64,000 nucleotides of DNA, from NCBI RefSeq assembly GCF_023897065.1, contig NZ_JAMHIV010000011.1:1-64000 (forward strand). Direction: 5' to 3'. Below are positions 1-64,000 of this stretch, piece by piece. Every line of letters begins with the position of its first letter. Position 1 is the first letter of the stretch. A program made the translations under genes and the position numbers. The notes below the pieces were generated by a model that was not told the origin of the DNA, did no database searches, and saw only the letters and a list, made by a program, of their open reading frames with translations. Origin of the DNA: Crossiella sp. SN42. Lineage in GTDB: Bacteria; Actinomycetota; Actinomycetes; Mycobacteriales; Pseudonocardiaceae.

Positions 1-17
1 GCGCGCCAATGTCACAG

Positions 18-509
18 TCAAGCCTGGGCGCGCCGGTTCGACGCCACTGGTAGCTCGCCGTCAGCGAGCTGGGAACACGTTCGTCCCAACGAGTCCAGCT
101 CCGCGCTGCCCAGCAGCGAGACGAAGTGCCTGCTGATCCCGCTGAGGTGGGTGTCCGCGGCCGACCGGAGCCGGTCGAGGCCGCGGTCGGTGAGCACTGC
201 GACCACCCCCCGGCCGTCGCCGTCGGCCCGCTCGCGGCAGACCAGTCCGGCGCGTTCCAGGCGGTCGACCAGGCGGGTCACCCCGGAGCGGGAGAGCAGC
301 ACGGCTTCGGCCAGCTCGGTCATCCGCAGCTGGCGCTCCGGAGCCTCGGCGAGCTGGACGAGGACGTCGTAGGCGGCAAGGGACAGGCGCTGTTCGGTGA
401 TGAGCTCGGCTTCCAGCCATCGGGTGATGCGGGCGTGGGCGCGCAGGAACGCGCGCCAGGTCGCCAGCTCACTGCTGGTCGGTAATCGAGCCGTACCGGG
501 GTCCGACAC
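18..509 (-). CDS. MarR family transcriptional regulator
   Basis: Winged-helix regulator of 163 aa. The N-terminal half begins with a helix (TWRAFLRAHARITRWLEAEL), followed by the MarR DNA-binding core with LRMTELAEAVLLSRSGVTRLVDRLERAGL and a wing containing ERADGDGRGVVAVLTDRG, both typical of the family. MarR proteins bind DNA as dimers and usually repress their own gene and a neighbour in response to phenolics or oxidants. No ligand can be inferred. The frame stays open far upstream, but homology begins only near the GTG at 509, which I take as the start. No strong Shine-Dalgarno is visible. It is divergent from mrp across 121 bp, which may hold an operator, though I see no clear palindrome. 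Confidence 0.85.
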   Translation of the reverse strand: MSDPGTARLPTSSELATWRAFLRAHARITRWLEAELITEQRLSLAAYDVLVQLAEAPERQLRMTELAEAVLLSRSGVTRLVDRLERAGLVCRERADGDGRGVVAVLTDRGLDRLRSAADTHLSGISRHFVSLLGSAELDSLGRTCSQLADGELPVASNRRAQA

Positions 510-618
510 GATCCACCATGTTACGGAGAGCTGCAAACCGGTCGCGGAGTGCCCCGGCAATTCGGTCAAAAAAGTTGGCGGAGGCTGCCGGTGGGCAGGG
601 GGGATCTGCCGCTGGACG

Positions 619-624
619 TAGCAT
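619..624 (+). promoter_or_regulatory. Candidate -10 element of mrp (leaderless start)
   Basis: TAGCAT lies 6 nt before the GTG of mrp, the spacing expected when transcription begins at the start codon. No Shine-Dalgarno and no good -35 are visible. Inference from motif spacing only. Confidence 0.4.
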
Positions 625-630
625 GGCCGG

Positions 631-1776
631 GTGACCCCTTCACGTGTCAGCCCTTCCGTCGACGCCATCCGCGAGGCCCTGTCCCACGTCCAGGACCCGG
701 AGATCCGCAAACCGATCACCGAGCTGGGCATGGTCAAGGACGTCGAGGTGGGCGAGGACGGCTCGGTCGACGTCTCGATCTACCTGACGGTCGCGGGCTG
801 CCCGCTCCGCGACAAGATCACCAGGGATGTCACGGAGGCGGTGTCCGCGGTCGCGGACGTCACCGGCGTGCGGGTGCACCTGGACGTGATGAGCGACGCC
901 CAGCGCACCGAACTGCGCAAGAGCCTGCGCGGCGGCCAGGAGGAGCCGCGCATCCCGTTCGCCGAGCCGGGCTCGCTGACCAGGGTCTACTGCGTCGCCT
1001 CCGGCAAGGGCGGGGTCGGCAAGTCCAGCGTGACGGTGAACCTGGCCGCCGCGATGGCCGCCAAGGGCCTGTCCGTGGGCGTGGTCGACGCCGACATCTA
1101 CGGCCACTCCATCCCGCGCATGCTGGGCGCCACCGGCAAGCCCACCCAGGTGGAAAAGATGATCATGCCGCCGTCCGCGCACGGCGTGAAGGTCATCTCC
1201 ATCGGCATGTTCACCCCCGGCAACACCCCCGTGGTGTGGCGCGGCCCGATGCTGCACCGCGCCCTCCAGCAGTTCCTGGCCGACGTGTTCTGGGGCGACC
1301 TGGACGTGCTGCTGCTCGACCTGCCGCCGGGCACCGGCGACGTGGCCATCTCCATCGCCCAGCTGGTGCCCAACGCGGAGATCCTGGTGGTCACCACGCC
1401 GCAGCAGGCCGCGGCCGAGGTGGCCGAGCGGGCAGGCGCGATCTCGTTGCAGACCCGCCAGCGGGTGGCCGGCGTGATCGAGAACATGTCCTGGCTGGAG
1501 CTGCCCAACGGCGAGCGGATGGACATCTTCGGCACCGGCGGCGGCCAGATCGTGGCCGACTCGCTGAGCACCGTGATCGGTTCCCCGGTCCCGCTGCTGG
1601 GCCAGGTCCCGCTGGACCCTCGGCTGCGCGAGCAGGGCGACGCGGGCGAGCCGATCGTGCTGGCCGAACCGGAGGCCGCGGCCGCCAAGGTGCTGCTCGG
1701 CATCGCGGAGAAGCTGAGCGTCCGCTCCCGCGGCCTGTCCGGCCGTCTGCTCAGCGTCAGCCCGGCCGGCCGCTGA
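631..1776 (+). CDS. mrp: Mrp/NBP35-family iron-sulfur carrier ATPase
   Basis: 381-aa P-loop ATPase of the Mrp/ApbC family, which carries Fe-S clusters in the cytoplasm. The first ~95 residues form a DUF59/MIP18-type domain. The deviant Walker A, GKGGVGKSS, is at residues 125-133, and DADIYGHSIPRMLG and LLLDLPPGTGDV follow as in MinD/ParA-like carriers. The CxxC pair that binds the bridging cluster in enterobacterial ApbC is absent: the matching segment reads ENMSWLELPNGERMDIFGTGGG. As I recall, M. tuberculosis Mrp also lacks it, so this looks like a lineage trait rather than damage. GTG start, probably leaderless. It is convergent with tatB, 22 bp away, in the usual sigE-rseA-htrA-tatB-mrp neighbourhood. 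Confidence 0.95.
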   Translation: MTPSRVSPSVDAIREALSHVQDPEIRKPITELGMVKDVEVGEDGSVDVSIYLTVAGCPLRDKITRDVTEAVSAVADVTGVRVHLDVMSDAQRTELRKSLRGGQEEPRIPFAEPGSLTRVYCVASGKGGVGKSSVTVNLAAAMAAKGLSVGVVDADIYGHSIPRMLGATGKPTQVEKMIMPPSAHGVKVISIGMFTPGNTPVVWRGPMLHRALQQFLADVFWGDLDVLLLDLPPGTGDVAISIAQLVPNAEILVVTTPQQAAAEVAERAGAISLQTRQRVAGVIENMSWLELPNGERMDIFGTGGGQIVADSLSTVIGSPVPLLGQVPLDPRLREQGDAGEPIVLAEPEAAAAKVLLGIAEKLSVRSRGLSGRLLSVSPAGR

Positions 1777-1798
1777 CCGCCTCAGGCCCGGACGCGAC

Positions 1799-2197
1799 TC
1801 AGGTGGCGTCCGGGTCGAACGGCGGGCGCTCGTTGTAACCGAGCGGCCGCTGCACCGGGGGCTGCACCACGGGAGCGCCCGCCGGGCTCGGCGCGTGGCC
1901 GTTGGGCTTGTGGTGGAAGTCGTCTTCCACGTCGTTGAGCAGGTGCTTGGTCACCGCGCGGCGCGGGTCGAAGTCGCGGATCTTGCGCAGGTCCTCCAGC
2001 GGCTTGCGGAACTCCTCGAACTCCGGGCCGATCTCGGACTTGAGCTGCTCCCGCGCGCCGGTGGCGTACTCGCGCACCTTGCGCAGGGTCTTGCCCAGCC
2101 AGGCCGCGGCCTCGGGCAGGCGTTCCGGGCCGAGGATGAACAGGCCGGCGACGATGAGCACGAGGATCTCGGCCCAGCCAATGCTCTCGAACACCAC
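1799..2197 (-). CDS. tatB: Sec-independent protein translocase subunit TatB
   Basis: 132-aa TatB. An N-terminal hydrophobic helix ([21 protein letters not shown], residues 8-28) ends in the FGPxRLP-like hinge (here LGPERLP). A charged amphipathic helix with [23 protein letters not shown] follows, then an acidic/proline-rich tail. TatB forms the signal-peptide receptor with TatC at the cytoplasmic membrane. The length exceeds that of TatA, and the long charged C-terminal region supports TatB over TatA. It lies directly downstream of htrA (31 bp), as in other actinobacteria, and is probably in the same transcript as the SigE genes. Tat substrates in this window include the RRNFLR-bearing DUF839 protein at 53096-54256. 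Confidence 0.95.
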
Positions 2198-2228
2198 GCC
2201 CTCCTAGCTGTTCTCCGACGAGCCCAGA

Positions 2229-3737
2229 CTAGTCGGACTTCAGCGTCACGTTGAGGGTCAACTGGCGGCCTTGCCTGGCCAGCAGCACCGGCACTGTGTC
2301 GCCGATCTTGTGCTGCTGCACCGCGACCAGCAGCTCGTCGGCGTTCTTCACGGTGCGCTCGCCCAGCTTCAGGATGACGTCGCCCTCCTGGATGCCCGCG
2401 GCGGCCGCCGAGCCGTTCTGCACCACGTTCTGCACCTGGGCGCCGCTGACGGTGGCGTTCATCACCGACTTGAGGTTCAGGCCGATGTCGGGGTGCTTGA
2501 CCACGCCGCTGCGGATGAGCGCCTCGGCGATGCCCTTGGCGTCGTCGATCGGGATGGCGAAGCCGAGGCCGACCGAGCCGCCGCTGCGGGAGACGATGGC
2601 GGTGTTGATGCCGATCAGCGCGCCGGTGGAGTCGACCAGCGCGCCGCCGGAGTTGCCCTGGTTGATCGCGGCGTCGGTCTGCACCGCGTTGAACACCACG
2701 TCCTCGATCCGGAACGGGCGGTTCACCGCGGAGACGATGCCCTCGCTGACCGAGCCCGCCAGGCCGAGCGGGTTGCCGATGGCGATGACCTTGTCCCCGA
2801 CCTGCAGGTCACCGGAGCGGCCGATCTGCGCCACGGTCAGGTTGGACACCTCGACCTTGAGCACGGCCAGGTCGTTCTTGGGGTCGCGGCCGACGATCCG
2901 GGCCGGCGCGCGCTGGCTGTCGTGGAAGACGACCTCGACCTTGGCGTTCTGCGCGTTGGCGGCCATCTCGACCACGTGGTTGTTGGTGATCACGTAGCCC
3001 TTGCCGTCGATCACCACGCCGGAGCCGAGGCCGCCGCTGTCGCCGAGGCGGACCTCGATGGAGACCACCGAGGGCAGCACCTTCTTGGCCAGGCTGGCCA
3101 GCGAGCCGGGTTCGCGCTCCTTGCCGGGGGCGACCTCGGCCAGGGTGATGTCCGGGTCGTTGAGCGGGTTCGCGCCCTCCGCGGTGAGCCTGCCGATGAC
3201 CCCGCCGACCAGGCTGATCACCAGCACGAACCCGACCAGGCCGAGCAGCGCGGCCGGGGTCAGGCGCTTGCCGAAGGCCAGCTCACGCAGGCTGAGCCGG
3301 GGCCCGGGGCCGGTGATCCGGGGACCGGTGTCCGCGGGCCGCTCGGTAACCACGGTGGCAGGCGGGCCGAGCACGGCGCCTGCGGCCGGGTCGCGCCAGG
3401 CAGCGCCTTCCGGCTGGCCGTTGGCCGACCACAGCACCGGATCGGGCTCGGGCCGGGGGTCGGCGGGCTGTTCGCCGGGCGGGCGCTGGAGCAGCTCCGG
3501 GGAACCCTCCGGCCGGCCGAAGGCCTTGGTCAGCGCCTCCGGCGGGGGCGTGGCCAGGTGGATGCCGTTGCCGGGGGTCTCCGGACGGTGCGGGTCGAAG
3601 GCGCTGTCGACGCCGGCGGGGCGGCTGAACACGGCGGACTGCGCGGGGTCGACAGCGGGCCGGTGCAGCGGACGCGGTTCCAGCCGCGGCCGCTCATCCG
3701 CGCCGGGCTGACCAGGGCTGGACTGCTGCTCGCTCAT
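2229..3737 (-). CDS. htrA: HtrA/DegP-like membrane-anchored serine protease
   Basis: 502-aa envelope protease of the S1C family. A proline-rich cytoplasmic N-terminus of ~155 residues is followed by one membrane helix (about 162-183), a trypsin-like domain and a C-terminal PDZ domain (about 400-495). The catalytic triad is visible: His254 in TNNHVV, Asp289 in KNDLAVLK and Ser363 in GNSGGA. Proteases of this type degrade misfolded exported proteins. The ATG at 3737 is preferred to an in-frame TTG six codons upstream; a 17-bp palindrome (GCTCATCG-T-CGATGAGC, 3732-3748) overlaps the start codon. Downstream of rseA by 58 bp and upstream of tatB; likely part of the SigE operon. Confidence 0.95.
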   Translation of the reverse strand: MSEQQSSPGQPGADERPRLEPRPLHRPAVDPAQSAVFSRPAGVDSAFDPHRPETPGNGIHLATPPPEALTKAFGRPEGSPELLQRPPGEQPADPRPEPDPVLWSANGQPEGAAWRDPAAGAVLGPPATVVTERPADTGPRITGPGPRLSLRELAFGKRLTPAALLGLVGFVLVISLVGGVIGRLTAEGANPLNDPDITLAEVAPGKEREPGSLASLAKKVLPSVVSIEVRLGDSGGLGSGVVIDGKGYVITNNHVVEMAANAQNAKVEVVFHDSQRAPARIVGRDPKNDLAVLKVEVSNLTVAQIGRSGDLQVGDKVIAIGNPLGLAGSVSEGIVSAVNRPFRIEDVVFNAVQTDAAINQGNSGGALVDSTGALIGINTAIVSRSGGSVGLGFAIPIDDAKGIAEALIRSGVVKHPDIGLNLKSVMNATVSGAQVQNVVQNGSAAAAGIQEGDVILKLGERTVKNADELLVAVQQHKIGDTVPVLLARQGRQLTLNVTLKSD

Positions 3738-3795
3738 CGTCGATGAGCCTGCCAAACCGGTGGTGAAGTCCTCGTACGAGGGGAGAAGTCTTGAT

Positions 3796-4413
3796 CTACC
3801 GGCCGGTCAGCTGGGCTGGCACGCCCGCGGGGACCTGGCCGATGATGCCGCCCTGCGAGGGCGTCTGCTTGACCTCGGCGGTGGGCGCGGAGGCGGCTGG
3901 CACGGCCAGGGCGAGCGCGCCGAGCATGAAGCCGGAGACGACCATGCCCGCGCCGTTGCGCACCCGGCGGTTGCCGAGGCCGTAGCGGCGCTGGCCGCCG
4001 AAGGCCGGGCCCGCGCCGAAGGGGGTGCTGCCGCCCAGCACGGGGCCGGAGCCGAAACCGCTGGCCGGTCGCGCGGCCGCGGCGGCCCGCGCCGCGTTGG
4101 GCCGCTGCACGGTGACCAGCTGACCGTCCTCGGTGACCGCCAGCTCCTCCGGCATGGCAGGCAGCTCGACCTCCTGCGGGATCGCGCACAGGGAGGCCAT
4201 CAGGCGGTGGGAGATGCCAGGGGTGCCCGCGGACCGGACCGCGGTCTGGGCGGAACGCTGTGCGGAGACCTCGGCCGCGCACCGTGGGCACTTGGCCACG
4301 TGCGCGGACGCTCGGTCATGGGCCACCGGCGACAGCTCTCCGTCGACGAACGCGACGATCGCGTCCGGGGTGAGGTGCTGTTCCGACCTGACCCAACCGC
4401 GCAGGTCCGTCAT
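3796..4413 (-). CDS. rseA: Zinc-containing anti-sigma factor (RseA) of SigE
   Basis: 205-aa membrane-anchored anti-sigma factor. The ZAS signature HxxxCxxC is present (His38, Cys42, Cys45, in HVAKCPRC) within the N-terminal domain that clamps ECF sigma factors. A low-complexity Ala/Gly/Pro linker is followed by one hydrophobic segment (about 154-174) and a short extracytoplasmic tail. The start at 4413 gives a 4-bp ATGA overlap with the sigE stop, implying translational coupling and balanced stoichiometry. The family releases its sigma factor by zinc loss or proteolysis under envelope or oxidative stress. The tail is rich in small residues and ends in AQLTGR. Confidence 0.93.
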
Positions 4414-5006
4414 CCGTTCTCCTCCAGTGCCGCAGCGAGTTCGCGGTGCCGCTCCAGCGCCGCCTTCATTGCCTGCCGTCCCCGGTGGATCCGGCTGCGC
4501 ACGGTGCCGAGCTTCACGCCCAGCGTCGCGCCGATCTCCTCGTAGGACAACCCCTCCACGTCGCAAAGAACAACAGCGGCGCGGAACTCCGGCGGGACCT
4601 CGTCCAGCGCGGCCTGCAACTCCGGGCTGAGGTGGGTCTCCTCGTACACCTCTTCCGGCGTGGGGCCGTCGTCGGCGATCCGGTCCTGGTCGTCGGGCAG
4701 GCCCTCCATCTTGACCCGCTGCTTGCGGCGGACCATGTCCAGGAACAGGTTGGTGGTGATCCGGTGCAGCCAGCCCTCGAAGGTGCCCGGCTTGTACGCG
4801 GTCAGGTGCCGGAAGACGCGGATGAACGTCTCCTGCGTCAGGTCCTCCGCGTCGTGCTGGTTGCCGGTGAGCCGGTAGGCCAGCCGGTAGACCCGGTCGG
4901 CGTGCTCCCGCACGACCTCGTCCCACGTGGGGACCTTCCACTCGGCCACCTCAGCCGGGACGGCGGTCGCCGTGCCGGTGGCCAGGCTTCTCTCCTGGGT
5001 ACGCAT
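4410..5006 (-). CDS. sigE: ECF RNA polymerase sigma factor SigE
   Basis: 198-aa ECF sigma factor. Region 2 spans about residues 30-97 ([32 protein letters not shown], then [23 protein letters not shown]), and region 4 spans about 127-180, with the helix-turn-helix [26 protein letters not shown]. The order sigE-rseA-htrA-tatB identifies it as the orthologue of mycobacterial SigE, which controls surface, heat and oxidative stress. ATG at 5006; a GGAGG sits about 14 nt upstream, rather far. A sequence matching the SigE/SigH promoter class lies upstream at 5055-5082, suggesting autoregulation. Confidence 0.95.
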
Positions 5007-5054
5007 CGTGCGGGTGGCACCTCCTGCGGGCGGTTCGCTCCGCCCTGTCGGATC

Positions 5055-5082
5055 AACGTGTCAGGGTTGGTCTTTAGTTCCC
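5055..5082 (-). promoter_or_regulatory. SigE/SigH-type ECF promoter upstream of sigE
   Basis: On the minus strand GGGAAC (5082-5077) is separated by 18 nt from CGTT (5058-5055), which matches the mycobacterial gGGAAYA-N16/17-cGTT class. Predicted transcription start about 5045, leaving a ~40-nt leader with AGGAGG before sigE. Supports positive autoregulation of sigE; inferred from motif match. Confidence 0.65.
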
Positions 5083-5299
5083 AGGACGCGCCACGGGCAC
5101 TTCTGGTTCACCCCTCGACTTCTGTTCGACCTACTCTGTCCGAGGCCGGTGAGGGCGGGGTTAGAGCGAGCTGAGAGCAGCCTGAGAATCCTCCGGAACC
5201 GCCGTCCGGGTGTACTTGCCCACTGTGTCCTGCCCCGATGGGCGTTCGATACGGCGCGTACACCCACGCGGTGAGTGGCTGCCAGTAACCTTCCCGCTC

Positions 5300-5950
5300 G
5301 TGACACCGGAGACGCCGACCACCTCAGCTTCGGCCGTGCGGGACTACGTGGAGGACTACCTCGCCGAGGACGAGGTGCTCGCCGCGGCCAGGGCCCGCGG
5401 GCGCGAGCTGGGCTGCATGCCGATCGCGCCCAGCGGCGGCTCGGCGCTGCGCTTCCTCGCGGCCGCGCTGCAGGCCAGGGTGGTGGTGGAGATCGGCACC
5501 GGCGCCGGGGTGAGCGGGGTGTGGCTGCTCCGCGGCATGGCCGCCGACGGCGTGCTGACCTCGATCGACCTGGAGCCGGAGCACCAGCGGGCGGCGCGGC
5601 GGGCGTTCGTGGCCGCCGGGATCAGCCCCGGCCGGACCCGGCTGATCCTGGGCCAGGCCCTGGACGTGCTGCCCCGGCTCACCGACGGCGGCTACGACCT
5701 GGTGTTCGTGGACGCGGCCAAGGCCGAGTACCCGCGCTACCTGGAGGAGGGCGTGCGGCTGCTGCGCCCCGGCGGCGTGATCGCCTTCGACAACGCGCTC
5801 TGGCACGGCCGGGTGGTCGACCCCGCCTACAAGGACCCGGACACCAACGGCCTGCGCGAGGTGGCCAGGCTGGTCCGCGCGGACGAGCGCCTGGTCCCGG
5901 TGCTGCTGCCGCTGGGCGACGGGCTGCTGCTGGCCGCCAAGACTGGCTAG
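5300..5950 (+). CDS. SAM-dependent O-methyltransferase (Rv1220c-like)
   Basis: 216-aa class I methyltransferase of the catechol/caffeoyl-CoA O-methyltransferase family. The SAM-binding motif VVEIGTGAGVSGVWLLRG is followed by an acidic residue after the second strand (SIDLEPEHQRAARRAF), the metal-coordinating region (VFVDAAKAEYPRYLE) and AFDNALWHGRVVDP. The natural substrate is unknown. The GTG at 5300 gives a length close to that of the M. tuberculosis homologue beside sigE; the open frame to 5210 has no family similarity. Divergent from sigE across 293 bp. Function beyond methyl transfer cannot be inferred. Confidence 0.9.
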   Translation: MTPETPTTSASAVRDYVEDYLAEDEVLAAARARGRELGCMPIAPSGGSALRFLAAALQARVVVEIGTGAGVSGVWLLRGMAADGVLTSIDLEPEHQRAARRAFVAAGISPGRTRLILGQALDVLPRLTDGGYDLVFVDAAKAEYPRYLEEGVRLLRPGGVIAFDNALWHGRVVDPAYKDPDTNGLREVARLVRADERLVPVLLPLGDGLLLAAKTG

Positions 5951-5960
5951 CCAAGACGGC

Positions 5961-7175
5961 CTAGTCGGCCCGTACGCCCTTGCCGAGCACCACGATGCCG
6001 CCCGCGCTGACCGTGTAGCGCTCGCGGTCGGCCGCCTGGCTGACGCCGATGCCCGCGCCCGGCGCGACCACCACGTTCTTGTCCAGGATCGCGCCGCGGA
6101 CCATCGCGCCGCGGCCGATCCGGACGCCGGGCATGAGCACGCTGCCCTGCACCTGGGCGCCCGGCTCGATGATCACGTCCGAGCTGATCACCGAGTTGCT
6201 GACCAGGCCGGAGACGATCGAGCCCGGTCCGACGACGGACTCCTGCGCGGTGCCGCCCTGGACGAACTTGGCCGGGGCCAGCGGCGGGGTGGCGGTGCGG
6301 ATCGGCCAGGCCTGGTTGTAGAGGTTGAACACCGGGTGGATGGACACCAGGTCCATGTGCGCGTCGTAGTAGGCGTCCAGGGTCCCGACGTCCCGCCAGT
6401 AGCCGCGGTCCCGGTCGGTGGCGCCCGGCACGTTGTTGTCGGCGAAGTCGTAGACCGCGGCCTGGTCCCGCTCGACCAGCATGGGGATGATGTCGCCGCC
6501 CATGTCGTGGTCGGAGTCCGGGTTGGCCGAGTCCTGGCGCAGCGCTTCCAGCAGGGTCTCGGTGCGGAAGATGTAGTTGCCCATCGAGGCGAAGGTCACC
6601 TCGGGGTCGTCCGGGGTGCCCGGCGGGTCGCTGGGCTTCTCCAGGAACCGGGTGATCTTGCCGCCGGCGTCGGCGTCGATGCAGCCGAAGGCCTTGGCCT
6701 CCGCGCGCGGCACCCTGATCCCGGCCACGGTGACGCCCGCGCCGGAGTCGACGTGCTGGCGGATCATCTGCGCCGGGTCCATCCGGTACACGTGGTCGGC
6801 GCCGAAGACCACGATGTGGTCCGGCCGCTCGTCGTGCACCAGGTTCAGCGACTGGTAGATCGCGTCCGCGCTGCCGGTGTACCAGCGCGGACCGAGCCGC
6901 TGCTGGGCCGGCACCGGGGTGATGTACTGCCCGAGCACGCTGGACAGCCGCCAGGTGGTGGAGATGTGCCGGTCCAGCGAGTGCGACTTGTACTGGGTGA
7001 GCACGCAGATCTGGGTCAGGCCCGCGTTCACCAGGTTGGACAGCACGAAGTCGATCAGGCGGTAGTTGCCGCCGAACGGCACCGCGGGTTTGGCTCGGTC
7101 CGCGGTCAGCGGGAACAGCCGCTTGCCTTCCCCGCCGGCGAGCACGATTCCGAGAACGTGCGGCTGGCCTCTCAC
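5961..7175 (-). CDS. glgC: Glucose-1-phosphate adenylyltransferase
   Basis: 404-aa ADP-glucose pyrophosphorylase: ATP + glucose-1-phosphate gives ADP-glucose. The nucleotidyltransferase signature [16 protein letters not shown] is at the N-terminus, with [17 protein letters not shown], the substrate loop GTADAIYQS-type (here GSADAIYQS) and [10 protein letters not shown]. The C-terminal left-handed beta-helix repeats carry [21 protein letters not shown]. Two GTG codons are possible; I prefer 7175 (MRGQPHVLG) because it aligns with the recalled mycobacterial N-terminus and lies 8 nt after TAGGGT. Divergent from glgA (49 bp), so the two are probably co-regulated for glucan synthesis. Confidence 0.95.
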
Positions 7176-7224
7176 GATCACCGACCCTATATGTGACGCC
7201 CTTCGCCGACTAGCCTCCCGAAGC

Positions 7225-8400
7225 GTGCGAGTTGCGTTGCTGACACGGGAATTTCCGCCGGAGGTCTACGGCGGGGCTGGTGTGCACGTCGGGTTCCTGA
7301 CCCCGGAACTGCGGTCCCTGGTGGACGTTGACGTGCACTGCTTCGGCTCCGCGCGGCCGGATGTGGTCGCGCATTCCGCCCCACCGGGCCTGGAAAACGC
7401 CAACCCGGCGCTGAGCACGCTGGGCGTTGATCTGTCCATGGTGGACGCCATCGGCAACGTGCAGCTCGCGCACAGCCACACCTGGTACGCCAACATGGCC
7501 GGGCACCTGGCCAAGCTGCTGCACGGCATCCCGCACGTGGTCACCGCGCACTCGCTGGAGCCGCGCCGGCCGTGGAAGGCCGAGCAGCTCGGCGGCGGCT
7601 ACCGCCTGTCCAGCTGGGTGGAGCGCACCGCCTACGCCGCCGCGGACGCGATCATCGCGGTCAGCGAGGGCATGCGCGCCGACGTGCTGGACTGCTACCC
7701 GGAGCTGGACCCGACCAGGGTGCACGTGGTGCGCAACGGCATCGACAGCCAGCGGTACCACCCGGTCACCGAGACCGGCGCGCTGGCGCGCTTCGGCATC
7801 GACCCGGACCGGCCCACGGTCGCCTTCGTCGGCCGGATCACCCGGCAGAAGGGCGTCGGGCACCTGGTCGCGGCCGCGCACCAGATCGACCCGGACGCGC
7901 AGCTGGTGCTGTGCGCGGGCGCGCCGGACACCCCGGAGATCGCCGAGGAGACCGCGGCCGCGGTGGCCGAGCTGTCCGCGGTCCGGTCCGGTGTGTTCTG
8001 GATCCAGCAGATGCTGCCACTGGAGGAGGTGCGGCAGGTGCTCTCGCACGCCAGCGTGTTCGTCTGCCCCTCGGTGTACGAGCCGCTGGGCATCGTGAAC
8101 CTGGAGGCGATGGCCTGCGGCACCGCGGTGGTGGCCTCCGACGTCGGCGGCATCCCCGAGGTGGTGGAGGAGGGCGAGACCGGTCTGCTGGTGCACTACG
8201 AGGAGTCCGAGCCGACGGCCTTCCGGGCCGGCCTGGCCGCCGCGGTGAACGAGCTGCTGGCCGATCCCGGCCGCGCGCGGGCCATGGGCGAGGCCGGGCG
8301 GCGACGGGCGCGGACCGAGTTCTCCTGGGCCACGATGGCCGCGCAGACCGTGGACGTGTACCGATCCGTACTGGGCGAGGACTACGCCGAACGGTCGTGA
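7225..8400 (+). CDS. glgA: Actinobacterial GT4 glycogen/maltose-1-phosphate synthase
   Basis: 391-aa glycosyltransferase of the GT4 type. The N-terminal domain begins [24 protein letters not shown], and the C-terminal Rossmann domain has [15 protein letters not shown] and the donor-binding motif [33 protein letters not shown]. The M. tuberculosis homologue (GlgM, Rv1212c) transfers glucose from ADP-glucose to glucose-1-phosphate to give maltose-1-phosphate for alpha-glucan assembly. That activity is likely here, given glgC next door, but is inferred. The GTG at 7225 lies 8 nt after TAGCCT (7211-7216), consistent with a leaderless transcript. A longer open frame upstream overlaps glgC and is discounted. 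Confidence 0.92.
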
Positions 8401-8442
8401 CGGTGATCACAGTTTGATCTTTCTGTAACCATACAACCCCGC

Positions 8443-8460
8443 AAGGCGATTCTGCGCCTT
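8443..8460 (+). terminator. Small hairpin downstream of glgA
   Basis: AAGGCG (8443-8448), loop ATTCTG, CGCCTT (8455-8460): a perfect 6-bp stem 43 nt after the glgA stop, without a T-tract. Possible weak terminator or leader structure of the following lipoprotein gene. Confidence 0.3.
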
Positions 8461-8501
8461 AGCCGGTAGAGGGACTTGATCTCCTATCGGAGGGGTTATT
8501 C

Positions 8502-9965
8502 GTGGCGTTGTGTGCCGACCTGGGCCGGAGCTCGGCCGTGCTGGCGGTGCTGCTGGTCAGCACCGCCTGCGGCGCGCAGCCCGAGCAGCCGAAGCCGGAG
8601 CCCGCGCCGGTTCCGGTGGACGTGGCCATCGGCGGCAAGCGGCTCAACGGCGGTCAGCACCTCCAGTCCGCGGCCGAGGCCTCCATCACCAGGGCGCTGG
8701 CCCAGCAGAAGGTGGCCAGGTCAGGGGACGGCAGCGTGCACTGCTGGTTCGCCAAGGTGGACCCGAACGTGCAAGCCCAGGGCGGCCGCGCGGTCGACGT
8801 CACCGACACGCTGTGGTGCGGCCCGGTGCAGGTGCCGGGCACCGGACCGGCGCCGGACTGGATCCCGGTGCCGCTGGCCCAGCGGGACGGCCAGTTCTCC
8901 GTCGGCGAGCCGAAGCTGCCCGAGCCGGGCACCTCCAGCACCCCGGCCACCGAGATGGTGCGGGTGGACGGCACGGTGGCCAAGCCGGGCGGCGAGGAGC
9001 AGCGCAGCGCCGGTCCCGGCTTCTTCGCGGTGGTCGCGGACAACGGCGGCAAGTCCAACGGCGACCTCGGCCTGATCCCGGCCGACGCGGTCCACCTCAG
9101 GGACGACTTCCTCACCGTGCGGGCCACCGGCTGGGGCAACCCGCAGCGGTTCACCCTGCCCGACGGGGGCGTGCTCAGCCCGGAGTCCGGCAGCAGGCTG
9201 GCCGTGCTGCGGCTGCACAGCGACCGGGTCAGCCAGCTGGAACAGGAGCTGACCGAGCTGAGCTGGACCAGGGGCGGGCCGCCGCGACCGGAGCTGGCGC
9301 TGGACCTGCCGGACGGCTGGCACGACGTGCCGGACTCGCAGCTGCCCCAGTTCGGCTCCTTCTTCCTGGTCTTCACCGTGCCGGTCAAGGACACCGGCCA
9401 GGCCGCGCCCCGGCTGGTGCTGCGCTCCAAGACCGGTCCCGGCCTGGAGCAGCAGGTCGACCTGCCCACCGGCAAGGCTGCCCACCCGCTGCCACCGGCG
9501 CTGCGCAGGGGCTCCGGCGCGGCGGCCCAGCTCAGCGCGAGCCAGGCGCTGACCTTCCAGCACGCGGGCAGCCCCGGCACCGCGAAGCTCACCGTGCAGG
9601 GCGTGCGCCTGGGCATGCAGCGGCCGGTGCTGGACAGCGCGGGCAGGCTCGACCTGGTGTCCGCGGCGCCGGGCAAGGCGCTGCTGGAGATCCGGCTCAA
9701 GGGCGAGGGCGGGCTGCCGGAGGCCCTCGGCGGGCCGAGCACCGCCGAGCACATCCAGGTCAAGCTGCCCGGCGGGGCGAAGGCGCCACTGAAGGGCGTG
9801 CGCTACGGCGGCGACGTCTTCCCGACCGCGCTGGTGGTGGAGGTGCCGCCGAACGTGCCCTCGGTGACGGTGTCCCTGGCCCCGGCCACGGTGACCCTGC
9901 CCAGCCGCGGCCCGTTCACCTTCGCCCCGGCCGAGCCGGCGATGACCCTGCCGTTGAACTTCTGA
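8502..9965 (+). CDS. Putative secreted lipoprotein, unknown function
   Basis: 487 aa, unrecognised. The N-terminus SSAVLAVLLVSTACGAQPEQ is a short hydrophobic signal ending in a lipobox-like STAC (Cys23; Leu at -3 is missing, so the box is imperfect). A Pro/Glu-rich linker follows. The rest is beta-rich, without cofactor or catalytic motifs I can name; the C-terminal third repeats short strands (PSVTVSLAPATVTLPSRGPFTF) suggesting Ig-like modules. GTG at 8502 with GGAGGGG 7-8 nt upstream. It follows glgA by 101 bp, and its last 163 bp overlap the 3' end of the convergent MFS gene. Likely membrane-anchored outside the cell; role unknown. Confidence 0.75.
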   Translation: MALCADLGRSSAVLAVLLVSTACGAQPEQPKPEPAPVPVDVAIGGKRLNGGQHLQSAAEASITRALAQQKVARSGDGSVHCWFAKVDPNVQAQGGRAVDVTDTLWCGPVQVPGTGPAPDWIPVPLAQRDGQFSVGEPKLPEPGTSSTPATEMVRVDGTVAKPGGEEQRSAGPGFFAVVADNGGKSNGDLGLIPADAVHLRDDFLTVRATGWGNPQRFTLPDGGVLSPESGSRLAVLRLHSDRVSQLEQELTELSWTRGGPPRPELALDLPDGWHDVPDSQLPQFGSFFLVFTVPVKDTGQAAPRLVLRSKTGPGLEQQVDLPTGKAAHPLPPALRRGSGAAAQLSASQALTFQHAGSPGTAKLTVQGVRLGMQRPVLDSAGRLDLVSAAPGKALLEIRLKGEGGLPEALGGPSTAEHIQVKLPGGAKAPLKGVRYGGDVFPTALVVEVPPNVPSVTVSLAPATVTLPSRGPFTFAPAEPAMTLPLNF

Positions 9966-11149
9966 GCCGGTCGCTCCGCCCGCCAGGCCAGTCCGGCGGC
10001 CACCGCGGCGGCACCGGCGGCCAGCACCCAGCAGCAGGACATCGCGACCACGCCGAGCCAGCCGAAGGGCGCGTAGACCAGGCCGCCGAGGGTGCCGCCG
10101 ACGCTGCTGCCCAGGTAGTAGCAGAGCAGGTAGATCGCCGAGGCCTGCCCGCGCGCGGCCGAGGGAGCGCGGGCGCCGACCCAGCCGCTGGCCACCGCGT
10201 GCACCGCGAAGAACGCGCCGGTGAGCACCACCAGGCCGATCACGATCAGCACCAGGTGGTCCGACAGGGTCAGCAGCAGTCCGGCCAGCACCAGCGAGAC
10301 GCAGCACAGCAGCACCGGCAGCCGCCCGCGCCGGTCGGCCAGCCGTCCGGCCAGCGCCGAGGACGGGCCACCGGCGGCGTAGCAGAGGAAGACCAGCGCG
10401 ACCACGGCCGGTGCGAGCAGGAACGGGGCCTGGGTGAGCCGGAAGGTGATCACGTTGTGCACCGCGACGAACACCCCGGTCATCAGCAGCGCCACCGCGT
10501 ACGGGCCGTAGAGCACCGGATCGCGCAGCGCGGTGCGCACCCCGCCGAGCACCGCGGGCAGCCGCAGGCCCGGCCGTCCCGCGCGGGAGCTGGGCAGCAG
10601 CAGGATCGCCAGCAGGCCGCTGACCGAGGCCAGCGCGGCCGCCGCGGTCAGCCCGGCAGGCCAGCCGCCCCAGCCGGTGGCCAGGCCGGAGATCACCCGG
10701 CCGGACAGCCCGCCCAGTGAGTTGGCCCCGACGTAGCGGCCCATCGCCGTGCCCACCCGGCCCGGCTCGACCTCCTCGGCCAGGTAGGCCATGGCCACCG
10801 CGGGCAGTCCGGCCACCGCCAGCCCCTGCGCGGCGCGCAGCGCGAGCAGCGCGCCGAAGGACTCCGCCAGCGGGCAGAGCACCCCGATGCCGACCGCGGT
10901 GACCAGCGCGCCGATCATCACCGGCCGACGCCCCACCGCCTCGGACAGCATGGCCAGCGGCAGCACCCCGACGGCCAGCGCGAGGGTGGCCAGGGTGACG
11001 CTCAGCGAGGCCTGCGCCTCGGTCAGCCGGAAGCCCTCGGCGAGCACCGGCAGCACCGACTGCGGCGCGTAGAGCAGGGCGAACACCGTGAACCCGGCGG
11101 CGGCGACGCCGAGGGTCAGCCGGGTCTGCCGCCACCGCTCCGAGGTCAT
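9803..11149 (-). CDS. MFS transporter (YnfM-like exporter)
   Basis: 448-aa major facilitator with about 12 hydrophobic segments. Loop 2-3 carries EAVGRRPVMIGAL, the MFS motif A core, repeated in the second half as GRLADRRGRLPVL. Proteins of this type are proton-driven exporters or uptake carriers; the substrate is unknown. The ATG at 11149 is chosen because the 20 codons upstream overlap the operator region. The last ~60 residues are hydrophilic and are encoded antisense to the neighbouring lipoprotein gene, so they may be a non-conserved tail. Divergent from a LysR gene with three CATAC/GTATG half-sites between them, so that LysR is the likely regulator. Confidence 0.88.
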   Translation of the reverse strand: MTSERWRQTRLTLGVAAAGFTVFALLYAPQSVLPVLAEGFRLTEAQASLSVTLATLALAVGVLPLAMLSEAVGRRPVMIGALVTAVGIGVLCPLAESFGALLALRAAQGLAVAGLPAVAMAYLAEEVEPGRVGTAMGRYVGANSLGGLSGRVISGLATGWGGWPAGLTAAAALASVSGLLAILLLPSSRAGRPGLRLPAVLGGVRTALRDPVLYGPYAVALLMTGVFVAVHNVITFRLTQAPFLLAPAVVALVFLCYAAGGPSSALAGRLADRRGRLPVLLCCVSLVLAGLLLTLSDHLVLIVIGLVVLTGAFFAVHAVASGWVGARAPSAARGQASAIYLLCYYLGSSVGGTLGGLVYAPFGWLGVVAMSCCWVLAAGAAAVAAGLAWRAERPAQKFNGRVIAGSAGAKVNGPRLGRVTVAGARDTVTEGTFGGTSTTSAVGKTSPP

Positions 11150-11175
11150 GGACCGACCGTAAGGAATCGTTTTCC

Positions 11176-11212
11176 CATACGTCCAATATCGGTATGTGCG
11201 AAAATCCATACC
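11176..11212. promoter_or_regulatory. LysR-type operator with three half-sites
   Basis: CATAC-N11-GTATG (11176-11196) fits the T-N11-A LysR box exactly. The GTATG arm is shared with a second inverted pair, GGTATG-N10-CATACC (11191-11212), giving three alternating half-sites in 37 bp. They fill the 66-bp gap between the MFS and LysR starts and end 3 nt before the LysR ATG, a layout suited to autorepression plus inducible activation. Confidence 0.65.
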
Positions 11213-11215
11213 CTC

Positions 11216-12124
11216 ATGGATGAGTCAACGGACGCGCTGCTCAGCGTGCTCGCCCCGCGGCTGGAGCTGCTGCGGGCGCTGGCCGAGCACCAGCACGTGA
11301 CCAGGGCGGCCGAGTCACTCGGCGTGCCGCAGCCGACGGTGACCCGCTGGGTGGCCGAGCTCGGGCGCAAGCTGGGCGCGCCGCTGGTCACCAGGCAGGG
11401 CAGGGGCATCCGGCTGACCAGGGCCGGTCAGCTGCTGGCCGAGGCCGCGACCGAGGCGCTGGCCGCGCTGGAGGGCGGTTGCCGCCGGGCCGCGGAGGAG
11501 GTCGACCCGGAACGCGGGCTGGTGGCGCTGGGCTTCCTGCACGTCTTCGGCCGCTCGCTGGTGCCGGACCTGCTGCGCCGCTTCCGCGCCGAGCACCCCG
11601 GCATCCGGTTCAGCCTGGCCCAGGGCGCGCACGAGGTGGTGCTGGGCAAGCTGCTGCGCGGTGAGCTGGACCTGGTGCTCTCCGCGGCCCCGCCCAGCGG
11701 CTGGCCGGACCGGCTGCACCGGACGCCGATCCAGGACCAGCCGGTGGTCGCCGTGCTGCCGGAGCGGCACCGGCTGGCCGGTCGGCCGGAGATCGGCATC
11801 GCCGAACTGGCCGAGGACGAGTTCGTGCAGCTGGAACCCGGCTTCGGCCTGCGGCTGATCACCGACGAGCTGTGCGCGGCGGCCGGGTTCACGCCGAAGA
11901 TCGCCTTCGAGGGCCAGGAGATCGAGACCCTGCGCGGCCTGGTCTCGGCCGGGCTGGGCGTGGCGCTGCTGCCGCCCGCGGACCGGCTGCCGCCGCCAGG
12001 GGTGGTCGAGCTGGAGCTGACACCCCGGCTGCGGCGGACCGTGGAGCTGGCCTGGCCCGCGGGTCAGCGACTGCCGCCCGCGGTCCGCGCCTTCCGTGCC
12101 TTCGTCTTACGGGATCAGGAGTAG
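11216..12124 (+). CDS. LysR family transcriptional regulator
   Basis: 302-aa LysR regulator. The N-terminal winged helix is LELLRALAEHQHVTRAAESLGVPQPTVTRWVAELGRKLGAPLVTRQGRGIRLTRAG, with a linker helix and a periplasmic-binding-protein-like effector domain (from about residue 95). ATG at 11216. It is divergent from the MFS gene and convergent with pepA, overlapping it by 10 bp. The effector is unknown; by position it should respond to the substrate of the MFS carrier. The recognition helix differs from the more common SxxSQPALSxQI consensus (here GVPQPTVTRWV), but the spacing is normal. Confidence 0.92.
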   Translation: MDESTDALLSVLAPRLELLRALAEHQHVTRAAESLGVPQPTVTRWVAELGRKLGAPLVTRQGRGIRLTRAGQLLAEAATEALAALEGGCRRAAEEVDPERGLVALGFLHVFGRSLVPDLLRRFRAEHPGIRFSLAQGAHEVVLGKLLRGELDLVLSAAPPSGWPDRLHRTPIQDQPVVAVLPERHRLAGRPEIGIAELAEDEFVQLEPGFGLRLITDELCAAAGFTPKIAFEGQEIETLRGLVSAGLGVALLPPADRLPPPGVVELELTPRLRRTVELAWPAGQRLPPAVRAFRAFVLRDQE

Positions 12125-13629
12125 CTGGCCGCCAGCTCCACCAAGGTGCGCGCGGCGAACCCGGTGGCGCCGATGCTGACCTCGTCGTAGGCCTTCTCCG
12201 CCCGGGCGGGGCCGGCGATGTCCAGGTGCGCCCAGGGCAGTCCGGCGGCGAACTCGCGCAGGAACAGCGCCGCGGTGATGCCGCCCGGTCCCGGCGGGCA
12301 CTGCCGCAGGTCGGCGATCTCGCTGCGCACGTCCTCCTCGTGCGCCGCCAGCAGCGGCATCCGCCACCAGGCCTCGCCGACCCGCTCGCCCGCGCCGGTG
12401 ATCCGCGCGGCCAGCTCCTCGTCGGTGGCGAACAGCCCGCCGGTGCGCACGCCGAGGGAGACCTTCATCGCGCCGGTCAGCGTGGCCACGTCGACCAGCA
12501 GGTCCGGCCGGTGCTCGGCCACGGCGTAGGCCAGCGCGTCGGCCAGCACCATCCGGCCCTCGGCGTCGGTGTTGGTGACCTCGGTGGTGGTGCCGCCGTA
12601 GTGCTTGACCACGTCGCCGGGCCGGTAGGCCGAGCCGGAGACGTGGTTCTCCGCGCAGGGCACCAGGCCGGTCACCCGCACCGGCAGCTTGAGCGCGGCG
12701 ATGCCGAGCAGCGCGGCGATCACCGCGGCGCCACCGGACATGTCGGTGCGCATCAGGTGCATGCCGGCCGCGGGCTTGATCGAGATGCCGCCGGTGTCGA
12801 AGGTGATGCCCTTGCCGACGAGCACCAGGTGCGGGGAGTCGGTGGTGATTAGCTCCGGCCGCCAGGTCAGCTCGACGAACCTCGGCGGGCGGGAGGAGCC
12901 GCCGCCGACGGCGAGCACGCCGCCGAAGCCCTGGGCCGCCAGCCACTTCTCGTCCCGGACGGTCACCGTCAGCCCGTCCACGCCCTTGCCGAGCCGGGCC
13001 GCGGTGCCGGCCAGCCAGGCCGGGTCCTTGACGTCCGAGGGAGTGTTAGCAAGATCACGTGCGATCGAGGTCACCTTGGCGCGTTGCGCGGCCGCGGCGA
13101 CCACGTCCGCCAGCTCCGGCGCGTCCACGCCCTCGGGCAGCAGCAGCTCGACCGCCTTGGGCGCGGGGGCCTGCTTGGCTCCGGTGACCTTGAACTTGTA
13201 GCCGCCCAGCGCGACCCCGGTGGTGAACGCGGCCACCCGCTCGGCGTCGACGTCCGAGGGCAGCAGCACCTGGAGCTGCTTGGCCGGGGTGCGGCCGTTC
13301 TCCTCATCCGCGGCGGCCCGCGCGTCGGCCGCCCGGAGGAGTGCGGCGCCCGCCGAACGCCAGTCCTTCACCGTGCCAGCGCCCAGTCCGAGCACCCAGG
13401 CCAGTCCGCCCTCCGCCCGCGGAACGATCTTGGTCTCGCCGGCCGCGCCGGTCAGCGCGAGGGCCTCGCGCCAGCCCTCCGGCAGGTCGAGGGAGTCCGC
13501 GCCAGTGCCGACCTCCGGACCCTGTTCGCCCTTGTGCGCCAACACGACCGTCGACGCGGCCTTGCGCCGTTTGCGCGCGATCGTGACTTCGGGCACCGGG
13601 CTGGGCGCGGTGGGCACCACGGATGGCAC
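12115..13629 (-). CDS. pepA: Leucyl aminopeptidase (M17)
   Basis: 504-aa cytosolic leucine aminopeptidase with two metals. The C-terminal catalytic domain contains VLVGKGITFDTGGISIKP and the M17 signature NTDAEGRMVLADAL, giving the Lys, Asp and Glu metal ligands; a macro-like N-terminal domain precedes it. Family enzymes cleave N-terminal residues in peptide turnover. I choose GTG at 13629 because GGAGG sits 7 nt upstream of it; an ATG six codons earlier (13647) has no Shine-Dalgarno. The 3' end overlaps the convergent LysR gene by 10 bp. Confidence 0.93.
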   Translation of the reverse strand: MPSVVPTAPSPVPEVTIARKRRKAASTVVLAHKGEQGPEVGTGADSLDLPEGWREALALTGAAGETKIVPRAEGGLAWVLGLGAGTVKDWRSAGAALLRAADARAAADEENGRTPAKQLQVLLPSDVDAERVAAFTTGVALGGYKFKVTGAKQAPAPKAVELLLPEGVDAPELADVVAAAAQRAKVTSIARDLANTPSDVKDPAWLAGTAARLGKGVDGLTVTVRDEKWLAAQGFGGVLAVGGGSSRPPRFVELTWRPELITTDSPHLVLVGKGITFDTGGISIKPAAGMHLMRTDMSGGAAVIAALLGIAALKLPVRVTGLVPCAENHVSGSAYRPGDVVKHYGGTTTEVTNTDAEGRMVLADALAYAVAEHRPDLLVDVATLTGAMKVSLGVRTGGLFATDEELAARITGAGERVGEAWWRMPLLAAHEEDVRSEIADLRQCPPGPGGITAALFLREFAAGLPWAHLDIAGPARAEKAYDEVSIGATGFAARTLVELAASYS

Positions 13630-13706
13630 TGAAGGACCTCCAGGCATAGCTGCGGAGACGCGGGCGGCGGAGCTGAACCATCGCACACCGTCGGGTGAAC
13701 GTAACA

Positions 13707-13739
13707 AGTCCCCGGCTTGCGTGGCGCAGGCCGGGGACT
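13707..13739 (-). terminator. Strong hairpin terminator after DUF3117 gene
   Basis: AGTCCCCGGC and GCCGGGGACT form a perfect 10-bp stem, with a nested TGCG-TGG-CGCA hairpin in the loop. It lies 30 bp downstream of the DUF3117 stop. On the minus strand it is followed by TGTTACG, an actinobacterial terminator with only a weak T-run. Confidence 0.7.
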
Positions 13740-13769
13740 GAAGAAAAGCGGAACCTGGTTACGGCGGCG

Positions 13770-13937
13770 TCAGCCGGCGGCGGCCTTCAAGGCATCGCCC
13801 AGGTTGCTTGCCTCCTCCGCCGACATCTCGACGACGAGGCGCCCCCCACCTTCCAGCGGAACGCGCATGACAATGCCGCGGCCCTCCTTGGTGACCTCCA
13901 GGGGACCGTCACCGGTCCGGGGCTTCATGGCCGCCAT
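13770..13937 (-). CDS. DUF3117 small conserved protein (Rv1211-like)
   Basis: 55-aa protein that short-ORF callers miss. It reads MAAMKPRTGDGPLEVTKEGR at the start, continues with IVMRVPLEGGGRLVVEMSAEEA and ends GDALKAAAG. This matches the actinobacterial DUF3117 family (Rv1211, located between glgA and tagA in M. tuberculosis), whose function is unknown. The ATG at 13937 has GGAGGGAG about 6 nt upstream; an internal ATG three codons later is less well placed. A strong hairpin terminator follows. The conserved position beside glycogen and GpgS genes is the only functional hint. Confidence 0.9.
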   Translation of the reverse strand: MAAMKPRTGDGPLEVTKEGRGIVMRVPLEGGGRLVVEMSAEEASNLGDALKAAAG

Positions 13938-14099
13938 CGCGTGCTCCCTCCGTCAACAACCTTCCCCGCCGGCACATCCCCCGACATACCGGTAGGTCTC
14001 CATTGTCCCCCATATGTACGCACCTGCGAAACCGAACCGATCATCTCGTGTCGCGCTCGGGCTGGTCGAGGAGTCTGATGGCTGACAGACTCGGCCGTC

Positions 14100-14873
14100 G
14101 TGCGGGCTCGTTCAGCTTTGTTCGACGTGTATGGCGGACATCTTCGTTCCAGGGGCGGTGCGGCGACCGTCGCCGCGCTGGTCCGGCTGTTGGAGCCGTT
14201 GGGTTTCGCCGCTCCTGCCGTGCGTACCGCGGTGTCGCGGACGGTCCGTCAGGGCTGGTTGAAGCCCGTTCGGCTGCACGGGAGCCCAGGTTACGCGCTC
14301 ACCCCGCGTGCCGAGCGGAGGCTCGACGAGGCGGCCGCCCGAATCTACCGAACGCGTCCGTCCACATGGGACGGCCAGTGGCATCTGGTGGTCCTGGAGG
14401 CCCTCGTGGCCCGGCCCGCGCGGGAGGAGCTCACTTCCTCGCTGAAGTTGCTGGGTTACGGAGAGTTGGGTCCAGTGACGTGGGTCGCACCCCGCGCTTC
14501 ACCCGAGCTCAGCGAGCTGTTGCGGGCCGAGGAGATCGCCGCGCGCACCTTCTTCGCCGCGCACGAGGGCAGCGATGTGGAGCTGGCCGCGCGGGCCTGG
14601 GACCTGGACTCCCTCGGCGCGGACTACCGGCGGTTCGTGGCCGACTGGGAGCCCCGACTGTCCGCTGTGGACCCGGCCGCGCCGCCCTCGGCCTTCGCCG
14701 CCTCCCAGGAACTGCTGCACGCCTGGCGAAAGTTCCTGTTCCGTGACCCTGGCCTGCCACCGCAGCTGCTGCCCGCGGACTGGCCCGGCCACACCGCGGC
14801 CCGGTTCTTCGACACCAGCACCCAGAAGCTGGCCAAGGGCGCGGTCGCGTTCCTGGACAGCTGTCTCGACTGA
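14100..14873 (+). CDS. PaaX-family transcriptional regulator
   Basis: 257 aa. The N-terminal PaaX winged helix reads ALFDVYGGHLRSRGGAATVAALVRLLEPLGFAAPAVRTAVSRTVRQGWL, followed by the PaaX C-terminal ferredoxin-like and helical domains (WHLVVLEA, YGELGPVTWVAP). Classical PaaX represses phenylacetate catabolism and is released by phenylacetyl-CoA. Here the partner is the enoyl-CoA hydratase gene 24 bp downstream, so an acyl-CoA effector is plausible but inferred. GTG at 14100; no obvious Shine-Dalgarno. No other phenylacetate genes are in the window. Confidence 0.88.
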   Translation: MRARSALFDVYGGHLRSRGGAATVAALVRLLEPLGFAAPAVRTAVSRTVRQGWLKPVRLHGSPGYALTPRAERRLDEAAARIYRTRPSTWDGQWHLVVLEALVARPAREELTSSLKLLGYGELGPVTWVAPRASPELSELLRAEEIAARTFFAAHEGSDVELAARAWDLDSLGADYRRFVADWEPRLSAVDPAAPPSAFAASQELLHAWRKFLFRDPGLPPQLLPADWPGHTAARFFDTSTQKLAKGAVAFLDSCLD

Positions 14874-14897
14874 CCACCCAACGCCGAGGAGTCCACA

Positions 14898-15680
14898 GTG
14901 CCGCTGCTCATCGACGACGCCGACGGTGTCCGCACGATCACGCTGAACCGGCCGGAGTCGTTCAACTCCTTCACCGTCGAGATGAAGGAGGGCCTGCTGA
15001 CCGCGCTGCACGAGGCGGGTGAGGACCCCGGGGTGCGCGCGCTGGTGCTCACCGGCGCGGGCAAGGCCTTCTGCGCCGGCCAGGACCTCAAGGAGCACAT
15101 CGCGCTGCTGGAGGCCGGTGACCCGGCCCCGCTGGAGACCGTGCGCAAGCACTACAACCCGATGCTGCGCGCGCTGACCGGCCTGCCCAAGCCGGTGATC
15201 GCCGCGGTGAACGGGATGGCCGCCGGCGCCGGGGCCTCCCTGGCCTACGCCTGCGACCTGCGGATCGCGGCCGAGTCGGCGAAGTTCCTGATGGCCTTCG
15301 CCAACGTGGGCCTGACCGCGGACTCCGGCGCGTCCTGGACGCTGCCCCGGCTGATCGGCTACGGCCGGGCGATGGAGCTGATGCTGCTGGCCCAGCCGGT
15401 CACCGCGCCGGAGGCCAAGGAGCTCGGCATGGTCAACCGGGTGGTGCCCGACGGCGAGGCGCTGACCGCGGCGCAGGAGCTGGCCGCGCGGATGGCGGCC
15501 GGCCCGACCACGGCCTACGCCAAGCTCAAGGAGGCCATGCTGATCGCGGCGGGCTCGGACCTGGAGGCCGCGCTGGAGGCCGAGGCCCGCACCCAGGCCG
15601 AGGCCGGTCAGACCACCGACCACCGCGAGGCGGTCGCGGCCTTCGTGGCCAAGCGCAAGCCCACCTTCACCGGCACCTGA
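14898..15680 (+). CDS. Enoyl-CoA hydratase/isomerase (PaaG-like)
   Basis: 260-aa crotonase-fold enzyme. The oxyanion-hole segments ALVLTGAGKAFCAGQDLKE and IAAVNGMAAGAGASLAYACDLRIAAE are intact. The segment FANVGLTADSGASWTLPRLIGYGRAMEL has the DSG pattern of PaaG-type isomerases (ring-1,2-epoxyphenylacetyl-CoA isomerase) rather than the second Glu of hydratases. With the PaaX gene upstream this favours an isomerase acting on a CoA thioester. GTG at 14898 with GAGGAG upstream. Its stop lies 14 bp inside the convergent tagA gene. Substrate unproven. Confidence 0.88.
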   Translation: MPLLIDDADGVRTITLNRPESFNSFTVEMKEGLLTALHEAGEDPGVRALVLTGAGKAFCAGQDLKEHIALLEAGDPAPLETVRKHYNPMLRALTGLPKPVIAAVNGMAAGAGASLAYACDLRIAAESAKFLMAFANVGLTADSGASWTLPRLIGYGRAMELMLLAQPVTAPEAKELGMVNRVVPDGEALTAAQELAARMAAGPTTAYAKLKEAMLIAAGSDLEAALEAEARTQAEAGQTTDHREAVAAFVAKRKPTFTGT

Positions 15681-16236
15681 CCCAGCAGTCCTCGATGTGG
15701 TCGTCGACCATGCCGGTGGCCTGCATCAGCGCGTAGCAGGTGGTCGGCCCGACGAAGGCGAAGCCGCGCTTCTTCAGCGCCTTGGCCATGGCGGTGGACT
15801 CCGGCGTGATCGCCGGGACCTCCGCCATGGTCTTCGGCCGCGGTCCCGGCTCCGGCGCGAAGGACCACAGCAGCTCGTCCAGCGGCTGGTCCAGCTCGGC
15901 CACCGCGCGGGCGTTGCGGATCACCGCCAGGATCTTGGCCCGGTTGCGCACGATGCCCGGATCGGCCAGCAGGCGCTCGATGTCCGGCTCGGCGTACCCG
16001 GCGACCACCTCGGGGTCGAACCCGGCGAAGGCCGCCCGGAAGTTCTCCCGCTTGCGCAGGATGGTGATCCAGGACAGCCCGGACTGGAAGGCCTCCAGCG
16101 ACATCCGCTCGAACATGGCCTGCTCGCCGCGCAGCGGGCGGCCCCACTCGGTGTCGTGGTAGTCGACGTAGTCCGGGGTGGCGGCGCCCCAGGCGCAGCG
16201 CGGCCTGCCGTCGGGGCCGGCGAGCGCACCGCTCAC
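15667..16236 (-). CDS. tagA: DNA-3-methyladenine glycosylase I
   Basis: 189-aa Tag-family glycosylase removing 3-methyladenine from DNA. It begins CAWGAATPDYVDYHDTEWGRPL (the RCxW...Y.D.EWG signature with zinc-binding Cys), then FERMSLEAFQSGLSWITILRKRENFRAAFAGFD and the C-terminal FVGPTTCYALMQATGMVDDHIEDCW, with the second His/Cys zinc ligands. The GTG at 16236 overlaps the stop of the upstream gene (GTGA), implying coupling. It corresponds to Rv1210. Alkylation-repair genes ogt and ada-alkA occur later in the window but are not linked to it. Confidence 0.95.
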   Translation of the reverse strand: MSGALAGPDGRPRCAWGAATPDYVDYHDTEWGRPLRGEQAMFERMSLEAFQSGLSWITILRKRENFRAAFAGFDPEVVAGYAEPDIERLLADPGIVRNRAKILAVIRNARAVAELDQPLDELLWSFAPEPGPRPKTMAEVPAITPESTAMAKALKKRGFAFVGPTTCYALMQATGMVDDHIEDCWVRCR

Positions 16237-16682
16237 GGGCGGCGGTCCCGGCACAGCCTGGCGAAGCGGTCCAGCGAGCGGCGCAGGCCCCAGGTGAAGG
16301 CCGGGCGGACCAGCGGCCAGCCGACCTTGCCCAGCGGGCCGTAGGGCAGGTCCAGGCGCTCCCACCAGACCAGCCGGGACAGCCGGTCCGAGGTGGGCTC
16401 GATCCGGAAGCCGCCGTCGCCGCGCAGCAGCTTGCCGGTGTGCCGGACCTGGCAGCTGCGCGGCGGGTCCCAGCCGGTGATCTCCATGGTGTCGAAGAAG
16501 CCCAGCCCGGCCACGCCGGTGAAGGCGACCATGGTCGAGCCGGTGCTCTGCCCGTCGCCGCCGGTGCGGTGCACTTCGGTGCCGAGCATCCACTCGCCCT
16601 GGTTGGCCCAGTCCGAGGCCACCGCCCAGGCCACCTCGGCCGGGGCGGGCACGGCCACCGTCAGGGTCACTTCCTCACTCAC
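16233..16682 (-). CDS. SRPBCC-domain (polyketide cyclase/START-like) protein
   Basis: 149-aa helix-grip protein: VTLTVAVPAPAEVAWAVASDWANQGEWM at the N-terminus, a central FFDTMEITGWDPPRSCQVRHTGKL strand region, and a long C-terminal helix (LVRPAFTWGLRRSLDRFARLC). The family binds hydrophobic ligands. No catalytic residue can be assigned. The GTG at 16682 overlaps the upstream DivIVA-domain gene by 8 bp, and the stop overlaps tagA, so this is the middle of a tight operon (DivIVA-like, SRPBCC, tagA). Confidence 0.85.
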   Translation of the reverse strand: MSEEVTLTVAVPAPAEVAWAVASDWANQGEWMLGTEVHRTGGDGQSTGSTMVAFTGVAGLGFFDTMEITGWDPPRSCQVRHTGKLLRGDGGFRIEPTSDRLSRLVWWERLDLPYGPLGKVGWPLVRPAFTWGLRRSLDRFARLCRDRRP

Positions 16683-17004
16683 CGGCGCGCGCCTCCTGCT
16701 CCTGTGCTTCCAGTTCGGCCACCCTGGCCCGTAGCTCGTCCAGCTCATCGGCGGCGCGCTGCAGCACCCAGTCCACTTCGGACATCTTGTAGCCGCGGAC
16801 GACCTGCTGGAACCGCACGGCCCGCAGGTCCTCGCCGCTGACCTCCGAGGACGGCAGCTCGGTCGGCGTGGCCCCCGGGGCCAGCGGCGCGAGCTGCTCG
16901 CCGCGGCCGAAGACCAGCGAGGCGAGCAGGAAGACCACGGCCGCCACGAAGATCATGACGACGAGGTAGATGAGGGCGGTGGTCACGCCTGTAGATGGTG
17001 GCAT
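16675..17004 (-). CDS. Membrane-anchored DivIVA-domain protein (Rv1209-like)
   Basis: 109 aa. An N-terminal membrane helix (ALIYLVVMIFVAAVVFLLASLVFG, about 9-32) is followed by a short DivIVA-type segment, VRFQQVVRGYKMSEVDWVLQRAADELDELRARVAELE (about 63-100), that matches the DivI1A small domain and begins a coiled coil. Such proteins may read membrane curvature or bind division/polar complexes; the role is unproven. The ATG at 17004 or a GTG six codons later could be the start. It corresponds to Rv1209 between gpgS and tagA. Confidence 0.82.
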   Translation of the reverse strand: MPPSTGVTTALIYLVVMIFVAAVVFLLASLVFGRGEQLAPLAPGATPTELPSSEVSGEDLRAVRFQQVVRGYKMSEVDWVLQRAADELDELRARVAELEAQEQEARAGE

Positions 17005-17022
17005 GGACCACCGTCAGCTGCC

Positions 17023-17688
17023 TCAGGCGGCCGACAACACGAAGCAGCGCCTGGTCAGGTGCACCAGGTAGGCCAGCACGAAGGAGGCCGCCATGCCGGT
17101 CAGCAGCGCGGAGGGGTGCAGCATCAGGCCGTCCATGGCCATGCCGCCGATCACGATGGGCAGCTGGAGCACCAGGTAGCCGCCGAGCATGATGGTCATG
17201 AACGCGCCTGCCGAGCGGCCGAGCAACCGGGCCGAGACCCAGCGCTGCGCGACCCGCTTGCCGATCACCAGTGCCAGCAGCGCGAACACCGCGATCAGCA
17301 CCCAGACGTAGTCGACGGCGTTGGTGAGCATGAGAAACCAGTCCGGCGGCAGGGCCCCACCCTGCCAGGACGCGCCTTCCCACAGCTGCCGGGAGGCCTG
17401 GTGGATCACGTGGATCAGCGGGATGGCCAGCAGCAGCGAGCGGATCGCGTGCGCGCCGTGCGCGGCGGCCAGCTCGGCCTGGTACTCGCGGGCGATCATC
17501 GGGATCGGGCCGAACTCGCGCACCGCGCGCGCCTCGGCGTCGGCGATCCCGGCCTCGGCGTAGGCCTCGGCGACATCGCGCAGGCTGTGCTCAGCCTCGG
17601 CCAGCAGGTCGGCCTTGGCCGCCTTGGGACCGCTCAGTCGCGAGTCCAGCTCGCTCAGGTAGGACTCGATCAAGCCTTTGCAGGCCAT
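17023..17688 (-). CDS. HAAS-domain integral membrane protein
   Basis: 221 aa. The N-terminal HAAS-like region (YLSELDSRLSGPKAAKADLLAEAEHSLRDVAEAYAEAGIADAEARAVREFG) is followed by four or so membrane helices (LLLAIPLIHVIHQ, YVWVLIAVFALLALVIG, FMTIMLGGYLVLQLPIVIGG, LTGMAASFVLAYLVHL). HAAS proteins typically pair with PadR regulators, as here: the PadR gene overlaps its start by 19 bp. The biochemical role is unknown; membrane stress signalling or permease regulation is commonly proposed. It lies between the Rv1209-like gene and gpgS, apparently an insertion in the otherwise mycobacterial order. Confidence 0.82.
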   Translation of the reverse strand: MACKGLIESYLSELDSRLSGPKAAKADLLAEAEHSLRDVAEAYAEAGIADAEARAVREFGPIPMIAREYQAELAAAHGAHAIRSLLLAIPLIHVIHQASRQLWEGASWQGGALPPDWFLMLTNAVDYVWVLIAVFALLALVIGKRVAQRWVSARLLGRSAGAFMTIMLGGYLVLQLPIVIGGMAMDGLMLHPSALLTGMAASFVLAYLVHLTRRCFVLSAA

Positions 17689-18008
17689 GGTCCGCCTCCG
17701 AGTACACCCTCGATGGCCGCGGTGAACTCACGCCAGGCGGTGCGTTCCGCGGCCAATGCCCGCTTCCCGGCGCCGGTCAGCTGGTAGGTGCGCCGTTGCC
17801 GCCCGGCAACCGTACTCCACTCGCTCCGGACGTACCCGGCTCGCTCGAGCCTGCGCAGCGCCGGGTAGACGGTGCCGGTCGGCAGGTCGAGCGCTCCCCC
17901 GCTGAGCAGCTGCAATGCCTCGATGATCGCGTAACCGTGGAGCTCCCTGCCGTCGAGAGTGGCCAGCAGCAGGGCGTCCAGGTGCCCACGTAGAGCGTCC
18001 GACTTCAC
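17670..18008 (-). CDS. PadR family transcriptional regulator
   Basis: 112-aa PadR protein: winged helix LLLATLDGRELHGYAIIEALQLLSGGALDLPTGTVYPALRRLERAGYV with the HGY and GTVYPALRRLE signatures, then the GRQRRTYQLTGAGKRAL wing. The GTG at 18008 is the first start within the family limits. It is co-transcribed with the HAAS membrane protein. PadR members repress their own operon; an inverted repeat lies immediately upstream at 18016-18055, overlapping the end of gpgS. Confidence 0.9.
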   Translation of the reverse strand: MKSDALRGHLDALLLATLDGRELHGYAIIEALQLLSGGALDLPTGTVYPALRRLERAGYVRSEWSTVAGRQRRTYQLTGAGKRALAAERTAWREFTAAIEGVLGGGPWPAKA

Positions 18009-18015
18009 ACAATCA

Positions 18016-18055
18016 GTGTAGGGGAGCCTAAGTAGATCAGGTAGCCCCACTACAC
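18016..18055 (-). promoter_or_regulatory. Candidate PadR operator
   Basis: Imperfect inverted repeat with arms GTGTAGGGGAGC (18016-18027) and GCCCCACTACAC (18044-18055), 7 to 48 bp upstream of the PadR start and inside or beside the 3' end of gpgS. Position and symmetry suit autorepression. Motif inference only. Confidence 0.45.
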
Positions 18056-18969
18056 ATGCGATGGATCTCACTCATCGGCGGCCGGTCCGTCAGCGCGATC
18101 TCGGTGGCATCCGGCAGCCACTCTTCGGCCACCTGGGTGAACTGGATGTAGGCGCCCGCGTCCGCCTCGATCTCACAACGGGCCAGCGCGGTGCCCAGGA
18201 TCTGCCTGGCCATCACGCCGAGCTGGGCCAGCGAGCGGTTGCGGTGCTTGCGCACGCCGAGGTTGACCTGCGCCAGGCCGTCCAGGCCGTGGCGGGCGTG
18301 CGCGTCCAGCAGCAGGCCGATCTCCACGCCGTAGCCGGGTGCGAAGGGCACCGCGCAGAGGAAGTCCCGCCGGGCCGCGTACTCCCCGCCCAGCGGCTGC
18401 ACGATCCCGGCCAGTTCCGGCCGCAGCGCGTTGAGCACGGGCCGGGCCAGCAGCTCGGTCACCCGGCCGCCGCCCTCGCTCTCCAGCCGCAGCGGACGCC
18501 GGTAGAAGCCCTTGACCAGCGCCACCGACGGCTCGGTGAGCAGCGGGCCGAGCAGCGCGGGCAGGAAGCCGGGGTCGAAGTCGACCAGGTCGGAGTCCAG
18601 GAAGACCACCAGGTCGCCGGTGGTCGCGGCCAGCGAGCGCCACAGCGCCTCACCCTTGCCCGGCCGCACCGGCAGCTCCGGCAGCACCTCCTCCCGGCGC
18701 ACCACCCTGGCCCCGGCCGCGGCGGCCACCTCGGCGGTGGCGTCGGTGGAACCGGAGTCCAGCACCACCAGCTCGTCGGCCAGCGGGTCCGGCCCGGTGG
18801 CCATCGGCAGCAGCGCGGAGACGATGGCGCCCACCGTCTTCTGCTCGTCCAGCGCGGGCAGCACCACGCTCACCGTGCGCCCGGCCTTGGCCCGCACCAG
18901 TTCCTCGACGCTCCACTGTGGACTCTGCCAGGTGTGCGTCGCGAACCAGTCCTCGATGCCTTGCCGCAC
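18037..18969 (-). CDS. gpgS: Glucosyl-3-phosphoglycerate synthase
   Basis: 310-aa GT81 enzyme: NDP-glucose + 3-phosphoglycerate gives glucosyl-3-phosphoglycerate, the first step toward glucosylglycerate and methylglucose lipopolysaccharides. GT-A features are TVSVVLPALDEQKTVGAIV, LVVLDSGSTDATAE and the metal motif LDSDLVD, with the acceptor region FAPGYGVEIGLLLDAHARHG and KHRNRSLAQLG. GTG at 18969 with GAGGAG 5 nt upstream. The upstream folP2-like gene ends 11 bp before it, as in M. tuberculosis Rv1207-Rv1208. Its 3' end carries the candidate PadR operator. Confidence 0.95.
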   Translation of the reverse strand: MRQGIEDWFATHTWQSPQWSVEELVRAKAGRTVSVVLPALDEQKTVGAIVSALLPMATGPDPLADELVVLDSGSTDATAEVAAAAGARVVRREEVLPELPVRPGKGEALWRSLAATTGDLVVFLDSDLVDFDPGFLPALLGPLLTEPSVALVKGFYRRPLRLESEGGGRVTELLARPVLNALRPELAGIVQPLGGEYAARRDFLCAVPFAPGYGVEIGLLLDAHARHGLDGLAQVNLGVRKHRNRSLAQLGVMARQILGTALARCEIEADAGAYIQFTQVAEEWLPDATEIALTDRPPMSEIHRMCSGAT

Positions 18970-18979
18970 AAGGCTCCTC

Positions 18980-19597
18980 TCAGGTCAGGGCGCGCAGCAC
19001 CGCGGCGGGCGGCCTGCTCCCGTTGATACTGGCGGCCATCTCCAGCGCCTGCCGGACCCTGGGCACCTCGCGGGTGCGCACCACCTGGACCCCGCGCCAG
19101 GCCGCGAGCGCGGCCACCGCCAGCGCCGCGTCGCCCAACCCGTTGTCCGGCAACGTGATCAGCCGGGGCCACTGGACCGGCTCGTCGAGCCGCCGGAGCA
19201 GGTCGGGCCCGGGCGGGCAGTCCAGCAGCACGCCGGCGCGCGGCACCTGCAGCCACTGCGACCACTCGGCCTGCCGGACCGAGGCGGTGATCAGGCCCCG
19301 GCCGTACTGGGCCGCGGTCTCGTCGATCTCGCCGTCCCCGCCGGTGCCGTCGAGCAGGTCGGCCCCCGCCTCGCACAGCGCGTAGACGTCGCCGGGGGTG
19401 GCGGCCAGCGCGACCCCCGGGTGCCGGGCCCTGGTCTCAGCGACGAAGGCGGGGTCGGCAGTGCCCAGGTCGATCAGGTCCGCGCCCTCGGCCAGCGCGG
19501 CGTCCACGGCGGCCGCGGTGGGCTCGACCTGGGCGAGCACCAGCGCGCGGTTGTCCGGCAGGTCCCGGCCGTCGAGCGCGAAGCGGAGTGGCGTCAC
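18980..19597 (-). CDS. Degenerate dihydropteroate synthase-like protein (FolP2-like)
   Basis: 205 aa, with FolP ends but without its active site. It begins RALVLAQVEPTAAAVDAALAEGADLIDLGTADPAF, aligning with the second strand of DHPS. The NVTPDSFSDG loop and the GGESTRPG motif are missing, and length is ~70-100 residues below the norm. The C-terminus VVRTREVPRVRQALEMAASINGSRPPA matches the DHPS HDV...R..ALxM pattern, with the His replaced. I recall M. tuberculosis FolP2 also lacks DHPS activity; here the decay is further advanced. The GTG at 19597 is used. It sits in the gpgS operon, so a role beside GpgS rather than in folate is more likely. Confidence 0.75.
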   Translation of the reverse strand: MTPLRFALDGRDLPDNRALVLAQVEPTAAAVDAALAEGADLIDLGTADPAFVAETRARHPGVALAATPGDVYALCEAGADLLDGTGGDGEIDETAAQYGRGLITASVRQAEWSQWLQVPRAGVLLDCPPGPDLLRRLDEPVQWPRLITLPDNGLGDAALAVAALAAWRGVQVVRTREVPRVRQALEMAASINGSRPPAAVLRALT

Positions 19598-19670
19598 CTG
19601 TCGATCGTGCCACGAGGCCCTCGCTGTGACTTCGGCCACAAACACGTCACCAATGTGGTCCTGGCCACTT

Positions 19671-19688
19671 TTACCTACTGACCGGTAA
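19671..19688. promoter_or_regulatory. Inverted repeat TTACC-N8-GGTAA
   Basis: TTACC (19671-19675) and GGTAA (19684-19688), 18 bp upstream of the secreted hydrolase start, resemble short operators of TetR-type repressors. No regulator gene is adjacent. Confidence 0.35.
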
Positions 19689-19705
19689 GGGCCAATGGAG
19701 GTCAG

Positions 19706-21283
19706 ATGCGTCGCTTCGTCCTACTCCTGCTGGCGGCGCTCACCGCGCTGGTGACCAGCGGATCGCTCGCCCCGGTGGCCAGCGCGGCTCCGGCAGGCCC
19801 GGAGTTCCTGACCATCACCAGCAAGGACGGGACGAAGCTGGGGGCACACCTGTTCCGCCCGGCCGGACCCGGTCCGCACCCGGCGGTGGTGCTGATCTCC
19901 AGCTGGAGCGTGAACAACCTGGAGTACCTCGCGCAGACCCGCAAGCTCGCCGAGGCGGGCTACGTCGCGCTCAGCTACACCACCCGCGGGTTCTGGGAGT
20001 CCGGCGGCACCATCGAGGTGGCCGGGCCGGAGGACATCCAGGACGCCTCCTCGGTGGTGGACTGGGTGCTGGCCAACACCAGCGCCGACCCGACCAAGAT
20101 CGGCATGGCCGGGGTCTCCTACGGCGCGGGCATCAGCATGCTCACCGCGGCCAAGGACAAGCGGGTGCGCGCGGTGGCCGCGCTGAGCGCCTGGGCCGAC
20201 CTGGCCGCCGCGCTGCTGCCCAACCAGACCTGGAGCCAGCAGGCGATCGGCCTGCTCGCCCTGGCAGGCAGGCTCACCGGCCGTCCCGGCGCGAAGCTGG
20301 AGCACACCCTGGCCGCCTACGAGCGCAACGACCGGGTGGAGGCGATGAAGCTCGCGCCCGAGCGCAGCCCGGCGCGGCAGCTGGCCGGGCTGAACGCGAA
20401 CAAGCCCGCGGTGCTGATCGCCAACGGCTGGTCGGACAGCCTGTTCCCGGCCGGGCAGCTCGCCGACTACTACAACCAGCTCCAGCTGCCCAAGCGCCTG
20501 GAGTTCCAGCCCGGCGACCACGCGGTGCCCGAGCTGACCGGCATCATCGGCCTGCCCAATGACACCTGGACCTCGGTGCACCGCTGGTTCGACCGGCACC
20601 TGCGCGGCCTGGCCAACGGCATCGACAAGGAACAGCCGGTGCAGGTCTGCCCGACCCTGGGCGGCGCTTGGAAGGGCTACGACAGCTGGGCCGCGCTGGA
20701 GGCCGCGCCGAAGAAGCTGTACCTCTCCGGCCTGACCCCGGTGCTCAACCGGACCGGCGAGCTGGTCAGCTCCGCCCGCACCGGCTGGTCGCACAAGGCG
20801 GACGCGGGCGTCGACACCATCGCCAACGGCGGCACCGCGATCCTCACCGGCGGCGCGGAGGCGCTGGGCATCCCGCAGTTCGCCTGGCTGCCCGGCGTGC
20901 TGCGCACCAACGCAGGCGTCTGGCAGACCCCGGTGCTGACCAGCCCGGCCACCGTCCGCGGCACCCCGAGGCTGCACCTGACCGTCACCCCGAGCAGCGC
21001 CCGCGCCACCGTGGTCGCCTACCTCTACGACGTCGGCCCCACCGGCACCGGCCGCCTGCTCACCCACCAGCCGCACACCCTGCTGGAGGCCACTCCCGGC
21101 AAGCCCACCATCCTGGACATCTCACTGGACCCGCTGGTGCACCCGGTGCCGGCCGGGCACCGGGTCGCGGTGGTGGTGGACACGGTGGACGGGCTGTACC
21201 GGGGCGAGAGCAAGGTCGGCTCCTCGGTCACCTTCAGCTCGCCCGCGGACAACCCGTCCCGGCTCGATCTGCCGCTGGGCTGA
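19706..21283 (+). CDS. Secreted CocE/X-Pro dipeptidyl-peptidase-like alpha/beta hydrolase
   Basis: 525 aa with a Sec signal peptide (MRRFVLLLLAALTALVTSGS, cleavage near ASA-AP). The alpha/beta-hydrolase domain shows VVLISSWSVNNLEYLAQTRKLAEAGY, TTRGFWESGG, the nucleophile elbow GVSYGAG, an acid in NGWSDSLFPAGQ and the His in PGDHAVPE. A C-terminal jelly-roll (from about residue 385, RLHLTVTPSSARATVVAYLYDVGPTGTGRLLTHQ) is typical of the CocE/PepX group. It probably hydrolyses peptide or ester bonds outside the cell; the substrate is unknown. ATG at 19706 with GGAGG 7 nt upstream. Confidence 0.88.
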   Translation: MRRFVLLLLAALTALVTSGSLAPVASAAPAGPEFLTITSKDGTKLGAHLFRPAGPGPHPAVVLISSWSVNNLEYLAQTRKLAEAGYVALSYTTRGFWESGGTIEVAGPEDIQDASSVVDWVLANTSADPTKIGMAGVSYGAGISMLTAAKDKRVRAVAALSAWADLAAALLPNQTWSQQAIGLLALAGRLTGRPGAKLEHTLAAYERNDRVEAMKLAPERSPARQLAGLNANKPAVLIANGWSDSLFPAGQLADYYNQLQLPKRLEFQPGDHAVPELTGIIGLPNDTWTSVHRWFDRHLRGLANGIDKEQPVQVCPTLGGAWKGYDSWAALEAAPKKLYLSGLTPVLNRTGELVSSARTGWSHKADAGVDTIANGGTAILTGGAEALGIPQFAWLPGVLRTNAGVWQTPVLTSPATVRGTPRLHLTVTPSSARATVVAYLYDVGPTGTGRLLTHQPHTLLEATPGKPTILDISLDPLVHPVPAGHRVAVVVDTVDGLYRGESKVGSSVTFSSPADNPSRLDLPLG

Positions 21284-21313
21284 ACTGTCGGTGACCGGGT
21301 CTAGCTTCGCCGC

Positions 21314-21754
21314 ATGGCGACCGACTGGAACCTGACCATCGACTGCACCGACCCGGTCCGCATGTCGGCCTTCTGGGAGGTGGCTCTTCGCTACGTGAAG
21401 AAGCCACCTCCCGAGGACTGGGACAGCTGGCAGGCCTTCTTCGAGTTCAAGGGCTATGAGGACACCGAGGACTTCTTCGAGGGTGCCTACCTGTCGGACC
21501 CCGACGACGCGCGCCCGAGCCTGTTTTTCCAGGGGGTCCCGGAAAAACACCAGGGGAAGAACTGGTTCCACCTGGACCTCAAGGTCAGCGGCGGACGGAC
21601 CCGGCCCGCCGCGGAGCGGGTGCCGTTGATCGAGGCGGAGGTGGCCCGGCTGACCGCGGCCGGTGGACGGGTGCTGCGCCGGGTGGAGCAGGACGGCGCG
21701 CTGGACTTCGTGATCATGCTGGACCCGGAGGACAACCAGTTCTGCGTCGCCTGA
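21314..21754 (+). CDS. VOC-superfamily (glyoxalase-like) protein
   Basis: 146 aa, one vicinal-oxygen-chelate domain: NLTIDCTDPVRMSAFWEVALRYV at the start, LFFQGVPEKHQGKNWFHLDLKV in the middle, and RVEQDGALDFVIMLDPEDNQFCVA at the end. The pattern F-P-x-N-x-F-C is standard for the glyoxalase/bleomycin-resistance-like group. Metal ligands are only partly recognisable (His in WFHLDL; Glu near the end). Reaction unknown. TAGCTT lies 6 nt before ATG at 21314, so it is probably leaderless; gap to the hydrolase is 30 bp. Confidence 0.85.
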   Translation: MATDWNLTIDCTDPVRMSAFWEVALRYVKKPPPEDWDSWQAFFEFKGYEDTEDFFEGAYLSDPDDARPSLFFQGVPEKHQGKNWFHLDLKVSGGRTRPAAERVPLIEAEVARLTAAGGRVLRRVEQDGALDFVIMLDPEDNQFCVA

Positions 21755-21763
21755 GCCGCGGGT

Positions 21764-21791
21764 TTGACAGCGAGGGCATCCGGAGTACGGT
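21764..21791 (+). promoter_or_regulatory. Strong vegetative-type promoter reading right
   Basis: TTGACA (21764-21769), 16-bp spacer, TACGGT (21786-21791). It is the best -35/-10 pair I noticed in the window. It fires into the antisense of the gene remnant at 21889-22236, and GTG triplets at 21796 and 21802 lie at leaderless distance. The intended transcript is unclear. Confidence 0.55.
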
Positions 21792-21888
21792 GAAAGTGCA
21801 AGTGGCGGCTGGTCTGCGGACACGGTCGCAAGTGGCCCCGGAAGCGCCCGCGTCGTCGTGGGACTCCGGGGTTTCGCGCTTTCCGGGC

Positions 21889-22236
21889 TCAGGTCAGGTT
21901 GCGCACGTCGATCAGCTGGTCCTTGTTGACCAGCTGCCAGGCATCGGGCTCACCGTGGAACTCCGCCGCCACGAAGAAGCCGGCGATCTGGTCCGGCAAC
22001 CACAGCAACGGGTCGCCGTCCTTGCCCACGTGGTCCACCCGCATCGCGGCGTCGATCCGCCTGGACCGCCGCAGCCGGTCACGAGTCCGGCGATCGTGCT
22101 TGTCCGAGCCCGCCCGCGACTCGATGCACACCCGGGAGACGCCCTCCCGGTGCTGCGACTCGGGCAGCAGCGCCGCGAGCAGACTGGCCCTGGCCCGCTC
22201 CTGGTGGGACCACGCTCCGCGACCATGGGGGTTCAC
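21889..22236 (-). pseudogene. N-terminally truncated DUF3800-like protein remnant
   Basis: The C-terminal ~100 residues resemble a family of actinobacterial DUF3800/RNase-H-like hypothetical proteins of ~200-230 aa: RVCIESRAGSDKHDRRTRDRL, then AAMRVDHVGKDGDPLLWLPDQIAGFF and WQLVNKDQLIDV. The usual first half (Y-x-D-E-S start and the WNEM-type motif) is missing, and the frame opens only at 22236, close to the divergent gene at 22276. The fragment runs opposite to a strong promoter. Family recall is from memory, so the truncation claim is an inference. A short functional protein is possible. Confidence 0.5.
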
Positions 22237-22275
22237 CCGTCCGGGGAAAGGGCTGGGTTCCTAGAGTGCGGGCCC

Positions 22276-22824
22276 ATGTCGCGCAGCTTCCGGGTGGACA
22301 TCGAGCTGGCTGAGTCGCGTCACGAGGATGTGGCGCTGAGTTGGGGTGGGTGGTCCTCGCAGCGGCGGCGGGATGTGCCGGGGTTCGGCTGGGACGTCGA
22401 GCTGCCGGTGGTGGTGCGGTTGCTGGAGGCGATCGAGCGCGGGCGGACCTCGGCGGCGGAGGCGCGGGCCGAGTTGCTGGCGGCGGCGCAGGCCTGTGTG
22501 CCGCACAGCGGGTGCTGTCCCCGGTGTGAGGACCGGGCCGAGGGGTACCGGCGGGCGCTGGCGGAGTTCGAGCAGGCGCGGCGGCGCTTCGCCGACTCGG
22601 TGCGGTACCCGTTCCTGGTCAACAGCGGCGTGCTGCACCGCTGGGACTGCGCGAGCGTGCCGGGCGCCGGGCCGACCCATCCCGGGCGCAGCCTGCAGCA
22701 GTACGTGCACGAGGCGCGTTACTCCTGGCACCCCGGGCAGCGGCGGCTCAGTGACGCGGAGGCGTCCCGGCTGCCGCCGGAGCGCCACTGCGTCACCTGC
22801 CGTCCGCTGATCCGCTCTAGCTGA
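22276..22824 (+). CDS. Hypothetical protein with Cys/His clusters
   Basis: 182 aa, not recognised. It has [67 protein letters not shown], with cysteines spaced C-x5-CC-x2-C, and a C-terminal half containing [10 protein letters not shown] and RHCVTCRPL, with conserved-looking His/Cys pairs. This suggests two zinc sites. ATG at 22276 sits 8 nt after TAGAGT (22262-22267), so it is probably leaderless. The frame remains open upstream but only across antisense of the remnant gene. Its stop overlaps the convergent LOG gene by 8 bp. Confidence 0.65.
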
Positions 22825-23362
22825 CCCCGCGCTCGGCGAAGGTCTTCAGCGCGCGCAGCGGGTCCTCCTCGACGAAGACCAGGTCGCGGTACTTCGGCGC
22901 GACGAACTCCTCCGCCACCGCGTGGTTCACGAACTCGCGCAGCCGCTGGTAGTAGCCGTCCACGTCGAGCAGCGCGATGGGCTTGCGGTGGATGCCCAGC
23001 AGCGCCCAGGTCCACACCTCGAACAGCTCCTCGAAGGTGCCCAGGCCGCCGGGCAGCGCGATGAAGGCGTCCGACAGCGCGGCCATCTTCGCCTTGCGCT
23101 CGTGCATGTCGGCCACCACGTGCAGCTCGGTGAGCCCGTGGTGGGCCACCTCGCGGTCCCACAGTCCCTGCGGGATCACGCCCTGCACCCGGCCGCCCGC
23201 GGCCAGCGCCGCGTCCGCCACCACGCCCATGGTGCCCACGCTGGCGCCGCCGTAGACCAGTTCCACGCCCTGTTCAGCCAGGACCGTGCCGAGCCGCCGC
23301 GCGGCCTCGACGTACTTCTCGCCCTTGCCCGGGGACGAACCGCAGAAGACGCAGACCCTCAT
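22817..23362 (-). CDS. LOG-family protein (cytokinin riboside 5'-monophosphate phosphoribohydrolase)
   Basis: 181 aa, Rossmann-fold LOG/TIGR00730 protein: [41 protein letters not shown], and the catalytic motif [18 protein letters not shown] (PGGxGTxxE). The conserved Arg/Lys in [20 protein letters not shown] is present. Such enzymes remove ribose 5-phosphate from nucleotide monophosphates; the M. tuberculosis homologue (Rv1205) makes cytokinins. ATG at 23362. It is followed in the same direction by a second, longer LOG paralogue 1 bp upstream in sequence order, forming a tandem pair. Confidence 0.92.
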
Positions 23363-23363
23363 G

Positions 23364-24149
23364 TCAGTGCGCGTCCTGCCAGGCCTTGTAGGCCTCCTCG
23401 ACCACGCGCACCGCGTCGTCGATGTCGTCGGTCAGGTGCAGCAGGGCCAGGTCCTTCTCACCGATCTTGCCGGAGCCCGCCACCGAGTCGCGCAGCCAGT
23501 CGTAGAGGCCCTGCCAGTAGTCGACGCCGAAGAGCACCACCGGGAACTTGGTGACCTTCTTGGTCTGCACCAGGGTGAGCGCCTCGAACAGCTCGTCCAG
23601 GGTGCCGAAGCCGCCGGGCAGGCAGATGAAGGCCTGCGAGTACTTCACGAACATGGTCTTGCGGGTGAAGAAGTAGCGGAAGTTCACGCCGAGGTCGACC
23701 CACGGGTTGAGGCCCTGCTCGAACGGCAGCTCGATGCCGAGGCCGACCGACATGCCGCCGGCCTCCTGTGCCCCGCGGTTGACCGCCTCCATCGCGCCGG
23801 GACCGCCGCCGGTGATCGAGGCGAACCCGGCCTCGGCCAGCGCCTTGCCCAGCTTGCGGCCGGTCTCGTACTCGGGGTGGTCCCGGCCGGTGCGGGCCGA
23901 GCCGAAGACGGTGACCGCCCTCGGCAGCTCGGCGAGCGCGCCGAAGCCCTCCACGAACTCGGCCTGGATCCGCAGCACCCGCCACGGGTCGGTGTGCACC
24001 CAGTCGGAGGGGCCGCGGGAGTCGAGCAGTCGCTGGTCGGTGGTGGTGGACTCCACGCTGCTGGAGCGGCGGAGGGTGACCGGGCCGCGCTGCTTCTCGC
24101 GCACGTCCACATCGGGGCTGGACGCGAGGTCCTTCGGGTCGAGCGTCAT
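23364..24149 (-). CDS. Long LOG-family paralogue (TIGR00730)
   Basis: 261 aa: ~80-residue N-terminal extension, then the LOG core [79 protein letters not shown]. The PGGxGTxxE motif is intact. The longer, FGSAR-type branch is often hexameric in bacteria and annotated as a lysine-decarboxylase-like protein, a misnomer. ATG at 24149. It is upstream of the shorter paralogue and separated by a single base, so both are probably translated from one mRNA. Substrate undefined. Confidence 0.9.
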
Positions 24150-24267
24150 AGCACACAGCCTAGTGAGGACCGAACCGTGAGATCGGGTTGCGGGCGACCT
24201 GTCACCGAGGCATCATCTTCCAGGCAAGAGATTGAAAGTTGGACGACATGCTTCGGAGAGTCCCGTC

Positions 24268-24876
24268 ATGAGCCAGCCCAAGGTCGCCGTCATCTACTAC
24301 AGCTCCACCGGCAGCGTGCACGCCCTCGCCCAGTCGATCGCCGAGGGCGCTTCGGGCGCGGGCGCGGAGGTCCGGGTGCTGAAGGTGCCCGAGCTCGCCC
24401 CGGCCGAGGCCATCGCGAGCAACCCGGCCTGGCAGGCGCACGCCGAGGCCACCAAGGACGTGCCGGTGGCCACCGCGGCGGACGTGGAGTGGGCGGACGC
24501 GGTCATCTTCGGCACGCCGACCCGCTTCGGCAACGTCGCCAGCCAGCTCAAGCAGTTCCTGGACACCCTGAGCGGCCTGTGGGCGCAGGGCGCGCTGGCG
24601 GACAAGGTGTACTCCGGCTTCGTCTCCACCGCGACCCAGCACGGCGGCCGCGAGTCCACCCTGCTCGCGCTGTACAACACCGTGCACCACTTCGGCGGCA
24701 TCCTGGTCACCCCCGGCTACACCGACCCGATCCAGTTCGCCACCGGCACTCCCTACGGCGCCTCGCACGCCGACGCCCAGGGCCAGAACCCGATCAGCGA
24801 GGACACCCACGCCTCGGCCCGGTTCCAGGGCAAGCGGGTCGCCGAGCTGACCGCGCGGTTCCTCAAGAACGCCTGA
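24268..24876 (+). CDS. wrbA: NAD(P)H:quinone oxidoreductase, WrbA type IV
   Basis: 202-aa flavodoxin-like WrbA. KVAVIYYSSTGSVHALAQSIAEGA is the FMN phosphate loop, DAVIFGTPTRFGNVASQLKQFLD holds the isoalloxazine loop, and FVSTATQHGGRESTLLALYNTVHHFGGILVTPGY is the WrbA-specific insert. It reduces quinones by two electrons using NAD(P)H, limiting radical formation. The ATG at 24268 has GGAGAG upstream; twelve upstream in-frame codons are disregarded. A 14-bp bidirectional terminator separates it from the ABC permease. Confidence 0.95.
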   Translation: MSQPKVAVIYYSSTGSVHALAQSIAEGASGAGAEVRVLKVPELAPAEAIASNPAWQAHAEATKDVPVATAADVEWADAVIFGTPTRFGNVASQLKQFLDTLSGLWAQGALADKVYSGFVSTATQHGGRESTLLALYNTVHHFGGILVTPGYTDPIQFATGTPYGASHADAQGQNPISEDTHASARFQGKRVAELTARFLKNA

Positions 24877-24884
24877 GCACGGCC

Positions 24885-24918
24885 GACCGGCCCCTGGCGA
24901 CATTGCCAGGGGCCGGTC
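24885..24918. terminator. Bidirectional hairpin terminator between wrbA and ABC permease
   Basis: GACCGGCCCCTGGC (24885-24898), loop GACATT, GCCAGGGGCCGGTC (24905-24918): perfect 14-bp stem exactly between two convergent genes. No T-tract on either side, as often in actinobacteria. Confidence 0.75.
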
Positions 24919-24928
24919 CCCGCCGCAC

Positions 24929-25777
24929 TCAGCTGACATCCCGGCGGCACACCAGCCACACCGTGATCGCGGCGAAGGCCAGGGTGTACGCGCAAGCCAG
25001 GCCGACGGCGGGCCAGGCGGTGAGGGTGTCCACCACACCGGGCGTGCCGCCCTGGGACACCGGGGTCGCGCCGAGCGCGGCCACCACCGACCCGGTCACC
25101 GAACCGGGCAGCACATCGGTGACCGGGGCCAGCCAGTCCAGCGCGCCCGCCACCCCGCGGAGCAGGTTCTCCACCGCCAGCACCCACACCACGCCCAGGC
25201 CGACCGCCAGCGCCGGGCTGCGGGACAGCGTGCCGAGCGCGACCCCGGCCGAGACCCACATGCCGAGCACCAGCAGCGCGCCGCCCACCCCGCGCAGCAC
25301 CTCGCCCAGTCCGGGGTAGACCAGGTCCTGTCCCTCGGCCAGCGCGATCCCGGTGGCCACGCCGAAGTCCACCAGCAGCGTGGTCAGCACCACGGTCAGC
25401 AGCACCACGGCCAGGGCGGCCGCCGTGCCGCCGAGCACCGCCAGCCTGCTGCGGCCCTGGGTGTAGGCGGTTTTCCAGGTGCCCCAGCCGAATCCGCTGC
25501 CGGTGGCCAGCGCACCCAGGGTCAGCATGATCGCTCCGCCGAACATCGGCGTGCCCTGCACCAGCCCGAGCGGCACGCCTTCGGGCAGCAGCCGGGCCAG
25601 CAGGAGTTCCTTGGGCACCCCGGCGGCGAACCTGCTTCCGTCCACATAGGACAGATAGTTCAACAGGTAGACGAAGGTGAGGTTGAGCAGCAGCCAGGCG
25701 CCGCCGATCACCCAGATCGCGGGCCACTTGCGGAGCCGGAACAGTTCGGCGCGGCCGGTCGCCAGCACGGCGGTCAT
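24929..25777 (-). CDS. ABC-2 type transporter permease
   Basis: 282 aa with about six membrane helices, including IWVIGGAWLLLNLTFVYLL, AVVLLTVVLTTLLVDFGVATGIAL, GALLVLGMWVSAGVALGTLSRSPALAVGLGVVWVLAVENLL and AVGLACAYTLAFAAITVWLV. It is translationally coupled (ATGA, 25774-25777) to the ATPase gene upstream. Together they form a simple exporter. The divergent NarL-type two-component system suggests the pump answers an envelope or antibiotic signal. Substrate unknown. Confidence 0.88.
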   Translation of the reverse strand: MTAVLATGRAELFRLRKWPAIWVIGGAWLLLNLTFVYLLNYLSYVDGSRFAAGVPKELLLARLLPEGVPLGLVQGTPMFGGAIMLTLGALATGSGFGWGTWKTAYTQGRSRLAVLGGTAAALAVVLLTVVLTTLLVDFGVATGIALAEGQDLVYPGLGEVLRGVGGALLVLGMWVSAGVALGTLSRSPALAVGLGVVWVLAVENLLRGVAGALDWLAPVTDVLPGSVTGSVVAALGATPVSQGGTPGVVDTLTAWPAVGLACAYTLAFAAITVWLVCRRDVS

Positions 25778-26694
25778 CGGTTGTCCTCCTTGGTCATCTC
25801 GAAGAAGACCTCTTCCAGGGAGCGTTCGGACGGCCGGATCTCGTGCACGTCCACCTGTGCGGCCACCAGCGCGCGGTTGACCTCCGCGGCGCGCCGGGGG
25901 TCCACCCGCAGCCGCACCTCACCGTCCACAATGGACACGTTGTCGTCCCCGGCCACCCGCATGCCCACGGCCAGCGCGGCATCCAGCGGATCAGCCCGCA
26001 CCAGCAGCCTGCCGCTGCCGCGCAACTCGCCGACGGTGGCCTCGGTGATCAGGCGGCCGCGCGAGATCACCCCGACCCGGTCGCAGATCTCCTGCACCTC
26101 GCTGAGCTGGTGGCTGGACAGCAGCACGGTCTGCCCGGCCGCGGCCAGGGCGTCGATCAGCTTCCGCATGTCGCTGACCCCGGCCGGGTCCAGACCGTTG
26201 GTGGGTTCGTCCAGGATCAGCAACTCCGGGTCGCCGAGCAGGGCCGCGGCCACGCCCAGCCGCTGCTTCAAGCCCAGGGAGTAGGAGGCGAACCGGTCCT
26301 TGGCGCGGGCGCTCAGGTCCACCTTGTCCAGCGCGTCCTCGACATGGGCGTCCCGCAGGCCGCGGTGCCTGGCCAGCGCGCGCAGGTTGTCCCGGCCGCT
26401 GAGGTAGGGGAAGAAGCCCGGCCCCTCGATCAGCGCGCCGACCAGGCGGTTGGCCGCCGGGGTGCCAGCGCGCTCGCCGAGCACGGTGGCCGCGCCGCTG
26501 GTGGGGCGGACCAGGCCGAGCACCATGCGCAGGGTGGTGGTCTTGCCCGCGCCGTTGGGGCCGAGGAAGCCGTAGACCTCGCCCCGGCGCACGGTCAGCC
26601 CGACCCCGTCCACCGCGAGGTGGCCGCCGTAGCGCTTGGTCAGTTTCCTGGTGTGCACCGCGGCCAGTTCCGGCGGTGCGAGCAGCGTTGTCAT
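25774..26694 (-). CDS. ABC transporter ATP-binding protein
   Basis: 306-aa drug-type ABC ATPase. Walker A GPNGAGKTTT, signature YSLGLKQRLGVAAAL and Walker B ELLILDEPTNGLDP are intact, and LLSSHQLSEVQEICDRVGVISRGRLI is the H-loop region. The C-terminal ~75 residues form the extra domain of DrrA/NatA-type exporters. ATG at 26694 is preferred to the GTG two codons upstream. It pairs with the permease at 24929-25777 and faces a sensor kinase gene across 135 bp carrying the direct repeat CGGGTACGCG. Confidence 0.92.
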   Translation of the reverse strand: MTTLLAPPELAAVHTRKLTKRYGGHLAVDGVGLTVRRGEVYGFLGPNGAGKTTTLRMVLGLVRPTSGAATVLGERAGTPAANRLVGALIEGPGFFPYLSGRDNLRALARHRGLRDAHVEDALDKVDLSARAKDRFASYSLGLKQRLGVAAALLGDPELLILDEPTNGLDPAGVSDMRKLIDALAAAGQTVLLSSHQLSEVQEICDRVGVISRGRLITEATVGELRGSGRLLVRADPLDAALAVGMRVAGDDNVSIVDGEVRLRVDPRRAAEVNRALVAAQVDVHEIRPSERSLEEVFFEMTKEDNR

Positions 26695-26750
26695 GGCCAC
26701 AAGCCTGTCCGCGCCGGGGCTACCGGGTCGTCACCGTGCCTGCGGCTCAG

Positions 26751-26783
26751 CGGGTACGCGGGATCGCGTAGCCCGGGTACGCG
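26751..26783. repeat. Direct repeat CGGGTACGCG between divergent ABC and two-component genes
   Basis: CGGGTACGCG occurs at 26751-26760 and 26774-26783, 23 bp apart, upstream of both the ABC ATPase and the kinase. Possible binding site of the NarL-type regulator encoded next door; not verified. Confidence 0.4.
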
Positions 26784-26829
26784 CCGACGGGGACGCCGGA
26801 TCCGGCCCGCGCTCCTATCGTCTGCTGAC

Positions 26830-27969
26830 GTGAGCACCAGCACTGACCGGTCGTCCCTGTGGGACGTGTGGCCCGCCCTGCCGTTCCTGGCCGCCGGCCT
26901 GGTCGGCACCCAGGCCGCGGCCTTCTTCCAGCCCGAGGCCCGGCCGCCTGACGTCCTGACCTACGTGCTGCTCGTGCTGGCCGCGGGCGCGCTGGCGGTG
27001 CGGCACTGGCCCGGCCCCGCGCTGGTGGCCAACGGGATCGCGGTCACCGCGTACCTGACCCTCGGCTACCCGTGGGGCCCGATCCTGTTCACCGTGCCCG
27101 CGATCGTCTGCCTGGTGTCGATCCGCTGGCCGCTGCGGCGGGCGGTGGCCGCGGTGGCCGCCTACCTGGGCGTGCTGATCGTGGCCATGTTCACCAAGCA
27201 CCTGCAGGAGAACACCCTCGGCGATCCAGTGCGGCTGCTCACCGTCACTCTGATCTGGGTGCTGATCCTGGCCGCGGCGCTGGTGCTGGGCACCGCGATC
27301 CGGATGCGCCGGGCGGCCAGGGCCGATGTGCGGATCGAGCAGGCCAGGCGGGTGGCCTCGGAGGAGCGGCTGCGGATGGCCCAGGACCTGCACGACAGCA
27401 TCGGGCACGGGCTGGCGGTGATCGCCATGCAGGCCGGGGTCGCGCTGCACGTGCTGGAGCGCAGTCCCGGCGAGGCGCGGGTCGCGATGGAGGCGGTGCG
27501 CGCGACCAGCCGGGAGTCGCTGGAGAACCTGCGGTTCGCGCTGGAAGCCTTGCGCAGCCCCGGCTCGGCGGAACTGCGCCCCGCGCCGGGCCTGGCCGAG
27601 CTGCCCAGGCTGGTGGACCGGGTGCTCGCGGGCGGGGTCGAGGTCAGCCTGGACGGCGCGGCGGGCGAGCTGCCGCAGCCGGTGGACGCGGCGGCCTACC
27701 GGATCGTGCAGGAGGCGCTGACCAACGTGCTGCGGCACGCGCTGGGCGCGAGCGCGCACATCCGGCTGGACCGCACCGAGCAGGAGCTGCTGGTCGAGGT
27801 CACCGACAGTGGCGGCGCGGGCGGCGGGGTCCCGGCCGGCGCTGGCTCGGGCATTCGCGGGATGCGCGCCCAGGCCGAGGCGCTGGGCGGCACACTGTCC
27901 GCGGGCCCCCGCACCGGCGGCGGCTTCGCGGTGACCGCGCGGCTGCCGCTGACCGGGGAGGACGCGTGA
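26830..27969 (+). CDS. NarL-type sensor histidine kinase
   Basis: 379-aa membrane kinase. Four or five N-terminal membrane helices span residues ~15-155 (PALPFLAAGLVGTQAAAFF, VLTYVLLVLAAGALAV, AVAAYLGVLIVAMF, TLIWVLILAAALVLGTAI). The HisKA_3 motif is DLHDSIGHGLAVIAMQAGVALHVL (His188), and the ATPase domain has YRIVQEALTNVLRHA (N box), VTDSGG and GIRGMRAQAEALGG. GTG at 26830, 8 nt after TATCGT, probably leaderless. The GTGA overlap with the response regulator shows coupling. Likely senses a membrane-active signal and controls the divergent ABC exporter. Confidence 0.92.
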   Translation: MSTSTDRSSLWDVWPALPFLAAGLVGTQAAAFFQPEARPPDVLTYVLLVLAAGALAVRHWPGPALVANGIAVTAYLTLGYPWGPILFTVPAIVCLVSIRWPLRRAVAAVAAYLGVLIVAMFTKHLQENTLGDPVRLLTVTLIWVLILAAALVLGTAIRMRRAARADVRIEQARRVASEERLRMAQDLHDSIGHGLAVIAMQAGVALHVLERSPGEARVAMEAVRATSRESLENLRFALEALRSPGSAELRPAPGLAELPRLVDRVLAGGVEVSLDGAAGELPQPVDAAAYRIVQEALTNVLRHALGASAHIRLDRTEQELLVEVTDSGGAGGGVPAGAGSGIRGMRAQAEALGGTLSAGPRTGGGFAVTARLPLTGEDA

Positions 27970-28625
27970 AGGTGATCCGGGTGGTGGTCGTGGACGACCA
28001 GGCGCTGGTGCGGGTCGGCGTGCGCACCCTGCTGGGTTCGGAGCCGGACACCGAGCTGGTCGGCGAGGCCGCGGACGGCCGCAGCGGGGTGGCCAGGGTC
28101 CGCGAGCTCAAGCCGGACGTGGTGCTGATGGACATCCGGATGCCGGATATGGACGGCCTGGCCGCGCTGCGCGAGATCACCGCGGACCCGGCGCTGCACG
28201 AGGTCAGGGTGGTCATGCTGACCACCTTCGGCCTGGACGAGTACGTCTTCGAGGCACTGCGCAGCGGCGCCAGCGGCTTCGTGCTCAAGGACGCCGAACC
28301 GGAGGAGATGCTGCGCGCGGTCCGGGTGGTGGCAGGCGGCGGCTCACTGCTGTCCCCGTCGGTGACCCGCAGCGTGATCAGCCGCTTCGCCCGCCCCGGC
28401 CCCGCCCCGGTCAGCCACCCCGGCGTGGCCCACCTGACCGACCGGGAGCGGGAGGTGGTCGGCTGGGTCGCCACCGGCATGTCCAACGACGAGATCGCCG
28501 CCCAGCTGGTGGTCAGCAGCGAGACCGTGCGCACCCACGTCAGCCGCGCCATGCTCAAGATGCACGCCCGCGACCGCGCCCAGCTGGTGGTGTTCGCCTT
28601 GCAGTCAGGGCTCGGTGGTGTTTGA
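27966..28625 (+). CDS. NarL/FixJ-family response regulator
   Basis: 219 aa. Receiver domain with VVVVDDQALVRVGV, phospho-acceptor Asp56 in VLMDIRMPDMDG and the Thr/Lys of LTTFGLD and VLKDAEP. The C-terminal LuxR helix-turn-helix is LTDREREVVGWVATGMSNDEIAAQLVVSSETVRTHVSRAMLKMHARDRAQ. GTG at 27966 overlaps the kinase stop. An intrinsic terminator follows at 28629. Confidence 0.95.
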   Translation: MKVIRVVVVDDQALVRVGVRTLLGSEPDTELVGEAADGRSGVARVRELKPDVVLMDIRMPDMDGLAALREITADPALHEVRVVMLTTFGLDEYVFEALRSGASGFVLKDAEPEEMLRAVRVVAGGGSLLSPSVTRSVISRFARPGPAPVSHPGVAHLTDREREVVGWVATGMSNDEIAAQLVVSSETVRTHVSRAMLKMHARDRAQLVVFALQSGLGGV

Positions 28626-28628
28626 TTG

Positions 28629-28653
28629 GCGCGCTCCGCGCGCGGGATTTTTT
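28629..28653 (+). terminator. Rho-independent terminator after the response regulator
   Basis: GCGCGC-TCC-GCGCGC (28629-28643) followed by GGGA and six T residues (28648-28653). One of the few T-tract terminators in the window. Confidence 0.75.
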
Positions 28654-28672
28654 CGCTCCTGAGTCGGGTGAG

Positions 28673-29752
28673 TCAGCCCGTGATGAACCTGCGCAGCACG
28701 TCGGCGCAGTGGGTGATGCGCGGGGCGGGGACGTGCTCTTCCGGGGTGTGGGACAGGGCGGGGTCGCCGGGGCCGAAGTTGACCGCGGGCATGCCCAGGG
28801 CGGCGAAGCGGGCCACGTCGGTCCAGCCGAGCTTGCCGACCGGGTCCGCGCCGGAGGCGGCGAGCAGCTGCTTGGCCTCGGGCGCGTGCAGGCCGGGCAG
28901 GGCGCCCGCGGAGACGTCGACCACGGCGACCTCGAACCCGGCGAAGACCTCGCGCAGGTGCGCCTCGGCCTGTTCCGGGGAGCGGTCGGGGGCGAAGCGG
29001 TGGTTGATGGTGATCACGCACTCGTCCGGCACCACGTTGCCCGCGACACCGCCGCTGACCTTCACCGCCTGCAGGCCCTCGCGGTAGGTGCAGCCGTCGA
29101 TCTCCAGCACCCGGGGTTGGTAGCCGGTGAGCCGGTTGAGCACCTCGTTGGCGGCGTGGATGGCGTTGCTGCCCATCCAGGCGCGGGCGGTGTGCGCGCG
29201 CTTGCCCGCGGTGCGCACCTCGATCCGGATGGTGCCCTGGCAGCCCGCCTCGACCACCGCGCTGCTCGGCTCGCACACGATGGCCAGGTCCGCGGCCAGC
29301 CACTCCGGCAGCTCACGCTCGATCCGGCCGAGGCCGTTGCGGACCGCCTCGACCTCCTCGCAGTCGTAGAAGACGAAGGTCAGGTCGTAGGCCGGGTCGG
29401 TGACGGTGGCGGCCAGGTGCAGCATCACCGCGTCGCCGCTCTTCATGTCCACCGTGCCGCAGCCGTGCAGCACCAGGTCGTTACCGGAGCCGGTGCGGCG
29501 GTGCGGCACGTTGTCCACGATCGGCACCGTGTCCAGGTGCCCGGCGAAGATGATCCGGGACGGCCTGTCCAGGTTGGTGCGGGCCAGCACGGCGTCGCCG
29601 TTGCGCACCACCTCCAGGTGCGGGGCCTGCTCGCGCAGGGCGGCTTCCACGGCGTCGGCCAGGGCGGCCTCGTTGCCAGAGACGCTGGGCACGTCCACCA
29701 GCGCGGCGGTCAGCTCGATCGGGTCAGCGGCGAGGTCAAGGCGCACGGTCAC
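28673..29752 (-). CDS. dapE: Succinyl-diaminopimelate desuccinylase
   Basis: 359-aa M20-family enzyme: N-succinyl-LL-DAP gives LL-DAP + succinate in lysine and peptidoglycan synthesis. Zinc sites are visible in [19 protein letters not shown], the general-base region [17 protein letters not shown] and the closing HTPEEHV. The dimerisation-domain signature [16 protein letters not shown] is present. GTG at 29752 is the first start in the homologous part; the long open frame above it overlaps the lipoprotein gene. It is divergent from that gene, near dapD and dapC, so this window holds three DAP-pathway genes. Confidence 0.95.
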
Positions 29753-29810
29753 GCCCGGCAGGCTACCCACGAACGCCGCTAGGGTGCTGTCCGGGACTTG
29801 AGGGGGACCG

Positions 29811-30212
29811 ATGTTGAAGATCGTGCCGGGCTTGCTGGCGCTGGTGTTGCTCACCGGGTGCGCGAGCCCCGTGGCCGGGCAGGCGCAGGCGGATCCGAAC
29901 GTGCCGAACCCGTTCCGCGCGGAGTTCGGGGCCGACCTGGCCGCGCAGGTCGGCCACCTGTGCGCCAGGGAGGCCGGCCGGCCGAGCGCGGCCGCCTGCG
30001 CGACCTGGCTGGAGGCCTCAGCCGCGCTCGTCGGACGGATGTACGCCGTGGACCACGAGGCCATGGGGCCGTTCAACAAGCGCATGGGTGCGGCGGCGGC
30101 GTTCTACGCGCAGCAGAAGTGCGCGACGCCCCCGGTGGACCCGGACTGCGAGGACCTGGTGGCCGAGGTGGGCAGGGTGCTGCGGGAGATCGAGGCGCGC
30201 CACCTCCGGTAA
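29811..30212 (+). CDS. Small putative lipoprotein
   Basis: 133 aa. Signal [20 protein letters not shown] has a perfect lipobox (LTGC, Cys17). The mature part is helical with [93 protein letters not shown], with five or so cysteines likely paired in disulfides. Family unknown. ATG at 29811 with AGGGGG 4 nt upstream, and TAGGGT further up as a candidate -10. It lies between dapE and dapD and could be cell-surface anchored. Confidence 0.75.
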
Positions 30213-30248
30213 GGACCGCCTGCCAGGTGCACCGGTTACCATGGGCCG

Positions 30249-31238
30249 GTGAGCACCGAGCAGACCCCTGATCCGCAGGTCACCGGCGCGTACGGCGTCG
30301 GACTGGCCACCATCGCCGCCGACGGCACCGTGCTGGACACCTGGTTCCCCGAGCCCAAGCTCGGCGAGCAGGCCACCGGTGGGACCGAGCGGCTCTCCGC
30401 CGAGCAGGCCGCGCAGGCGCTCGGGGCCGAGGTCGCCGCGCTCCTCGGGCCGGATGCCGCCCGTGGTGTCGAGGTGGTCGCGGTGCGCACCGCGATCGCG
30501 CGCCTTGCCGACAAGCCGGTGGACGCGCACGACGTCTACCTGCGCCTGCACCTGCTCTCCGCGCGGCTGGTCCGGCCGCACGGGCAGAACCTGGACGGGG
30601 TGTTCGGGCTGCTGGCCAACGTGGTGTGGACCAACCACGGGCCGTGCCCGGTGCCCGGCTTCGAGGCCACCCGGCTCCGGCTGCGGGCGCGCGGGCCGGT
30701 GACCGTGTACAGCGTGGACAAGTTCCCGCGCATGGTCGACTACGTGCTGCCCAGCGGGGTGCGCATCGGCGACGCGGACCGGGTCCGGCTGGGCGCGCAC
30801 CTGGCCAGCGGCACCACCGTGATGCACGAGGGCTTCGTCAACTTCAACGCCGGCACCCTGGGCAACTCCATGGTGGAGGGCCGGATCTCCGCCGGGGTCG
30901 TGGTGGACGACGGCTCCGACGTCGGCGGCGGCGCCTCGATCATGGGCACCCTCTCCGGTGGCGGCAAGCAGACCATCGCCATCGGCAAGCGCTGCCTGCT
31001 CGGCGCCAACGCGGGCATCGGCATCTCCCTGGGCGACGACTGCGTGGTGGAGGCCGGGCTGTACGTCACCGCGGGCACCAAGGTCACCCTGCCGGACGGC
31101 GGCACGGTCAAGGCGGGCGAGCTCTCCGGCTCGGACAGCCTGCTGTTCATCAGGGACTCGGTCAGCGGCGCGGTGCTGGTGAAGGCGCGCAAGGGCGCGA
31201 AGGTCGAGCTCAACTCGGCACTGCACGCCAACGACTAA
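30249..31238 (+). CDS. dapD: Tetrahydrodipicolinate N-succinyltransferase
   Basis: 329-aa actinobacterial DapD: succinyl-CoA + tetrahydrodipicolinate gives N-succinyl-2-amino-6-ketopimelate. The core is a left-handed beta-helix with hexapeptide repeats ([52 protein letters not shown]). The active-site region and [31 protein letters not shown] are typical. GTG at 30249, 6 nt after TACCAT, so it is probably leaderless. Length is close to the mycobacterial enzyme. Confidence 0.95.
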
Positions 31239-31248
31239 CATCGGCCGC

Positions 31249-32142
31249 GTGCCGAAGATCACACGCGAACTCGGGCCGGGCGATCCGGTGCACCTGCACG
31301 TGCGGGCGGCACTGGACGTCCGGCTCGCCGCGTTGCGGGCGCATGAACCCGGGACGCGCTCCGGCGAGGACGCCGAGGACCTGCACCAGATGCGGGTGGC
31401 GGTGCGGCGGCTGCGGGCCATGCTCAAGGCGGCCCGCCCGTTCCTGGACCGGGAGACCGCCGACGGCCTGCGCGCCGAGCTGGGCTGGCTGGGCCGGGCG
31501 CTGGGGCCGGTGCGGGACCTGGACGTGCTGATCGAGCGGCTGACCACCGAGGCCGCGCACTTCCCCGCCGACGAGCGGGCCGCGGTGGACACCCTGCTGG
31601 CCGGGCTGCACGCGGAACGGGACACCGCCCGCGCCGCCCTGCGCAAGGCGCTGGACTCCCGGCGCTACCGGCGGCTGCTGAAGGCGCTGGCGGCCGAGGC
31701 GGCCTCCACCGAGCCCGGACCGCCGGTGGACACCCTGGCCGCGCTCTCCGGGCTGGTGCGGGCCGAGTTCGCCCGGCTGGCCCGCGCGGTGGCCAAGGCC
31801 GGGCCGGAACCCGAGGACGAGGTGCTGCACGCGCTGCGCATCGACGGCAAGCGCCTGCGCTACACCGCCGAGCTGGCCAGGCCGTTGCTGGGCAAGAAGA
31901 TCCGGGTGCTGCTCAAGGCCACCACCGACTTCCAGGACCTGCTCGGCGAGCACCAGGACGCCTGCGTGGCGCAGGACCGGGTGCGCGCGCTGCTGGCCGC
32001 GCACGGCGAGGTGATCGACTTCGACCTGGCCTTCGTCGGCGGCCGCCTGGTGGAGCGGGAGGAGGCCCGGCGGGTGAGCTGCCGGGCGGGCTGGTGGGCG
32101 GTCTGGGACACGCTGGAGCGGACCGGCCGGTCAGTCCTGTAG
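31249..32142 (+). CDS. CHAD-domain protein
   Basis: 297-aa alpha-helical CHAD domain. Conserved basic/histidine motifs VHLHVRAALDVRLAAL, DLHQMRVAVRRLRAMLKAARPFL and VLHALRIDGKRLRYTAELARPLLG line the pocket. CHAD domains bind polyphosphate and are found with polyphosphate or phosphate-related proteins. No VTVH/CYTH partner is adjacent. GTG at 31249 lies 7 nt after TAACAT, in which TAA is also the dapD stop codon. It is convergent with dapC (12-bp overlap). Role: likely polyphosphate-granule associated, inferred. Confidence 0.9.
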   Translation: MPKITRELGPGDPVHLHVRAALDVRLAALRAHEPGTRSGEDAEDLHQMRVAVRRLRAMLKAARPFLDRETADGLRAELGWLGRALGPVRDLDVLIERLTTEAAHFPADERAAVDTLLAGLHAERDTARAALRKALDSRRYRRLLKALAAEAASTEPGPPVDTLAALSGLVRAEFARLARAVAKAGPEPEDEVLHALRIDGKRLRYTAELARPLLGKKIRVLLKATTDFQDLLGEHQDACVAQDRVRALLAAHGEVIDFDLAFVGGRLVEREEARRVSCRAGWWAVWDTLERTGRSVL

Positions 32143-33237
32143 GCGCTCGGCGGCCGCGGCGATCCGCTCGTCGGTGGCGGTCAGCGCCACCCGCACGTGC
32201 CGGTCGCCGCCCGGCCCGTAGAAGGTGCCCGGCGCGACCAGGATGCCGCGTTCGGCCAGCCAGGACACGGTCTGCCAGGCGTCCTCGCCCCGGGTGGACC
32301 ACAGGTACAGGCCGGCCGTGGAGTGCTCCACGGTGAACCCGGCCGACTTCAGCGCGGGCAGCAGCACCTCGCGCCGGGCCCGGTAGCGCTCGCGCTGCCG
32401 AGCCTCGTGCTCGTCGTCGGCCAGCGCCGCGGTGACCGCGGCCTGCACCGGCCGGGGCACCATCATCCCGGCGTGCTTGCGGATCTCCAGCAGCCTGGCC
32501 ACCAGTACCGGGTCCCCGGTGAGGAACCCGGCGCGGTAGCCGGCCAGGCTGGAGGACTTGGACAGCGAGTGCACCGCCAGCAGCCCGGTCAGGTCGCCGT
32601 CGCAGACCTCGGCGCGCAGCGCGGAGACCGGCTCGGCGTCCCAGCCCAGCGAGAGGTAGCACTCGTCCGAGGCGACGACCGCGCCGACGGCTCTGGCGGC
32701 GCGCACCGCCTCGGCCAGCTCGGCGGCCGGGAGCACCCGGCCGGTCGGGTTGGACGGGGAGTTCAGCCACACCAGCCTGGTGCCCGGCGGCGGGGCCTGG
32801 CCGTCGGCCAGGCGGACCACCTCGGCGCCGGCCAGCCGCGCGCCGACCTCGTAGGTCGGGTAGGCCAGCTCGGGCACCGCGACCAGCTCGCCCGGCCGGA
32901 TGCCCAGCAGCGTGGGCAGCCAGGCCACCAGCTCCTTGGAGCCGATGGTCGGCAGCACCGCCGCGGGGTCCAGGCCGGTGACGCCGAAGCGGCGGGCCAT
33001 CGCGCCGACGGCGGCTTCCCGCAGCTCCGGGGTGCCGTGCGTGGTCGGATAGCCCGGCACTCGCGCGACCGAGGCGAGCGCGGCCCGCAGCTTCTCGTCG
33101 ACCTCGTCCACGGGGGTGCCGACGGACAGGTCGACAGCCCCGCCCCGGTGCGCACGCGCCTGGGCGGCGTGCTCAGCGAGGGAGTCCCACGGGAAGTCGG
33201 GCAGCGCGAACCGCTCCGGTGTGGCTGAGGTGCTCAC
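32131..33237 (-). CDS. dapC: N-succinyldiaminopimelate aminotransferase
   Basis: 368-aa fold-type I PLP enzyme converting N-succinyl-2-amino-6-ketopimelate to N-succinyl-LL-DAP with glutamate. The PLP lysine lies in LLAVHSLSKSSSLAGYRAGFL, the cofactor-binding Asp/Tyr in VASDECYLSLGW, and LNSPSNPTGRVLP is the NPTG loop. The GTG at 33237 overlaps the fdxC stop (GTGA), the same gene pair as in M. tuberculosis Rv1177-Rv1178. With dapD and dapE nearby, three steps of the succinylase branch are encoded here. Confidence 0.93.
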   Translation of the reverse strand: MSTSATPERFALPDFPWDSLAEHAAQARAHRGGAVDLSVGTPVDEVDEKLRAALASVARVPGYPTTHGTPELREAAVGAMARRFGVTGLDPAAVLPTIGSKELVAWLPTLLGIRPGELVAVPELAYPTYEVGARLAGAEVVRLADGQAPPPGTRLVWLNSPSNPTGRVLPAAELAEAVRAARAVGAVVASDECYLSLGWDAEPVSALRAEVCDGDLTGLLAVHSLSKSSSLAGYRAGFLTGDPVLVARLLEIRKHAGMMVPRPVQAAVTAALADDEHEARQRERYRARREVLLPALKSAGFTVEHSTAGLYLWSTRGEDAWQTVSWLAERGILVAPGTFYGPGGDRHVRVALTATDERIAAAAERLQD

Positions 33238-33554
33238 TCGCCCCTGGGCTCCAGCGCCTTGATGAAGTCCGGGTCAGCGGAGACCTTGCCGACCTTCGCG
33301 GCGCCACCCGGCGAGCCCAGCTCGCTGAAGAAGTCCACGTTGGCCTTGATGTACTGGTTCCACTGCTCGGGGGTGTCGTCTTCGTAGTAGATGGCCTCCA
33401 CCGGGCACACCGGCTCGCAGGCGCCGCAGTCGACGCACTCGTCCGGGTGGATGTAGAGCATCCGGTCGCCCTCGTAGATGCAGTCGACCGGGCATTCCTC
33501 GATGCAGGCCTTGTCCAGCACGTCGACGCAGGGCTCGGCGATCACGTAGGTCAC
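33234..33554 (-). CDS. fdxC: 7Fe (3Fe-4S/4Fe-4S) ferredoxin
   Basis: 106-aa ferredoxin. The first cluster motif is CVDVLDKACIEECPVDC (the 3Fe-4S/4Fe-4S pattern with an insert), the second is CVDCGACEPVCPVEAI. The acidic C-terminal half (PEQWNQYIKANVDFFSELGSPGGAAKVG) is the tail of FdxA/FdxC-type proteins. It donates electrons to cytochrome P450s or other oxidoreductases. GTG at 33554 with GGAG 7 nt upstream; start coupling to dapC downstream. Two palindromes lie 60-100 bp upstream, the nearer overlapping a candidate -10. Confidence 0.95.
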   Translation of the reverse strand: MTYVIAEPCVDVLDKACIEECPVDCIYEGDRMLYIHPDECVDCGACEPVCPVEAIYYEDDTPEQWNQYIKANVDFFSELGSPGGAAKVGKVSADPDFIKALEPRGE

Positions 33555-33611
33555 AGCAGGTCTCCTGCTCCTCGGTCCGTTCCAGCCGCGCTGTCGGGCT
33601 CAGCGCGACAC

Positions 33612-33656
33612 CAGGCAAGTATTCCTTGCCTGCCGGACACAATCACACCTGGTGTG
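33612..33656 (-). promoter_or_regulatory. Two palindromes upstream of fdxC
   Basis: CAGGCAAG-TATTC-CTTGCCTG (33612-33632) and CACACC-T-GGTGTG (33644-33656). The first includes TACTTG read on the minus strand, a plausible -10. They may be operators for fdxC. No matching regulator is adjacent. Confidence 0.4.
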
Positions 33657-33743
33657 CTCCCTCACAGGGAAATAAGGTCCGCCTATCTTCTTCCGCCAGC
33701 AGAACTAAGAGCTGATACCGCGCAGGTCAGCCCGGGTATGAGC

Positions 33744-34193
33744 TCACTTCGGCTGGGGCAGGAGGGTCAGCCGGGTACCCAGGGCGACCGCGCCGGAAAG
33801 GGAGCCGACGGACAGCAGCAGCAGCGAGCGCCAGTCGTCGGTGAGCAGCATGTCCCCGCCGGGCCCGGCCACGCCGAGGACGACCAGCGCGCCCAGCCAG
33901 GCCAGGAAGGGCAGCGACACCAGGATCATCCGGTGCGTGCAGCGGGCGGCGGCCAGCACCAGCCAGGGCGTGGTGACCACCGCGAGCAGCACGGTCACCG
34001 GCAGCGGCCAGTTGTAGGCCGGTGGCACGGCGGGCCAGAAGTCCCAGACCCGCAGCGGCAGGAACATCAGCTGGAGCCAGGCCAGCAGCACCGCGTCCAG
34101 CACCAGCACCAGCAGCACGAGCGGACTGGCCAGCCGGGAGAGGAGCTCCGGTCGTCGTGGCTGGCCGACGGGTAGCTCCTCGACCTCGGTCAC
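33744..34193 (-). CDS. Hypothetical integral membrane protein
   Basis: 149 aa with four predicted helices: ASPLVLLVLVLDAVLLAWLQLMFL, WPLPVTVLLAVVTTPWLVLAAA, MILVSLPFLAWLGALVVLGVA and LLLLSVGSLSGAVALGTRLTLL. No family recognised. The GTG at 34193 overlaps the mshB stop at 34190-34192, so the two are coupled, suggesting a function tied to mycothiol or its membrane context. A conserved-looking Trp/Asp motif (VWDFWPAVPPAYNWPL) sits between helices 1 and 2. Confidence 0.75.
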   Translation of the reverse strand: MTEVEELPVGQPRRPELLSRLASPLVLLVLVLDAVLLAWLQLMFLPLRVWDFWPAVPPAYNWPLPVTVLLAVVTTPWLVLAAARCTHRMILVSLPFLAWLGALVVLGVAGPGGDMLLTDDWRSLLLLSVGSLSGAVALGTRLTLLPQPK

Positions 34194-35068
34194 CGTGATC
34201 CGCCTCCGTCCGTCCCTGGTGCACCTCCCCCGCCGAAGAGGTCGGTGGCGATCCCCTCGGCGCTGCCGCGGGCCAGCACGAAGTGTTCGGTGGCCAGCAC
34301 CGGCTGGGCGATGCCGTTGGACAGGGCGTAGGCGGCCGCGCCGTCGTTGCCCTGCCACACCTGCACCTGGGTCGCGTGCGCGCGCAGCGCACTGAGCTTG
34401 GCAGGTACGTGCTCGGCGATGTCCACCGAGGTGGTGATCAGCGCGTCGTCCACCGCGGGCAGCTCGCCGGGCTCGGGCAGCCGGAAGGGCAGGCTCTCCA
34501 GCTCGGTCAGCCCGGCCACGCCGAGGTCCAGGTGCGCCCTGGAGGTCACCGTGTGGAAGACCCGGTCGATGCCCGGCACCTCGGCGGTGGCGGCCATGGT
34601 GACCTCGTGCGCGCGGATGTGGTCGGGGTGGCCGTAGCCGCCGGAGGCGTCGTAGGTGACCACGACCTGCGGCTTGACCTCGCGCAGGATCGCGGCCAGC
34701 GCGGCGGTCTGCTCGGCCAGGTCGCCCTCGACGAAGCTGCGCGGGTGCTGGTTGGCCTTGGTGCCCGCCATGCCGGAGTCCCGCCAGCGGCCCATGCCGC
34801 CGAGGAACCGGTGGTCGATCACGCCGAGCGCGGCGCAGGCCCCGCGCAGCTCGCCGACCCGGTAGCCGCCGAGCTGGTCGGCTGCCTCAGGGCCGAGGCC
34901 GCGCAGTCCTTCGGGGATGACCTCGCCCTCCTCGCCCAGGGTGCAGGTGACCACGGTCACGTGCGCGCCGTAGGCGGCATAGCGGGCGATGGTGCCGCCG
35001 GTCCACAGGCTCTCGTCGTCCGGGTGAGCGTGTACCAGCAGCAACCGTGGTGGGGCGGTCAGTGTCAC
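34190..35068 (-). CDS. mshB: Mycothiol deacetylase MshB
   Basis: 292-aa PIG-L/LmbE zinc deacetylase: N-acetylglucosaminyl-inositol is deacetylated in mycothiol biosynthesis. The zinc motif AHPDDE is at residues 14-19 (His15, Asp18) and the third ligand lies in GYGHPDHIRAHEV. The segment GLGPEAADQLGGYRVGELRGACAALGV is typical of MshB. GTG at 35068 follows TAGGCT by 6 nt, so it may be leaderless. It matches Rv1170, next to lpqW as in M. tuberculosis. Confidence 0.92.
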   Translation of the reverse strand: MTLTAPPRLLLVHAHPDDESLWTGGTIARYAAYGAHVTVVTCTLGEEGEVIPEGLRGLGPEAADQLGGYRVGELRGACAALGVIDHRFLGGMGRWRDSGMAGTKANQHPRSFVEGDLAEQTAALAAILREVKPQVVVTYDASGGYGHPDHIRAHEVTMAATAEVPGIDRVFHTVTSRAHLDLGVAGLTELESLPFRLPEPGELPAVDDALITTSVDIAEHVPAKLSALRAHATQVQVWQGNDGAAAYALSNGIAQPVLATEHFVLARGSAEGIATDLFGGGGAPGTDGGGSR

Positions 35069-35168
35069 CGGAATAGCCTAGTGGCTCAGAGTTGAACCGT
35101 TTTGCCAGATGTCACCACAGCGCGGTAACTCTTCAGTGTGACGCTGTGCGACATTCAGCCATCAGTGG

Positions 35169-36968
35169 CTATTCGGAGACCTGCCACTCGGCGACGTTCC
35201 AGGTGACGCCCAGTCGCGGGTGGTAGGTGACCTTGTCGATGGTGTCCCGGTAGCCGACCATCGTGGGCACCTGGAACAGCGGCAGCGAGGCGATCTCCTC
35301 GGCCAGCGTCTTGTCCACGTGCTGGAGCAGCTCGGTCCGCTTGGCCGCGTCCAGCTCCACGCCGACCTGGTTCAGCTCGCGGTCCACGGTCTGGTTCGAC
35401 CAGCCGCCCCAGTTCTGCCCGCCACCGGTGGCGTACATGCCCTTCTTGTCCGACTTCCACTGGGTGCCGACCCAGCCGAAGAGCGCCACGTCGTAGTCGC
35501 CCCGGCTGTTGCGCCCGTCCAGGAAGGCCGGATCGCTGTCATCAACGATCTTGATGCCGGCCGACTCGCAGGAGGCCTGGATCAGCTCCACGGTCTGCTT
35601 GCGCCGGGGCAGCCCGTTGTGGCTGACCTTGATCTCCAGCGCCTTGCCGCCCTTGTCGAAGTACTTGCCGTCCCGCCGCCAGCCCGCGGCCTGCAGGGTC
35701 TTCACGGCCTCTTCGGGGCTGTCCAGCATGAGCTTGGCGTAGTGGTCCTGGTAGCCGTCCTCGCCGGGCAGGAACAGCAGGCTGCCCAGCGGCTTGGCCG
35801 AGGGGTCCACCCCGCGCACCACCTTCTGCACGATCTCCCCGCGCCGCACGCACTGGGCGAAGGCGTAGCGGACCGCCTTGTCCTGGAACAGCGGCCTGCG
35901 CCAGTTCAGGTCCAGGTGCTCGAAGGTGAGCCCGCCACCGGCGGAGTACTTCACGCCCTGGGCGCCCAGCCCGCGCAGGGTGGCCGCGGTGCTCGGGTCC
36001 GGCTGCGGCGCGATCACCTGCATCTTGTTCTCCTGCAGGGCGCGCACCTGGGCGGCCGGGTCGGCCTCGCTGCGCAGCACCACCGCGGATGGGCCGCCCC
36101 GGTTGCCGAGCCACTTCTCGTTGCGCACCAGGCGCACCTGGCTGCCCTGCTGCCAGCTGTCGATCCGGTACGGGCCGGAGCCGGGCATCAGCTTCGGGTC
36201 GAACCCGGTCCAGCTGGTGTTCCAGAACTTGGACACCTTCTCCAGGTCGGCGTCCGGGGAGTTCGGGCCGACCTTGGTGATGTCCTTGACGCCGGTCTCC
36301 CGCTCCAGCACGTGCGCGGGCATCAGGTGGACGGCGTCGAACCGGCTCTTGTAGTCGGGGAACGGCTTGTCGTAGGTGGTGACCACGGTCAGCTCGTCCT
36401 TGCACTGCACCGACATCAGCTCGTAGCCCGTGGTGGCGGCTGGCCGGAAGTACTTGGCCGGCTTGCCGTCCGGGCCGGCCACCGGGGCGCCGGTGGCGTC
36501 GCCACGCACCGCCTTGCCGCTCTGCGCCAGCCAGGCCAGGTAGAAGTCGTCGCAGTCCCACGCCTCGCCGTCGGACCACTTCACGCCTGGCCGGATCCGG
36601 TAGGTGACCACCTGCTGCGGGGCGGTGGCGGTCAGCTCGACGCCGAGCATCACATCGGTGTTGAGCAGTGGGGTCAGGGTGTCCTCGTGGATGAACGGCC
36701 CGGCCAGCACCGGGCTCAGCACCAGGGTGTTGTTGAAGTTGCCCGCGTCGGCGACCTGGTTGTTGTAGACGGTGTAGGGCAGGTCGTGCCCGATGACCAC
36801 CTCGCCGCCCGCGCGCACCGCGGGCAGCTTGTACTGGTCGGTGCCGGGCAGGCGGCCCTTGGCCCCGGTGCGCTGGCTGTCGCCGTTGAGGCCCGCGTCC
36901 TCGCTGGCTGAGGAACAGGCGCCCAGCACCAGCAGCAGGCTGGTCAGGGCGGCCGTCAGCGCGCGCAC
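35169..36968 (-). CDS. lpqW: LpqW-like substrate-binding lipoprotein (family 5), copy A
   Basis: 599-aa exported lipoprotein. Signal VRALTAALTSLLLVLGACSS has lipobox VLGAC. The body is a peptide/oligopeptide-binding-type family 5 protein (EVVIGHDLPYTVYNNQ, RPGVKWSDGEAWDCDDFYLAW, GSGPYRIDSW, VRYAFAQCVRRGEIVQKV). Mycobacterial LpqW lies in the same place beside typA and controls lipomannan/LAM synthesis; the homology supports a role in envelope lipoglycans rather than peptide uptake. There is no adjacent permease. GTG at 36968 has GGAG 5 nt upstream and is preferred to an upstream in-frame ATG. A paralogue follows upstream at 37079-38851. Confidence 0.85.
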   Translation of the reverse strand: MRALTAALTSLLLVLGACSSASEDAGLNGDSQRTGAKGRLPGTDQYKLPAVRAGGEVVIGHDLPYTVYNNQVADAGNFNNTLVLSPVLAGPFIHEDTLTPLLNTDVMLGVELTATAPQQVVTYRIRPGVKWSDGEAWDCDDFYLAWLAQSGKAVRGDATGAPVAGPDGKPAKYFRPAATTGYELMSVQCKDELTVVTTYDKPFPDYKSRFDAVHLMPAHVLERETGVKDITKVGPNSPDADLEKVSKFWNTSWTGFDPKLMPGSGPYRIDSWQQGSQVRLVRNEKWLGNRGGPSAVVLRSEADPAAQVRALQENKMQVIAPQPDPSTAATLRGLGAQGVKYSAGGGLTFEHLDLNWRRPLFQDKAVRYAFAQCVRRGEIVQKVVRGVDPSAKPLGSLLFLPGEDGYQDHYAKLMLDSPEEAVKTLQAAGWRRDGKYFDKGGKALEIKVSHNGLPRRKQTVELIQASCESAGIKIVDDSDPAFLDGRNSRGDYDVALFGWVGTQWKSDKKGMYATGGGQNWGGWSNQTVDRELNQVGVELDAAKRTELLQHVDKTLAEEIASLPLFQVPTMVGYRDTIDKVTYHPRLGVTWNVAEWQVSE

Positions 36969-37078
36969 GGGTACTCCTACCGTTGACAGGGACACGTGCG
37001 GAGGTTATGGAGGCCCGCCCCGGCGGTCACCACTGGACCACGGATCGTGACCAAAGGGTGATGACCTTATGCGGAGCG

Positions 37079-38851
37079 TCACTTGGGCGGCACGCGCTTC
37101 CAGGTGTTGGCCGTGGTGAACGGCCCGGCGAAGGCCGGCCCGGGGTCCACCCCGGTGACGTCCGCGCCGGTGGCCAGCACGTCGGCGGACTGGAACAGCG
37201 GCACCGCGACCACCTGCTGCCACAGCGTGGCCTCGATCCCCGGCAGCACCTGGGCCAGCGGCGCGGCCCCGGTCAGCGCGGAGTCGATCACCGGTTGCAG
37301 CGTGCGGTCGCAGAACCCGGCCGGGTTGGCAGGCACCGAGGACGGCTCCGCGGACTGGGCCGGGCAGCCGAAGCTGGAGGCCAGCACGGTGGCCGGGTCG
37401 CCGTCGATGACCTGCGGCACCACCGCCAGGTCGACCACGCCGGCGTCCGTGGTGGGCACCCCGGTGGTGGTGGTCGGCGCGGCCGAGGTGCTGCTGGTGG
37501 CGGCGCTGGTCGCGGTCGGCGGGGTGCTGGGCAGCATCTCGCCGAAGAGCTGGTCGCCGACGGAGTTGGTCACCTTGGCCTCGATACCGAACTCGGCCAG
37601 CTGGCGGCGGATCAGCCCGGCCAGCGAGGCGTAGGGCTCGCGGTCGGTCGGCGCGCCGATGGTGATGCTCAGCGGCCGTCCCTCCCGCGCCCACTTGCCC
37701 GCGCCGTCCCTGCGGTAGCCCAGCTCGTGCAGCAGCGCGTCCGCCCGGCCGTGGTCCGGCTTGGCCGAGGGCGTGTCCCCCGGCATGGTCGCGCCGTAGC
37801 CGGCCTGGGCGGGCCCGTAGACCTGGGCGTCGGCGCGCAGGGCCGCGGCCGGGCCGTTGCCGGTGCCGCTGGCGATCAGCGCGTTGCGGTCGATCAGGCT
37901 GACCAGCGCGGTGCGCATCCGGACATCGGCCAGCACCGGGCTCACCGGCCGCAGCAGCAGCTGCACAGTGCTGCCCCGCGGCATGGTGGTCAGCTTGGCC
38001 ACCTCGCCGAGCGCGCTCAGCTGCTCCATCGCGGACTGGTCCGGGGTGACCACCGCGAGCTGGTCGTTGCCGCTGCGCAGCGCCGCGGTGATGCCCGCGG
38101 TGTCGGTGCGGCGCAGCACGATCCGGCCCAGCGTGGCCGGGGTGCCCCAGTAGCGGTCGTTGCGCTCCAGCACCACCTCGCCGCGGGCCAGGTCGATCTG
38201 CCGGATGGCGAACCGGCCGCCGGAAGCGGGGAAGCTGGTGTCCAGCACCGCGTTCCAGCCGCCGAAGGCGTCCTTGAGCAGGTGCGCGGGCAGCAGGTTG
38301 CGGAACAGCGAGCGCCAGCCGGGGTAGGGCTTGCTGAAGACCACCTCGACGGTCTTGCCACTGTCCTTGGAGACCACGTTGCTGATCAGCCGGTAGCCGG
38401 CCGGGTTCACCGTGCCCGGCTGGGTGGTCATCTGCCGCCACAGGTAGTCGAAGTCCTCGGCCGCGATCGGCCCGCCGTCGGACCAGGAGGCGTCCTTGCG
38501 CAGCGAGTAGGTCACGGTGAACGGCTCGCTCTTGGTGACCTGGGCGCTGTTGAGCACCGCCGGGTCGGGCCGGGGCACGCCGTCGGGGCCGGTGCGGAAG
38601 GCCGAGGGCAGGATCAGCGTGGCCAGCGCGGTGGTGGCCACCGACTGGTCGGCCAGCGCGTGCGGGTTGAACCCCCTGGCCAGCCGGTCCACCCCGACCA
38701 GCACCTCGTTGAGGTCGATCACCTTGGTCGGCACGCCCTGCTGGCCGGAGGTCACCAGCGGCGGGGGCGGGGTGGTCGTGCAGGCAGCCAGCGCGCTGAC
38801 GCCCAGCAGGGCGAGCGTGAGTCGCCGTGCAGCGGATGCGGCCGAGCCCAC
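37079..38851 (-). CDS. LpqW-like substrate-binding lipoprotein (family 5), copy B
   Basis: 590 aa, paralogue of the next gene. Signal LTLALLGVSALAACTTTPPPP ends in lipobox LAAC. Family 5 features recur: RKDASWSDGGPIAAEDFDYLWRQM, NPAGYRLISNVVSKD, VLERNDRYWG, MRTALVSLIDRNALIASG. A low-complexity PTATSAATSSTSAAPTTTTG insert, rich in Ser/Thr, lies near residue 440 and is probably a flexible or glycosylated loop. GTG at 38851 with GGAG about 6 nt upstream. As I recall M. tuberculosis carries one LpqW here, so a tandem pair is notable. Confidence 0.82.
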   Translation of the reverse strand: MGSAASAARRLTLALLGVSALAACTTTPPPPLVTSGQQGVPTKVIDLNEVLVGVDRLARGFNPHALADQSVATTALATLILPSAFRTGPDGVPRPDPAVLNSAQVTKSEPFTVTYSLRKDASWSDGGPIAAEDFDYLWRQMTTQPGTVNPAGYRLISNVVSKDSGKTVEVVFSKPYPGWRSLFRNLLPAHLLKDAFGGWNAVLDTSFPASGGRFAIRQIDLARGEVVLERNDRYWGTPATLGRIVLRRTDTAGITAALRSGNDQLAVVTPDQSAMEQLSALGEVAKLTTMPRGSTVQLLLRPVSPVLADVRMRTALVSLIDRNALIASGTGNGPAAALRADAQVYGPAQAGYGATMPGDTPSAKPDHGRADALLHELGYRRDGAGKWAREGRPLSITIGAPTDREPYASLAGLIRRQLAEFGIEAKVTNSVGDQLFGEMLPSTPPTATSAATSSTSAAPTTTTGVPTTDAGVVDLAVVPQVIDGDPATVLASSFGCPAQSAEPSSVPANPAGFCDRTLQPVIDSALTGAAPLAQVLPGIEATLWQQVVAVPLFQSADVLATGADVTGVDPGPAFAGPFTTANTWKRVPPK

Positions 38852-38983
38852 TCGGCACTCCTCCCTAGATGATCACCCCAGCCAACCTCAGGCTGGTGGT
38901 GCAGAGGCTCCCAGACCGTAGCCGAGCCCCTGTGAACGGGACGTCTGAACCCGGGTTGAGGTTGTCCTGCCGGGTTCGAAAAG

Positions 38984-39022
38984 CCGGACGCCCCGCGGCC
39001 ACGGGGGCCGAGGGGCGTCCGG
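38984..39022 (-). terminator. Terminator of typA
   Basis: CCGGACGCCCC (38984-38994) pairs with GGGGCGTCCGG (39012-39022): perfect 11-bp stem, with a nested CGGCC/GGCCG hairpin. On the minus strand the stem is followed by CTTTTCG. It lies 13 bp after the typA stop. Confidence 0.75.
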
Positions 39023-39034
39023 TCAGGCGTGCAC

Positions 39035-40951
39035 TCAGACCTTGTCGCGGGTCTTGGCGCGAGAGCGCTCGCGGCCGCGCAGGGTGCTGTCCAGGATGAG
39101 CTTGCGGACGCGGATGACCGTGGGGGTCACCTCGACGCACTCGTCGCTGGAGCAGAACTCCAGGGCCTCTTCCAGGCTCAGCTTGCGCGGGCGGGCCAGG
39201 CGCTCCAGCTCGTCGCCGGTGGAGGAGCGCATGTTGGTGAGCTTCTTCTCCCGGCAGACGTTGACGTCCAGGTCCTCCGAGCGCGGGTTCTCGCCGACGA
39301 CCATGCCCTCGTATGCCTCGGCGCCCGGCTCCACGAAGAAGGTGCCGCGGTCGGCCAGCTGGATCATCGCGTAGCTGGTGACCTGGCCGGTGCGGTCGCA
39401 GACCAGCGAGCCGGTGTGCCGGGTGCGCAGCTCGCCGACCCACGGGAAGTAGCCCTCGAAGACGTGGTTGGCGATGCCGGCGCCACGGGTCTCGGTGAGG
39501 AACTCGGTGCGGAAGCCGATCAGACCGCGGGCCGGGACCACGTAGTCCAGCTTGATCCGGCCGGTGCCGTGGCCGGACATGTTCTCCATCCGGCCCTTGC
39601 GGTTGGCCAGCAGCTGGGTGACCGCGCCGAGGTGCTCCTCGGGGGTGTCCACGGTGAGCCGCTCGAACGGCTCGCACAGCTGGCCGTCGATGGTGCGGGT
39701 GACCACCTGCGGCTTGCCCACGGTCAGCTCGAAGCCCTCGCGGCGCATCTGCTCGACCAGGATGGCCAGCGCCAGCTCGCCACGGCCCTGCACCTCCCAG
39801 GTGTCCGGGCGCTCGGTGGGCAGCACCTTGACGCTGACGTTGCCGACCAGCTCGTTGTCCAGGCGGGCCTTGACCAGGCGGGCGGTCAGCTTGTCGCCGC
39901 CGTTGCGACCGGCCATCGGGGAGGTGTTCACACCGATGGTCATGGAGATCGCGGGCTGGTCCACGGTGATCCGGGGCAGCGGGTCCGGGTTGTCCAGGTC
40001 GGCGAGGGTGTCGCCGATGGTGATCTCCGGGATGCCCGCGATGGCGACCAGCTCACCGGCGGAGGCGACCTCGGCGGGCACCCGCTCCAGCGCCTCGGTG
40101 ATCAGCAGCTCGGTGATCTTGACCTTCTGCGTGCTGCCGTCCTCGCGGCACCAGGACACCCACTCGCCCTTGCGGATCTTGCCCGCGTGGATGCGGCAGA
40201 GCGCGATGCGGCCGAGGAAGGCCGAGGCGTCCAGGTTGGTGACCAGGGCGCGCAGCGGGGCCTCGGCGTCGCCGGTGGGCGGCGGCACGTGCTCCAGCAG
40301 CACGTCGAAGAGGACGTCCAGGTTCTCCGCGTCCGGCAGGCCGCCGTCGGCGGGCTGCTCCAGGCTGGCCTTGCCGGCGCGGGCGGAGGCGTAGACGACC
40401 GGGAGGTCGAGCACGGCCGACATGTCCAGGTGCTCGACACCCTCGGCGTCGAGGTCGGAGGCCAGCTCCAGGAGCAGGTCGTGGGTCTCCTCGACCACCT
40501 CGGAGATGCGCGCGTCCGGGCGGTCCACCTTGTTGACCACGAGGATCACCGGCAGGCCGGCGGCCAGGGTCTTGCGCAGCACGAAGCGGGTCTGCGGCAG
40601 CGGGCCCTCGCTGGCGTCCACCAGCAGCACCACGCCGTCGACCATGGCCAGGCCACGCTCGACCTCGCCGCCGAAGTCGGCGTGACCGGGGGTGTCGACC
40701 ACGTTGATGGTCATCACGCCCTCGGCGGTGTGCCGCTTCACCGCGGTGTTCTTGGCGAGAATGGTGATGCCCTTCTCGCGCTCCAGCTCACCGGAGTCCA
40801 TGACGCGGTCGACCAGCTCGGCGCGGGCGGCGAAGGCCCCCGACTGCCGGAGCATGGCGTCGACGAGAGTGGTCTTGCCATGGTCGACGTGCGCGACGAT
40901 GGCGATGTTGCGAAGATCGGTCCTGACGGTGGCTGGCGCGGCGGTGGGCAC
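39035..40951 (-). CDS. typA: Ribosome-associated GTPase TypA/BipA
   Basis: 638-aa translational GTPase. G1 [17 protein letters not shown]3 [14 protein letters not shown] and G4 NKVDRP are intact, followed by domain II ([19 protein letters not shown]), EF-G-like domains III and V ([29 protein letters not shown]) and a C-terminal domain. It acts on ribosomes under stress and in assembly. The GTG at 40951 is chosen because GAGGAG lies 6 nt upstream; the longer frame to 41017 has no Shine-Dalgarno. Divergent from the small iron-box gene; the shared region holds the DtxR-like box at 41067. Confidence 0.95.
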
Positions 40952-41066
40952 GCGAAACTCCTCGGAATCTGCCTGTTGGGAGATGGCCACCGGCTTCTGC
41001 GCCGCTTTGTAGCCCACCCCATGCTATCCGCCCTGGAGCGACTCCCCGGACGGATCCCCTGAATGA

Positions 41067-41085
41067 TCAGGTAAGCCTAACCTAC
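41067..41085 (+). promoter_or_regulatory. Candidate DtxR/IdeR iron box
   Basis: TCAGGTAAGCCTAACCTAC matches the IdeR consensus TTAGGTTAGGCTAACCTAA at 15 of 19 positions. It overlaps the candidate -10 TACGAT (41083-41088) of the microprotein gene, placing a repressor where it would block RNA polymerase under iron-replete conditions. Confidence 0.65.
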
Positions 41086-41119
41086 GATGGGGGCAACCTC
41101 AGGGAGTGGGAGCCACACA

Positions 41120-41230
41120 GTGGGCAAGGTCAAGAAGAAGTGCTGCCGCTCGAAACCGCGGTGCAAACGTTGTCCGGTACTTGCGCTGAAAAAGGCCAAA
41201 GAGAAGTTAAAGAAAAAGCAAGAACGCTGA
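41120..41230 (+). CDS. 36-aa Cys/Lys-rich microprotein
   Basis: Short ORF, GTG to TGA, 36 residues: MGKVKKKCCRSKPRCKRCPV, then LALKKAKEKLKKKQER. Four Cys (8, 9, 15, 18; C-C-x5-C-x2-C) and 13 Lys plus 4 Arg. The Cys pattern could hold a metal or cluster; the tail is a basic helix likely to bind nucleic acid or the ribosome. GGAG lies 8 nt upstream of the GTG. The second half is unusually A-rich for this genome and has a TTA leucine codon (codon 30), a codon read by the bldA tRNA in streptomycetes. Preceded by a candidate iron box. I recall similar small CCxxxCxxCP proteins in actinobacteria but cannot name a family. Confidence 0.7.
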   Translation: MGKVKKKCCRSKPRCKRCPVLALKKAKEKLKKKQER

Positions 41231-41278
41231 AGTTGTGGCCCCGCCGGGCACAGCGGACAGGAATACCTGCCGGGGGCT

Positions 41279-41294
41279 GCCGGCGGGAGCCGGC
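41279..41294 (+). terminator. Hairpin after the microprotein gene
   Basis: GCCGGC-GGGA-GCCGGC, a 6-bp stem with a tetraloop, 48 nt downstream of the TGA. No T-run. Weak candidate. Confidence 0.3.
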
Positions 41295-41339
41295 GAATGG
41301 TGGAGGTCCGGACTGACTGGTCGCAAGGCGCCGCTGGGG

Positions 41340-41648
41340 TCAGCTGGCGAGGAGCTCGTTGTAGGCGAGGAAGGCCGGGGCGGTCCGGGAGGCCTCGAAG
41401 TCGATCACCTCGTGCCGGACGACTCGGCGCAGCTTGAAGGGGTCGGTGGCCAGGATCGCGTCGAGGTGGCCGCGCAGCATCGGACGCGTGACGATGAGCC
41501 GGTCGTGCGCGGTGCCCATGGTCCGGCAGCGGCCGGAGAGCAGGAAGTGGCCTGCCTCGTACTGCCGGTCGAGCCACGCTGCATGCTCCGGCAGTACCAA
41601 ATCGACCTCGCTGGTCGACGCGGTGTAGTTCAGCAGCACGATGTACAT
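41340..41648 (-). CDS. YciI-like protein
   Basis: 102-aa YciI/DGPF-type ferredoxin-like protein: MYIVLLNYTASTSEVDLVLPEHAAWLDRQYEAGHFLLSGRC, with the conserved His (EHAAWL) and RPMLRGHLDAILATDPFKLRRVV. YciI proteins are small dimers with putative hydrolase/dehydrohalogenase-like activity; function is not established. ATG at 41648. It is isolated, on the strand opposite to its neighbours, between the microprotein and the trpS leader. Confidence 0.85.
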   Translation of the reverse strand: MYIVLLNYTASTSEVDLVLPEHAAWLDRQYEAGHFLLSGRCRTMGTAHDRLIVTRPMLRGHLDAILATDPFKLRRVVRHEVIDFEASRTAPAFLAYNELLAS

Positions 41649-41740
41649 ATTTCAAAAATACGCCCGTGAGCCCGGATCGGATCACATCGGCATTTCGACT
41701 TATACGCATTCTTAACGCCCCCGAACGGGCCTACTACCAC

Positions 41741-41773
41741 CGTGTCCGCGACCACGATGTGTCATCGGACACG
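41741..41773. promoter_or_regulatory. Inverted repeat CGTGTCCG-N17-CGGACACG upstream of trpS leader
   Basis: Perfect 8-bp arms at 41741-41748 and 41766-41773. It ends inside the expected -35 region of the leader promoter (-10 TAGGAT at 41795-41800). Possible operator. Confidence 0.45.
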
Positions 41774-41794
41774 TTTGGCCCAACCGTGATGGTC

Positions 41795-41800
41795 TAGGAT
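41795..41800 (+). promoter_or_regulatory. -10 element of the trpS leader transcript
   Basis: TAGGAT ends 7 nt before the leader-peptide ATG, so transcription should begin at or beside that ATG and the leader peptide is probably translated leaderlessly. The -35 is poor (TTTGGC, 41774-41779, 15-bp spacer). Confidence 0.55.
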
Positions 41801-41807
41801 GCTCCCC

Positions 41808-41855
41808 ATGCGCTTGATGTCCAGTCTCTGGCGGGCCGCCCACCGGCGGCCCTAG
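41808..41855 (+). CDS. trpS leader peptide
   Basis: 15-codon reading frame, MRLMSSLWRAAHRRP, ending TAG. One Trp codon, TGG at 41829-41831, lies 1 nt before segment 1 of the attenuator. No Shine-Dalgarno; probably leaderless. Function would be to stall ribosomes when charged tRNA-Trp is scarce. Confidence 0.7.
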   Translation: MRLMSSLWRAAHRRP

Positions 41856-41906
41856 TCACGCGCATCTGAACCTGACCACAGGCCGCCGCTGCGAGGCGGC
41901 CTGTGG
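41833..41906 (+). promoter_or_regulatory. Ribosome-mediated transcription attenuator of trpS
   Basis: Four segments: 1, GGGCCGCC (41833-41840); 2, GGCGGCCC (41845-41852); 3, CCACAGGCCGCC (41876-41887); 4, GGCGGCCTGTGG (41895-41906). 1:2 is a perfect 8-bp hairpin. 3:4 is a perfect 12-bp terminator hairpin. 2:3 can form an 8-bp antiterminator (41844-41851 with 41881-41888). A ribosome stalled at the Trp codon would cover segment 1 and free segment 2 to pair with 3. Confidence 0.72.
41876..41906 (+). terminator. Attenuator terminator hairpin (segments 3:4)
   Basis: 12-bp perfect GC-rich stem with a 7-nt loop (GCTGCGA), followed by TGTATACG; T-run is weak. It is 57 bp before the trpS ATG. Confidence 0.65.
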
Positions 41907-41963
41907 TGTATACGCAGCACAACCGGCCCCGCGGCGGCGCACGAACCCGCGGGGAGACCCTCG

Positions 41964-42935
41964 ATGACCCAGTTCTCCGGCATCCAGCCGACCGGCCTGA
42001 CCCACCTGGGCAACTACCTCGGCGCGATCCGGCAGTGGGCCGCCCGGCATCACCGGGATGATCTTTTCTGCGTCGTTGACCTGCACGCGATGACCATCCG
42101 GCATAACCCGAACGTGTTGCGCGCCCGTGCCAGAGAGCAACTGGCGATGCTCATCGCGGCTGGAGTGAATCCGGACATCGCGTGCGTTTTCACCCAGTCG
42201 GACCTCATCCAGGAGCATGCCGCGCTGACCTGGGTGCTGGAGTGCGTGGTCTCCTACGGCGAGCTGGCCAGGATGACCCAGTTCAAGGACAAGGCCAAGG
42301 GCCAGGACGGGGTGCGCGCCGGGCTGTTCACCTACCCGGTGCTGATGGCCGCGGACATCCTGCTGCACGGCGCGGAGGAGGTGCCGGTCGGCGAGGACCA
42401 GCGCCAGCACCTGGAACTGGCCCGCACGCTGGCCAAACGCTTCAACGCTACCTACGGCGAGGTGCTCACCGTGCCCAGGGCGGTGACGCCCAGGGTGGCC
42501 GCGCGGGTGGCCGACCTGGCCGCGCCGGAGCGGAAGATGTCCAAGTCCAGCGGCGACCAGTCCGGCACCGTGCTGGTGCTGGACCCGCCGGAGCTGATCC
42601 GCCGCAAGATCATGCGCGCGGTCACCGACCAGGTCGGCGAGGTCCGCTACGCCCCGGAGAGCCAGCCGGGGGTGAGCAACCTGCTGGACATCCTGGCCGC
42701 CTGCACCAACGGCGAGCCCAGGGCGCTGGCCGAGCAGATCAGTGGCTACGCCGAGCTGAAGGAGCGCACGGCGGAGGCGGTGATCGAGGAGCTGCGGCCG
42801 GTGCGCGAGGGCGTGCGGGAGCTGCTGGCCGACCCGGCCGAACTGGACCAGCTCCGGGCGCACGGGGCCGAGCGGGCGCGGGCCGGGTGCGCGCACCGGC
42901 TGGAGGCGGTGCTCAAGGTGACCGGGCTGCGTTGA
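41964..42935 (+). CDS. trpS: Tryptophanyl-tRNA synthetase (auxiliary type, attenuator-controlled)
   Basis: 323-aa class Ic synthetase. The HIGH-like motif is THLGNYLG within MTQFSGIQPTGLTHLGNYLG, the conserved helix reads VVDLHAMTI, the tRNA/adenylate regions are MTQFKDKAKGQDG and LMAADILLHGAEEVPVGEDQRQHLELAR, and KMSKS occurs in RKMSKSSGDQSG. ATG at 41964 with GGGGAG 8 nt upstream. The Streptomyces auxiliary indolmycin-resistant TrpRS1 is controlled by ribosome-mediated attenuation (Vecchione and Sello), and this gene has the same architecture. Whether it is the sole TrpRS of the organism cannot be told from the window. Drug resistance is an inference only. Confidence 0.93.
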   Translation: MTQFSGIQPTGLTHLGNYLGAIRQWAARHHRDDLFCVVDLHAMTIRHNPNVLRARAREQLAMLIAAGVNPDIACVFTQSDLIQEHAALTWVLECVVSYGELARMTQFKDKAKGQDGVRAGLFTYPVLMAADILLHGAEEVPVGEDQRQHLELARTLAKRFNATYGEVLTVPRAVTPRVAARVADLAAPERKMSKSSGDQSGTVLVLDPPELIRRKIMRAVTDQVGEVRYAPESQPGVSNLLDILAACTNGEPRALAEQISGYAELKERTAEAVIEELRPVREGVRELLADPAELDQLRAHGAERARAGCAHRLEAVLKVTGLR

Positions 42936-42938
42936 AGG

Positions 42939-43763
42939 TCACCCCGGGCTGACCTCCTCGGTCAGCTCGACCAGGGCGGGCACCAGCACCCGGTCCGCGG
43001 CGACCCAGTCCAGACCGGCCAGGTTCGCCGCCGCCACCCAGCGCACCGCCCGGTGCTCCACGGCGCGCGGCTGGACGTCCCCGGCGTCCAGCCGCGCGGT
43101 GTGCGTGCGCAGCAGGCCGACCCCGGGCAGCGGGATGTCCGGGCCGATCCTGCCGGTCGGCCGCACCACCACGCCCATCTCCTCGTGGCACTCCCGGACC
43201 AGCGCGTCCACCTCGCTCTCACCGGGCTCGACCCGGCCGCCGGGCAGCTCCCACTTCCCGGCCAGGCTCATCGGGTAGCTGCGCTGTTGCACCAGCAGCG
43301 TGCCCTCGCGCACGATGGCCGCGGCCACCACGATCTTCTCCGCGGCCAGCTCCAGCGAGCGCAGCTCCACCTGGGTGCGGTGCGCGGCCAGCAGCCGCAG
43401 CACCAGCCGCCGGAACATCAGCAGGTCGCCGAGCTTGCCCAGCGGGTTGTTCCAGCTCAGGCTCTCGGTGACGAGCACACCGCCGCCGGTGTCGGCCACC
43501 CGCACGGTGACCCCGCCACCGGCCGAGGTGACCAGGCTGAGCCCGGCCTCGTCCACGTGGTCCACCCGCAGCCGCTGCGCGGGCAGCAGCGGGAACGCGC
43601 ACTTCAGCTCGTCCCCCAGCACCAGCAGCGCGCCATCGGCGTTGACCTGCAACCGGCCGCCCGCGGCCGCCACCGCCTGCCCCCAGGTCTGGACCTCGCG
43701 CAGCGCCGCCGCGACCGTGCGCACCGGCGCGTCGATGAGCACCGTCGACCGCAACACACCCAT
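42939..43763 (-). CDS. SRPBCC-Nudix fusion hydrolase
   Basis: 274 aa, two domains. Residues ~1-130 form a helix-grip/SRPBCC-like module (LIDAPVRTVAAALREVQTWGQAVAAAGG, LSWNNPLGKLGDLLMFRRLVLRLLAAHRTQVE). Residues ~140-270 are a MutT/CTP-pyrophosphohydrolase-type Nudix domain with the box GGRVEPGESEVDALVRECHEEMGV (G-x5-E-x7-REUxEExGU, all residues present). Nudix proteins at this site in M. tuberculosis (MutT2, Rv1160) are free-standing, so the fusion is unusual. Substrate probably an oxidised or modified nucleotide; inferred. It is convergent with trpS, 3 bp from its stop. Confidence 0.88.
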   Translation of the reverse strand: MGVLRSTVLIDAPVRTVAAALREVQTWGQAVAAAGGRLQVNADGALLVLGDELKCAFPLLPAQRLRVDHVDEAGLSLVTSAGGGVTVRVADTGGGVLVTESLSWNNPLGKLGDLLMFRRLVLRLLAAHRTQVELRSLELAAEKIVVAAAIVREGTLLVQQRSYPMSLAGKWELPGGRVEPGESEVDALVRECHEEMGVVVRPTGRIGPDIPLPGVGLLRTHTARLDAGDVQPRAVEHRAVRWVAAANLAGLDWVAADRVLVPALVELTEEVSPG

Positions 43764-43794
43764 GGCCCGAATCCTGTCAGCCGTGCCCGACAGG

Positions 43795-45153
43795 TCAGGG
43801 TTTGGGCCAGCGGATCTCGAAGCGGGCCCCGCCCTCCGGCGAACCGGCCGCGCGCACCGTGCCGCCGCGGCGGCGGACCAGGTCGGCGACCAGCGCCAGG
43901 CCCAGCCCGGCGCCGCCGCTGGCCCGGTCCCTGGCCTCGTCCACCCGGTGGAAGCGCTCGAAGACCTGGTCCCGCTGCTCCTCCGGCACGCCGGGTCCGT
44001 CGTCCTCCACCAGCAGCCTGCCCTGCGTGCCCGCGGGCAGCACCAGCACCCTGACCAGCGCGCGGGCGTAGCGGGCGGCGTTGCGCAGCACGTTGTCCAC
44101 CACCAGCTGCACCTCGCGCGGGGCGGCCAGCACCAGCACCGGGGTCGGCGCCTCCACCCGGACCACGATGCCGCGCTCGCCCAGCCGGGCCGCCGAGGCC
44201 CTGGCCACCTCGACCAGGTCCACCGGCTCGGCCTCCGGCAGGTCCACCGCGTCCGCGCGGGCCAGCATGAGCAGGTCGTCGACCAGCTGGGAGAGCCGTT
44301 CGGCCTCCACCGCGATGTCGGCCAGCGTCTCCTGGGCCAGGTCCGGGTCGGGGTGGGCCACCGCGACCTCGGCCTGCACCCGCAGCGAGGCCACCGGCGA
44401 GCGCAGCTCGTGCGCGGCGTCCCCGCTGAACCGGCGCATCCGCTCGGCCGCCTCGTCCCGCCTGGCCAGCAGCGCGTTCAGCTCCTCGGCCAGCGCGCGC
44501 AGCTCGTCCCTGGCTTCCGGCACCGGCAGCCGCTCACCCGGCGGCAGCGCGCCGGCGGCCTGGCGCATCCGCTGCACCGGGCGCAGCGCCAGCCGCACCG
44601 CGACCCAGGCGGTGCCGGCCACCGCGATCATGGACAGCAGCGCGCCGGGCAGGAACCAGTACCCGGCCCGCTCGAAGACGTTGAGGTAGCTGGTGAACTC
44701 GGTGCCCACCACGACCAGCCTTTGCGAACCGTCGGGCACGCTGACCACCCGGCCCACCCAGCGCACCGCGGGGCCTGACTGCTCCGGCTCGCCGCGGTGG
44801 GCGTACATCGGGAACACCGAGACGCCTTTGCCTGCGCGCAGGTCCCTGATCTGCCAGTCGGTCAGCCGGGGCGCGTCCCCGCCGTCGATCGGCCCGCCTG
44901 CGCTGTCCAGCACCCTGATCTGCTGGTCCCGCTGGCCGGACGGGGCCGGGCGGCCTGCCGTGATGTCGGCGGCCGCGGTGTCCAGGGTGGCCCGCAGCTG
45001 GCCGTCCACCTGGTCGGTCAGCGCGGAGGCGAAGATGGCCGAGGTGACCTGGGCGACCCAGCCGAAGACCAGCAGCGCGACCACCGCGACCACCATGGTG
45101 ATCCGGGCGCGCAGGGTGCGCCGGATCCACCAGCGGCGCAGCGGGCGCAGCAT
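43795..45153 (-). CDS. OmpR-partner sensor histidine kinase with HAMP domain
   Basis: 452 aa. Membrane helices at about 19-41 and 166-188 flank a ~125-residue extracellular sensor. HAMP follows (RPVQRMRQAAGALPPGERLPV), then HisKA with phospho-His248 in FSGDAAHELRSPVASLRVQAEV, N box VDNVLRNAARYA, and G boxes LLVEDDGPGVPEEQRDQVFERFHRVDEA and GGAGLGLALVADLVRRRGG. The ATG overlaps the regulator stop (TGATG), so the two are one operon. The signal is unknown; the divergent LolA-like/ABC operon across the TCTCAG repeat array is the likely target. Confidence 0.94.
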   Translation of the reverse strand: MLRPLRRWWIRRTLRARITMVVAVVALLVFGWVAQVTSAIFASALTDQVDGQLRATLDTAAADITAGRPAPSGQRDQQIRVLDSAGGPIDGGDAPRLTDWQIRDLRAGKGVSVFPMYAHRGEPEQSGPAVRWVGRVVSVPDGSQRLVVVGTEFTSYLNVFERAGYWFLPGALLSMIAVAGTAWVAVRLALRPVQRMRQAAGALPPGERLPVPEARDELRALAEELNALLARRDEAAERMRRFSGDAAHELRSPVASLRVQAEVAVAHPDPDLAQETLADIAVEAERLSQLVDDLLMLARADAVDLPEAEPVDLVEVARASAARLGERGIVVRVEAPTPVLVLAAPREVQLVVDNVLRNAARYARALVRVLVLPAGTQGRLLVEDDGPGVPEEQRDQVFERFHRVDEARDRASGGAGLGLALVADLVRRRGGTVRAAGSPEGGARFEIRWPKP

Positions 45154-45851
45154 CAGGACTCCGGGCCGGGGTCCGGGCTGGCCAGGTAGCCGTGGCCGCG
45201 CACGGTGCGCACCAGGTGGCCCGCGCCCACCGCCTCCAGCTTGCGCCGCAGGTAGCCCACGTAGACCTCGACCGCGTTGCGGGTGGCGGCCTGCTCGTCG
45301 CCCCAGGCCGCGCGCAGCAGCTCGTCCTTGCTGACCACCACGCCAGGGCGGCCGGCCAGGGTGGCCAGCACCGCGAACTCGCGCGGACTCAGCGCCACCG
45401 GCTCACCGGCCCAGCTCACCTCGCGCGTGCCCCGGTCCACGGTCAGCCGGCCCAGCCGCAGCACCTCGCGCGGCCCGTTGTCCGTGCCGCTGCGCCGCAG
45501 CAGCGCCTTGACCTGGGCCACCAGCACCACGAAGGAGAACGGTTTGACCAGGTAGCCGTCCGCGCCCAGGTCCAGCCCGTCGGCCTGGTCCACCTCGCCG
45601 TCCTTGGCCGAGACCATCAGCACCGGGGTGCGCACGCCTTCGGCGCGCAGCCGCTCCAGCACCCGGTAGCCGGACAGGCCGGGCAGCATGATGTCCAGCA
45701 GCACCACGTCAAAAGAGCCGGTCAGGGCCGCGCGCAGGCCGGAGTTGCCATCCGGCGCGGTCACGACCTCCATGCCTTCCGCGCGCAGCCCGCGTTCCAG
45801 CGCCCTGCGCACCCCAGGTTCGTCGTCCACGATCAGCACTCGCGCGGTCAC
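45153..45851 (-). CDS. OmpR/PhoB-family response regulator
   Basis: 232 aa: receiver with VLIVDDEPGVRRALE, phospho-acceptor Asp53 in VVLLDIMLPGLSG, and LMVSAKDGEVDQ, YLVKPFS. A winged-helix trans_reg_C output domain follows: LTVDRGTREVSWAGEPVALSPREFAVLATLAGRPGVVVSKDELLRAAWGDEQAATRNAVEVYVGYLRRKLEAVGAGHLVRTVRGHGY. GTG at 45851. It is upstream of and coupled to the kinase, and lies beside four TCTCAG direct repeats with the 11-bp period used by OmpR-type dimers, implying autoregulation. Confidence 0.95.
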   Translation of the reverse strand: MTARVLIVDDEPGVRRALERGLRAEGMEVVTAPDGNSGLRAALTGSFDVVLLDIMLPGLSGYRVLERLRAEGVRTPVLMVSAKDGEVDQADGLDLGADGYLVKPFSFVVLVAQVKALLRRSGTDNGPREVLRLGRLTVDRGTREVSWAGEPVALSPREFAVLATLAGRPGVVVSKDELLRAAWGDEQAATRNAVEVYVGYLRRKLEAVGAGHLVRTVRGHGYLASPDPGPES

Positions 45852-45892
45852 CGGGCAAGCATGCCGCTGTTCTCCCAGGTCGTGCGGGAGGC

Positions 45893-45940
45893 TCTCAGTG
45901 CTCTCTCAGCGAAAGCCGGGCATTCTCAGTGGTGTCTCAG
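45893..45940. promoter_or_regulatory. Array of TCTCAG direct repeats: OmpR-type operator
   Basis: TCTCAG at 45893, 45904, 45924 and 45935: two pairs, each with an 11-bp period, the pairs offset by 31 bp. A degenerate TCTCCCAG at 45871 keeps the 11-bp phase (22 bp before the first repeat), and TCTCGG lies at 45955, 31 bp after the third. Located between the divergent two-component and LolA-like operons. Confidence 0.65.
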
Positions 45941-45995
45941 CAGGACGGGGCCAGTCTCGGCTGCACGGGACGACCCCGATTCGCAAGGAGGAGAC

Positions 45996-47135
45996 ATGGA
46001 CCGAAGGAAGGCCACAGTCACGGCGGCCACGGCCGGCGCGGTCGCCGGCGCCGTGGGGCTCGCGCTGCTCGCGGTGCCCGGTGGCGCTGGTGCGGCGCCG
46101 ACGTTGCCGTCGGTGGCCGCCGAGGACCTGGTGCAGTCGGTGTTGACCACCACGCCGCCCGCGCTCGGCGGCACTGTCGAGGTGACCAACAACCTCGGCC
46201 TGCCCGCCATCCCCGGCGCGCCGCAGGTGGCCGCGGGCAACAGCAAGCTGCGGGTGTGGACCGACGGGGCGGGCAAGAGCCGGGCCTCGCTGCCGGAGGG
46301 GCAGAACGAGAAGACCATCGTCCAGGACGGCACCACCGTCTGGACCTGGGACTCCGCCGGGCGCAAGGTGACCAAGTCCACTGTGGACGCCAAGGCGCTT
46401 GAGGAGAAGAAGGCCGAGCTGGACAAGGACAAGAAGGTCCGGCCGACCGACCCGGCCAGCGCCGCGCGTGAGCTGGTGAACCTGGTTCGCCAGCAGAGCG
46501 ACCTGTCCGTGGACGGCACCGCCGAGGTGGCCGGTCGCCCGGCCTACGAGCTGGTGCTGACGCCGAAGCCGAACGAGCGAACGCTGCTGCGCGGCGTGCG
46601 GGTCGCGGTGGACGCGGAGAAGCGCATCCCGCTGCGGGTGACCGTGCTGAGCAACGGCACCGACACCCCGGCGCTCCAGGTGGGCTTCAGCCAGCTGAAC
46701 GTGGGTCCGCAGGACGCCAACCTGTTCAAGTTCACCCCGCCGCCCGGCGCGACCGTGGAGGAGAACAAGGTCGACGGCAAGGCCAAGGACCACCGGGCCC
46801 CGTCGAAGGAAGAGATCGAGAAGGCCAAGAAGGAAGCCGAGAAGGCCTTCAAGGTCGTCGGCGAGGGCTGGGACACCACCGTCGTCGGCAAGCTGCCGGA
46901 GCAGGCGCTGACCGCGCCGAAGCCGGCCGAGGGCAGGCGTGGCGACCGTGGCGCGGCCGCGGGCAACCCGCTTGCCCTGGTCAAGCAGCTGGGCAAGGAG
47001 GTCAACGGCGCCTGGGGTTCGGGCTGGGTCATCGAGACCAAGGTCGGGACCGCGCTGGTCACCTCCGACGGCCGCTTCGCGGTCGGCGCGGTGCCGCAGC
47101 AGGTGCTGACCGAGGCGATCGGTCAGGTGAAGTGA
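45996..47135 (+). CDS. LolA-like/DUF2092 exported protein
   Basis: 379 aa. Uncleaved or cleaved N-terminal hydrophobic signal (TAATAGAVAGAVGLALLAVPGGAGA), then a LolA/RseB-type domain: AAEDLVQSVLTTTPPALGGTVEVTNNLGL, RVWTDGAGKSRASLPEGQNEKTIVQDGTTVWTWDSAGRKVTKSTV, RPAYELVLTPKPNERTLLRGVRVAVDAEKRIPLRVTVLS. This fold carries lipids or lipoproteins in Gram-negatives and senses envelope damage as RseB. The C-terminal part has a Lys/Glu helix (APSKEEIEKAKKEAEKAFKVV). ATG at 45996 with AAGGAGG. It is coupled to the ABC ATPase downstream; likely the accessory component of an envelope-lipid exporter. Confidence 0.85.
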   Translation: MDRRKATVTAATAGAVAGAVGLALLAVPGGAGAAPTLPSVAAEDLVQSVLTTTPPALGGTVEVTNNLGLPAIPGAPQVAAGNSKLRVWTDGAGKSRASLPEGQNEKTIVQDGTTVWTWDSAGRKVTKSTVDAKALEEKKAELDKDKKVRPTDPASAARELVNLVRQQSDLSVDGTAEVAGRPAYELVLTPKPNERTLLRGVRVAVDAEKRIPLRVTVLSNGTDTPALQVGFSQLNVGPQDANLFKFTPPPGATVEENKVDGKAKDHRAPSKEEIEKAKKEAEKAFKVVGEGWDTTVVGKLPEQALTAPKPAEGRRGDRGAAAGNPLALVKQLGKEVNGAWGSGWVIETKVGTALVTSDGRFAVGAVPQQVLTEAIGQVK

Positions 47136-48118
47136 CCGCCGGACTGGCGGGCACGGAGCTGAGCGTGGCGGGGGCGGCTCCGGCCGCCCCCGCCCCCTCC
47201 CGCACCCTGGCCGCCCGCACCAGGGGACTGCGCAAGGTCTACGGCAAGACCGTGGCGGTGGACCGGGTGGACCTGGACGTGCCGCAGGGCGCGGTGCTGG
47301 GCATGCTGGGCCCCAACGGTTCCGGCAAGACCACCACCATCCGGATGCTGCTCGGCCTGGTCCGCCCCACCGCCGGTGAGGTGGAGCTGCTGGGCCACCG
47401 GATGCCGGATGAGTCCACCGCGGCGCTGGCCCAGGTCGGCGCGCTGGTCGAGGGACCGGGTTTCCACCCGTTCCTCTCCGGCCGGGAGAACCTGCGGCGG
47501 CTGGGCGCGGCCGAACCGCTGCTGGAGACCAAGGCGATCAAGGGCGCGGTGGCCGACGCGCTGGAGCGGGTCGGGCTCGCGCACGCGGCCGACCGCAAGT
47601 TCCGCGGCTACTCCCTCGGCATGAAGCAGCGCCTCGGCCTGGCCGCCGCGCTGCTGGTGCCGCGCCGCCTGGTGGTGCTGGACGAGCCGACCAACGGCAT
47701 GGACCCGGCGGGCACCAGGGAGATCCGCAAGGTGATGGCGCAGCTGCACGCGGCAGGCACCACCGTCGTGGTGTCCTCGCACCTGCTCGCCGAGGTGGAG
47801 GCGACCTGCACGCACGTGGCCGTGCTGCACCAGGGCACCGTGGTCGGCCAGGGCCCGCTGGCGGAGCTGCTGGAAGCCGGTGCGCCCACGCTGACCGTGG
47901 CCACGCCGGAGGTGGCCGAGGCCGTGGAGGCGCTGCGCTCGGCCAAGATCCCCGCGCGGGCCGCCGACGGCGGGGTGCGGGTGGAGCTGACCGGCGCGGA
48001 GGCGCCGCTGGTGATCGAGACCCTGGTTCGGGCGGGGGTCTCGGTGCACGAGGCACATCGGGAGCGCACCGGGCTGGAGGAGCTGTTCGCCCGGCTCACC
48101 GAGGAGGACGGGGCATGA
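47132..48118 (+). CDS. ABC transporter ATP-binding protein (LolA-like operon)
   Basis: 328-aa ABC ATPase: Walker A GPNGSGKTTT, signature YSLGMKQRLGLAAAL, Walker B RLVVLDEPTNGMDP and the switch His in VVVSSHLLAEVEATCTHVAVL. A ~25-residue Ala/Pro-rich N-terminal stretch precedes the domain, and a small C-terminal domain follows (about residues 240-328). GTG at 47132 overlaps the LolA-like stop (GTGA), and its own stop overlaps the permease start (ATGA), forming a three-gene unit. Confidence 0.93.
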   Translation: MTAGLAGTELSVAGAAPAAPAPSRTLAARTRGLRKVYGKTVAVDRVDLDVPQGAVLGMLGPNGSGKTTTIRMLLGLVRPTAGEVELLGHRMPDESTAALAQVGALVEGPGFHPFLSGRENLRRLGAAEPLLETKAIKGAVADALERVGLAHAADRKFRGYSLGMKQRLGLAAALLVPRRLVVLDEPTNGMDPAGTREIRKVMAQLHAAGTTVVVSSHLLAEVEATCTHVAVLHQGTVVGQGPLAELLEAGAPTLTVATPEVAEAVEALRSAKIPARAADGGVRVELTGAEAPLVIETLVRAGVSVHEAHRERTGLEELFARLTEEDGA

Positions 48119-48993
48119 CCGCGACACTCGCCGAACCGACACCCGCGAGCACGCCGGTCGCGGTGTCCGCCGGCCCGAAGCAAGCATCCGCCTGGCGGCT
48201 CTACGCCTCCGAGCTGCGCTGGATCCTGCGCCGCCCGCGCACCGTGGTGGCGCTGACCCTGATGGCGCTGGTGCCGATCGCGATCGGCATCGGGGTCACC
48301 GTGATCGGCGGCAACGCGCCGGGCCGCGGGCCAGCGATGATCATGGCGGCGGTGGGCAACGGGATGGTGCTGCCCCTGGCCGCGCTGACCATCTCGATGA
48401 CCATGCTGCTGCCGTTGGTGGCCACCATGTCCGCCGCGGACGCGCTGGCCGGTGAGGCCTCGCACGGCACGCTGCGCGGGCTGCTGATGGCCCCGGTGAG
48501 CCGGGTGCGGCTGGTCGCGGTGAAGGCGGCCGGGGTGGCCACGGTGATCGTGATCGCGGTGTCGCTGATCGTGCTGCTGGGCATGATCACCGGCGTGGTG
48601 ATCGTGGGCGGCACCGAGGTGGTCACGCTTTCCGGCACCACGCTGCCGTTCCTGGACGCGCTGGGCAAGGTCGGCTTGGCCGCGGGCTGGGTGGCCTTCC
48701 AGATGATGGCGCTGGCCGCGATCGCGCTGGCGGTCTCCTCGCTCACCGAGCACCCGCTGGTGGTGCTGGCGGCCACGCTGGGCGGGCTGATCGTGGTGCA
48801 GGTGCTGGGCGCGATCCCCGGCATGGAGTGGTTGCAGCCGTACCTGCTGCCCACCGGCTGGACCGCGCTGGCCGACGTGCTGCGCGACCCGATGCCGTGG
48901 GACGGCCTGATCGACAGCAGCGCGAAGGCGGCCTGCTACCTGCTGATCGGGCTGTCGCTGACCTTCATCCGCATGTCCACCAAGGACGGCTGA
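48115..48993 (+). CDS. ABC-2 type permease (LolA-like operon)
   Basis: 292 aa with six helices, including VVALTLMALVPIAIGIGVTVIGG, GMVLPLAALTISMTMLLPLVATMSAADALAGE, VATVIVIAVSLIVLLGMITGVVIVGG, VGLAAGWVAFQMMALAAIALAVSSLTEHPLVVLAATLGGLIVVQVL and AACYLLIGLSLTFI. The loop after helix 2, LAGEASHGTLRGLLMAPVSRVRLVAVKAAG, is a standard ABC-2 coupling loop. Together with the ATPase and the LolA-like protein it is a candidate lipid/lipoprotein or drug exporter. Its stop abuts the thiQ stop with no intergenic base. Confidence 0.9.
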   Translation: MTATLAEPTPASTPVAVSAGPKQASAWRLYASELRWILRRPRTVVALTLMALVPIAIGIGVTVIGGNAPGRGPAMIMAAVGNGMVLPLAALTISMTMLLPLVATMSAADALAGEASHGTLRGLLMAPVSRVRLVAVKAAGVATVIVIAVSLIVLLGMITGVVIVGGTEVVTLSGTTLPFLDALGKVGLAAGWVAFQMMALAAIALAVSSLTEHPLVVLAATLGGLIVVQVLGAIPGMEWLQPYLLPTGWTALADVLRDPMPWDGLIDSSAKAACYLLIGLSLTFIRMSTKDG

Positions 48994-50025
48994 TCAGGCG
49001 GGCAGCACCGCGACCGCCTCGGGATCCAGGCGCAGCCGCACCGGATCCCCGGCGGCCGGTGCACCCAGGACCGGCCCGACCGCCTCGACCTCGCTGATCT
49101 CCGGCAGATCGGCGAGGTCGAGTCGCACCACCAGCCGGATGTGGTCGGTGCGGTGCACCCGGCGCACCACCAGTCCGGCCAGCTCGCCGTCGGCCCCGGC
49201 CCGCAGCGCGGCCGCGCGCAGGCCCAGCCGCGCCGGTCCGTCCGGAAAGCCTTGCGCGGCAACACTTCCCACCGCCGACTCCGCGACGCCGTCGCGCACC
49301 TCGGCCGGGATCATCGTGCTACAGCCCAGGAACCGGGCCACCTCGGCATCGGCGGGGGCGCGCCACACCGACTCCGGCGTGCCCAGCTGGCGGATCCGGC
49401 CTGCCGACATCACCGCCACCCGGTCGGCCAGGGTGAATGCCTCGTCGTGGTCGTGCGTGACCACCAGCGCGGTGGCGCCCGCCTTGCGCAGCAACGTGGC
49501 CAGGTCCATCGCCAGCTGCTCACGCAGCGCCCGGTCCAGTGCGGACAGCGGCTCGTCCAGCAGCAGCAACCGCGGCCGCGGCGCCAGCGCCCTGGCCAGC
49601 GCGACCCGCTGCTGCTCGCCGCCGGAGAGCTCGGTGACCCGCCGGGAGCCGTAGCCGGTCAGTCCGACCAGCTCCAGCAACTCGGCGATCCGCACCCGCT
49701 GCTCGGCCTTGGGCACGCCGTGCATGCGCAGGCCGAAGGCGATGTTGCCGGCCACGTCGCGGTGCGGGAACAGCTGGCCGTCCTGGAAGACCAGGCCGAA
49801 GCCGCGCCGGTGCACCGGGACCGCGGCCAGGTCCGCGCCGTCCCAGCTGACCGTGCCCGCGGTGGGCTGTTCCAGTCCGGCGATGGCGCGCAGCAGGGTG
49901 GACTTGCCGCAGCCGGACGGGCCGAGCAGGGCGAGCACCTCACCCTCCACAATGGACAGATCGACCTGGTCGACCGCGGTGGCGCGGCCGTACTTCACCA
50001 CAAGTCCGTCGACGCCAAGACTCAT
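48994..50025 (-). CDS. thiQ: Thiamine ABC transporter ATP-binding protein
   Basis: 343-aa ATPase. Walker A GPSGCGKST, signature LSGGEQQRVALARAL, Walker B LLLLDEPLSALD and switch His in VVTHDHDEAFTLADRVAVM. The C-terminal ~110 residues form a TOBE-like domain (VRRVHRTDHIRLVVRLDLADLP), longer than in E. coli ThiQ (~232 aa). The ATG at 50025 overlaps the permease stop (TGATG). Thiamine specificity follows from the upstream TPP riboswitch that controls the operon; the ATPase alone could not be told from iron or sulfate types. Confidence 0.88.
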   Translation of the reverse strand: MSLGVDGLVVKYGRATAVDQVDLSIVEGEVLALLGPSGCGKSTLLRAIAGLEQPTAGTVSWDGADLAAVPVHRRGFGLVFQDGQLFPHRDVAGNIAFGLRMHGVPKAEQRVRIAELLELVGLTGYGSRRVTELSGGEQQRVALARALAPRPRLLLLDEPLSALDRALREQLAMDLATLLRKAGATALVVTHDHDEAFTLADRVAVMSAGRIRQLGTPESVWRAPADAEVARFLGCSTMIPAEVRDGVAESAVGSVAAQGFPDGPARLGLRAAALRAGADGELAGLVVRRVHRTDHIRLVVRLDLADLPEISEVEAVGPVLGAPAAGDPVRLRLDPEAVAVLPA

Positions 50026-51620
50026 CAGAACTCCCCGGTGCCGACTCGAAGTTTCTCGATGGCCAGCACCGCCAGTGCGGTCACCACCATGAGCAGGGTG
50101 CAGGCCGCGTAGGCCATGGCCTCGTTCAGCTCGCCGGGCCGGGCGATCAGCCGGGCGATGGCCACCGGCAGCGTGGGCGCCTCCGGCCTGGCCAGGAAGC
50201 TGGTCGCGCCGAACTCGCCCAGTGCCACCACAAAACCGAACCCGGCCGCGGCCAGCATGGAGCGCAGCGCCAGCGGCAGGTCGACCTCGCGCCACACCCG
50301 CAGCGGGCCGGCGCCCAGGGTGGCCGCGGCCTGGCGCAGCCGGTCGTCGACGGCGCGCAGCACCGGCAGCACCAGCCGCACCACCAGCGGGGTGACCACC
50401 AGCGCCTGGGCCAGCGGCACCAGCAGCGGCGAGGTGCGGAAGTCGCCGGGCAGCGCGTCCATGGTGACCAGGTAGCCGAAGCCGACGGTCACCGCGGAGA
50501 CGCCCAGCGGCAGCATCAGCACCACGTCCAGCGCCTCGCCCGTCCCGCGCCCGCGCACCCGCGACAGCACGATCGCCGCCAGCAGGCCGACCACCAGCGC
50601 GAGCAGGGTGGCGTCGGTGGCCGCGCGCAGCGAGTTCAGCGCGGCCTCGATCCCGGAGACGGCGAGCGTGCCCTGGGCCCCGCCGGTGGCCAGCGCGCGG
50701 TAGCCGTCGAAGCCCCAACCGTCCTCTGTGGACAGTGAGCGGAGCAGCAGCCCGACGATCGGCACCACCAGCCCGAGCACCACCAGCCCCGCGGCGGCCA
50801 CCACGAACCATTCGCCGCCATGCGGTTTACGCAGGCTCTCCTGGGCCGCGCGCAGCTTCAGCTGGGCCTCCCGGCGCCTGCGCGCGACCGCGCCGACGAC
50901 CAGCGCGGCGATCACCGCGGCCAGCTGCAGCAGCGAGAGCGCGGCCGCGCCGGAGAGGTCGAGCAGGTTGACCGTGCGCAGGTAGATCTCGGTCTCCAGG
51001 GTGCGCAGCCGGGAGCCGCCGAGGATCAGCACCACGCCGAAGGCGGTGGAGCAGAACAGGAACACCACCGCGGCGGCCGAGCCGATGGCCGGGCCGAGCG
51101 CGGGCAGCGTGACGGTCAGGAAGGTCCGCCAGCGGGAGGCGCCGAGCGCGCGGGCGGCGTCCTCGGCCCTGCGGTCCAGGTGCGCCCACAGCCCGCCGAC
51201 GGTGCGGGCCACCACGGCCACGTTGAAGAAGGCGTTGGCCAGCACGATGCCCAGCACCCCGGCATCGCCGAGCACCGCGCGGAAGGCCAGGCCCACCACC
51301 ACGGTGGGCAACACGAACGGCACCGTGATGGCCAGCCGGACGAACCCCCGCCCGCGCACGTCGCAGCGGGCCAGCAGGTAGGCCACCGGCAGCCCGGCCA
51401 GCAGCGCCACCAGCGTGGCCGCCGCGGCCTGGCCCAGGGTGAAGGCGACCAGGCTCCAGGTGGACGGGTCGGCCAGAGTCTTGGCCACCCCGGTGCGGCC
51501 GAGGCCGAGCCCGATGATCGCGGCCACCGGCCAGGCGAAGAAGACGGCCAGGAAGGCCAGCGGAACAGCCGCGGCGGCCCCGAGGCCGAGCCTGCTCAGC
51601 CCTGAACGAGCTTGCGCCAC
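50025..51620 (-). CDS. thiP: Thiamine ABC transporter permease, double-length
   Basis: 531 aa, about the size of E. coli ThiP (536), with two fused permease halves. Each has an EAA-type loop: AARALGASRWRTFLTVTLPALGPAIGSA in the first and RQAAATLGAGPLRVWREVDLPLALRSMLAAAG in the second. About 12 membrane helices. GTG at 51620 overlaps the binding-protein gene by 25 bp; a later start within helix 1 is possible. Forms the membrane channel of the thiamine importer. Confidence 0.9.
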   Translation of the reverse strand: MAQARSGLSRLGLGAAAAVPLAFLAVFFAWPVAAIIGLGLGRTGVAKTLADPSTWSLVAFTLGQAAAATLVALLAGLPVAYLLARCDVRGRGFVRLAITVPFVLPTVVVGLAFRAVLGDAGVLGIVLANAFFNVAVVARTVGGLWAHLDRRAEDAARALGASRWRTFLTVTLPALGPAIGSAAAVVFLFCSTAFGVVLILGGSRLRTLETEIYLRTVNLLDLSGAAALSLLQLAAVIAALVVGAVARRRREAQLKLRAAQESLRKPHGGEWFVVAAAGLVVLGLVVPIVGLLLRSLSTEDGWGFDGYRALATGGAQGTLAVSGIEAALNSLRAATDATLLALVVGLLAAIVLSRVRGRGTGEALDVVLMLPLGVSAVTVGFGYLVTMDALPGDFRTSPLLVPLAQALVVTPLVVRLVLPVLRAVDDRLRQAAATLGAGPLRVWREVDLPLALRSMLAAAGFGFVVALGEFGATSFLARPEAPTLPVAIARLIARPGELNEAMAYAACTLLMVVTALAVLAIEKLRVGTGEF

Positions 51621-52639
51621 TGCTCCACCCAGCGCTCCCGGCCCTCGGCGACCTTGGCCGCGGGCAGCGTGGCCGCCTGCTGCGGTTGCGGCGCGACCTG
51701 CTGCCAGACCGGCGGCAGCGCGACGCCCTCACGGGCCGGGTAGACGAACATCTGCTCGGCCACCTGCGCCTGGAACTTCTCCCCCAGCAGGAAGTCGACC
51801 AGCTTGCGCGCGGCCTCGGGCTGCTTGGCACCCTTGAGCACGCCGGTGTACTCGACCTGGCGGTAGCAGGTGTCCAGCAGCGCCTTGGTCTTCGGCTTGC
51901 CGTCCTCGCCGACCTCGGCCGCCGGCGAGGAGGCGTAGGAGAGCACGATCGGCCGCTTTCCCTTGCCGCCCACCGAGAACTCCTGCTTGTAGGCGGTCTC
52001 CCAGCCGTTGACCACCTTGACCCCGTTGACCTTCAACCGGTTCCAGTACCCGGCCCAGCCGTCCTCGCCGAACTTGGCCACCGTGTTGAGCAGGAAGGCC
52101 AGCCCCGGTGAGGAGGTGGCGGGGTCGGAGACCACCAGCAGGTCCTTGTACTTCGGATCGGCGAGGTCCTCCAGCGACTTCGGCTCGGCCAGCCCCTGCC
52201 GCGCGAAGTAGCCGAGGTCGATGTTCATGCACACATCGCCCAGGTCGACCGCGGACAGCGCGCCCGAGCCCTCCACCGCGTAGCGCTGCGGGCCCTTGGC
52301 CGCCTCGGGGCTCTGGTAGGGCTCCAGCAGGCCGTTGTCGATGGCCCTGGAGGCGAAGGTGGAGTCCACGCCGAAGACCACGTCGCCCAGCGGGTTGGCC
52401 TTGGTCAGCACCAGCTGGTTGGTCAGCGCGCCGGCGTCGCCCAGCGCCCGCTGTTCCACGGTGATCCCGGTCTGCTTCTTGAACTCGGCGAACACCCCTT
52501 CGGCCACCGCGAAGGACTCGTGCGTGAGCAGCACCACCTTGGTCTCCCCCGCCGGCGCGGGCGTGGGCCCGGTCAGCGAACATCCCGTGAGCAGGACAAG
52601 GCTGGTGACCAGCGCGAACGCGGCCGATGTGCGACGCAA
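51596..52639 (-). CDS. thiB: Thiamine-binding lipoprotein
   Basis: 347 aa, ThiB/TbpA-type binding protein. TTG start at 52639, the only initiation codon well placed after AGGAGG (52649-52644); the signal RTSAAFALVTSLVLLTGCSL ends in lipobox LTGC, so it is a lipoprotein. Body motifs are TKVVLLTHESFAVAEGVFAEFKKQTGITVE, VVFGVDSTFASRAIDNGLLEPYQSP, and LVVSDPATSSPGLAFLLNTVAKFGEDGWAGYWNRLKVNGVKVVNGW. These match the Thi/Fe3+ periplasmic-binding group. The TPP aptamer lies immediately upstream, so expression should fall when thiamine pyrophosphate is ample. The open frame to 53089 crosses the riboswitch and is not coding. Confidence 0.92.
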   Translation of the reverse strand: MRRTSAAFALVTSLVLLTGCSLTGPTPAPAGETKVVLLTHESFAVAEGVFAEFKKQTGITVEQRALGDAGALTNQLVLTKANPLGDVVFGVDSTFASRAIDNGLLEPYQSPEAAKGPQRYAVEGSGALSAVDLGDVCMNIDLGYFARQGLAEPKSLEDLADPKYKDLLVVSDPATSSPGLAFLLNTVAKFGEDGWAGYWNRLKVNGVKVVNGWETAYKQEFSVGGKGKRPIVLSYASSPAAEVGEDGKPKTKALLDTCYRQVEYTGVLKGAKQPEAARKLVDFLLGEKFQAQVAEQMFVYPAREGVALPPVWQQVAPQPQQAATLPAAKVAEGRERWVEQWRKLVQG

Positions 52640-52653
52640 AGTTCCTCCTGACG

Positions 52654-52739
52654 CAGTCCCTACACCGGCATGACCCGGATCAGGTGCGGACGGTCGAGAG
52701 CTGACCGCTCTCCTCTCAGCCCGGCAACACCGGACTCCC
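52654..52739 (-). promoter_or_regulatory. TPP riboswitch
   Basis: Read on the minus strand, the THI-element order is complete: GGGAGTCC, CTGAGA (52719-52714), a variable P3 arm with GCGGTC/GACCGT, ACCTGAT (52685-52679), CCGGGTCATGCCGG, and GTAGGGA (52663-52657). Outer stem AGTCC/GGACT closes it. The Shine-Dalgarno of thiB begins 5 nt after the aptamer, so control is probably by occlusion of the ribosome-binding site. Thiamine transport is also the expected regulon. Confidence 0.93.
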
Positions 52740-52802
52740 GTGGCATCTGCAAGGACCATACGCCGGGTCGCGCTCAAGGGCGCGCACCACCACCATGGAG
52801 GC

Positions 52803-53099
52803 ATGGCCGAACTGCTGAACGATGACCAGATCAAAGAAGACCTGGTGCGCCTGCCCCAGTGGCGCGCGGTCGGCGCGGAGCTGGTGCGCACGGTCGAGCT
52901 GGACAGCTTCGCGCAGGCCATCCAGGTGGTGAACCGGGTGGCGGAGGTCGCGGAGAACGACAACCACCACCCGGACATCGACATCCGCTGGCGATCCCTG
53001 ACCTTCCGCTGCTCAACCCATTCGAAGGGCGGGATCACCGACCTGGACGTGGCCATGGCCCAGGAGATCGACGGCGTGGTCGACGCCATCGCGGGTTAG
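52803..53099 (+). CDS. phhA: 4a-hydroxytetrahydrobiopterin dehydratase
   Basis: 98-aa PCD/DCoH fold: MAELLNDDQIKEDLVRLPQWRAVG, FAQAIQVVNRVAEVAENDNHHPDIDIRWRSLTFRCSTHSKGGITDLDVAMAQEID. The catalytic His pair and Pro in NHHPDIDIRW, with the later His and Asp, match the family. It dehydrates 4a-hydroxytetrahydrobiopterin (cofactor recycling) or acts in molybdopterin-related roles. The ATG at 52803 matches the family N-terminus, although GGAGG sits unusually close to it. It is divergent from thiB and convergent with the DUF839 gene (4-bp overlap). Confidence 0.92.
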   Translation: MAELLNDDQIKEDLVRLPQWRAVGAELVRTVELDSFAQAIQVVNRVAEVAENDNHHPDIDIRWRSLTFRCSTHSKGGITDLDVAMAQEIDGVVDAIAG

Positions 53100-54256
53100 G
53101 CCCGGAACGGGCCGGTGACCTCGTAGGTGATGCCGCCGCTGCTGCTCCCGCTGGTGCCGCGCTGGGAGGAGAAGTAGAGCCGGTTGCCTGCCGGGTTGAA
53201 CGCGGGGCCGCAGATCTCCGAGCCGCTCTGGCCGGTGATCCGCAGGAACGGGGCCACGATGCCGGCCTTGGTGATGACGCAGATCTCCATGTTGCCGCCG
53301 TCCTCGGCGACGAAGAGGTCCCCGCTGCTGGTCCCGGTGACGTTGTCCACGCCGGTCAGCGGGGGTGTGCCGCTGGTGACCAGGTTGTCGTCGTAGGTCA
53401 GGCTGATCGAGCTGGTGTTGGCGTCGTAGGCCCAGACCCTGTTGTCCCCCTTGGTGGTGAACCAGCAGGTCCCGCCCGCGTAGTAGCAGCCCTCACCGCC
53501 GTTGAAGCGCTTGGCGCCGCTGACCTGGTTGCGGGTGGCGGTCGTGCTGCCAGCGGGGTCCGAGACCCGGCCCCAGGTCACCGGGCCGCTGGTCTGCGAG
53601 CTGCCGCCCTTGAGCACTTCGAGGGTGCCGCTGGACAGATCGCCCCAGGTGGTGGGCTTGAAGCGGTAGAAGCAGCCGTCGGAGACGTCCTCGGTGAGGT
53701 AGATGTAGCCGTGGTCGGCGTCGGTGGCACAGGCCTCGTGCTTGAACCGGCCCATCGCCGGGCGGCGGATGGCGGCCTTGACGCCCCACGGGTCGGTCTC
53801 ATAGACGTAGCCGCGGTCCACCTCCTCGCAGGAGAGCCAGGTGTTCCACGGGGTCGCGCCGCCGGCGCAGTTGACGTTGGTGTTGGCCAGGGTGCGGTAA
53901 GCGGCGGTGATCTTGCCGGTGCTGTCGAACTTGACCGCGCCCACCCCGCCGGTGCTGGGCACCTCGCTGTTGGAGACATAGATCCAGCCGCTGCCATCGG
54001 CGAAACAGGCCCCGCCATCCGGCGCCGGGTGCCAGGTGTAGCCGGTGCCTGCCACCTGCTGCCCGGTGCGCGCGATGACCCGGCTGGTGAAGCCCTGCGG
54101 CAGCTGGATCCCGTTGGCGTCAGCGGACAACAGCGCGCCGTAGGGGCTGGGGCCGGGCTGGGCGCCCTCGGCGAAGGCGTCCCGCCAGGCCGCCCCGCCG
54201 AAGGCCGCGGCCGCGGCGCCGATCACGGCGACCCGTAAGAAGTTGCGTCGTTCCAC
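53096..54256 (-). CDS. Tat-exported DUF839/PhoX-like protein
   Basis: 386 aa. Tat signal MERRNFLRVAVIGAAAAAFGGAA with twin Arg RRNFLR, cleavage near AFA/EG. The mature part is a beta-propeller with repeated blades (GGACFADGSGWIYVSNSEVPSTGG, TWLSCEEVDRGYVYETDPWG, HEACATDADHGYIYLTEDVSDGCFYRF, GEGCYYAGGTCWFTTKGDNRVWAYD, DLFVAEDGGNMEICVITKAG). PhoX alkaline phosphatases are larger with Ca/Fe sites; a shortened PhoX or a gluconolactonase-like role are both possible. GTG at 54256 has GGGAG 7 nt upstream. It needs the Tat system; tatB is in this window. Confidence 0.85.
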   Translation of the reverse strand: MERRNFLRVAVIGAAAAAFGGAAWRDAFAEGAQPGPSPYGALLSADANGIQLPQGFTSRVIARTGQQVAGTGYTWHPAPDGGACFADGSGWIYVSNSEVPSTGGVGAVKFDSTGKITAAYRTLANTNVNCAGGATPWNTWLSCEEVDRGYVYETDPWGVKAAIRRPAMGRFKHEACATDADHGYIYLTEDVSDGCFYRFKPTTWGDLSSGTLEVLKGGSSQTSGPVTWGRVSDPAGSTTATRNQVSGAKRFNGGEGCYYAGGTCWFTTKGDNRVWAYDANTSSISLTYDDNLVTSGTPPLTGVDNVTGTSSGDLFVAEDGGNMEICVITKAGIVAPFLRITGQSGSEICGPAFNPAGNRLYFSSQRGTSGSSSGGITYEVTGPFRA

Positions 54257-54364
54257 GGTGAACTCCCGTCAGTTCGGGTGACACTCAGGAGTCTTGCGAG
54301 CGCCAAGGGTCACGGGTACGGGCAAAAGGCCGGTGAACACTGGGGATCCCCACAGTGGACATCG

Positions 54365-57340
54365 TCAGTTCACGCAGGGACACGACCAGCGCCGGTGCCA
54401 GCCCTCGGCCTCGGCCGCCTCCCTGATGCCCAGCCGGTCGAAGATCTCCCGCGCCTCCCGCCAGGCCCGGTGCGCCGCGGCCGCGGCGCCCGTGGCCGCG
54501 TGCACCGCGCCCACATCGCGCAGGGTGCGGGCCCGCCACACCGGCAGCCGCAGCTCGGCCCAGCCGGCCAGGGCCAGGTTCAGGAAGTGCAGCGCCGGTT
54601 CCGGCCTGCCCAGGGCCAGGCAGCACTCGCCGAGGGTGCGGTGCAGCAGGGCCAGGCCGAAGGTGTCGTGCAGGGCGTGGCAGGTCTTGATGCCGGCCAG
54701 CAGGGCGGGCTCGGCCCGGTCCGGGCGGTGCTGGCGGATCCAGACCTTGGCCAGTGCCTGGCCGGTGTAGCAGGAGAGCAGGTCATCCGGCACGTCGCGG
54801 ACGATGCGGTGCGATCGGCGGCAGTAGTCCTCGGCCTCGTCCCAGCGGTCGGCGGCGCGGTGCACCAGGCCGATGCCGCGCAACGCCAGCGCCTCGCCGC
54901 GTTCGTTGCCCGCGGCGCGGTAGGCGCCTGCCGCGGCGGTCAGGGTGTCGATGGCCTCGGGGTCCTCGCCCAGCTCGCGGTGGGCGTAGCCGATGCCGTA
55001 CAGCGCGTGCGCCACGCCTTCCTGGTCGCCGCTGCTGGCCAGCATCTGGTGCGCCCTGCGCAGCGCGGGCAGCGCGAGCGCGTGCTCGGCCAGTTCCCGG
55101 CCGACCATGCCGATCCCGTTGAGCGCCACCGCCTCGCCCCTGGTGTCGCCGACCTCGGCGAAAAGCGCCTGCGCGGTGCGGAAGTGGGCGCGGGCCAGCT
55201 CGTAGCGGTCGCGTTTGTAGTGCAGCTGGGCCAGGCTGCACTCCAGCGCGGCCTCGCCGCGGCGGTGACCGGTGCGGCGCAGTGCGGCGACCGCGGCCTC
55301 GTGGGTGCGGGCCCAGCTGTCGTAGCGGTTGCGCACCGCGAAGAAGCTGAACACCAGCGCCTCGGCCAGTGCCGCGGCCAGCTCGGCCAGGTCCAGCTCC
55401 GCGGCCCGGCACACCGCGGCCACCAGCGCGGGCTCCTCCTGCTCGAACCACCGGTCCGCGCCGGTGATCCGCGGCCGGGGCTGGGTGCTCAGGTCGGTCT
55501 GGCACAGCCGCGGCACCGCGGGCGGCAGCGGCTCGGCCAGCTCGTCCACCGCGGCCAGCAGCGCGGTCACCGCCCGGCGCACCGCCTCCCGCCGCTGCTC
55601 CAGGGGCTCTTCCAGCTCGGCGCACTCCCTGGCGTGCAGCCGGACCAGGTCGTGCATCCGGTAGCGCAGCGGCTCGGCCGGTTCGCTGCTCACCTCCACC
55701 AGCTGGGCGTCCAGCAGCTGGTCCAGGATGTCCTCGGCCCGCTCCTCCGGCTCGCCGAGCAGCGGCGCGGCCAGCCAGCCGGGCAGGTTGCCGTAGCCCA
55801 GCGCGCCGAGCAGCCGGTAGGCGCGCCGGCTCGGCTCGTCCAGGCCCAGGTAGCTCACCGCGAGCCCGGTGCGCACCGCCAGGTCGCCGACGGCGAGCTC
55901 GTCCAGCCGCCGCTGCTCGTCCCGCAGCCGCCCCAGCAGCCGGGACACCGGCCAGTGCGGGCGGGCGGCCAGCTTCGCGCCGGTGATCCGGATGGCCAGC
56001 GGCAGGTAGCCGCACAGCTGCGCCACCTCGGCCACCGCGGCGGCTTCCGCGCGCACCCGCTGCTCGCCGATCAGCCGCTCGAACAGCTCACGCGCGGTCA
56101 GCGGCGGCAGCACGTCCAGCGCGATCCGGCGCACCCCCTCCAGCCCGGCCAGCCGCTGCCTGCTGGTCACCAGCACCAGGCAGTCCGCGCCCCCGGCCAG
56201 CAGCGGCCGGACCTGGCTGGCCCCGGCCGCGTCGTCGAGCACCACCAGCACCCGCCGCCCGGACAGCTCGGCCCGCCACAGCGCGGCCCGCTCGCGCAGG
56301 TCCTCCGGGATCCGCTCACCCGGCACCCGCAGCGCCCGCAGCAGCGCGTCCAGCACCGCCTCCGGCGCCAGGCCGGTGAGCTCGACGAACAGCTGCCCGT
56401 CCGGGTAGCGCGGGGCCAGCCGGTGCGCGGCCCGCACCGCGAGCGCGGTCTTGCCGACCCCGGTCGGCCCGTCCAGCCACCACACCGGCAGCACCCCGGA
56501 GTCCGCGGCCGGGCTCGCGCACAGCAGCTCCAGCTCGGCCTCCCGGCCGGCGAAGTCGGGCACGTCCCTGGGCAGGTGGTTGCGGCTGACCGGCCGGGGC
56601 GCGGGTTCCGGCGCAGGCCGCGGTTCGGTGAGCAGCTCGCGGTGCAGCCGTTGCAGCTCGGGGCCGGGTTCCACGCCCAGCTCGGCCACGGTCAGCGCGC
56701 GTGCCTCGTGGAAGACCCGCAGCGCCTCGGCCCGCCGCCCGCAGCGGTACAGCGCGGTCATCAGCTGCCCGCGCATCCGCTCCCGCAGCGGGTACTCGGC
56801 CAGCAGCCCGGGTAGTTCGGTGACCAGCTCGGCGTGCCGGCCCAGCCGCAGGTCGGCGTCCATCCGGGCCTCCAGGGCGGTCAGCCGCTCCTCCTCCAGC
56901 CCGGCCAGGAACCGCTCCCGCATCCGGTCCGAGCCGATGTCGGCCAGCGGCCGGCCCCGCCACAGCGCGAGCGCCCGCCGGAGCAGCCCACCGGCCAGCT
57001 CCGGGTCGGTCTCCCGCCGGGCCGCCGCGGTCCAGGTCCGGAACCGGTGCAGGTCCACCTGGTCGGGTTGCACGGACAACACGTAGCCGGGCGGGCTGTG
57101 CCGCAATGGCACGGAGAGCAGCTGCCGCAGGTGTGAGATGTGCACCTGAAGCGCCTTGCGCGCGTGCGGCGGCGGCTCCTCGCCCCAGACCGCGTCGATC
57201 AACCGGTCGATCGGGATGATCGTGCCGGGGTTGAGCAGCAGCATGGCCAGGATCTGCCGGGCTCGCGGCGGCGGTTGTGCCCTGGGCACGCCGGATTCCC
57301 AGATCTCCACCGGACCGAGAATGCGAAATTCCTCCACCAT
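54365..57340 (-). CDS. AfsR/SARP-family regulator with NB-ARC and TPR domains
   Basis: 991 aa, multi-domain. Winged helix about residues 1-95 (FRILGPVEIW, LLLNPGTIIPIDRLIDAVWGEEPPPHARKALQVHISHLRQLL), BTAD about 96-240 (LERLTALEARMDADLRLGRHAELVTELPGLLAEYPLRERMRGQLMTALYRCGRRAEALRVFHEARALTVAELGVEPGPELQRLH), an NB-ARC/STAND ATPase with Walker A GPTGVGKTA and VVLDDAAGASQVRPLLAG near the middle, then TPR repeats (about 650-950). Such proteins activate secondary-metabolite clusters in actinomycetes. No cluster genes are nearby in the window, so the target is unknown; the CHAP gene lies divergently upstream of its start on the same strand. ATG at 57340. Confidence 0.92.
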   Translation of the reverse strand: MVEEFRILGPVEIWESGVPRAQPPPRARQILAMLLLNPGTIIPIDRLIDAVWGEEPPPHARKALQVHISHLRQLLSVPLRHSPPGYVLSVQPDQVDLHRFRTWTAAARRETDPELAGGLLRRALALWRGRPLADIGSDRMRERFLAGLEEERLTALEARMDADLRLGRHAELVTELPGLLAEYPLRERMRGQLMTALYRCGRRAEALRVFHEARALTVAELGVEPGPELQRLHRELLTEPRPAPEPAPRPVSRNHLPRDVPDFAGREAELELLCASPAADSGVLPVWWLDGPTGVGKTALAVRAAHRLAPRYPDGQLFVELTGLAPEAVLDALLRALRVPGERIPEDLRERAALWRAELSGRRVLVVLDDAAGASQVRPLLAGGADCLVLVTSRQRLAGLEGVRRIALDVLPPLTARELFERLIGEQRVRAEAAAVAEVAQLCGYLPLAIRITGAKLAARPHWPVSRLLGRLRDEQRRLDELAVGDLAVRTGLAVSYLGLDEPSRRAYRLLGALGYGNLPGWLAAPLLGEPEERAEDILDQLLDAQLVEVSSEPAEPLRYRMHDLVRLHARECAELEEPLEQRREAVRRAVTALLAAVDELAEPLPPAVPRLCQTDLSTQPRPRITGADRWFEQEEPALVAAVCRAAELDLAELAAALAEALVFSFFAVRNRYDSWARTHEAAVAALRRTGHRRGEAALECSLAQLHYKRDRYELARAHFRTAQALFAEVGDTRGEAVALNGIGMVGRELAEHALALPALRRAHQMLASSGDQEGVAHALYGIGYAHRELGEDPEAIDTLTAAAGAYRAAGNERGEALALRGIGLVHRAADRWDEAEDYCRRSHRIVRDVPDDLLSCYTGQALAKVWIRQHRPDRAEPALLAGIKTCHALHDTFGLALLHRTLGECCLALGRPEPALHFLNLALAGWAELRLPVWRARTLRDVGAVHAATGAAAAAHRAWREAREIFDRLGIREAAEAEGWHRRWSCPCVN

Positions 57341-57435
57341 TGGCCCCCGTGAGACGGCGAAGGCCAATTGTTGGTCCGGATTACGTCCGCTGTCTGCCCC
57401 CGAGGGTCGCCAGGCGCACTCAAGAACCTGATATC

Positions 57436-57483
57436 GAAACGATCAGCCGGGCGGATTTGCCCGACCGCCCGGCTGATCGTTTC
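57436..57483 (-). terminator. Terminator with a 19-bp perfect stem after the CHAP gene
   Basis: Arms 57436-57454 (starting GAAACGATCAGCC) and 57465-57483 (ending GGCTGATCGTTTC) are exactly complementary for 19 bp; loop ATTTGCCCGA. It lies 10 bp beyond the CHAP stop and isolates it from the AfsR-like gene. On the minus strand the descending arm is followed by GATATC. Confidence 0.8.
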
Positions 57484-57493
57484 CGCGCTGCCC

Positions 57494-58189
57494 CTACGGT
57501 CGAGTGCCGCCGTAGAAGGTGCTCCCGCTCAACGTGCGGGTCACCCGGCGGACCGCGTTCTGCTGATTGCCCTCGATCATCTTCACCGTGCTGCCGGACC
57601 GCGACTCGATGATCCCGATGTGCGTGCTGGTGGCCGGACTCGACGGCCCGGTCCCGAACAACAACACGTCACCCTTGACCGCCGAGCCGAGGTTGGCCTT
57701 GCTGTAGGACTTGCCGTTGCGCTGGCCCCACTTGTAGACGTCGCCGGTGAACGGGTACTGCGGGATGCTCACCCCCGCCTTGCGCCACACCCAGGTGCTG
57801 AACAGGGCGCACCAGGCCACACACTGCGAGGAGTACTTGGTGCAGTTGCTGCCATTGGGCCGCTCCCCGTTGCCCAGCTCCGCCGCGGCGATCCGCACGA
57901 TCTGGTCCCGGTCCGCGGTGGGACCGGCGGGCGCGGCGGCCACTGGCACGGTGTCCGGCTGGGTGGCCTTCGTCCGCGCCGCGTCCTGCGCCAGGAACTC
58001 CCGCAACGCCGCACCGGTGAGCGGACGGCCGTCCAGATCCTCGACCGCGAGCACGGCGGGCGCCACGGTATCCGGATCCTCCGCCGCGACCGCCGCGCCG
58101 GTGACCACGGACGAGGCCAACAACAGGCTGGTCCCGACCCCCAGTACGGTCAGACCGCGAGCAAGGCGCCGCGGGATGGTCTTCTCCAT
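57494..58189 (-). CDS. Secreted CHAP-domain peptidoglycan hydrolase
   Basis: 231 aa. Sec signal ARGLTVLGVGTSLLLASSVVTGAAVA, a ~60-residue linker, and a C-terminal CHAP domain: IVRIAAAELGNGERPNGSNCTKY, catalytic Cys in QCVAWCALFSTWVWRKAGV, PQYPFTGDVYKWGQRNGK, GDVLLFGTGPSSPATSTHIGIIESRSG (catalytic His). The domain acts as amidase or endopeptidase. ATG at 58189. A hairpin in the 5' leader (58212-58232) precedes it, and a 19-bp terminator follows. Likely remodels the cell wall; exact bond unknown. Confidence 0.9.
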   Translation of the reverse strand: MEKTIPRRLARGLTVLGVGTSLLLASSVVTGAAVAAEDPDTVAPAVLAVEDLDGRPLTGAALREFLAQDAARTKATQPDTVPVAAAPAGPTADRDQIVRIAAAELGNGERPNGSNCTKYSSQCVAWCALFSTWVWRKAGVSIPQYPFTGDVYKWGQRNGKSYSKANLGSAVKGDVLLFGTGPSSPATSTHIGIIESRSGSTVKMIEGNQQNAVRRVTRTLSGSTFYGGTRP

Positions 58190-58211
58190 GGCTGCATTCC
58201 CCTCATCGGCA

Positions 58212-58232
58212 TCGCCGCGGTTTCCACGGCGA
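58212..58232 (-). other. Leader hairpin upstream of the CHAP gene
   Basis: On the minus-strand RNA, UCGCCGUGG-AAA-CCGCGGCGA: nine pairs with one G-U wobble and an AAA triloop, 23 nt before the ATG. It may set mRNA stability or be a regulatory element; no known aptamer recognised. Confidence 0.4.
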
Positions 58233-58306
58233 AGTCAGGGTCGGGGACGGCTCTTAATACCGGCCAAAGACGCGGTAAAGCTCAGGACCAGATGGCCTGC
58301 CGGAAA

Positions 58307-59386
<1,080 letters not shown>

Positions 59387-59397
59387 GACCGGCCAGT

Positions 59398-59796
59398 CTA
59401 AGGGGTCGCCTGGAGCCACTCGTCCAGCAGGCCACGCAGGTGCTCGCACTCGGTGGCCGGGTGCTCGGCCGCGCAGTTCAGCGGGTGGCGCAGCAGGTCG
59501 CGGGCGCGCTGGGCGCGGGCGATGCGGGCCTCCAGCTCGGCCACGTGCGCCTCGATGATCCGCTGCCACTCCGTGCGGTCGGCGGCCAGCAGCGCGCCGA
59601 GGTCCTCCAGGCTCAGGCCGAGCTGCTGGCCTGCCTGGATGAAGGCCAGGCGGCGCAGGCCGTCCTCGTCGTAGCAGCGGGTGTTGCCGCGGCGCAGCGC
59701 CGGGGCGAGCAGGCCTCGTCGTTCGTAGTAGCGCAGGGCCGAGGTGGCCAGGCCGAGGCGGGCGGCGGCCTCGCCGATCGGGACCAGGGTGTCCAT
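59398..59796 (-). CDS. MerR family transcriptional regulator
   Basis: 132 aa. N-terminal winged helix VPIGEAAARLGLATSALRYYERRGLLAPALRRGNTRCYDEDGLRRLAFIQAGQQLGLSLEDLGALL, coiled coil (VAELEARIARAQRARDLLRH) and a C-terminal NCAAEHPATECEHLRGLLDEW, with two Cys. The C-terminal Cys pattern could sense a metal or thiol-reactive compound. ATG at 59796; ten upstream codons in frame are not used. The divergent methyltransferase gene shares a palindromic operator with 19-bp promoter spacing, the hallmark of MerR activation. Confidence 0.92.
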   Translation of the reverse strand: MDTLVPIGEAAARLGLATSALRYYERRGLLAPALRRGNTRCYDEDGLRRLAFIQAGQQLGLSLEDLGALLAADRTEWQRIIEAHVAELEARIARAQRARDLLRHPLNCAAEHPATECEHLRGLLDEWLQATP

Positions 59797-59805
59797 ACCG
59801 GCATC

Positions 59806-59836
59806 TTGACTTGAACCCGGGTTCAACCGGAACCCT
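59806..59836 (+). promoter_or_regulatory. MerR-type promoter with palindromic operator
   Basis: TTGACT (59806-59811) and AACCCT (59831-59836) are 19 bp apart, too long for ordinary RNA polymerase but typical of MerR-activated promoters. The spacer holds the perfect 16-bp palindrome TTGAACCCGGGTTCAA (59811-59826). Transcription would begin at the methyltransferase ATG. Confidence 0.65.
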
Positions 59837-59843
59837 CAGTGGC

Positions 59844-60425
59844 ATGTCATGGATGCTGGATCGACCGCTGAACCAGTTCGCCCTGCCGCGCGGCTGGGCG
59901 GGACGGCTAGCGGGCTGGGTGATGGCCAGGACGAACGGGACCGAGGTGGCCGAGGTGCTCGGCGTGCTGGGGCCGGTGCGCGGGCGGGCGGTGCTGGAGG
60001 TCGGGTTTGGACCCGGACTGCTCAGCAAGGCTCTGACCAGGGCGGATGCCGTGGTGACCGGGGTGGATCCGTCGGAGGTGATGCTGCGGCAGGCCCGCCG
60101 CCGCGCCCCGGCGGCCCGGCTGCGGCTGGGCAGCGCGGCGGAGACCGGTGGCGCGGACGGCGAGTTCGACCTGGTGGTGTCGATGAACAACCTGCCCATG
60201 TGGCCCGATCTGGACGCGGCCCTGGACGAGCTGCACCGGGTCACCCGGCCGGGTGGGCGGCTGGTGCTGGCCTGGCACGGCGGGACCGAGCCGACCGCGA
60301 TGGCCCGCGGCATGCTGCTGCCGGACACGGCCATCGAGCGGGTGCTCACCGAGCTGCGCGCCCGGTTCGCGCGGGCCGAGCTGGCGAAGACCGCGCACTG
60401 CACGATCTTCACCGCGGACCGCTGA
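59844..60425 (+). CDS. Class I SAM-dependent methyltransferase
   Basis: 193 aa: VLEVGFGPGLLSKALTRADAVVTGVDPSEVMLRQARRR (motif I and acidic loop), FDLVVSMNNLPMWPDLDAALDELHRVTRPGGRLVLAWHGG and a C-terminal helix region. The fold is Methyltransf_11. ATG at 59844 begins where the MerR-type promoter would start transcription, so it is probably leaderless; there is no clear Shine-Dalgarno. It is likely induced by the MerR regulator, in response to a toxic compound the enzyme may methylate. Substrate unknown. Confidence 0.88.
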   Translation: MSWMLDRPLNQFALPRGWAGRLAGWVMARTNGTEVAEVLGVLGPVRGRAVLEVGFGPGLLSKALTRADAVVTGVDPSEVMLRQARRRAPAARLRLGSAAETGGADGEFDLVVSMNNLPMWPDLDAALDELHRVTRPGGRLVLAWHGGTEPTAMARGMLLPDTAIERVLTELRARFARAELAKTAHCTIFTADR

Positions 60426-60426
60426 C

Positions 60427-60927
60427 TCAGCCGCGCTCGTGGTCGAGCAGCCAGCGCTTGACCACCGGTCCCCAGCGGAACCCGCCCAGGCCGCCGCCGG
60501 TGCGCAGCACCCGGTGGCAGGGCACGAACAGCGCGGCGGGGTTGCGGGCGCAGGCGGTGGCCGCGGCGCGCACCGCGGCCGGGCGGCCGGCCAGCGCGGC
60601 GTACTCGGCGTAGCTGACCGGGTGACCGGCCGGCACGGTGCGCAGCGCGCGCCAGGCGGCCTCCATGAACTCGCCGCCGCGCTGGCGGACCGGGATCCCG
60701 TCCACCGCGGCCAGGTCGCCCTCGTGGTAGGCGAGCACGGCCTTGGTCACCTCGCCGAGGTCGGCGCGGGTGGTCAGCTCGGCAGGCCGGATCGAGGTGT
60801 GGATCAGCGGGTGCAGCTCGCCGGGGTCGGCGGTCCAGCCCGAGGCCAGCACCGCGCCGTCGGGGGCGGCGACAACGCTGAACGGACCGGCTTCGGTGTC
60901 CACTGTGGACACTGCGGCGGTGGTCAT
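60427..60927 (-). CDS. ogt: Methylated-DNA-[protein]-cysteine S-methyltransferase
   Basis: 166 aa. Active site PCHRVLRTGGGLGGFRWG with the acceptor Cys in VPCHRV, preceded by the DNA-binding helix VSYAEYAALAGRPAAVRAAATACARNPAA (Arg finger RPAAVRA). N-terminal domain is short. It repairs O6-alkylguanine by suicide transfer. The ATG at 60927 overlaps the ada-alkA stop (ATGA), and GGAG lies 6-7 nt upstream, so the two form one alkylation-repair operon. Confidence 0.93.
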   Translation of the reverse strand: MTTAAVSTVDTEAGPFSVVAAPDGAVLASGWTADPGELHPLIHTSIRPAELTTRADLGEVTKAVLAYHEGDLAAVDGIPVRQRGGEFMEAAWRALRTVPAGHPVSYAEYAALAGRPAAVRAAATACARNPAALFVPCHRVLRTGGGLGGFRWGPVVKRWLLDHERG

Positions 60928-62285
60928 GCGGTTCTCCTGTCGGCTTTCTCCGCACCGGGGGTGCGCAGCAGGTGAGCGGTGGCGTAGGAGCGCCACGGCC
61001 GCCAGGCCCTGGCGCGGGCGGTCAGCGCGGGGTCGGGCACCCGCCAGACGTCCGGCGCGCCCAGCACCCTGGTGACGATCTCCGCGGCCATCGCGGGGGT
61101 GATCGCGGGGTAGGACAACAGCTCCGCGGTCAGCTCGTCGGTCTCCCGGCCCAGGTGCACGTCCAGGGAGCCGGCGGCCAGCGCGGCCACCACCTCGCGT
61201 TCCGGGGCGCTCAGCTCGGTGGCCAGCACGGCGGCCGGGGTGGGGAACAGCGTGGTCAGCGGACCGTCCGGGGTGGCCAGCGGCTCGCCGGGCGGCAGCG
61301 CGGGCAGCAGGGTGCGCAGCACGGTCTCCGCGCCGTCCACGCTGCCGGGCACCCGGACGCCCGGCGCGGCCGCGACCAGCGGGGCCAGCAGCGGGTCCGC
61401 GCCGAGCAGCTCGTCCACCGCGCTCGGGTCGGCGTCCAGGTCCAGCAGCCGCCGGACCCTGGACACCGCGCTGCCCAGGTCGCGCAGGTCGGTCAGGTTC
61501 AGCGTGCAGGCCACGTGCGCCGGACCGGGCGCCAGCCACACCGTGGCCGGTCCGTGCGGCAGTCGCAGGGTGCGCCCGAAGCGGCCGGGCTCGGCCTGCT
61601 CGACCCCGGGGATCGCCTGTGCGGCAAGGGTTTCCAGCAGGCCAGCGGCGTCGAAGGGCAGCCGGAACGGCAGCCGCAGGTTGATCGCGCCGGGCCGGGC
61701 GGGCACTTCCGCGCGACGGCGGCGCCGGGCTTCGGCGCGCAGCTGGGTCGGGTTGACCGCGAACACCGCGCGGATGGTGTCGTTGAACTGCCGCACGCTG
61801 GCGAACCCGGCGGCGAAGGCGACGTCGGCGAAGGTCAGCTCGGTGGTCTCGATCAGCAGCCGGGCCGCGTGCGCCCGGTGCGCGCGGGCCAGCGCCAGCG
61901 GACCGGCGCCCAACTCGGTGGTCAGCACCCTGGCCAGGTGCCGTTCGGAGTAGCCGAGCCTGGTGGCCAGGCCGGGCACGCCGTCGCGTTCCACCACCCC
62001 GTCGGTGATCAGCCGCATGGCGCGGGCGGCCAGGTCGGCGCGCAGGTTCCACTCCGGTGAGCCGGGCACCGCGTCCGGCAGGCAGCGGCGGCAGGCCCGG
62101 AAACCGGCGGTCTGCGCGGCCGCCGCGGTGAGGTGGAACTCGACGTTGCGGCGCTTGGGCGTGACCGCGGGGCAGGACGGGCGGCAGTAGATGCCCGTGG
62201 TGCGCACCGCGAAGACGAAACAGCCGTCGAACCGGGCGTCGCGGGCGGCGACGGAGCGGTAGGCGCGTTCCGGATCGAGGAGCAT
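60924..62285 (-). CDS. Ada-AlkA bifunctional alkylation-response protein (glycosylase part degenerate)
   Basis: 453 aa. Residues ~1-75 form the Ada zinc domain: FDGCFVFAVRTTGIYCRPSCPAVTPKRRNVEFH and AGFRACRRCLPD, with the methyl-accepting Cys34 and Cys38 region. AraC-type helix-turn-helix follows (LATRLGYSERHLARVLTTELGAGPLALARAHRAHAARLLIETTELTFADVAFAAGFASVRQFNDTIRAVFAVNP), then AlkA N-terminal and HhH-GPD parts. In the latter the hairpin reads YPAITPAMAAEIVTRVLG instead of LPGIGPWTA, and the segment that normally holds the catalytic Asp is shortened to DVWRVPDPALTARARAWRPWRSY. ATG at 62285. It is upstream of ogt. Confidence 0.88.
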   Translation of the reverse strand: MLLDPERAYRSVAARDARFDGCFVFAVRTTGIYCRPSCPAVTPKRRNVEFHLTAAAAQTAGFRACRRCLPDAVPGSPEWNLRADLAARAMRLITDGVVERDGVPGLATRLGYSERHLARVLTTELGAGPLALARAHRAHAARLLIETTELTFADVAFAAGFASVRQFNDTIRAVFAVNPTQLRAEARRRRRAEVPARPGAINLRLPFRLPFDAAGLLETLAAQAIPGVEQAEPGRFGRTLRLPHGPATVWLAPGPAHVACTLNLTDLRDLGSAVSRVRRLLDLDADPSAVDELLGADPLLAPLVAAAPGVRVPGSVDGAETVLRTLLPALPPGEPLATPDGPLTTLFPTPAAVLATELSAPEREVVAALAAGSLDVHLGRETDELTAELLSYPAITPAMAAEIVTRVLGAPDVWRVPDPALTARARAWRPWRSYATAHLLRTPGAEKADRRTA

Positions 62286-62348
62286 GGCACCGATCCTGCC
62301 AGCGCCGACACCCGGCCGCTGGCGGAAATCGGACACCACGTTCCGGGC

Positions 62349-64000
62349 CTAGACGGTGATCTCCAGGGTGGAGCCGGTGCGGGCCTTGCGCACCCGCAGC
62401 CGGGTCGGGATCCGGGTGCGCAGCTCCTCCACGTGCGAGACCAGGCCGACCACCCGGCCACCTGCCCGCAGCTCGTCCAGGGTGTCCATCACCAGGTCCA
62501 GGGTGTCCGCGTCCAGGGTGCCGAAGCCCTCGTCCACGAACAGGGTGTCCAGCACCGCGCCGCCGGTCTCCGCGGCCACCACGTCGGCCAGGCCCAGCGC
62601 CAGCGACAGCGAGGCCAGGAAGGACTCGCCGCCGGAGAGCGTCTTGGCCGGGCGCTGCTGCCCGGAGTACTCGTCCAGCACGTCCAGCCCGAGCCCGCCC
62701 CTGGTGCCGCGCGGACCGGCCACATCGCTGTGCACGAAGGCGTAGCGGCCCTGGCTCATCCGCCGCAGCCGGTGCGTGGCCGCCTCGGCCACCTCCTCCA
62801 GCCGGGCCGCCAGCACGTAGGAGCGCAGCGACATCTTGCGGTTGTTCTGGCCGCGCCCGTTGACCACATCGGCCAGCGCGGCCAGCTCGCTGTGCGCGGC
62901 CTGCACCGGGGCCAGCTCGGCCAGCGCGTGGCTGAGCCGGGCGGCCAGCTCGTCCACCTGGCGTTTGCGGTCGGCCGCCGCCCTGGCCCGCGCCACCGCC
63001 GCCTCGGCGACCTGCCTGGCCAGCCGGGCCGCCTCGCGCGGCTCGGTCAGGTCGACCTCGGTGTCCGGGCTGACCTCGCTCAGCTCATCCAGCACGGACT
63101 TGGCCGCGGCCTCCCGGTCGTCGAGCTCGCGCAGCCGCCGCTGCACCTCGGCGCACTTGGCCTCCGGCCGGACCGCGGCCAATGCCGTTGGCACATCGGC
63201 GAACCCGGCCGCGCCGACCGCCTCGGCCAGCTCCCGCCGCTGTTCCTCCACCCGCCGCCGCGCCTCCGCCAGCGCGCCTTTGGCCTGGGCCAGGGTCTCC
63301 ACCGCGGCGGCGAAGTCGAGCAGGTGCTGCCGCCGGGCGGCCACGTCCGGGTGCTCGCCGCGCGCGAGCTCCAGCCGGTCCGCCCGCGCGGCGATGGTGT
63401 CGGTCAGCGTGGCCTGTTCGGCGCCGAGCACGGCCACCTGCTGCTCGGCCGCGGCCAGCTTCTCCCGCAGCCGCTCGGCCTCGGCCTCCAGCTCGGCCAC
63501 CGCGCCGACCTTGGCCGCGACCGTGGACTTGGCCGCGGTGGCCGCGCGCAGCTCCGCCTCGGCCGCTGCGAACGCGGTCTCCAGCGCGGCGATCTCGTTG
63601 TCCCCCAGGCGTTCCCGCAGCGCGGCCAGCTCCTGCGCGGCCTGCTGGGCAGCGCGCAGTGTCTCGTCCCTGCGCTCGGCGGCCCTGGCCTCGGCGACCT
63701 CGGCGGCCCGCTCGTCCTCGGCCCGCACCCGGTCGGCCACCGCACCGGCCGGGGCAGGGTGCTCGGTGCCGCCGCACACCGGGCAGGACTCGCCGGCGAG
63801 CAGGCCCTCGGCGAGCTCGGCGGCCATGCCGTCCAGCCGCCGCTGCCGCAGCAGCTGCCGCCGGTCCCTGGTCTCCTGGTGCTCATCCACCGCCCGCCGG
63901 TGCGCGTCGGCGGCCCGTTCGGCCGCGGTCTGCGCCGCGGGCAGCCGCCGCGCGTCTGTGCGCAGCGCGGCCAGCTCCGCCCGCCGGGCCGCCACCCCGT
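62349..64000 (-). CDS. sbcC: Exonuclease subunit SbcC (partial, 5' end beyond window)
   Basis: C-terminal ~550 residues of an SMC-like ATPase; the N-terminus lies past base 64000. The zinc-hook SCPVCGGTEHP is near the window end, flanked by long coiled coils (rich in Ala/Glu/Arg). The C-terminal ATPase half has ABC signature LSGGESFLASLSLALGLADVV, Walker B VLDTLFVDEGFGTLD and the closing VVGLVSHVEELRTRIPTRL. SbcC with SbcD cleaves DNA hairpins and processes ends. The gene ends 63 bp from ada-alkA on the same strand. sbcD should lie upstream beyond the window. Confidence 0.95.
   Translation of the reverse strand, partial: GVAARRAELAALRTDARRLPAAQTAAERAADAHRRAVDEHQETRDRRQLLRQRRLDGMAAELAEGLLAGESCPVCGGTEHPAPAGAVADRVRAEDERAAEVAEARAAERRDETLRAAQQAAQELAALRERLGDNEIAALETAFAAAEAELRAATAAKSTVAAKVGAVAELEAEAERLREKLAAAEQQVAVLGAEQATLTDTIAARADRLELARGEHPDVAARRQHLLDFAAAVETLAQAKGALAEARRRVEEQRRELAEAVGAAGFADVPTALAAVRPEAKCAEVQRRLRELDDREAAAKSVLDELSEVSPDTEVDLTEPREAARLARQVAEAAVARARAAADRKRQVDELAARLSHALAELAPVQAAHSELAALADVVNGRGQNNRKMSLRSYVLAARLEEVAEAATHRLRRMSQGRYAFVHSDVAGPRGTRGGLGLDVLDEYSGQQRPAKTLSGGESFLASLSLALGLADVVAAETGGAVLDTLFVDEGFGTLDADTLDLVMDTLDELRAGGRVVGLVSHVEELRTRIPTRLRVRKARTGSTLEITV

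Follow-up and report, generated by a model that had tools for sequence, protein, structure and literature searches.

Genes under the control of IdeR are repressed at high iron and expressed at low iron, and in mycobacteria this regulator is said, in the title of one paper, to induce the ferritin gene bfrB. The closest described counterpart of the gene analysed here is Bfd, which hands electrons to bacterioferritin or removes iron from it (PMC7762939, in its accessible text). In Mycobacterium tuberculosis, bfd and bfrA are transcribed divergently, with bfd under IdeR control, and even there the part played by Bfd is called speculation in the accessible sections of the source (PMC5218490). A second point of reference is provided by FbpA, FbpB and FbpC of Bacillus subtilis, small basic proteins regulated by Fur that have been suggested to be RNA chaperones, FbpB being 48 aa long (PMC7430163, in the portion available). 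In the window (the whole 64,000-nucleotide stretch of Crossiella sp. SN42 DNA that was analysed), the sequence comparisons presented here lend good support to the existence of a genuine gene whose product, a tiny and strongly basic protein with four cysteines (hereafter, the microprotein), belongs to an old actinobacterial family. This is a predicted member of the iron regulon of many genera that is covered by no Pfam or NCBIfam model.

The features of the locus are collected in Table 1. The microprotein contains 13 Lys and 4 Arg among its 36 residues, has a net charge of about +15, and carries its four Cys in the pattern CC-x5-C-x2-C; the GC content of the ORF is 50%, compared to 72.6% for the window. 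The first-pass annotation had described a GTG-started 36-aa ORF with four Cys, 17 Lys/Arg, a TTA codon and a Shine-Dalgarno sequence, and a composition unlike that of its surroundings; reading of the sequence bears out all these points. An alternative in-frame ATG at 41087 would yield a 47-aa microprotein. The GTG start is favoured because the relatives begin with M/V-G-K and because two of the three other loci of the genus have no in-frame ATG at that place. The TTA codon is retained in the other loci of the genus, and the C-terminal KQER represents four extra residues of the window copy, the three other genomes of the genus ending at KEKLKK. On the downstream side, a small gene (41340-41648, minus strand) that we take to be YciI-like lies between the microprotein gene and trpS and recurs at many of the 80 named loci described below. 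Immediately 5' of the trpS-like gene at 41964, the segment 41811-41960 combines a short ORF (MRLMSSLWRAAHRRP) with GC-rich sequence that resembles a hairpin, a possible leader or attenuator of that gene.

Table 1. Features of the microprotein locus, in coordinates of the window
Feature	Position	Strand	Remarks
typA/bipA-like GTPase gene	39035..41017	-	divergent across the operator; from the ORF list
IdeR/DtxR operator (predicted)	41067..41085	.	near-palindrome TCAGGTAAGCCTAACCTAC; 16/19 on the - strand, 15/19 on the +
Possible -10 element, TACGAT	41083..41088	+	overlaps the operator end; putative, by sequence reading
Shine-Dalgarno-like GGGAG	41108..41112	+	7 nt 5' of the GTG, by sequence reading
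Microprotein gene	41120..41230	+	36 aa; GTG start; stop TGA 41228-41230; CC-x5-C-x2-CP; one TTA codon

The microprotein frame is under purifying selection: among 72 distinct 18-codon cores, the pN/pS ratio is 0.27 in this frame, compared to 1.59 and 1.57 when the frame is shifted. Within the genus, 36 synonymous differences are observed versus a single non-synonymous one (summed over pairs of four loci, two of which, L004 and L066, apparently come from one genome). Sixteen close members of the family all share Lys7, Cys8, Cys9, Cys15, Cys18 and the Pro that follows Cys18, and the same positions, except for Lys7, are invariant in 15 wider members; the invariance of the Cys is partly by construction because possession of CC-x5-C-x2-C was the criterion by which loci were chosen. 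In one relative (L018), the spacing is CC-x6-C-x2-C and the operator score 12/19. AlphaFold2 models the window peptide as an extended Cys loop followed by a helix at residues 19-35 (mean pLDDT 86), and a Mycobacterium relative as two helices, 26-38 and 43-54 (mean pLDDT 83). The description of the microprotein as basic and metal-binding agrees with the conserved Cys and Lys positions, the basic part standing as given and the Cys pattern having in part been selected for; metal binding is, in our judgement, very probable.

The operator was scored against a 19-bp consensus that we take to be that of IdeR/DtxR. It is the sole site with at most 3 mismatches in the window (0/100 shuffles contained one), and the 9.7 Mb genome contains 15 such matches at 11 distinct places, compared to 0 for the reversed control pattern. 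Five of the 10 other genomic boxes adjoin siderophore, haem or ferric-iron genes according to Pfam, namely, a Lys/Orn monooxygenase together with a chorismate-binding enzyme (L165), a Peripla_BP_2 protein (L166), a heme oxygenase (L172), an FhuF_C protein (L174) and a siderophore-interacting protein (L175). By eye, the neighbours of boxes L171 and L173 are haem-uptake-like and NRPS-like; a DAHP synthase and an oxidoreductase lie beside box L167, with an unclear link to iron. Two further boxes mark candidate additional members of the regulon: L168 (contig C82, 17/19), at an O-methyltransferase gene, and L170 (contig C9, 16/19), with no clear iron gene beside it. The genome encodes two PF02742 matches over the cut-off, and one of its proteins matches the Saccharopolyspora IdeR structure 7b1v with an E-value of 1.8e-111. 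The 15/19 box placed over the -10 element by the first-pass annotation thus stands as a box, with that score on the plus strand; its overlap with a -10 is plausible, and a promoter scan at the locus detected no site of the sigma-70 type.

The first search, with a single query, found the microprotein gene in 19 of 41 genomes (the genome of the window, 3/3 others of the genus and 15/21 of the family) and in none of the 16 genomes of other families. Eighteen of these 19 loci, that of the window included, show the strict motif, and every one of the eighteen has a box of at least 13/19. A larger set consists of 80 named loci, the best 80 of 229 found, which represent the family of the window and Mycobacterium and include many from Amycolatopsis. 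A box of at least 13/19 is present within 250 bp in 68 of these 80 loci versus 3 of 3369 control windows, which were taken elsewhere in these loci and are mostly coding. The 12 misses comprise nine Mycobacterium/Mycolicibacterium loci and one each from Actinomycetospora, Saccharothrix and Amycolatopsis, the latter two scoring 12/19 each. Across the order, the gene is present in 112 of 298 genomes, 48 of these in the same family. Of 64 loci in other families, 60 were analysed, 16 of them in genus g29, which appears to be Mycobacterium-like judging from its peptides and gene neighbours, and 44 outside it. Outside g29, the box scores at least 13/19 in 33/44 loci and at least 12/19 in 37/44; within g29, the operator is found in 0/16 loci. 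In the controls for these families, 0/60 downstream windows reached 12/19, and among 1200 shuffles, 11 scored 13/19 and 59 scored 12/19.

At the level of the phylum, the microprotein gene was identified in 17 of 396 genomes. Seven loci are from outside the class, G471 having been found with the first model only, and four of the seven (G679, G471, G503 and G407) contain an exact TTAGG-N4-CCTAA; the half-site scores of the other three are 9/10 (G428), 8/10 (G638) and 5/10 (G629), and those of two loci from other orders of the class (G617 and G519) are 6/10. A designed half site that contains two CCTAA motifs is occupied by a single dimer of the Saccharopolyspora IdeR, according to the accessible part of PMC8464063; by our own derivation, TTAGG-N4-CCTAA is that half site. 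The 37 IdeR sites of Saccharopolyspora erythraea in Table S2 of the same, partly accessible, paper may include the site of the microprotein gene. Checked across relatives, both the reading frame and the box proved to be conserved, the absence of either being what the first-pass annotation had named as speaking against its reading. The iron control proposed in that annotation fares well, to judge from the sequence: the predicted operator accompanies the gene in different families and classes, and the same box marks siderophore and haem genes in the genome. The microprotein gene is thus almost certainly to be placed, as a prediction, under the control of iron via IdeR. Iron-loaded IdeR, the regulator of the DtxR family, would repress it, so that the microprotein would be made when iron is short.

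Ferritin adjoins the microprotein gene in 20 of the 60 loci (801 bp each) from other families, with the gene names at the linked loci assigned by eye. The linkage is complete in families f16 (16/16) and f2 (3/3), is found at 1/3 loci of f3, and is missing in f8 (0/33) and f4 (0/5). Nineteen of the ferritin neighbours are divergent from the microprotein gene and one (G143) is transcribed in the same direction. At the divergent loci, the box scores at least 13/19 in 18 cases and 12/19 in one; in those whose spacing was determined, between 0 and about 25 bases separate its end from the start of the microprotein gene, and it stands 31-111 bp before the ferritin start. Outside the class, ferritin is divergent at G679 and G407 and convergent at G471, with no ferritin in the stretches examined near G428, G629 and G638. 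Altogether, this is perhaps four or five independent linkages, the 16 f16 cases counting as one lineage. No ferritin was detected in any of the 80 named loci (8-12 kb; the family of the window and Mycobacterium) or beside the microprotein gene in the window, typA being the neighbour in f8 and in the family of the window. The ferritin of the genome itself is encoded elsewhere, with a 14/19 box upstream. At another locus, L254 (G503, another class), the microprotein gene with its exact half-site is followed by a Fur-family-like gene and then by a ferritin-like gene (by eye), so that two kinds of iron regulator meet at one locus. Shared regulation alone could explain the linkage to ferritin. The linkage, which lay outside the reach of the first-pass annotation, points away from the contact with RNA, DNA or the ribosome that the annotation had suggested as a possibility.

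Our tentative proposal, which we consider possible rather than probable, is that the microprotein helps to recover iron from heme-free (Ftn-type) ferritin, as Bfd does for bacterioferritin. The Cys would be the ligands of a metal centre, for which an iron-sulfur cluster is the best candidate, and at low iron, the microprotein would pass electrons to, or take iron from, heme-free ferritin. At the divergent loci, with the IdeR operator between the two genes, IdeR with iron would silence the microprotein gene and favour ferritin, both effects being reversed once iron is lost. In the genus of the window, the same operator is located beside typA, and the microprotein would act on the ferritin encoded elsewhere. 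The exit of iron from heme-free ferritins in actinobacteria is a process on which the microprotein would give a direct handle; with 36-60 residues, an iron operator and linkage to ferritin in several lineages, the members of the family are small enough to synthesise. The proposal can be extended to a phylum-wide family whose members would pair with ferritin in a two-way switch operated by IdeR. They would be a non-homologous counterpart of Bfd, releasing the iron of heme-free ferritin by reduction or through a cluster, with iron control lost in Mycobacterium, where a true Bfd is present. In this extended form, we regard the proposal as doubtful.

The distribution of Bfd is suggestive only, and in effect represents one lineage. 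All 34 examined genomes of g29, which were chosen among genomes listed for a PF04324 match, score 74-123 bits against a Bfd model that was itself built from four g29 proteins, the best-matching frame being 61-280 codons long; the microprotein gene is absent in 18 of these genomes and lacks a box in the other 16. Among 13 other genomes, picked for having the microprotein gene, seven show no Bfd match and six match at only 22-37 bits, in frames of 493-2011 codons, one of them also in a 109-codon frame with a stop. The expected mutual exclusion of Bfd and the microprotein within g29 failed, given that the Bfd model matches 34/34 genomes, with or without the microprotein. The genome of the window contains four PF04324 matches, and may encode a stand-alone Bfd because only the best of the four, in a 519-codon frame, is among the matches listed. 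As a separate observation, a search of the 300 bp upstream of four g29 Bfd genes (L264-L267) gave no IdeR box better than a poor 9-10/19, whereas bfd of M. tuberculosis is reported to be IdeR-regulated in the accessible text of PMC5218490.

An RNA-binding, iron-sparing factor, in which the Cys hold zinc or sense iron-sulfur status, is a rather unlikely alternative. To our knowledge, actinobacteria have no classical Hfq, and 17 Lys/Arg among 36 residues, with a charge near +15, fit nucleic-acid binding; the microprotein would then be a candidate protein partner of iron-sparing RNAs in actinobacteria. The Fur-regulated small basic Fbp proteins provide a precedent, although RNA binding by FbpB itself is described as lacking experimental evidence (both according to the available portion of PMC7430163). 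Such a function does not predict the repeated linkage to ferritin.

An improbable alternative is that the microprotein is a ribosome-associated zinc peptide acting together with its divergent neighbour, which we take from its sequence to be TypA/BipA. A typA relative is located upstream, on the opposite strand, in 74 of the 80 named loci, including 9/9 Mycobacterium loci without a box; in 72 cases it is no more than 700 bp away. Strongly basic Cys peptides are found on ribosomes. However, the gene and the box persist next to a neighbour other than typA in Actinomycetospora, at the ferritin-linked loci of f16, f2 and f3, and at the loci of other classes; neither does the Pfam model of the ribosomal protein bL36 match the microprotein. 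Identity with bL36 was rejected: the only PF00444 match of the genome is on another contig, with none for the window peptide. In Actinomycetospora, no typA was found in 6/6 loci (8-12 kb), and 5/6 retain the box, which indicates that the box belongs to the microprotein gene. The possibility that the operator is an element of typA only was rejected, the box staying with the microprotein gene where typA was not detected or is distant.

Equally improbable is a metal-free effector: the microprotein would sense iron-sulfur status or iron and, in its empty state, act as a regulator of ferritin, IdeR or some other protein. The conserved Cys8, Cys9, Cys15 and Cys18 and the iron operator are compatible with this function, as is the motif C-x6-C-x2-CP, which corresponds to the first three ligand positions of MutY/Nth and yields very weak matches to MutY models (E-values of 0.17 and 0.13 in NCBIfam); the fourth MutY ligand is absent, however, and these matches are far below the curated cut-offs. 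A plain metal buffer or chaperone that holds or delivers iron or zinc under iron shortage, and has no particular function at ferritin, would also account for four conserved Cys and an iron operator, but is scarcely probable with only four Cys and with conserved Lys positions and a Pro after Cys18 that suggest a defined site and a partner.

The recovery of iron from heme-free ferritin thus remains our preferred, if tentative, reading, and the family can be compared with several described ones. No Pfam or NCBIfam model matches the microprotein above the cut-off, and no sequence relative was found in the PDB, in accord with the statement in the first-pass annotation that the family could not be named. 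Apart from the MutY models, the sub-threshold matches include a rhodanese-related model (E-value of 0.013) and a few Pfam models at E-values of 0.03-0.2. A literature search by peptide string and by topic, covering titles, the beginnings of abstracts and passages of selected papers, retrieved no description of the family.

Compared with FbpA, FbpB and FbpC, the microprotein is likewise small, basic and, by prediction, iron-repressed; the Fbp proteins are under Fur and the microprotein would be under IdeR, and the likeness is one of description. The C-terminal [2Fe-2S] motif of FhuF shares with the microprotein the adjacent CC followed by C-x2-C-P. The FhuF_C protein of the genome, encoded beside an IdeR box, has the pattern CC-x10-C-x2-CP, the spacing in the microprotein being 5, not 10, and FhuF has a reductase body that the microprotein lacks; membership in FhuF_C (PF11575) was rejected, a genome-wide search up to an E-value of 10 giving six places, none of them at the microprotein ORF. 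The iron-sulfur loop of MutY and endonuclease III (Nth) has the form C-x6-C-x2-C-x5-C. The microprotein similarly contains C-x6-C-x2-C-P with basic residues between, but has no fourth Cys and has an extra Cys after the first; membership was rejected as the fourth Cys is absent in all 16 and 15 aligned members. The microprotein is not a member of the Bfd family either, given the different Cys pattern, CC-x5-C-x2-C compared to C-x-C-x32-C-x2-C in Bfd (PMC11133741, in its accessible text), and no PF04324 match in the Pfam scan. The resemblance to Bfd is that of a very small Cys protein with predicted control by iron starvation and, at some loci of other families and outside the class, a gene beside a ferritin-type gene, with bacterioferritin being the partner of Bfd, and heme-free ferritin, the proposed partner of the microprotein.
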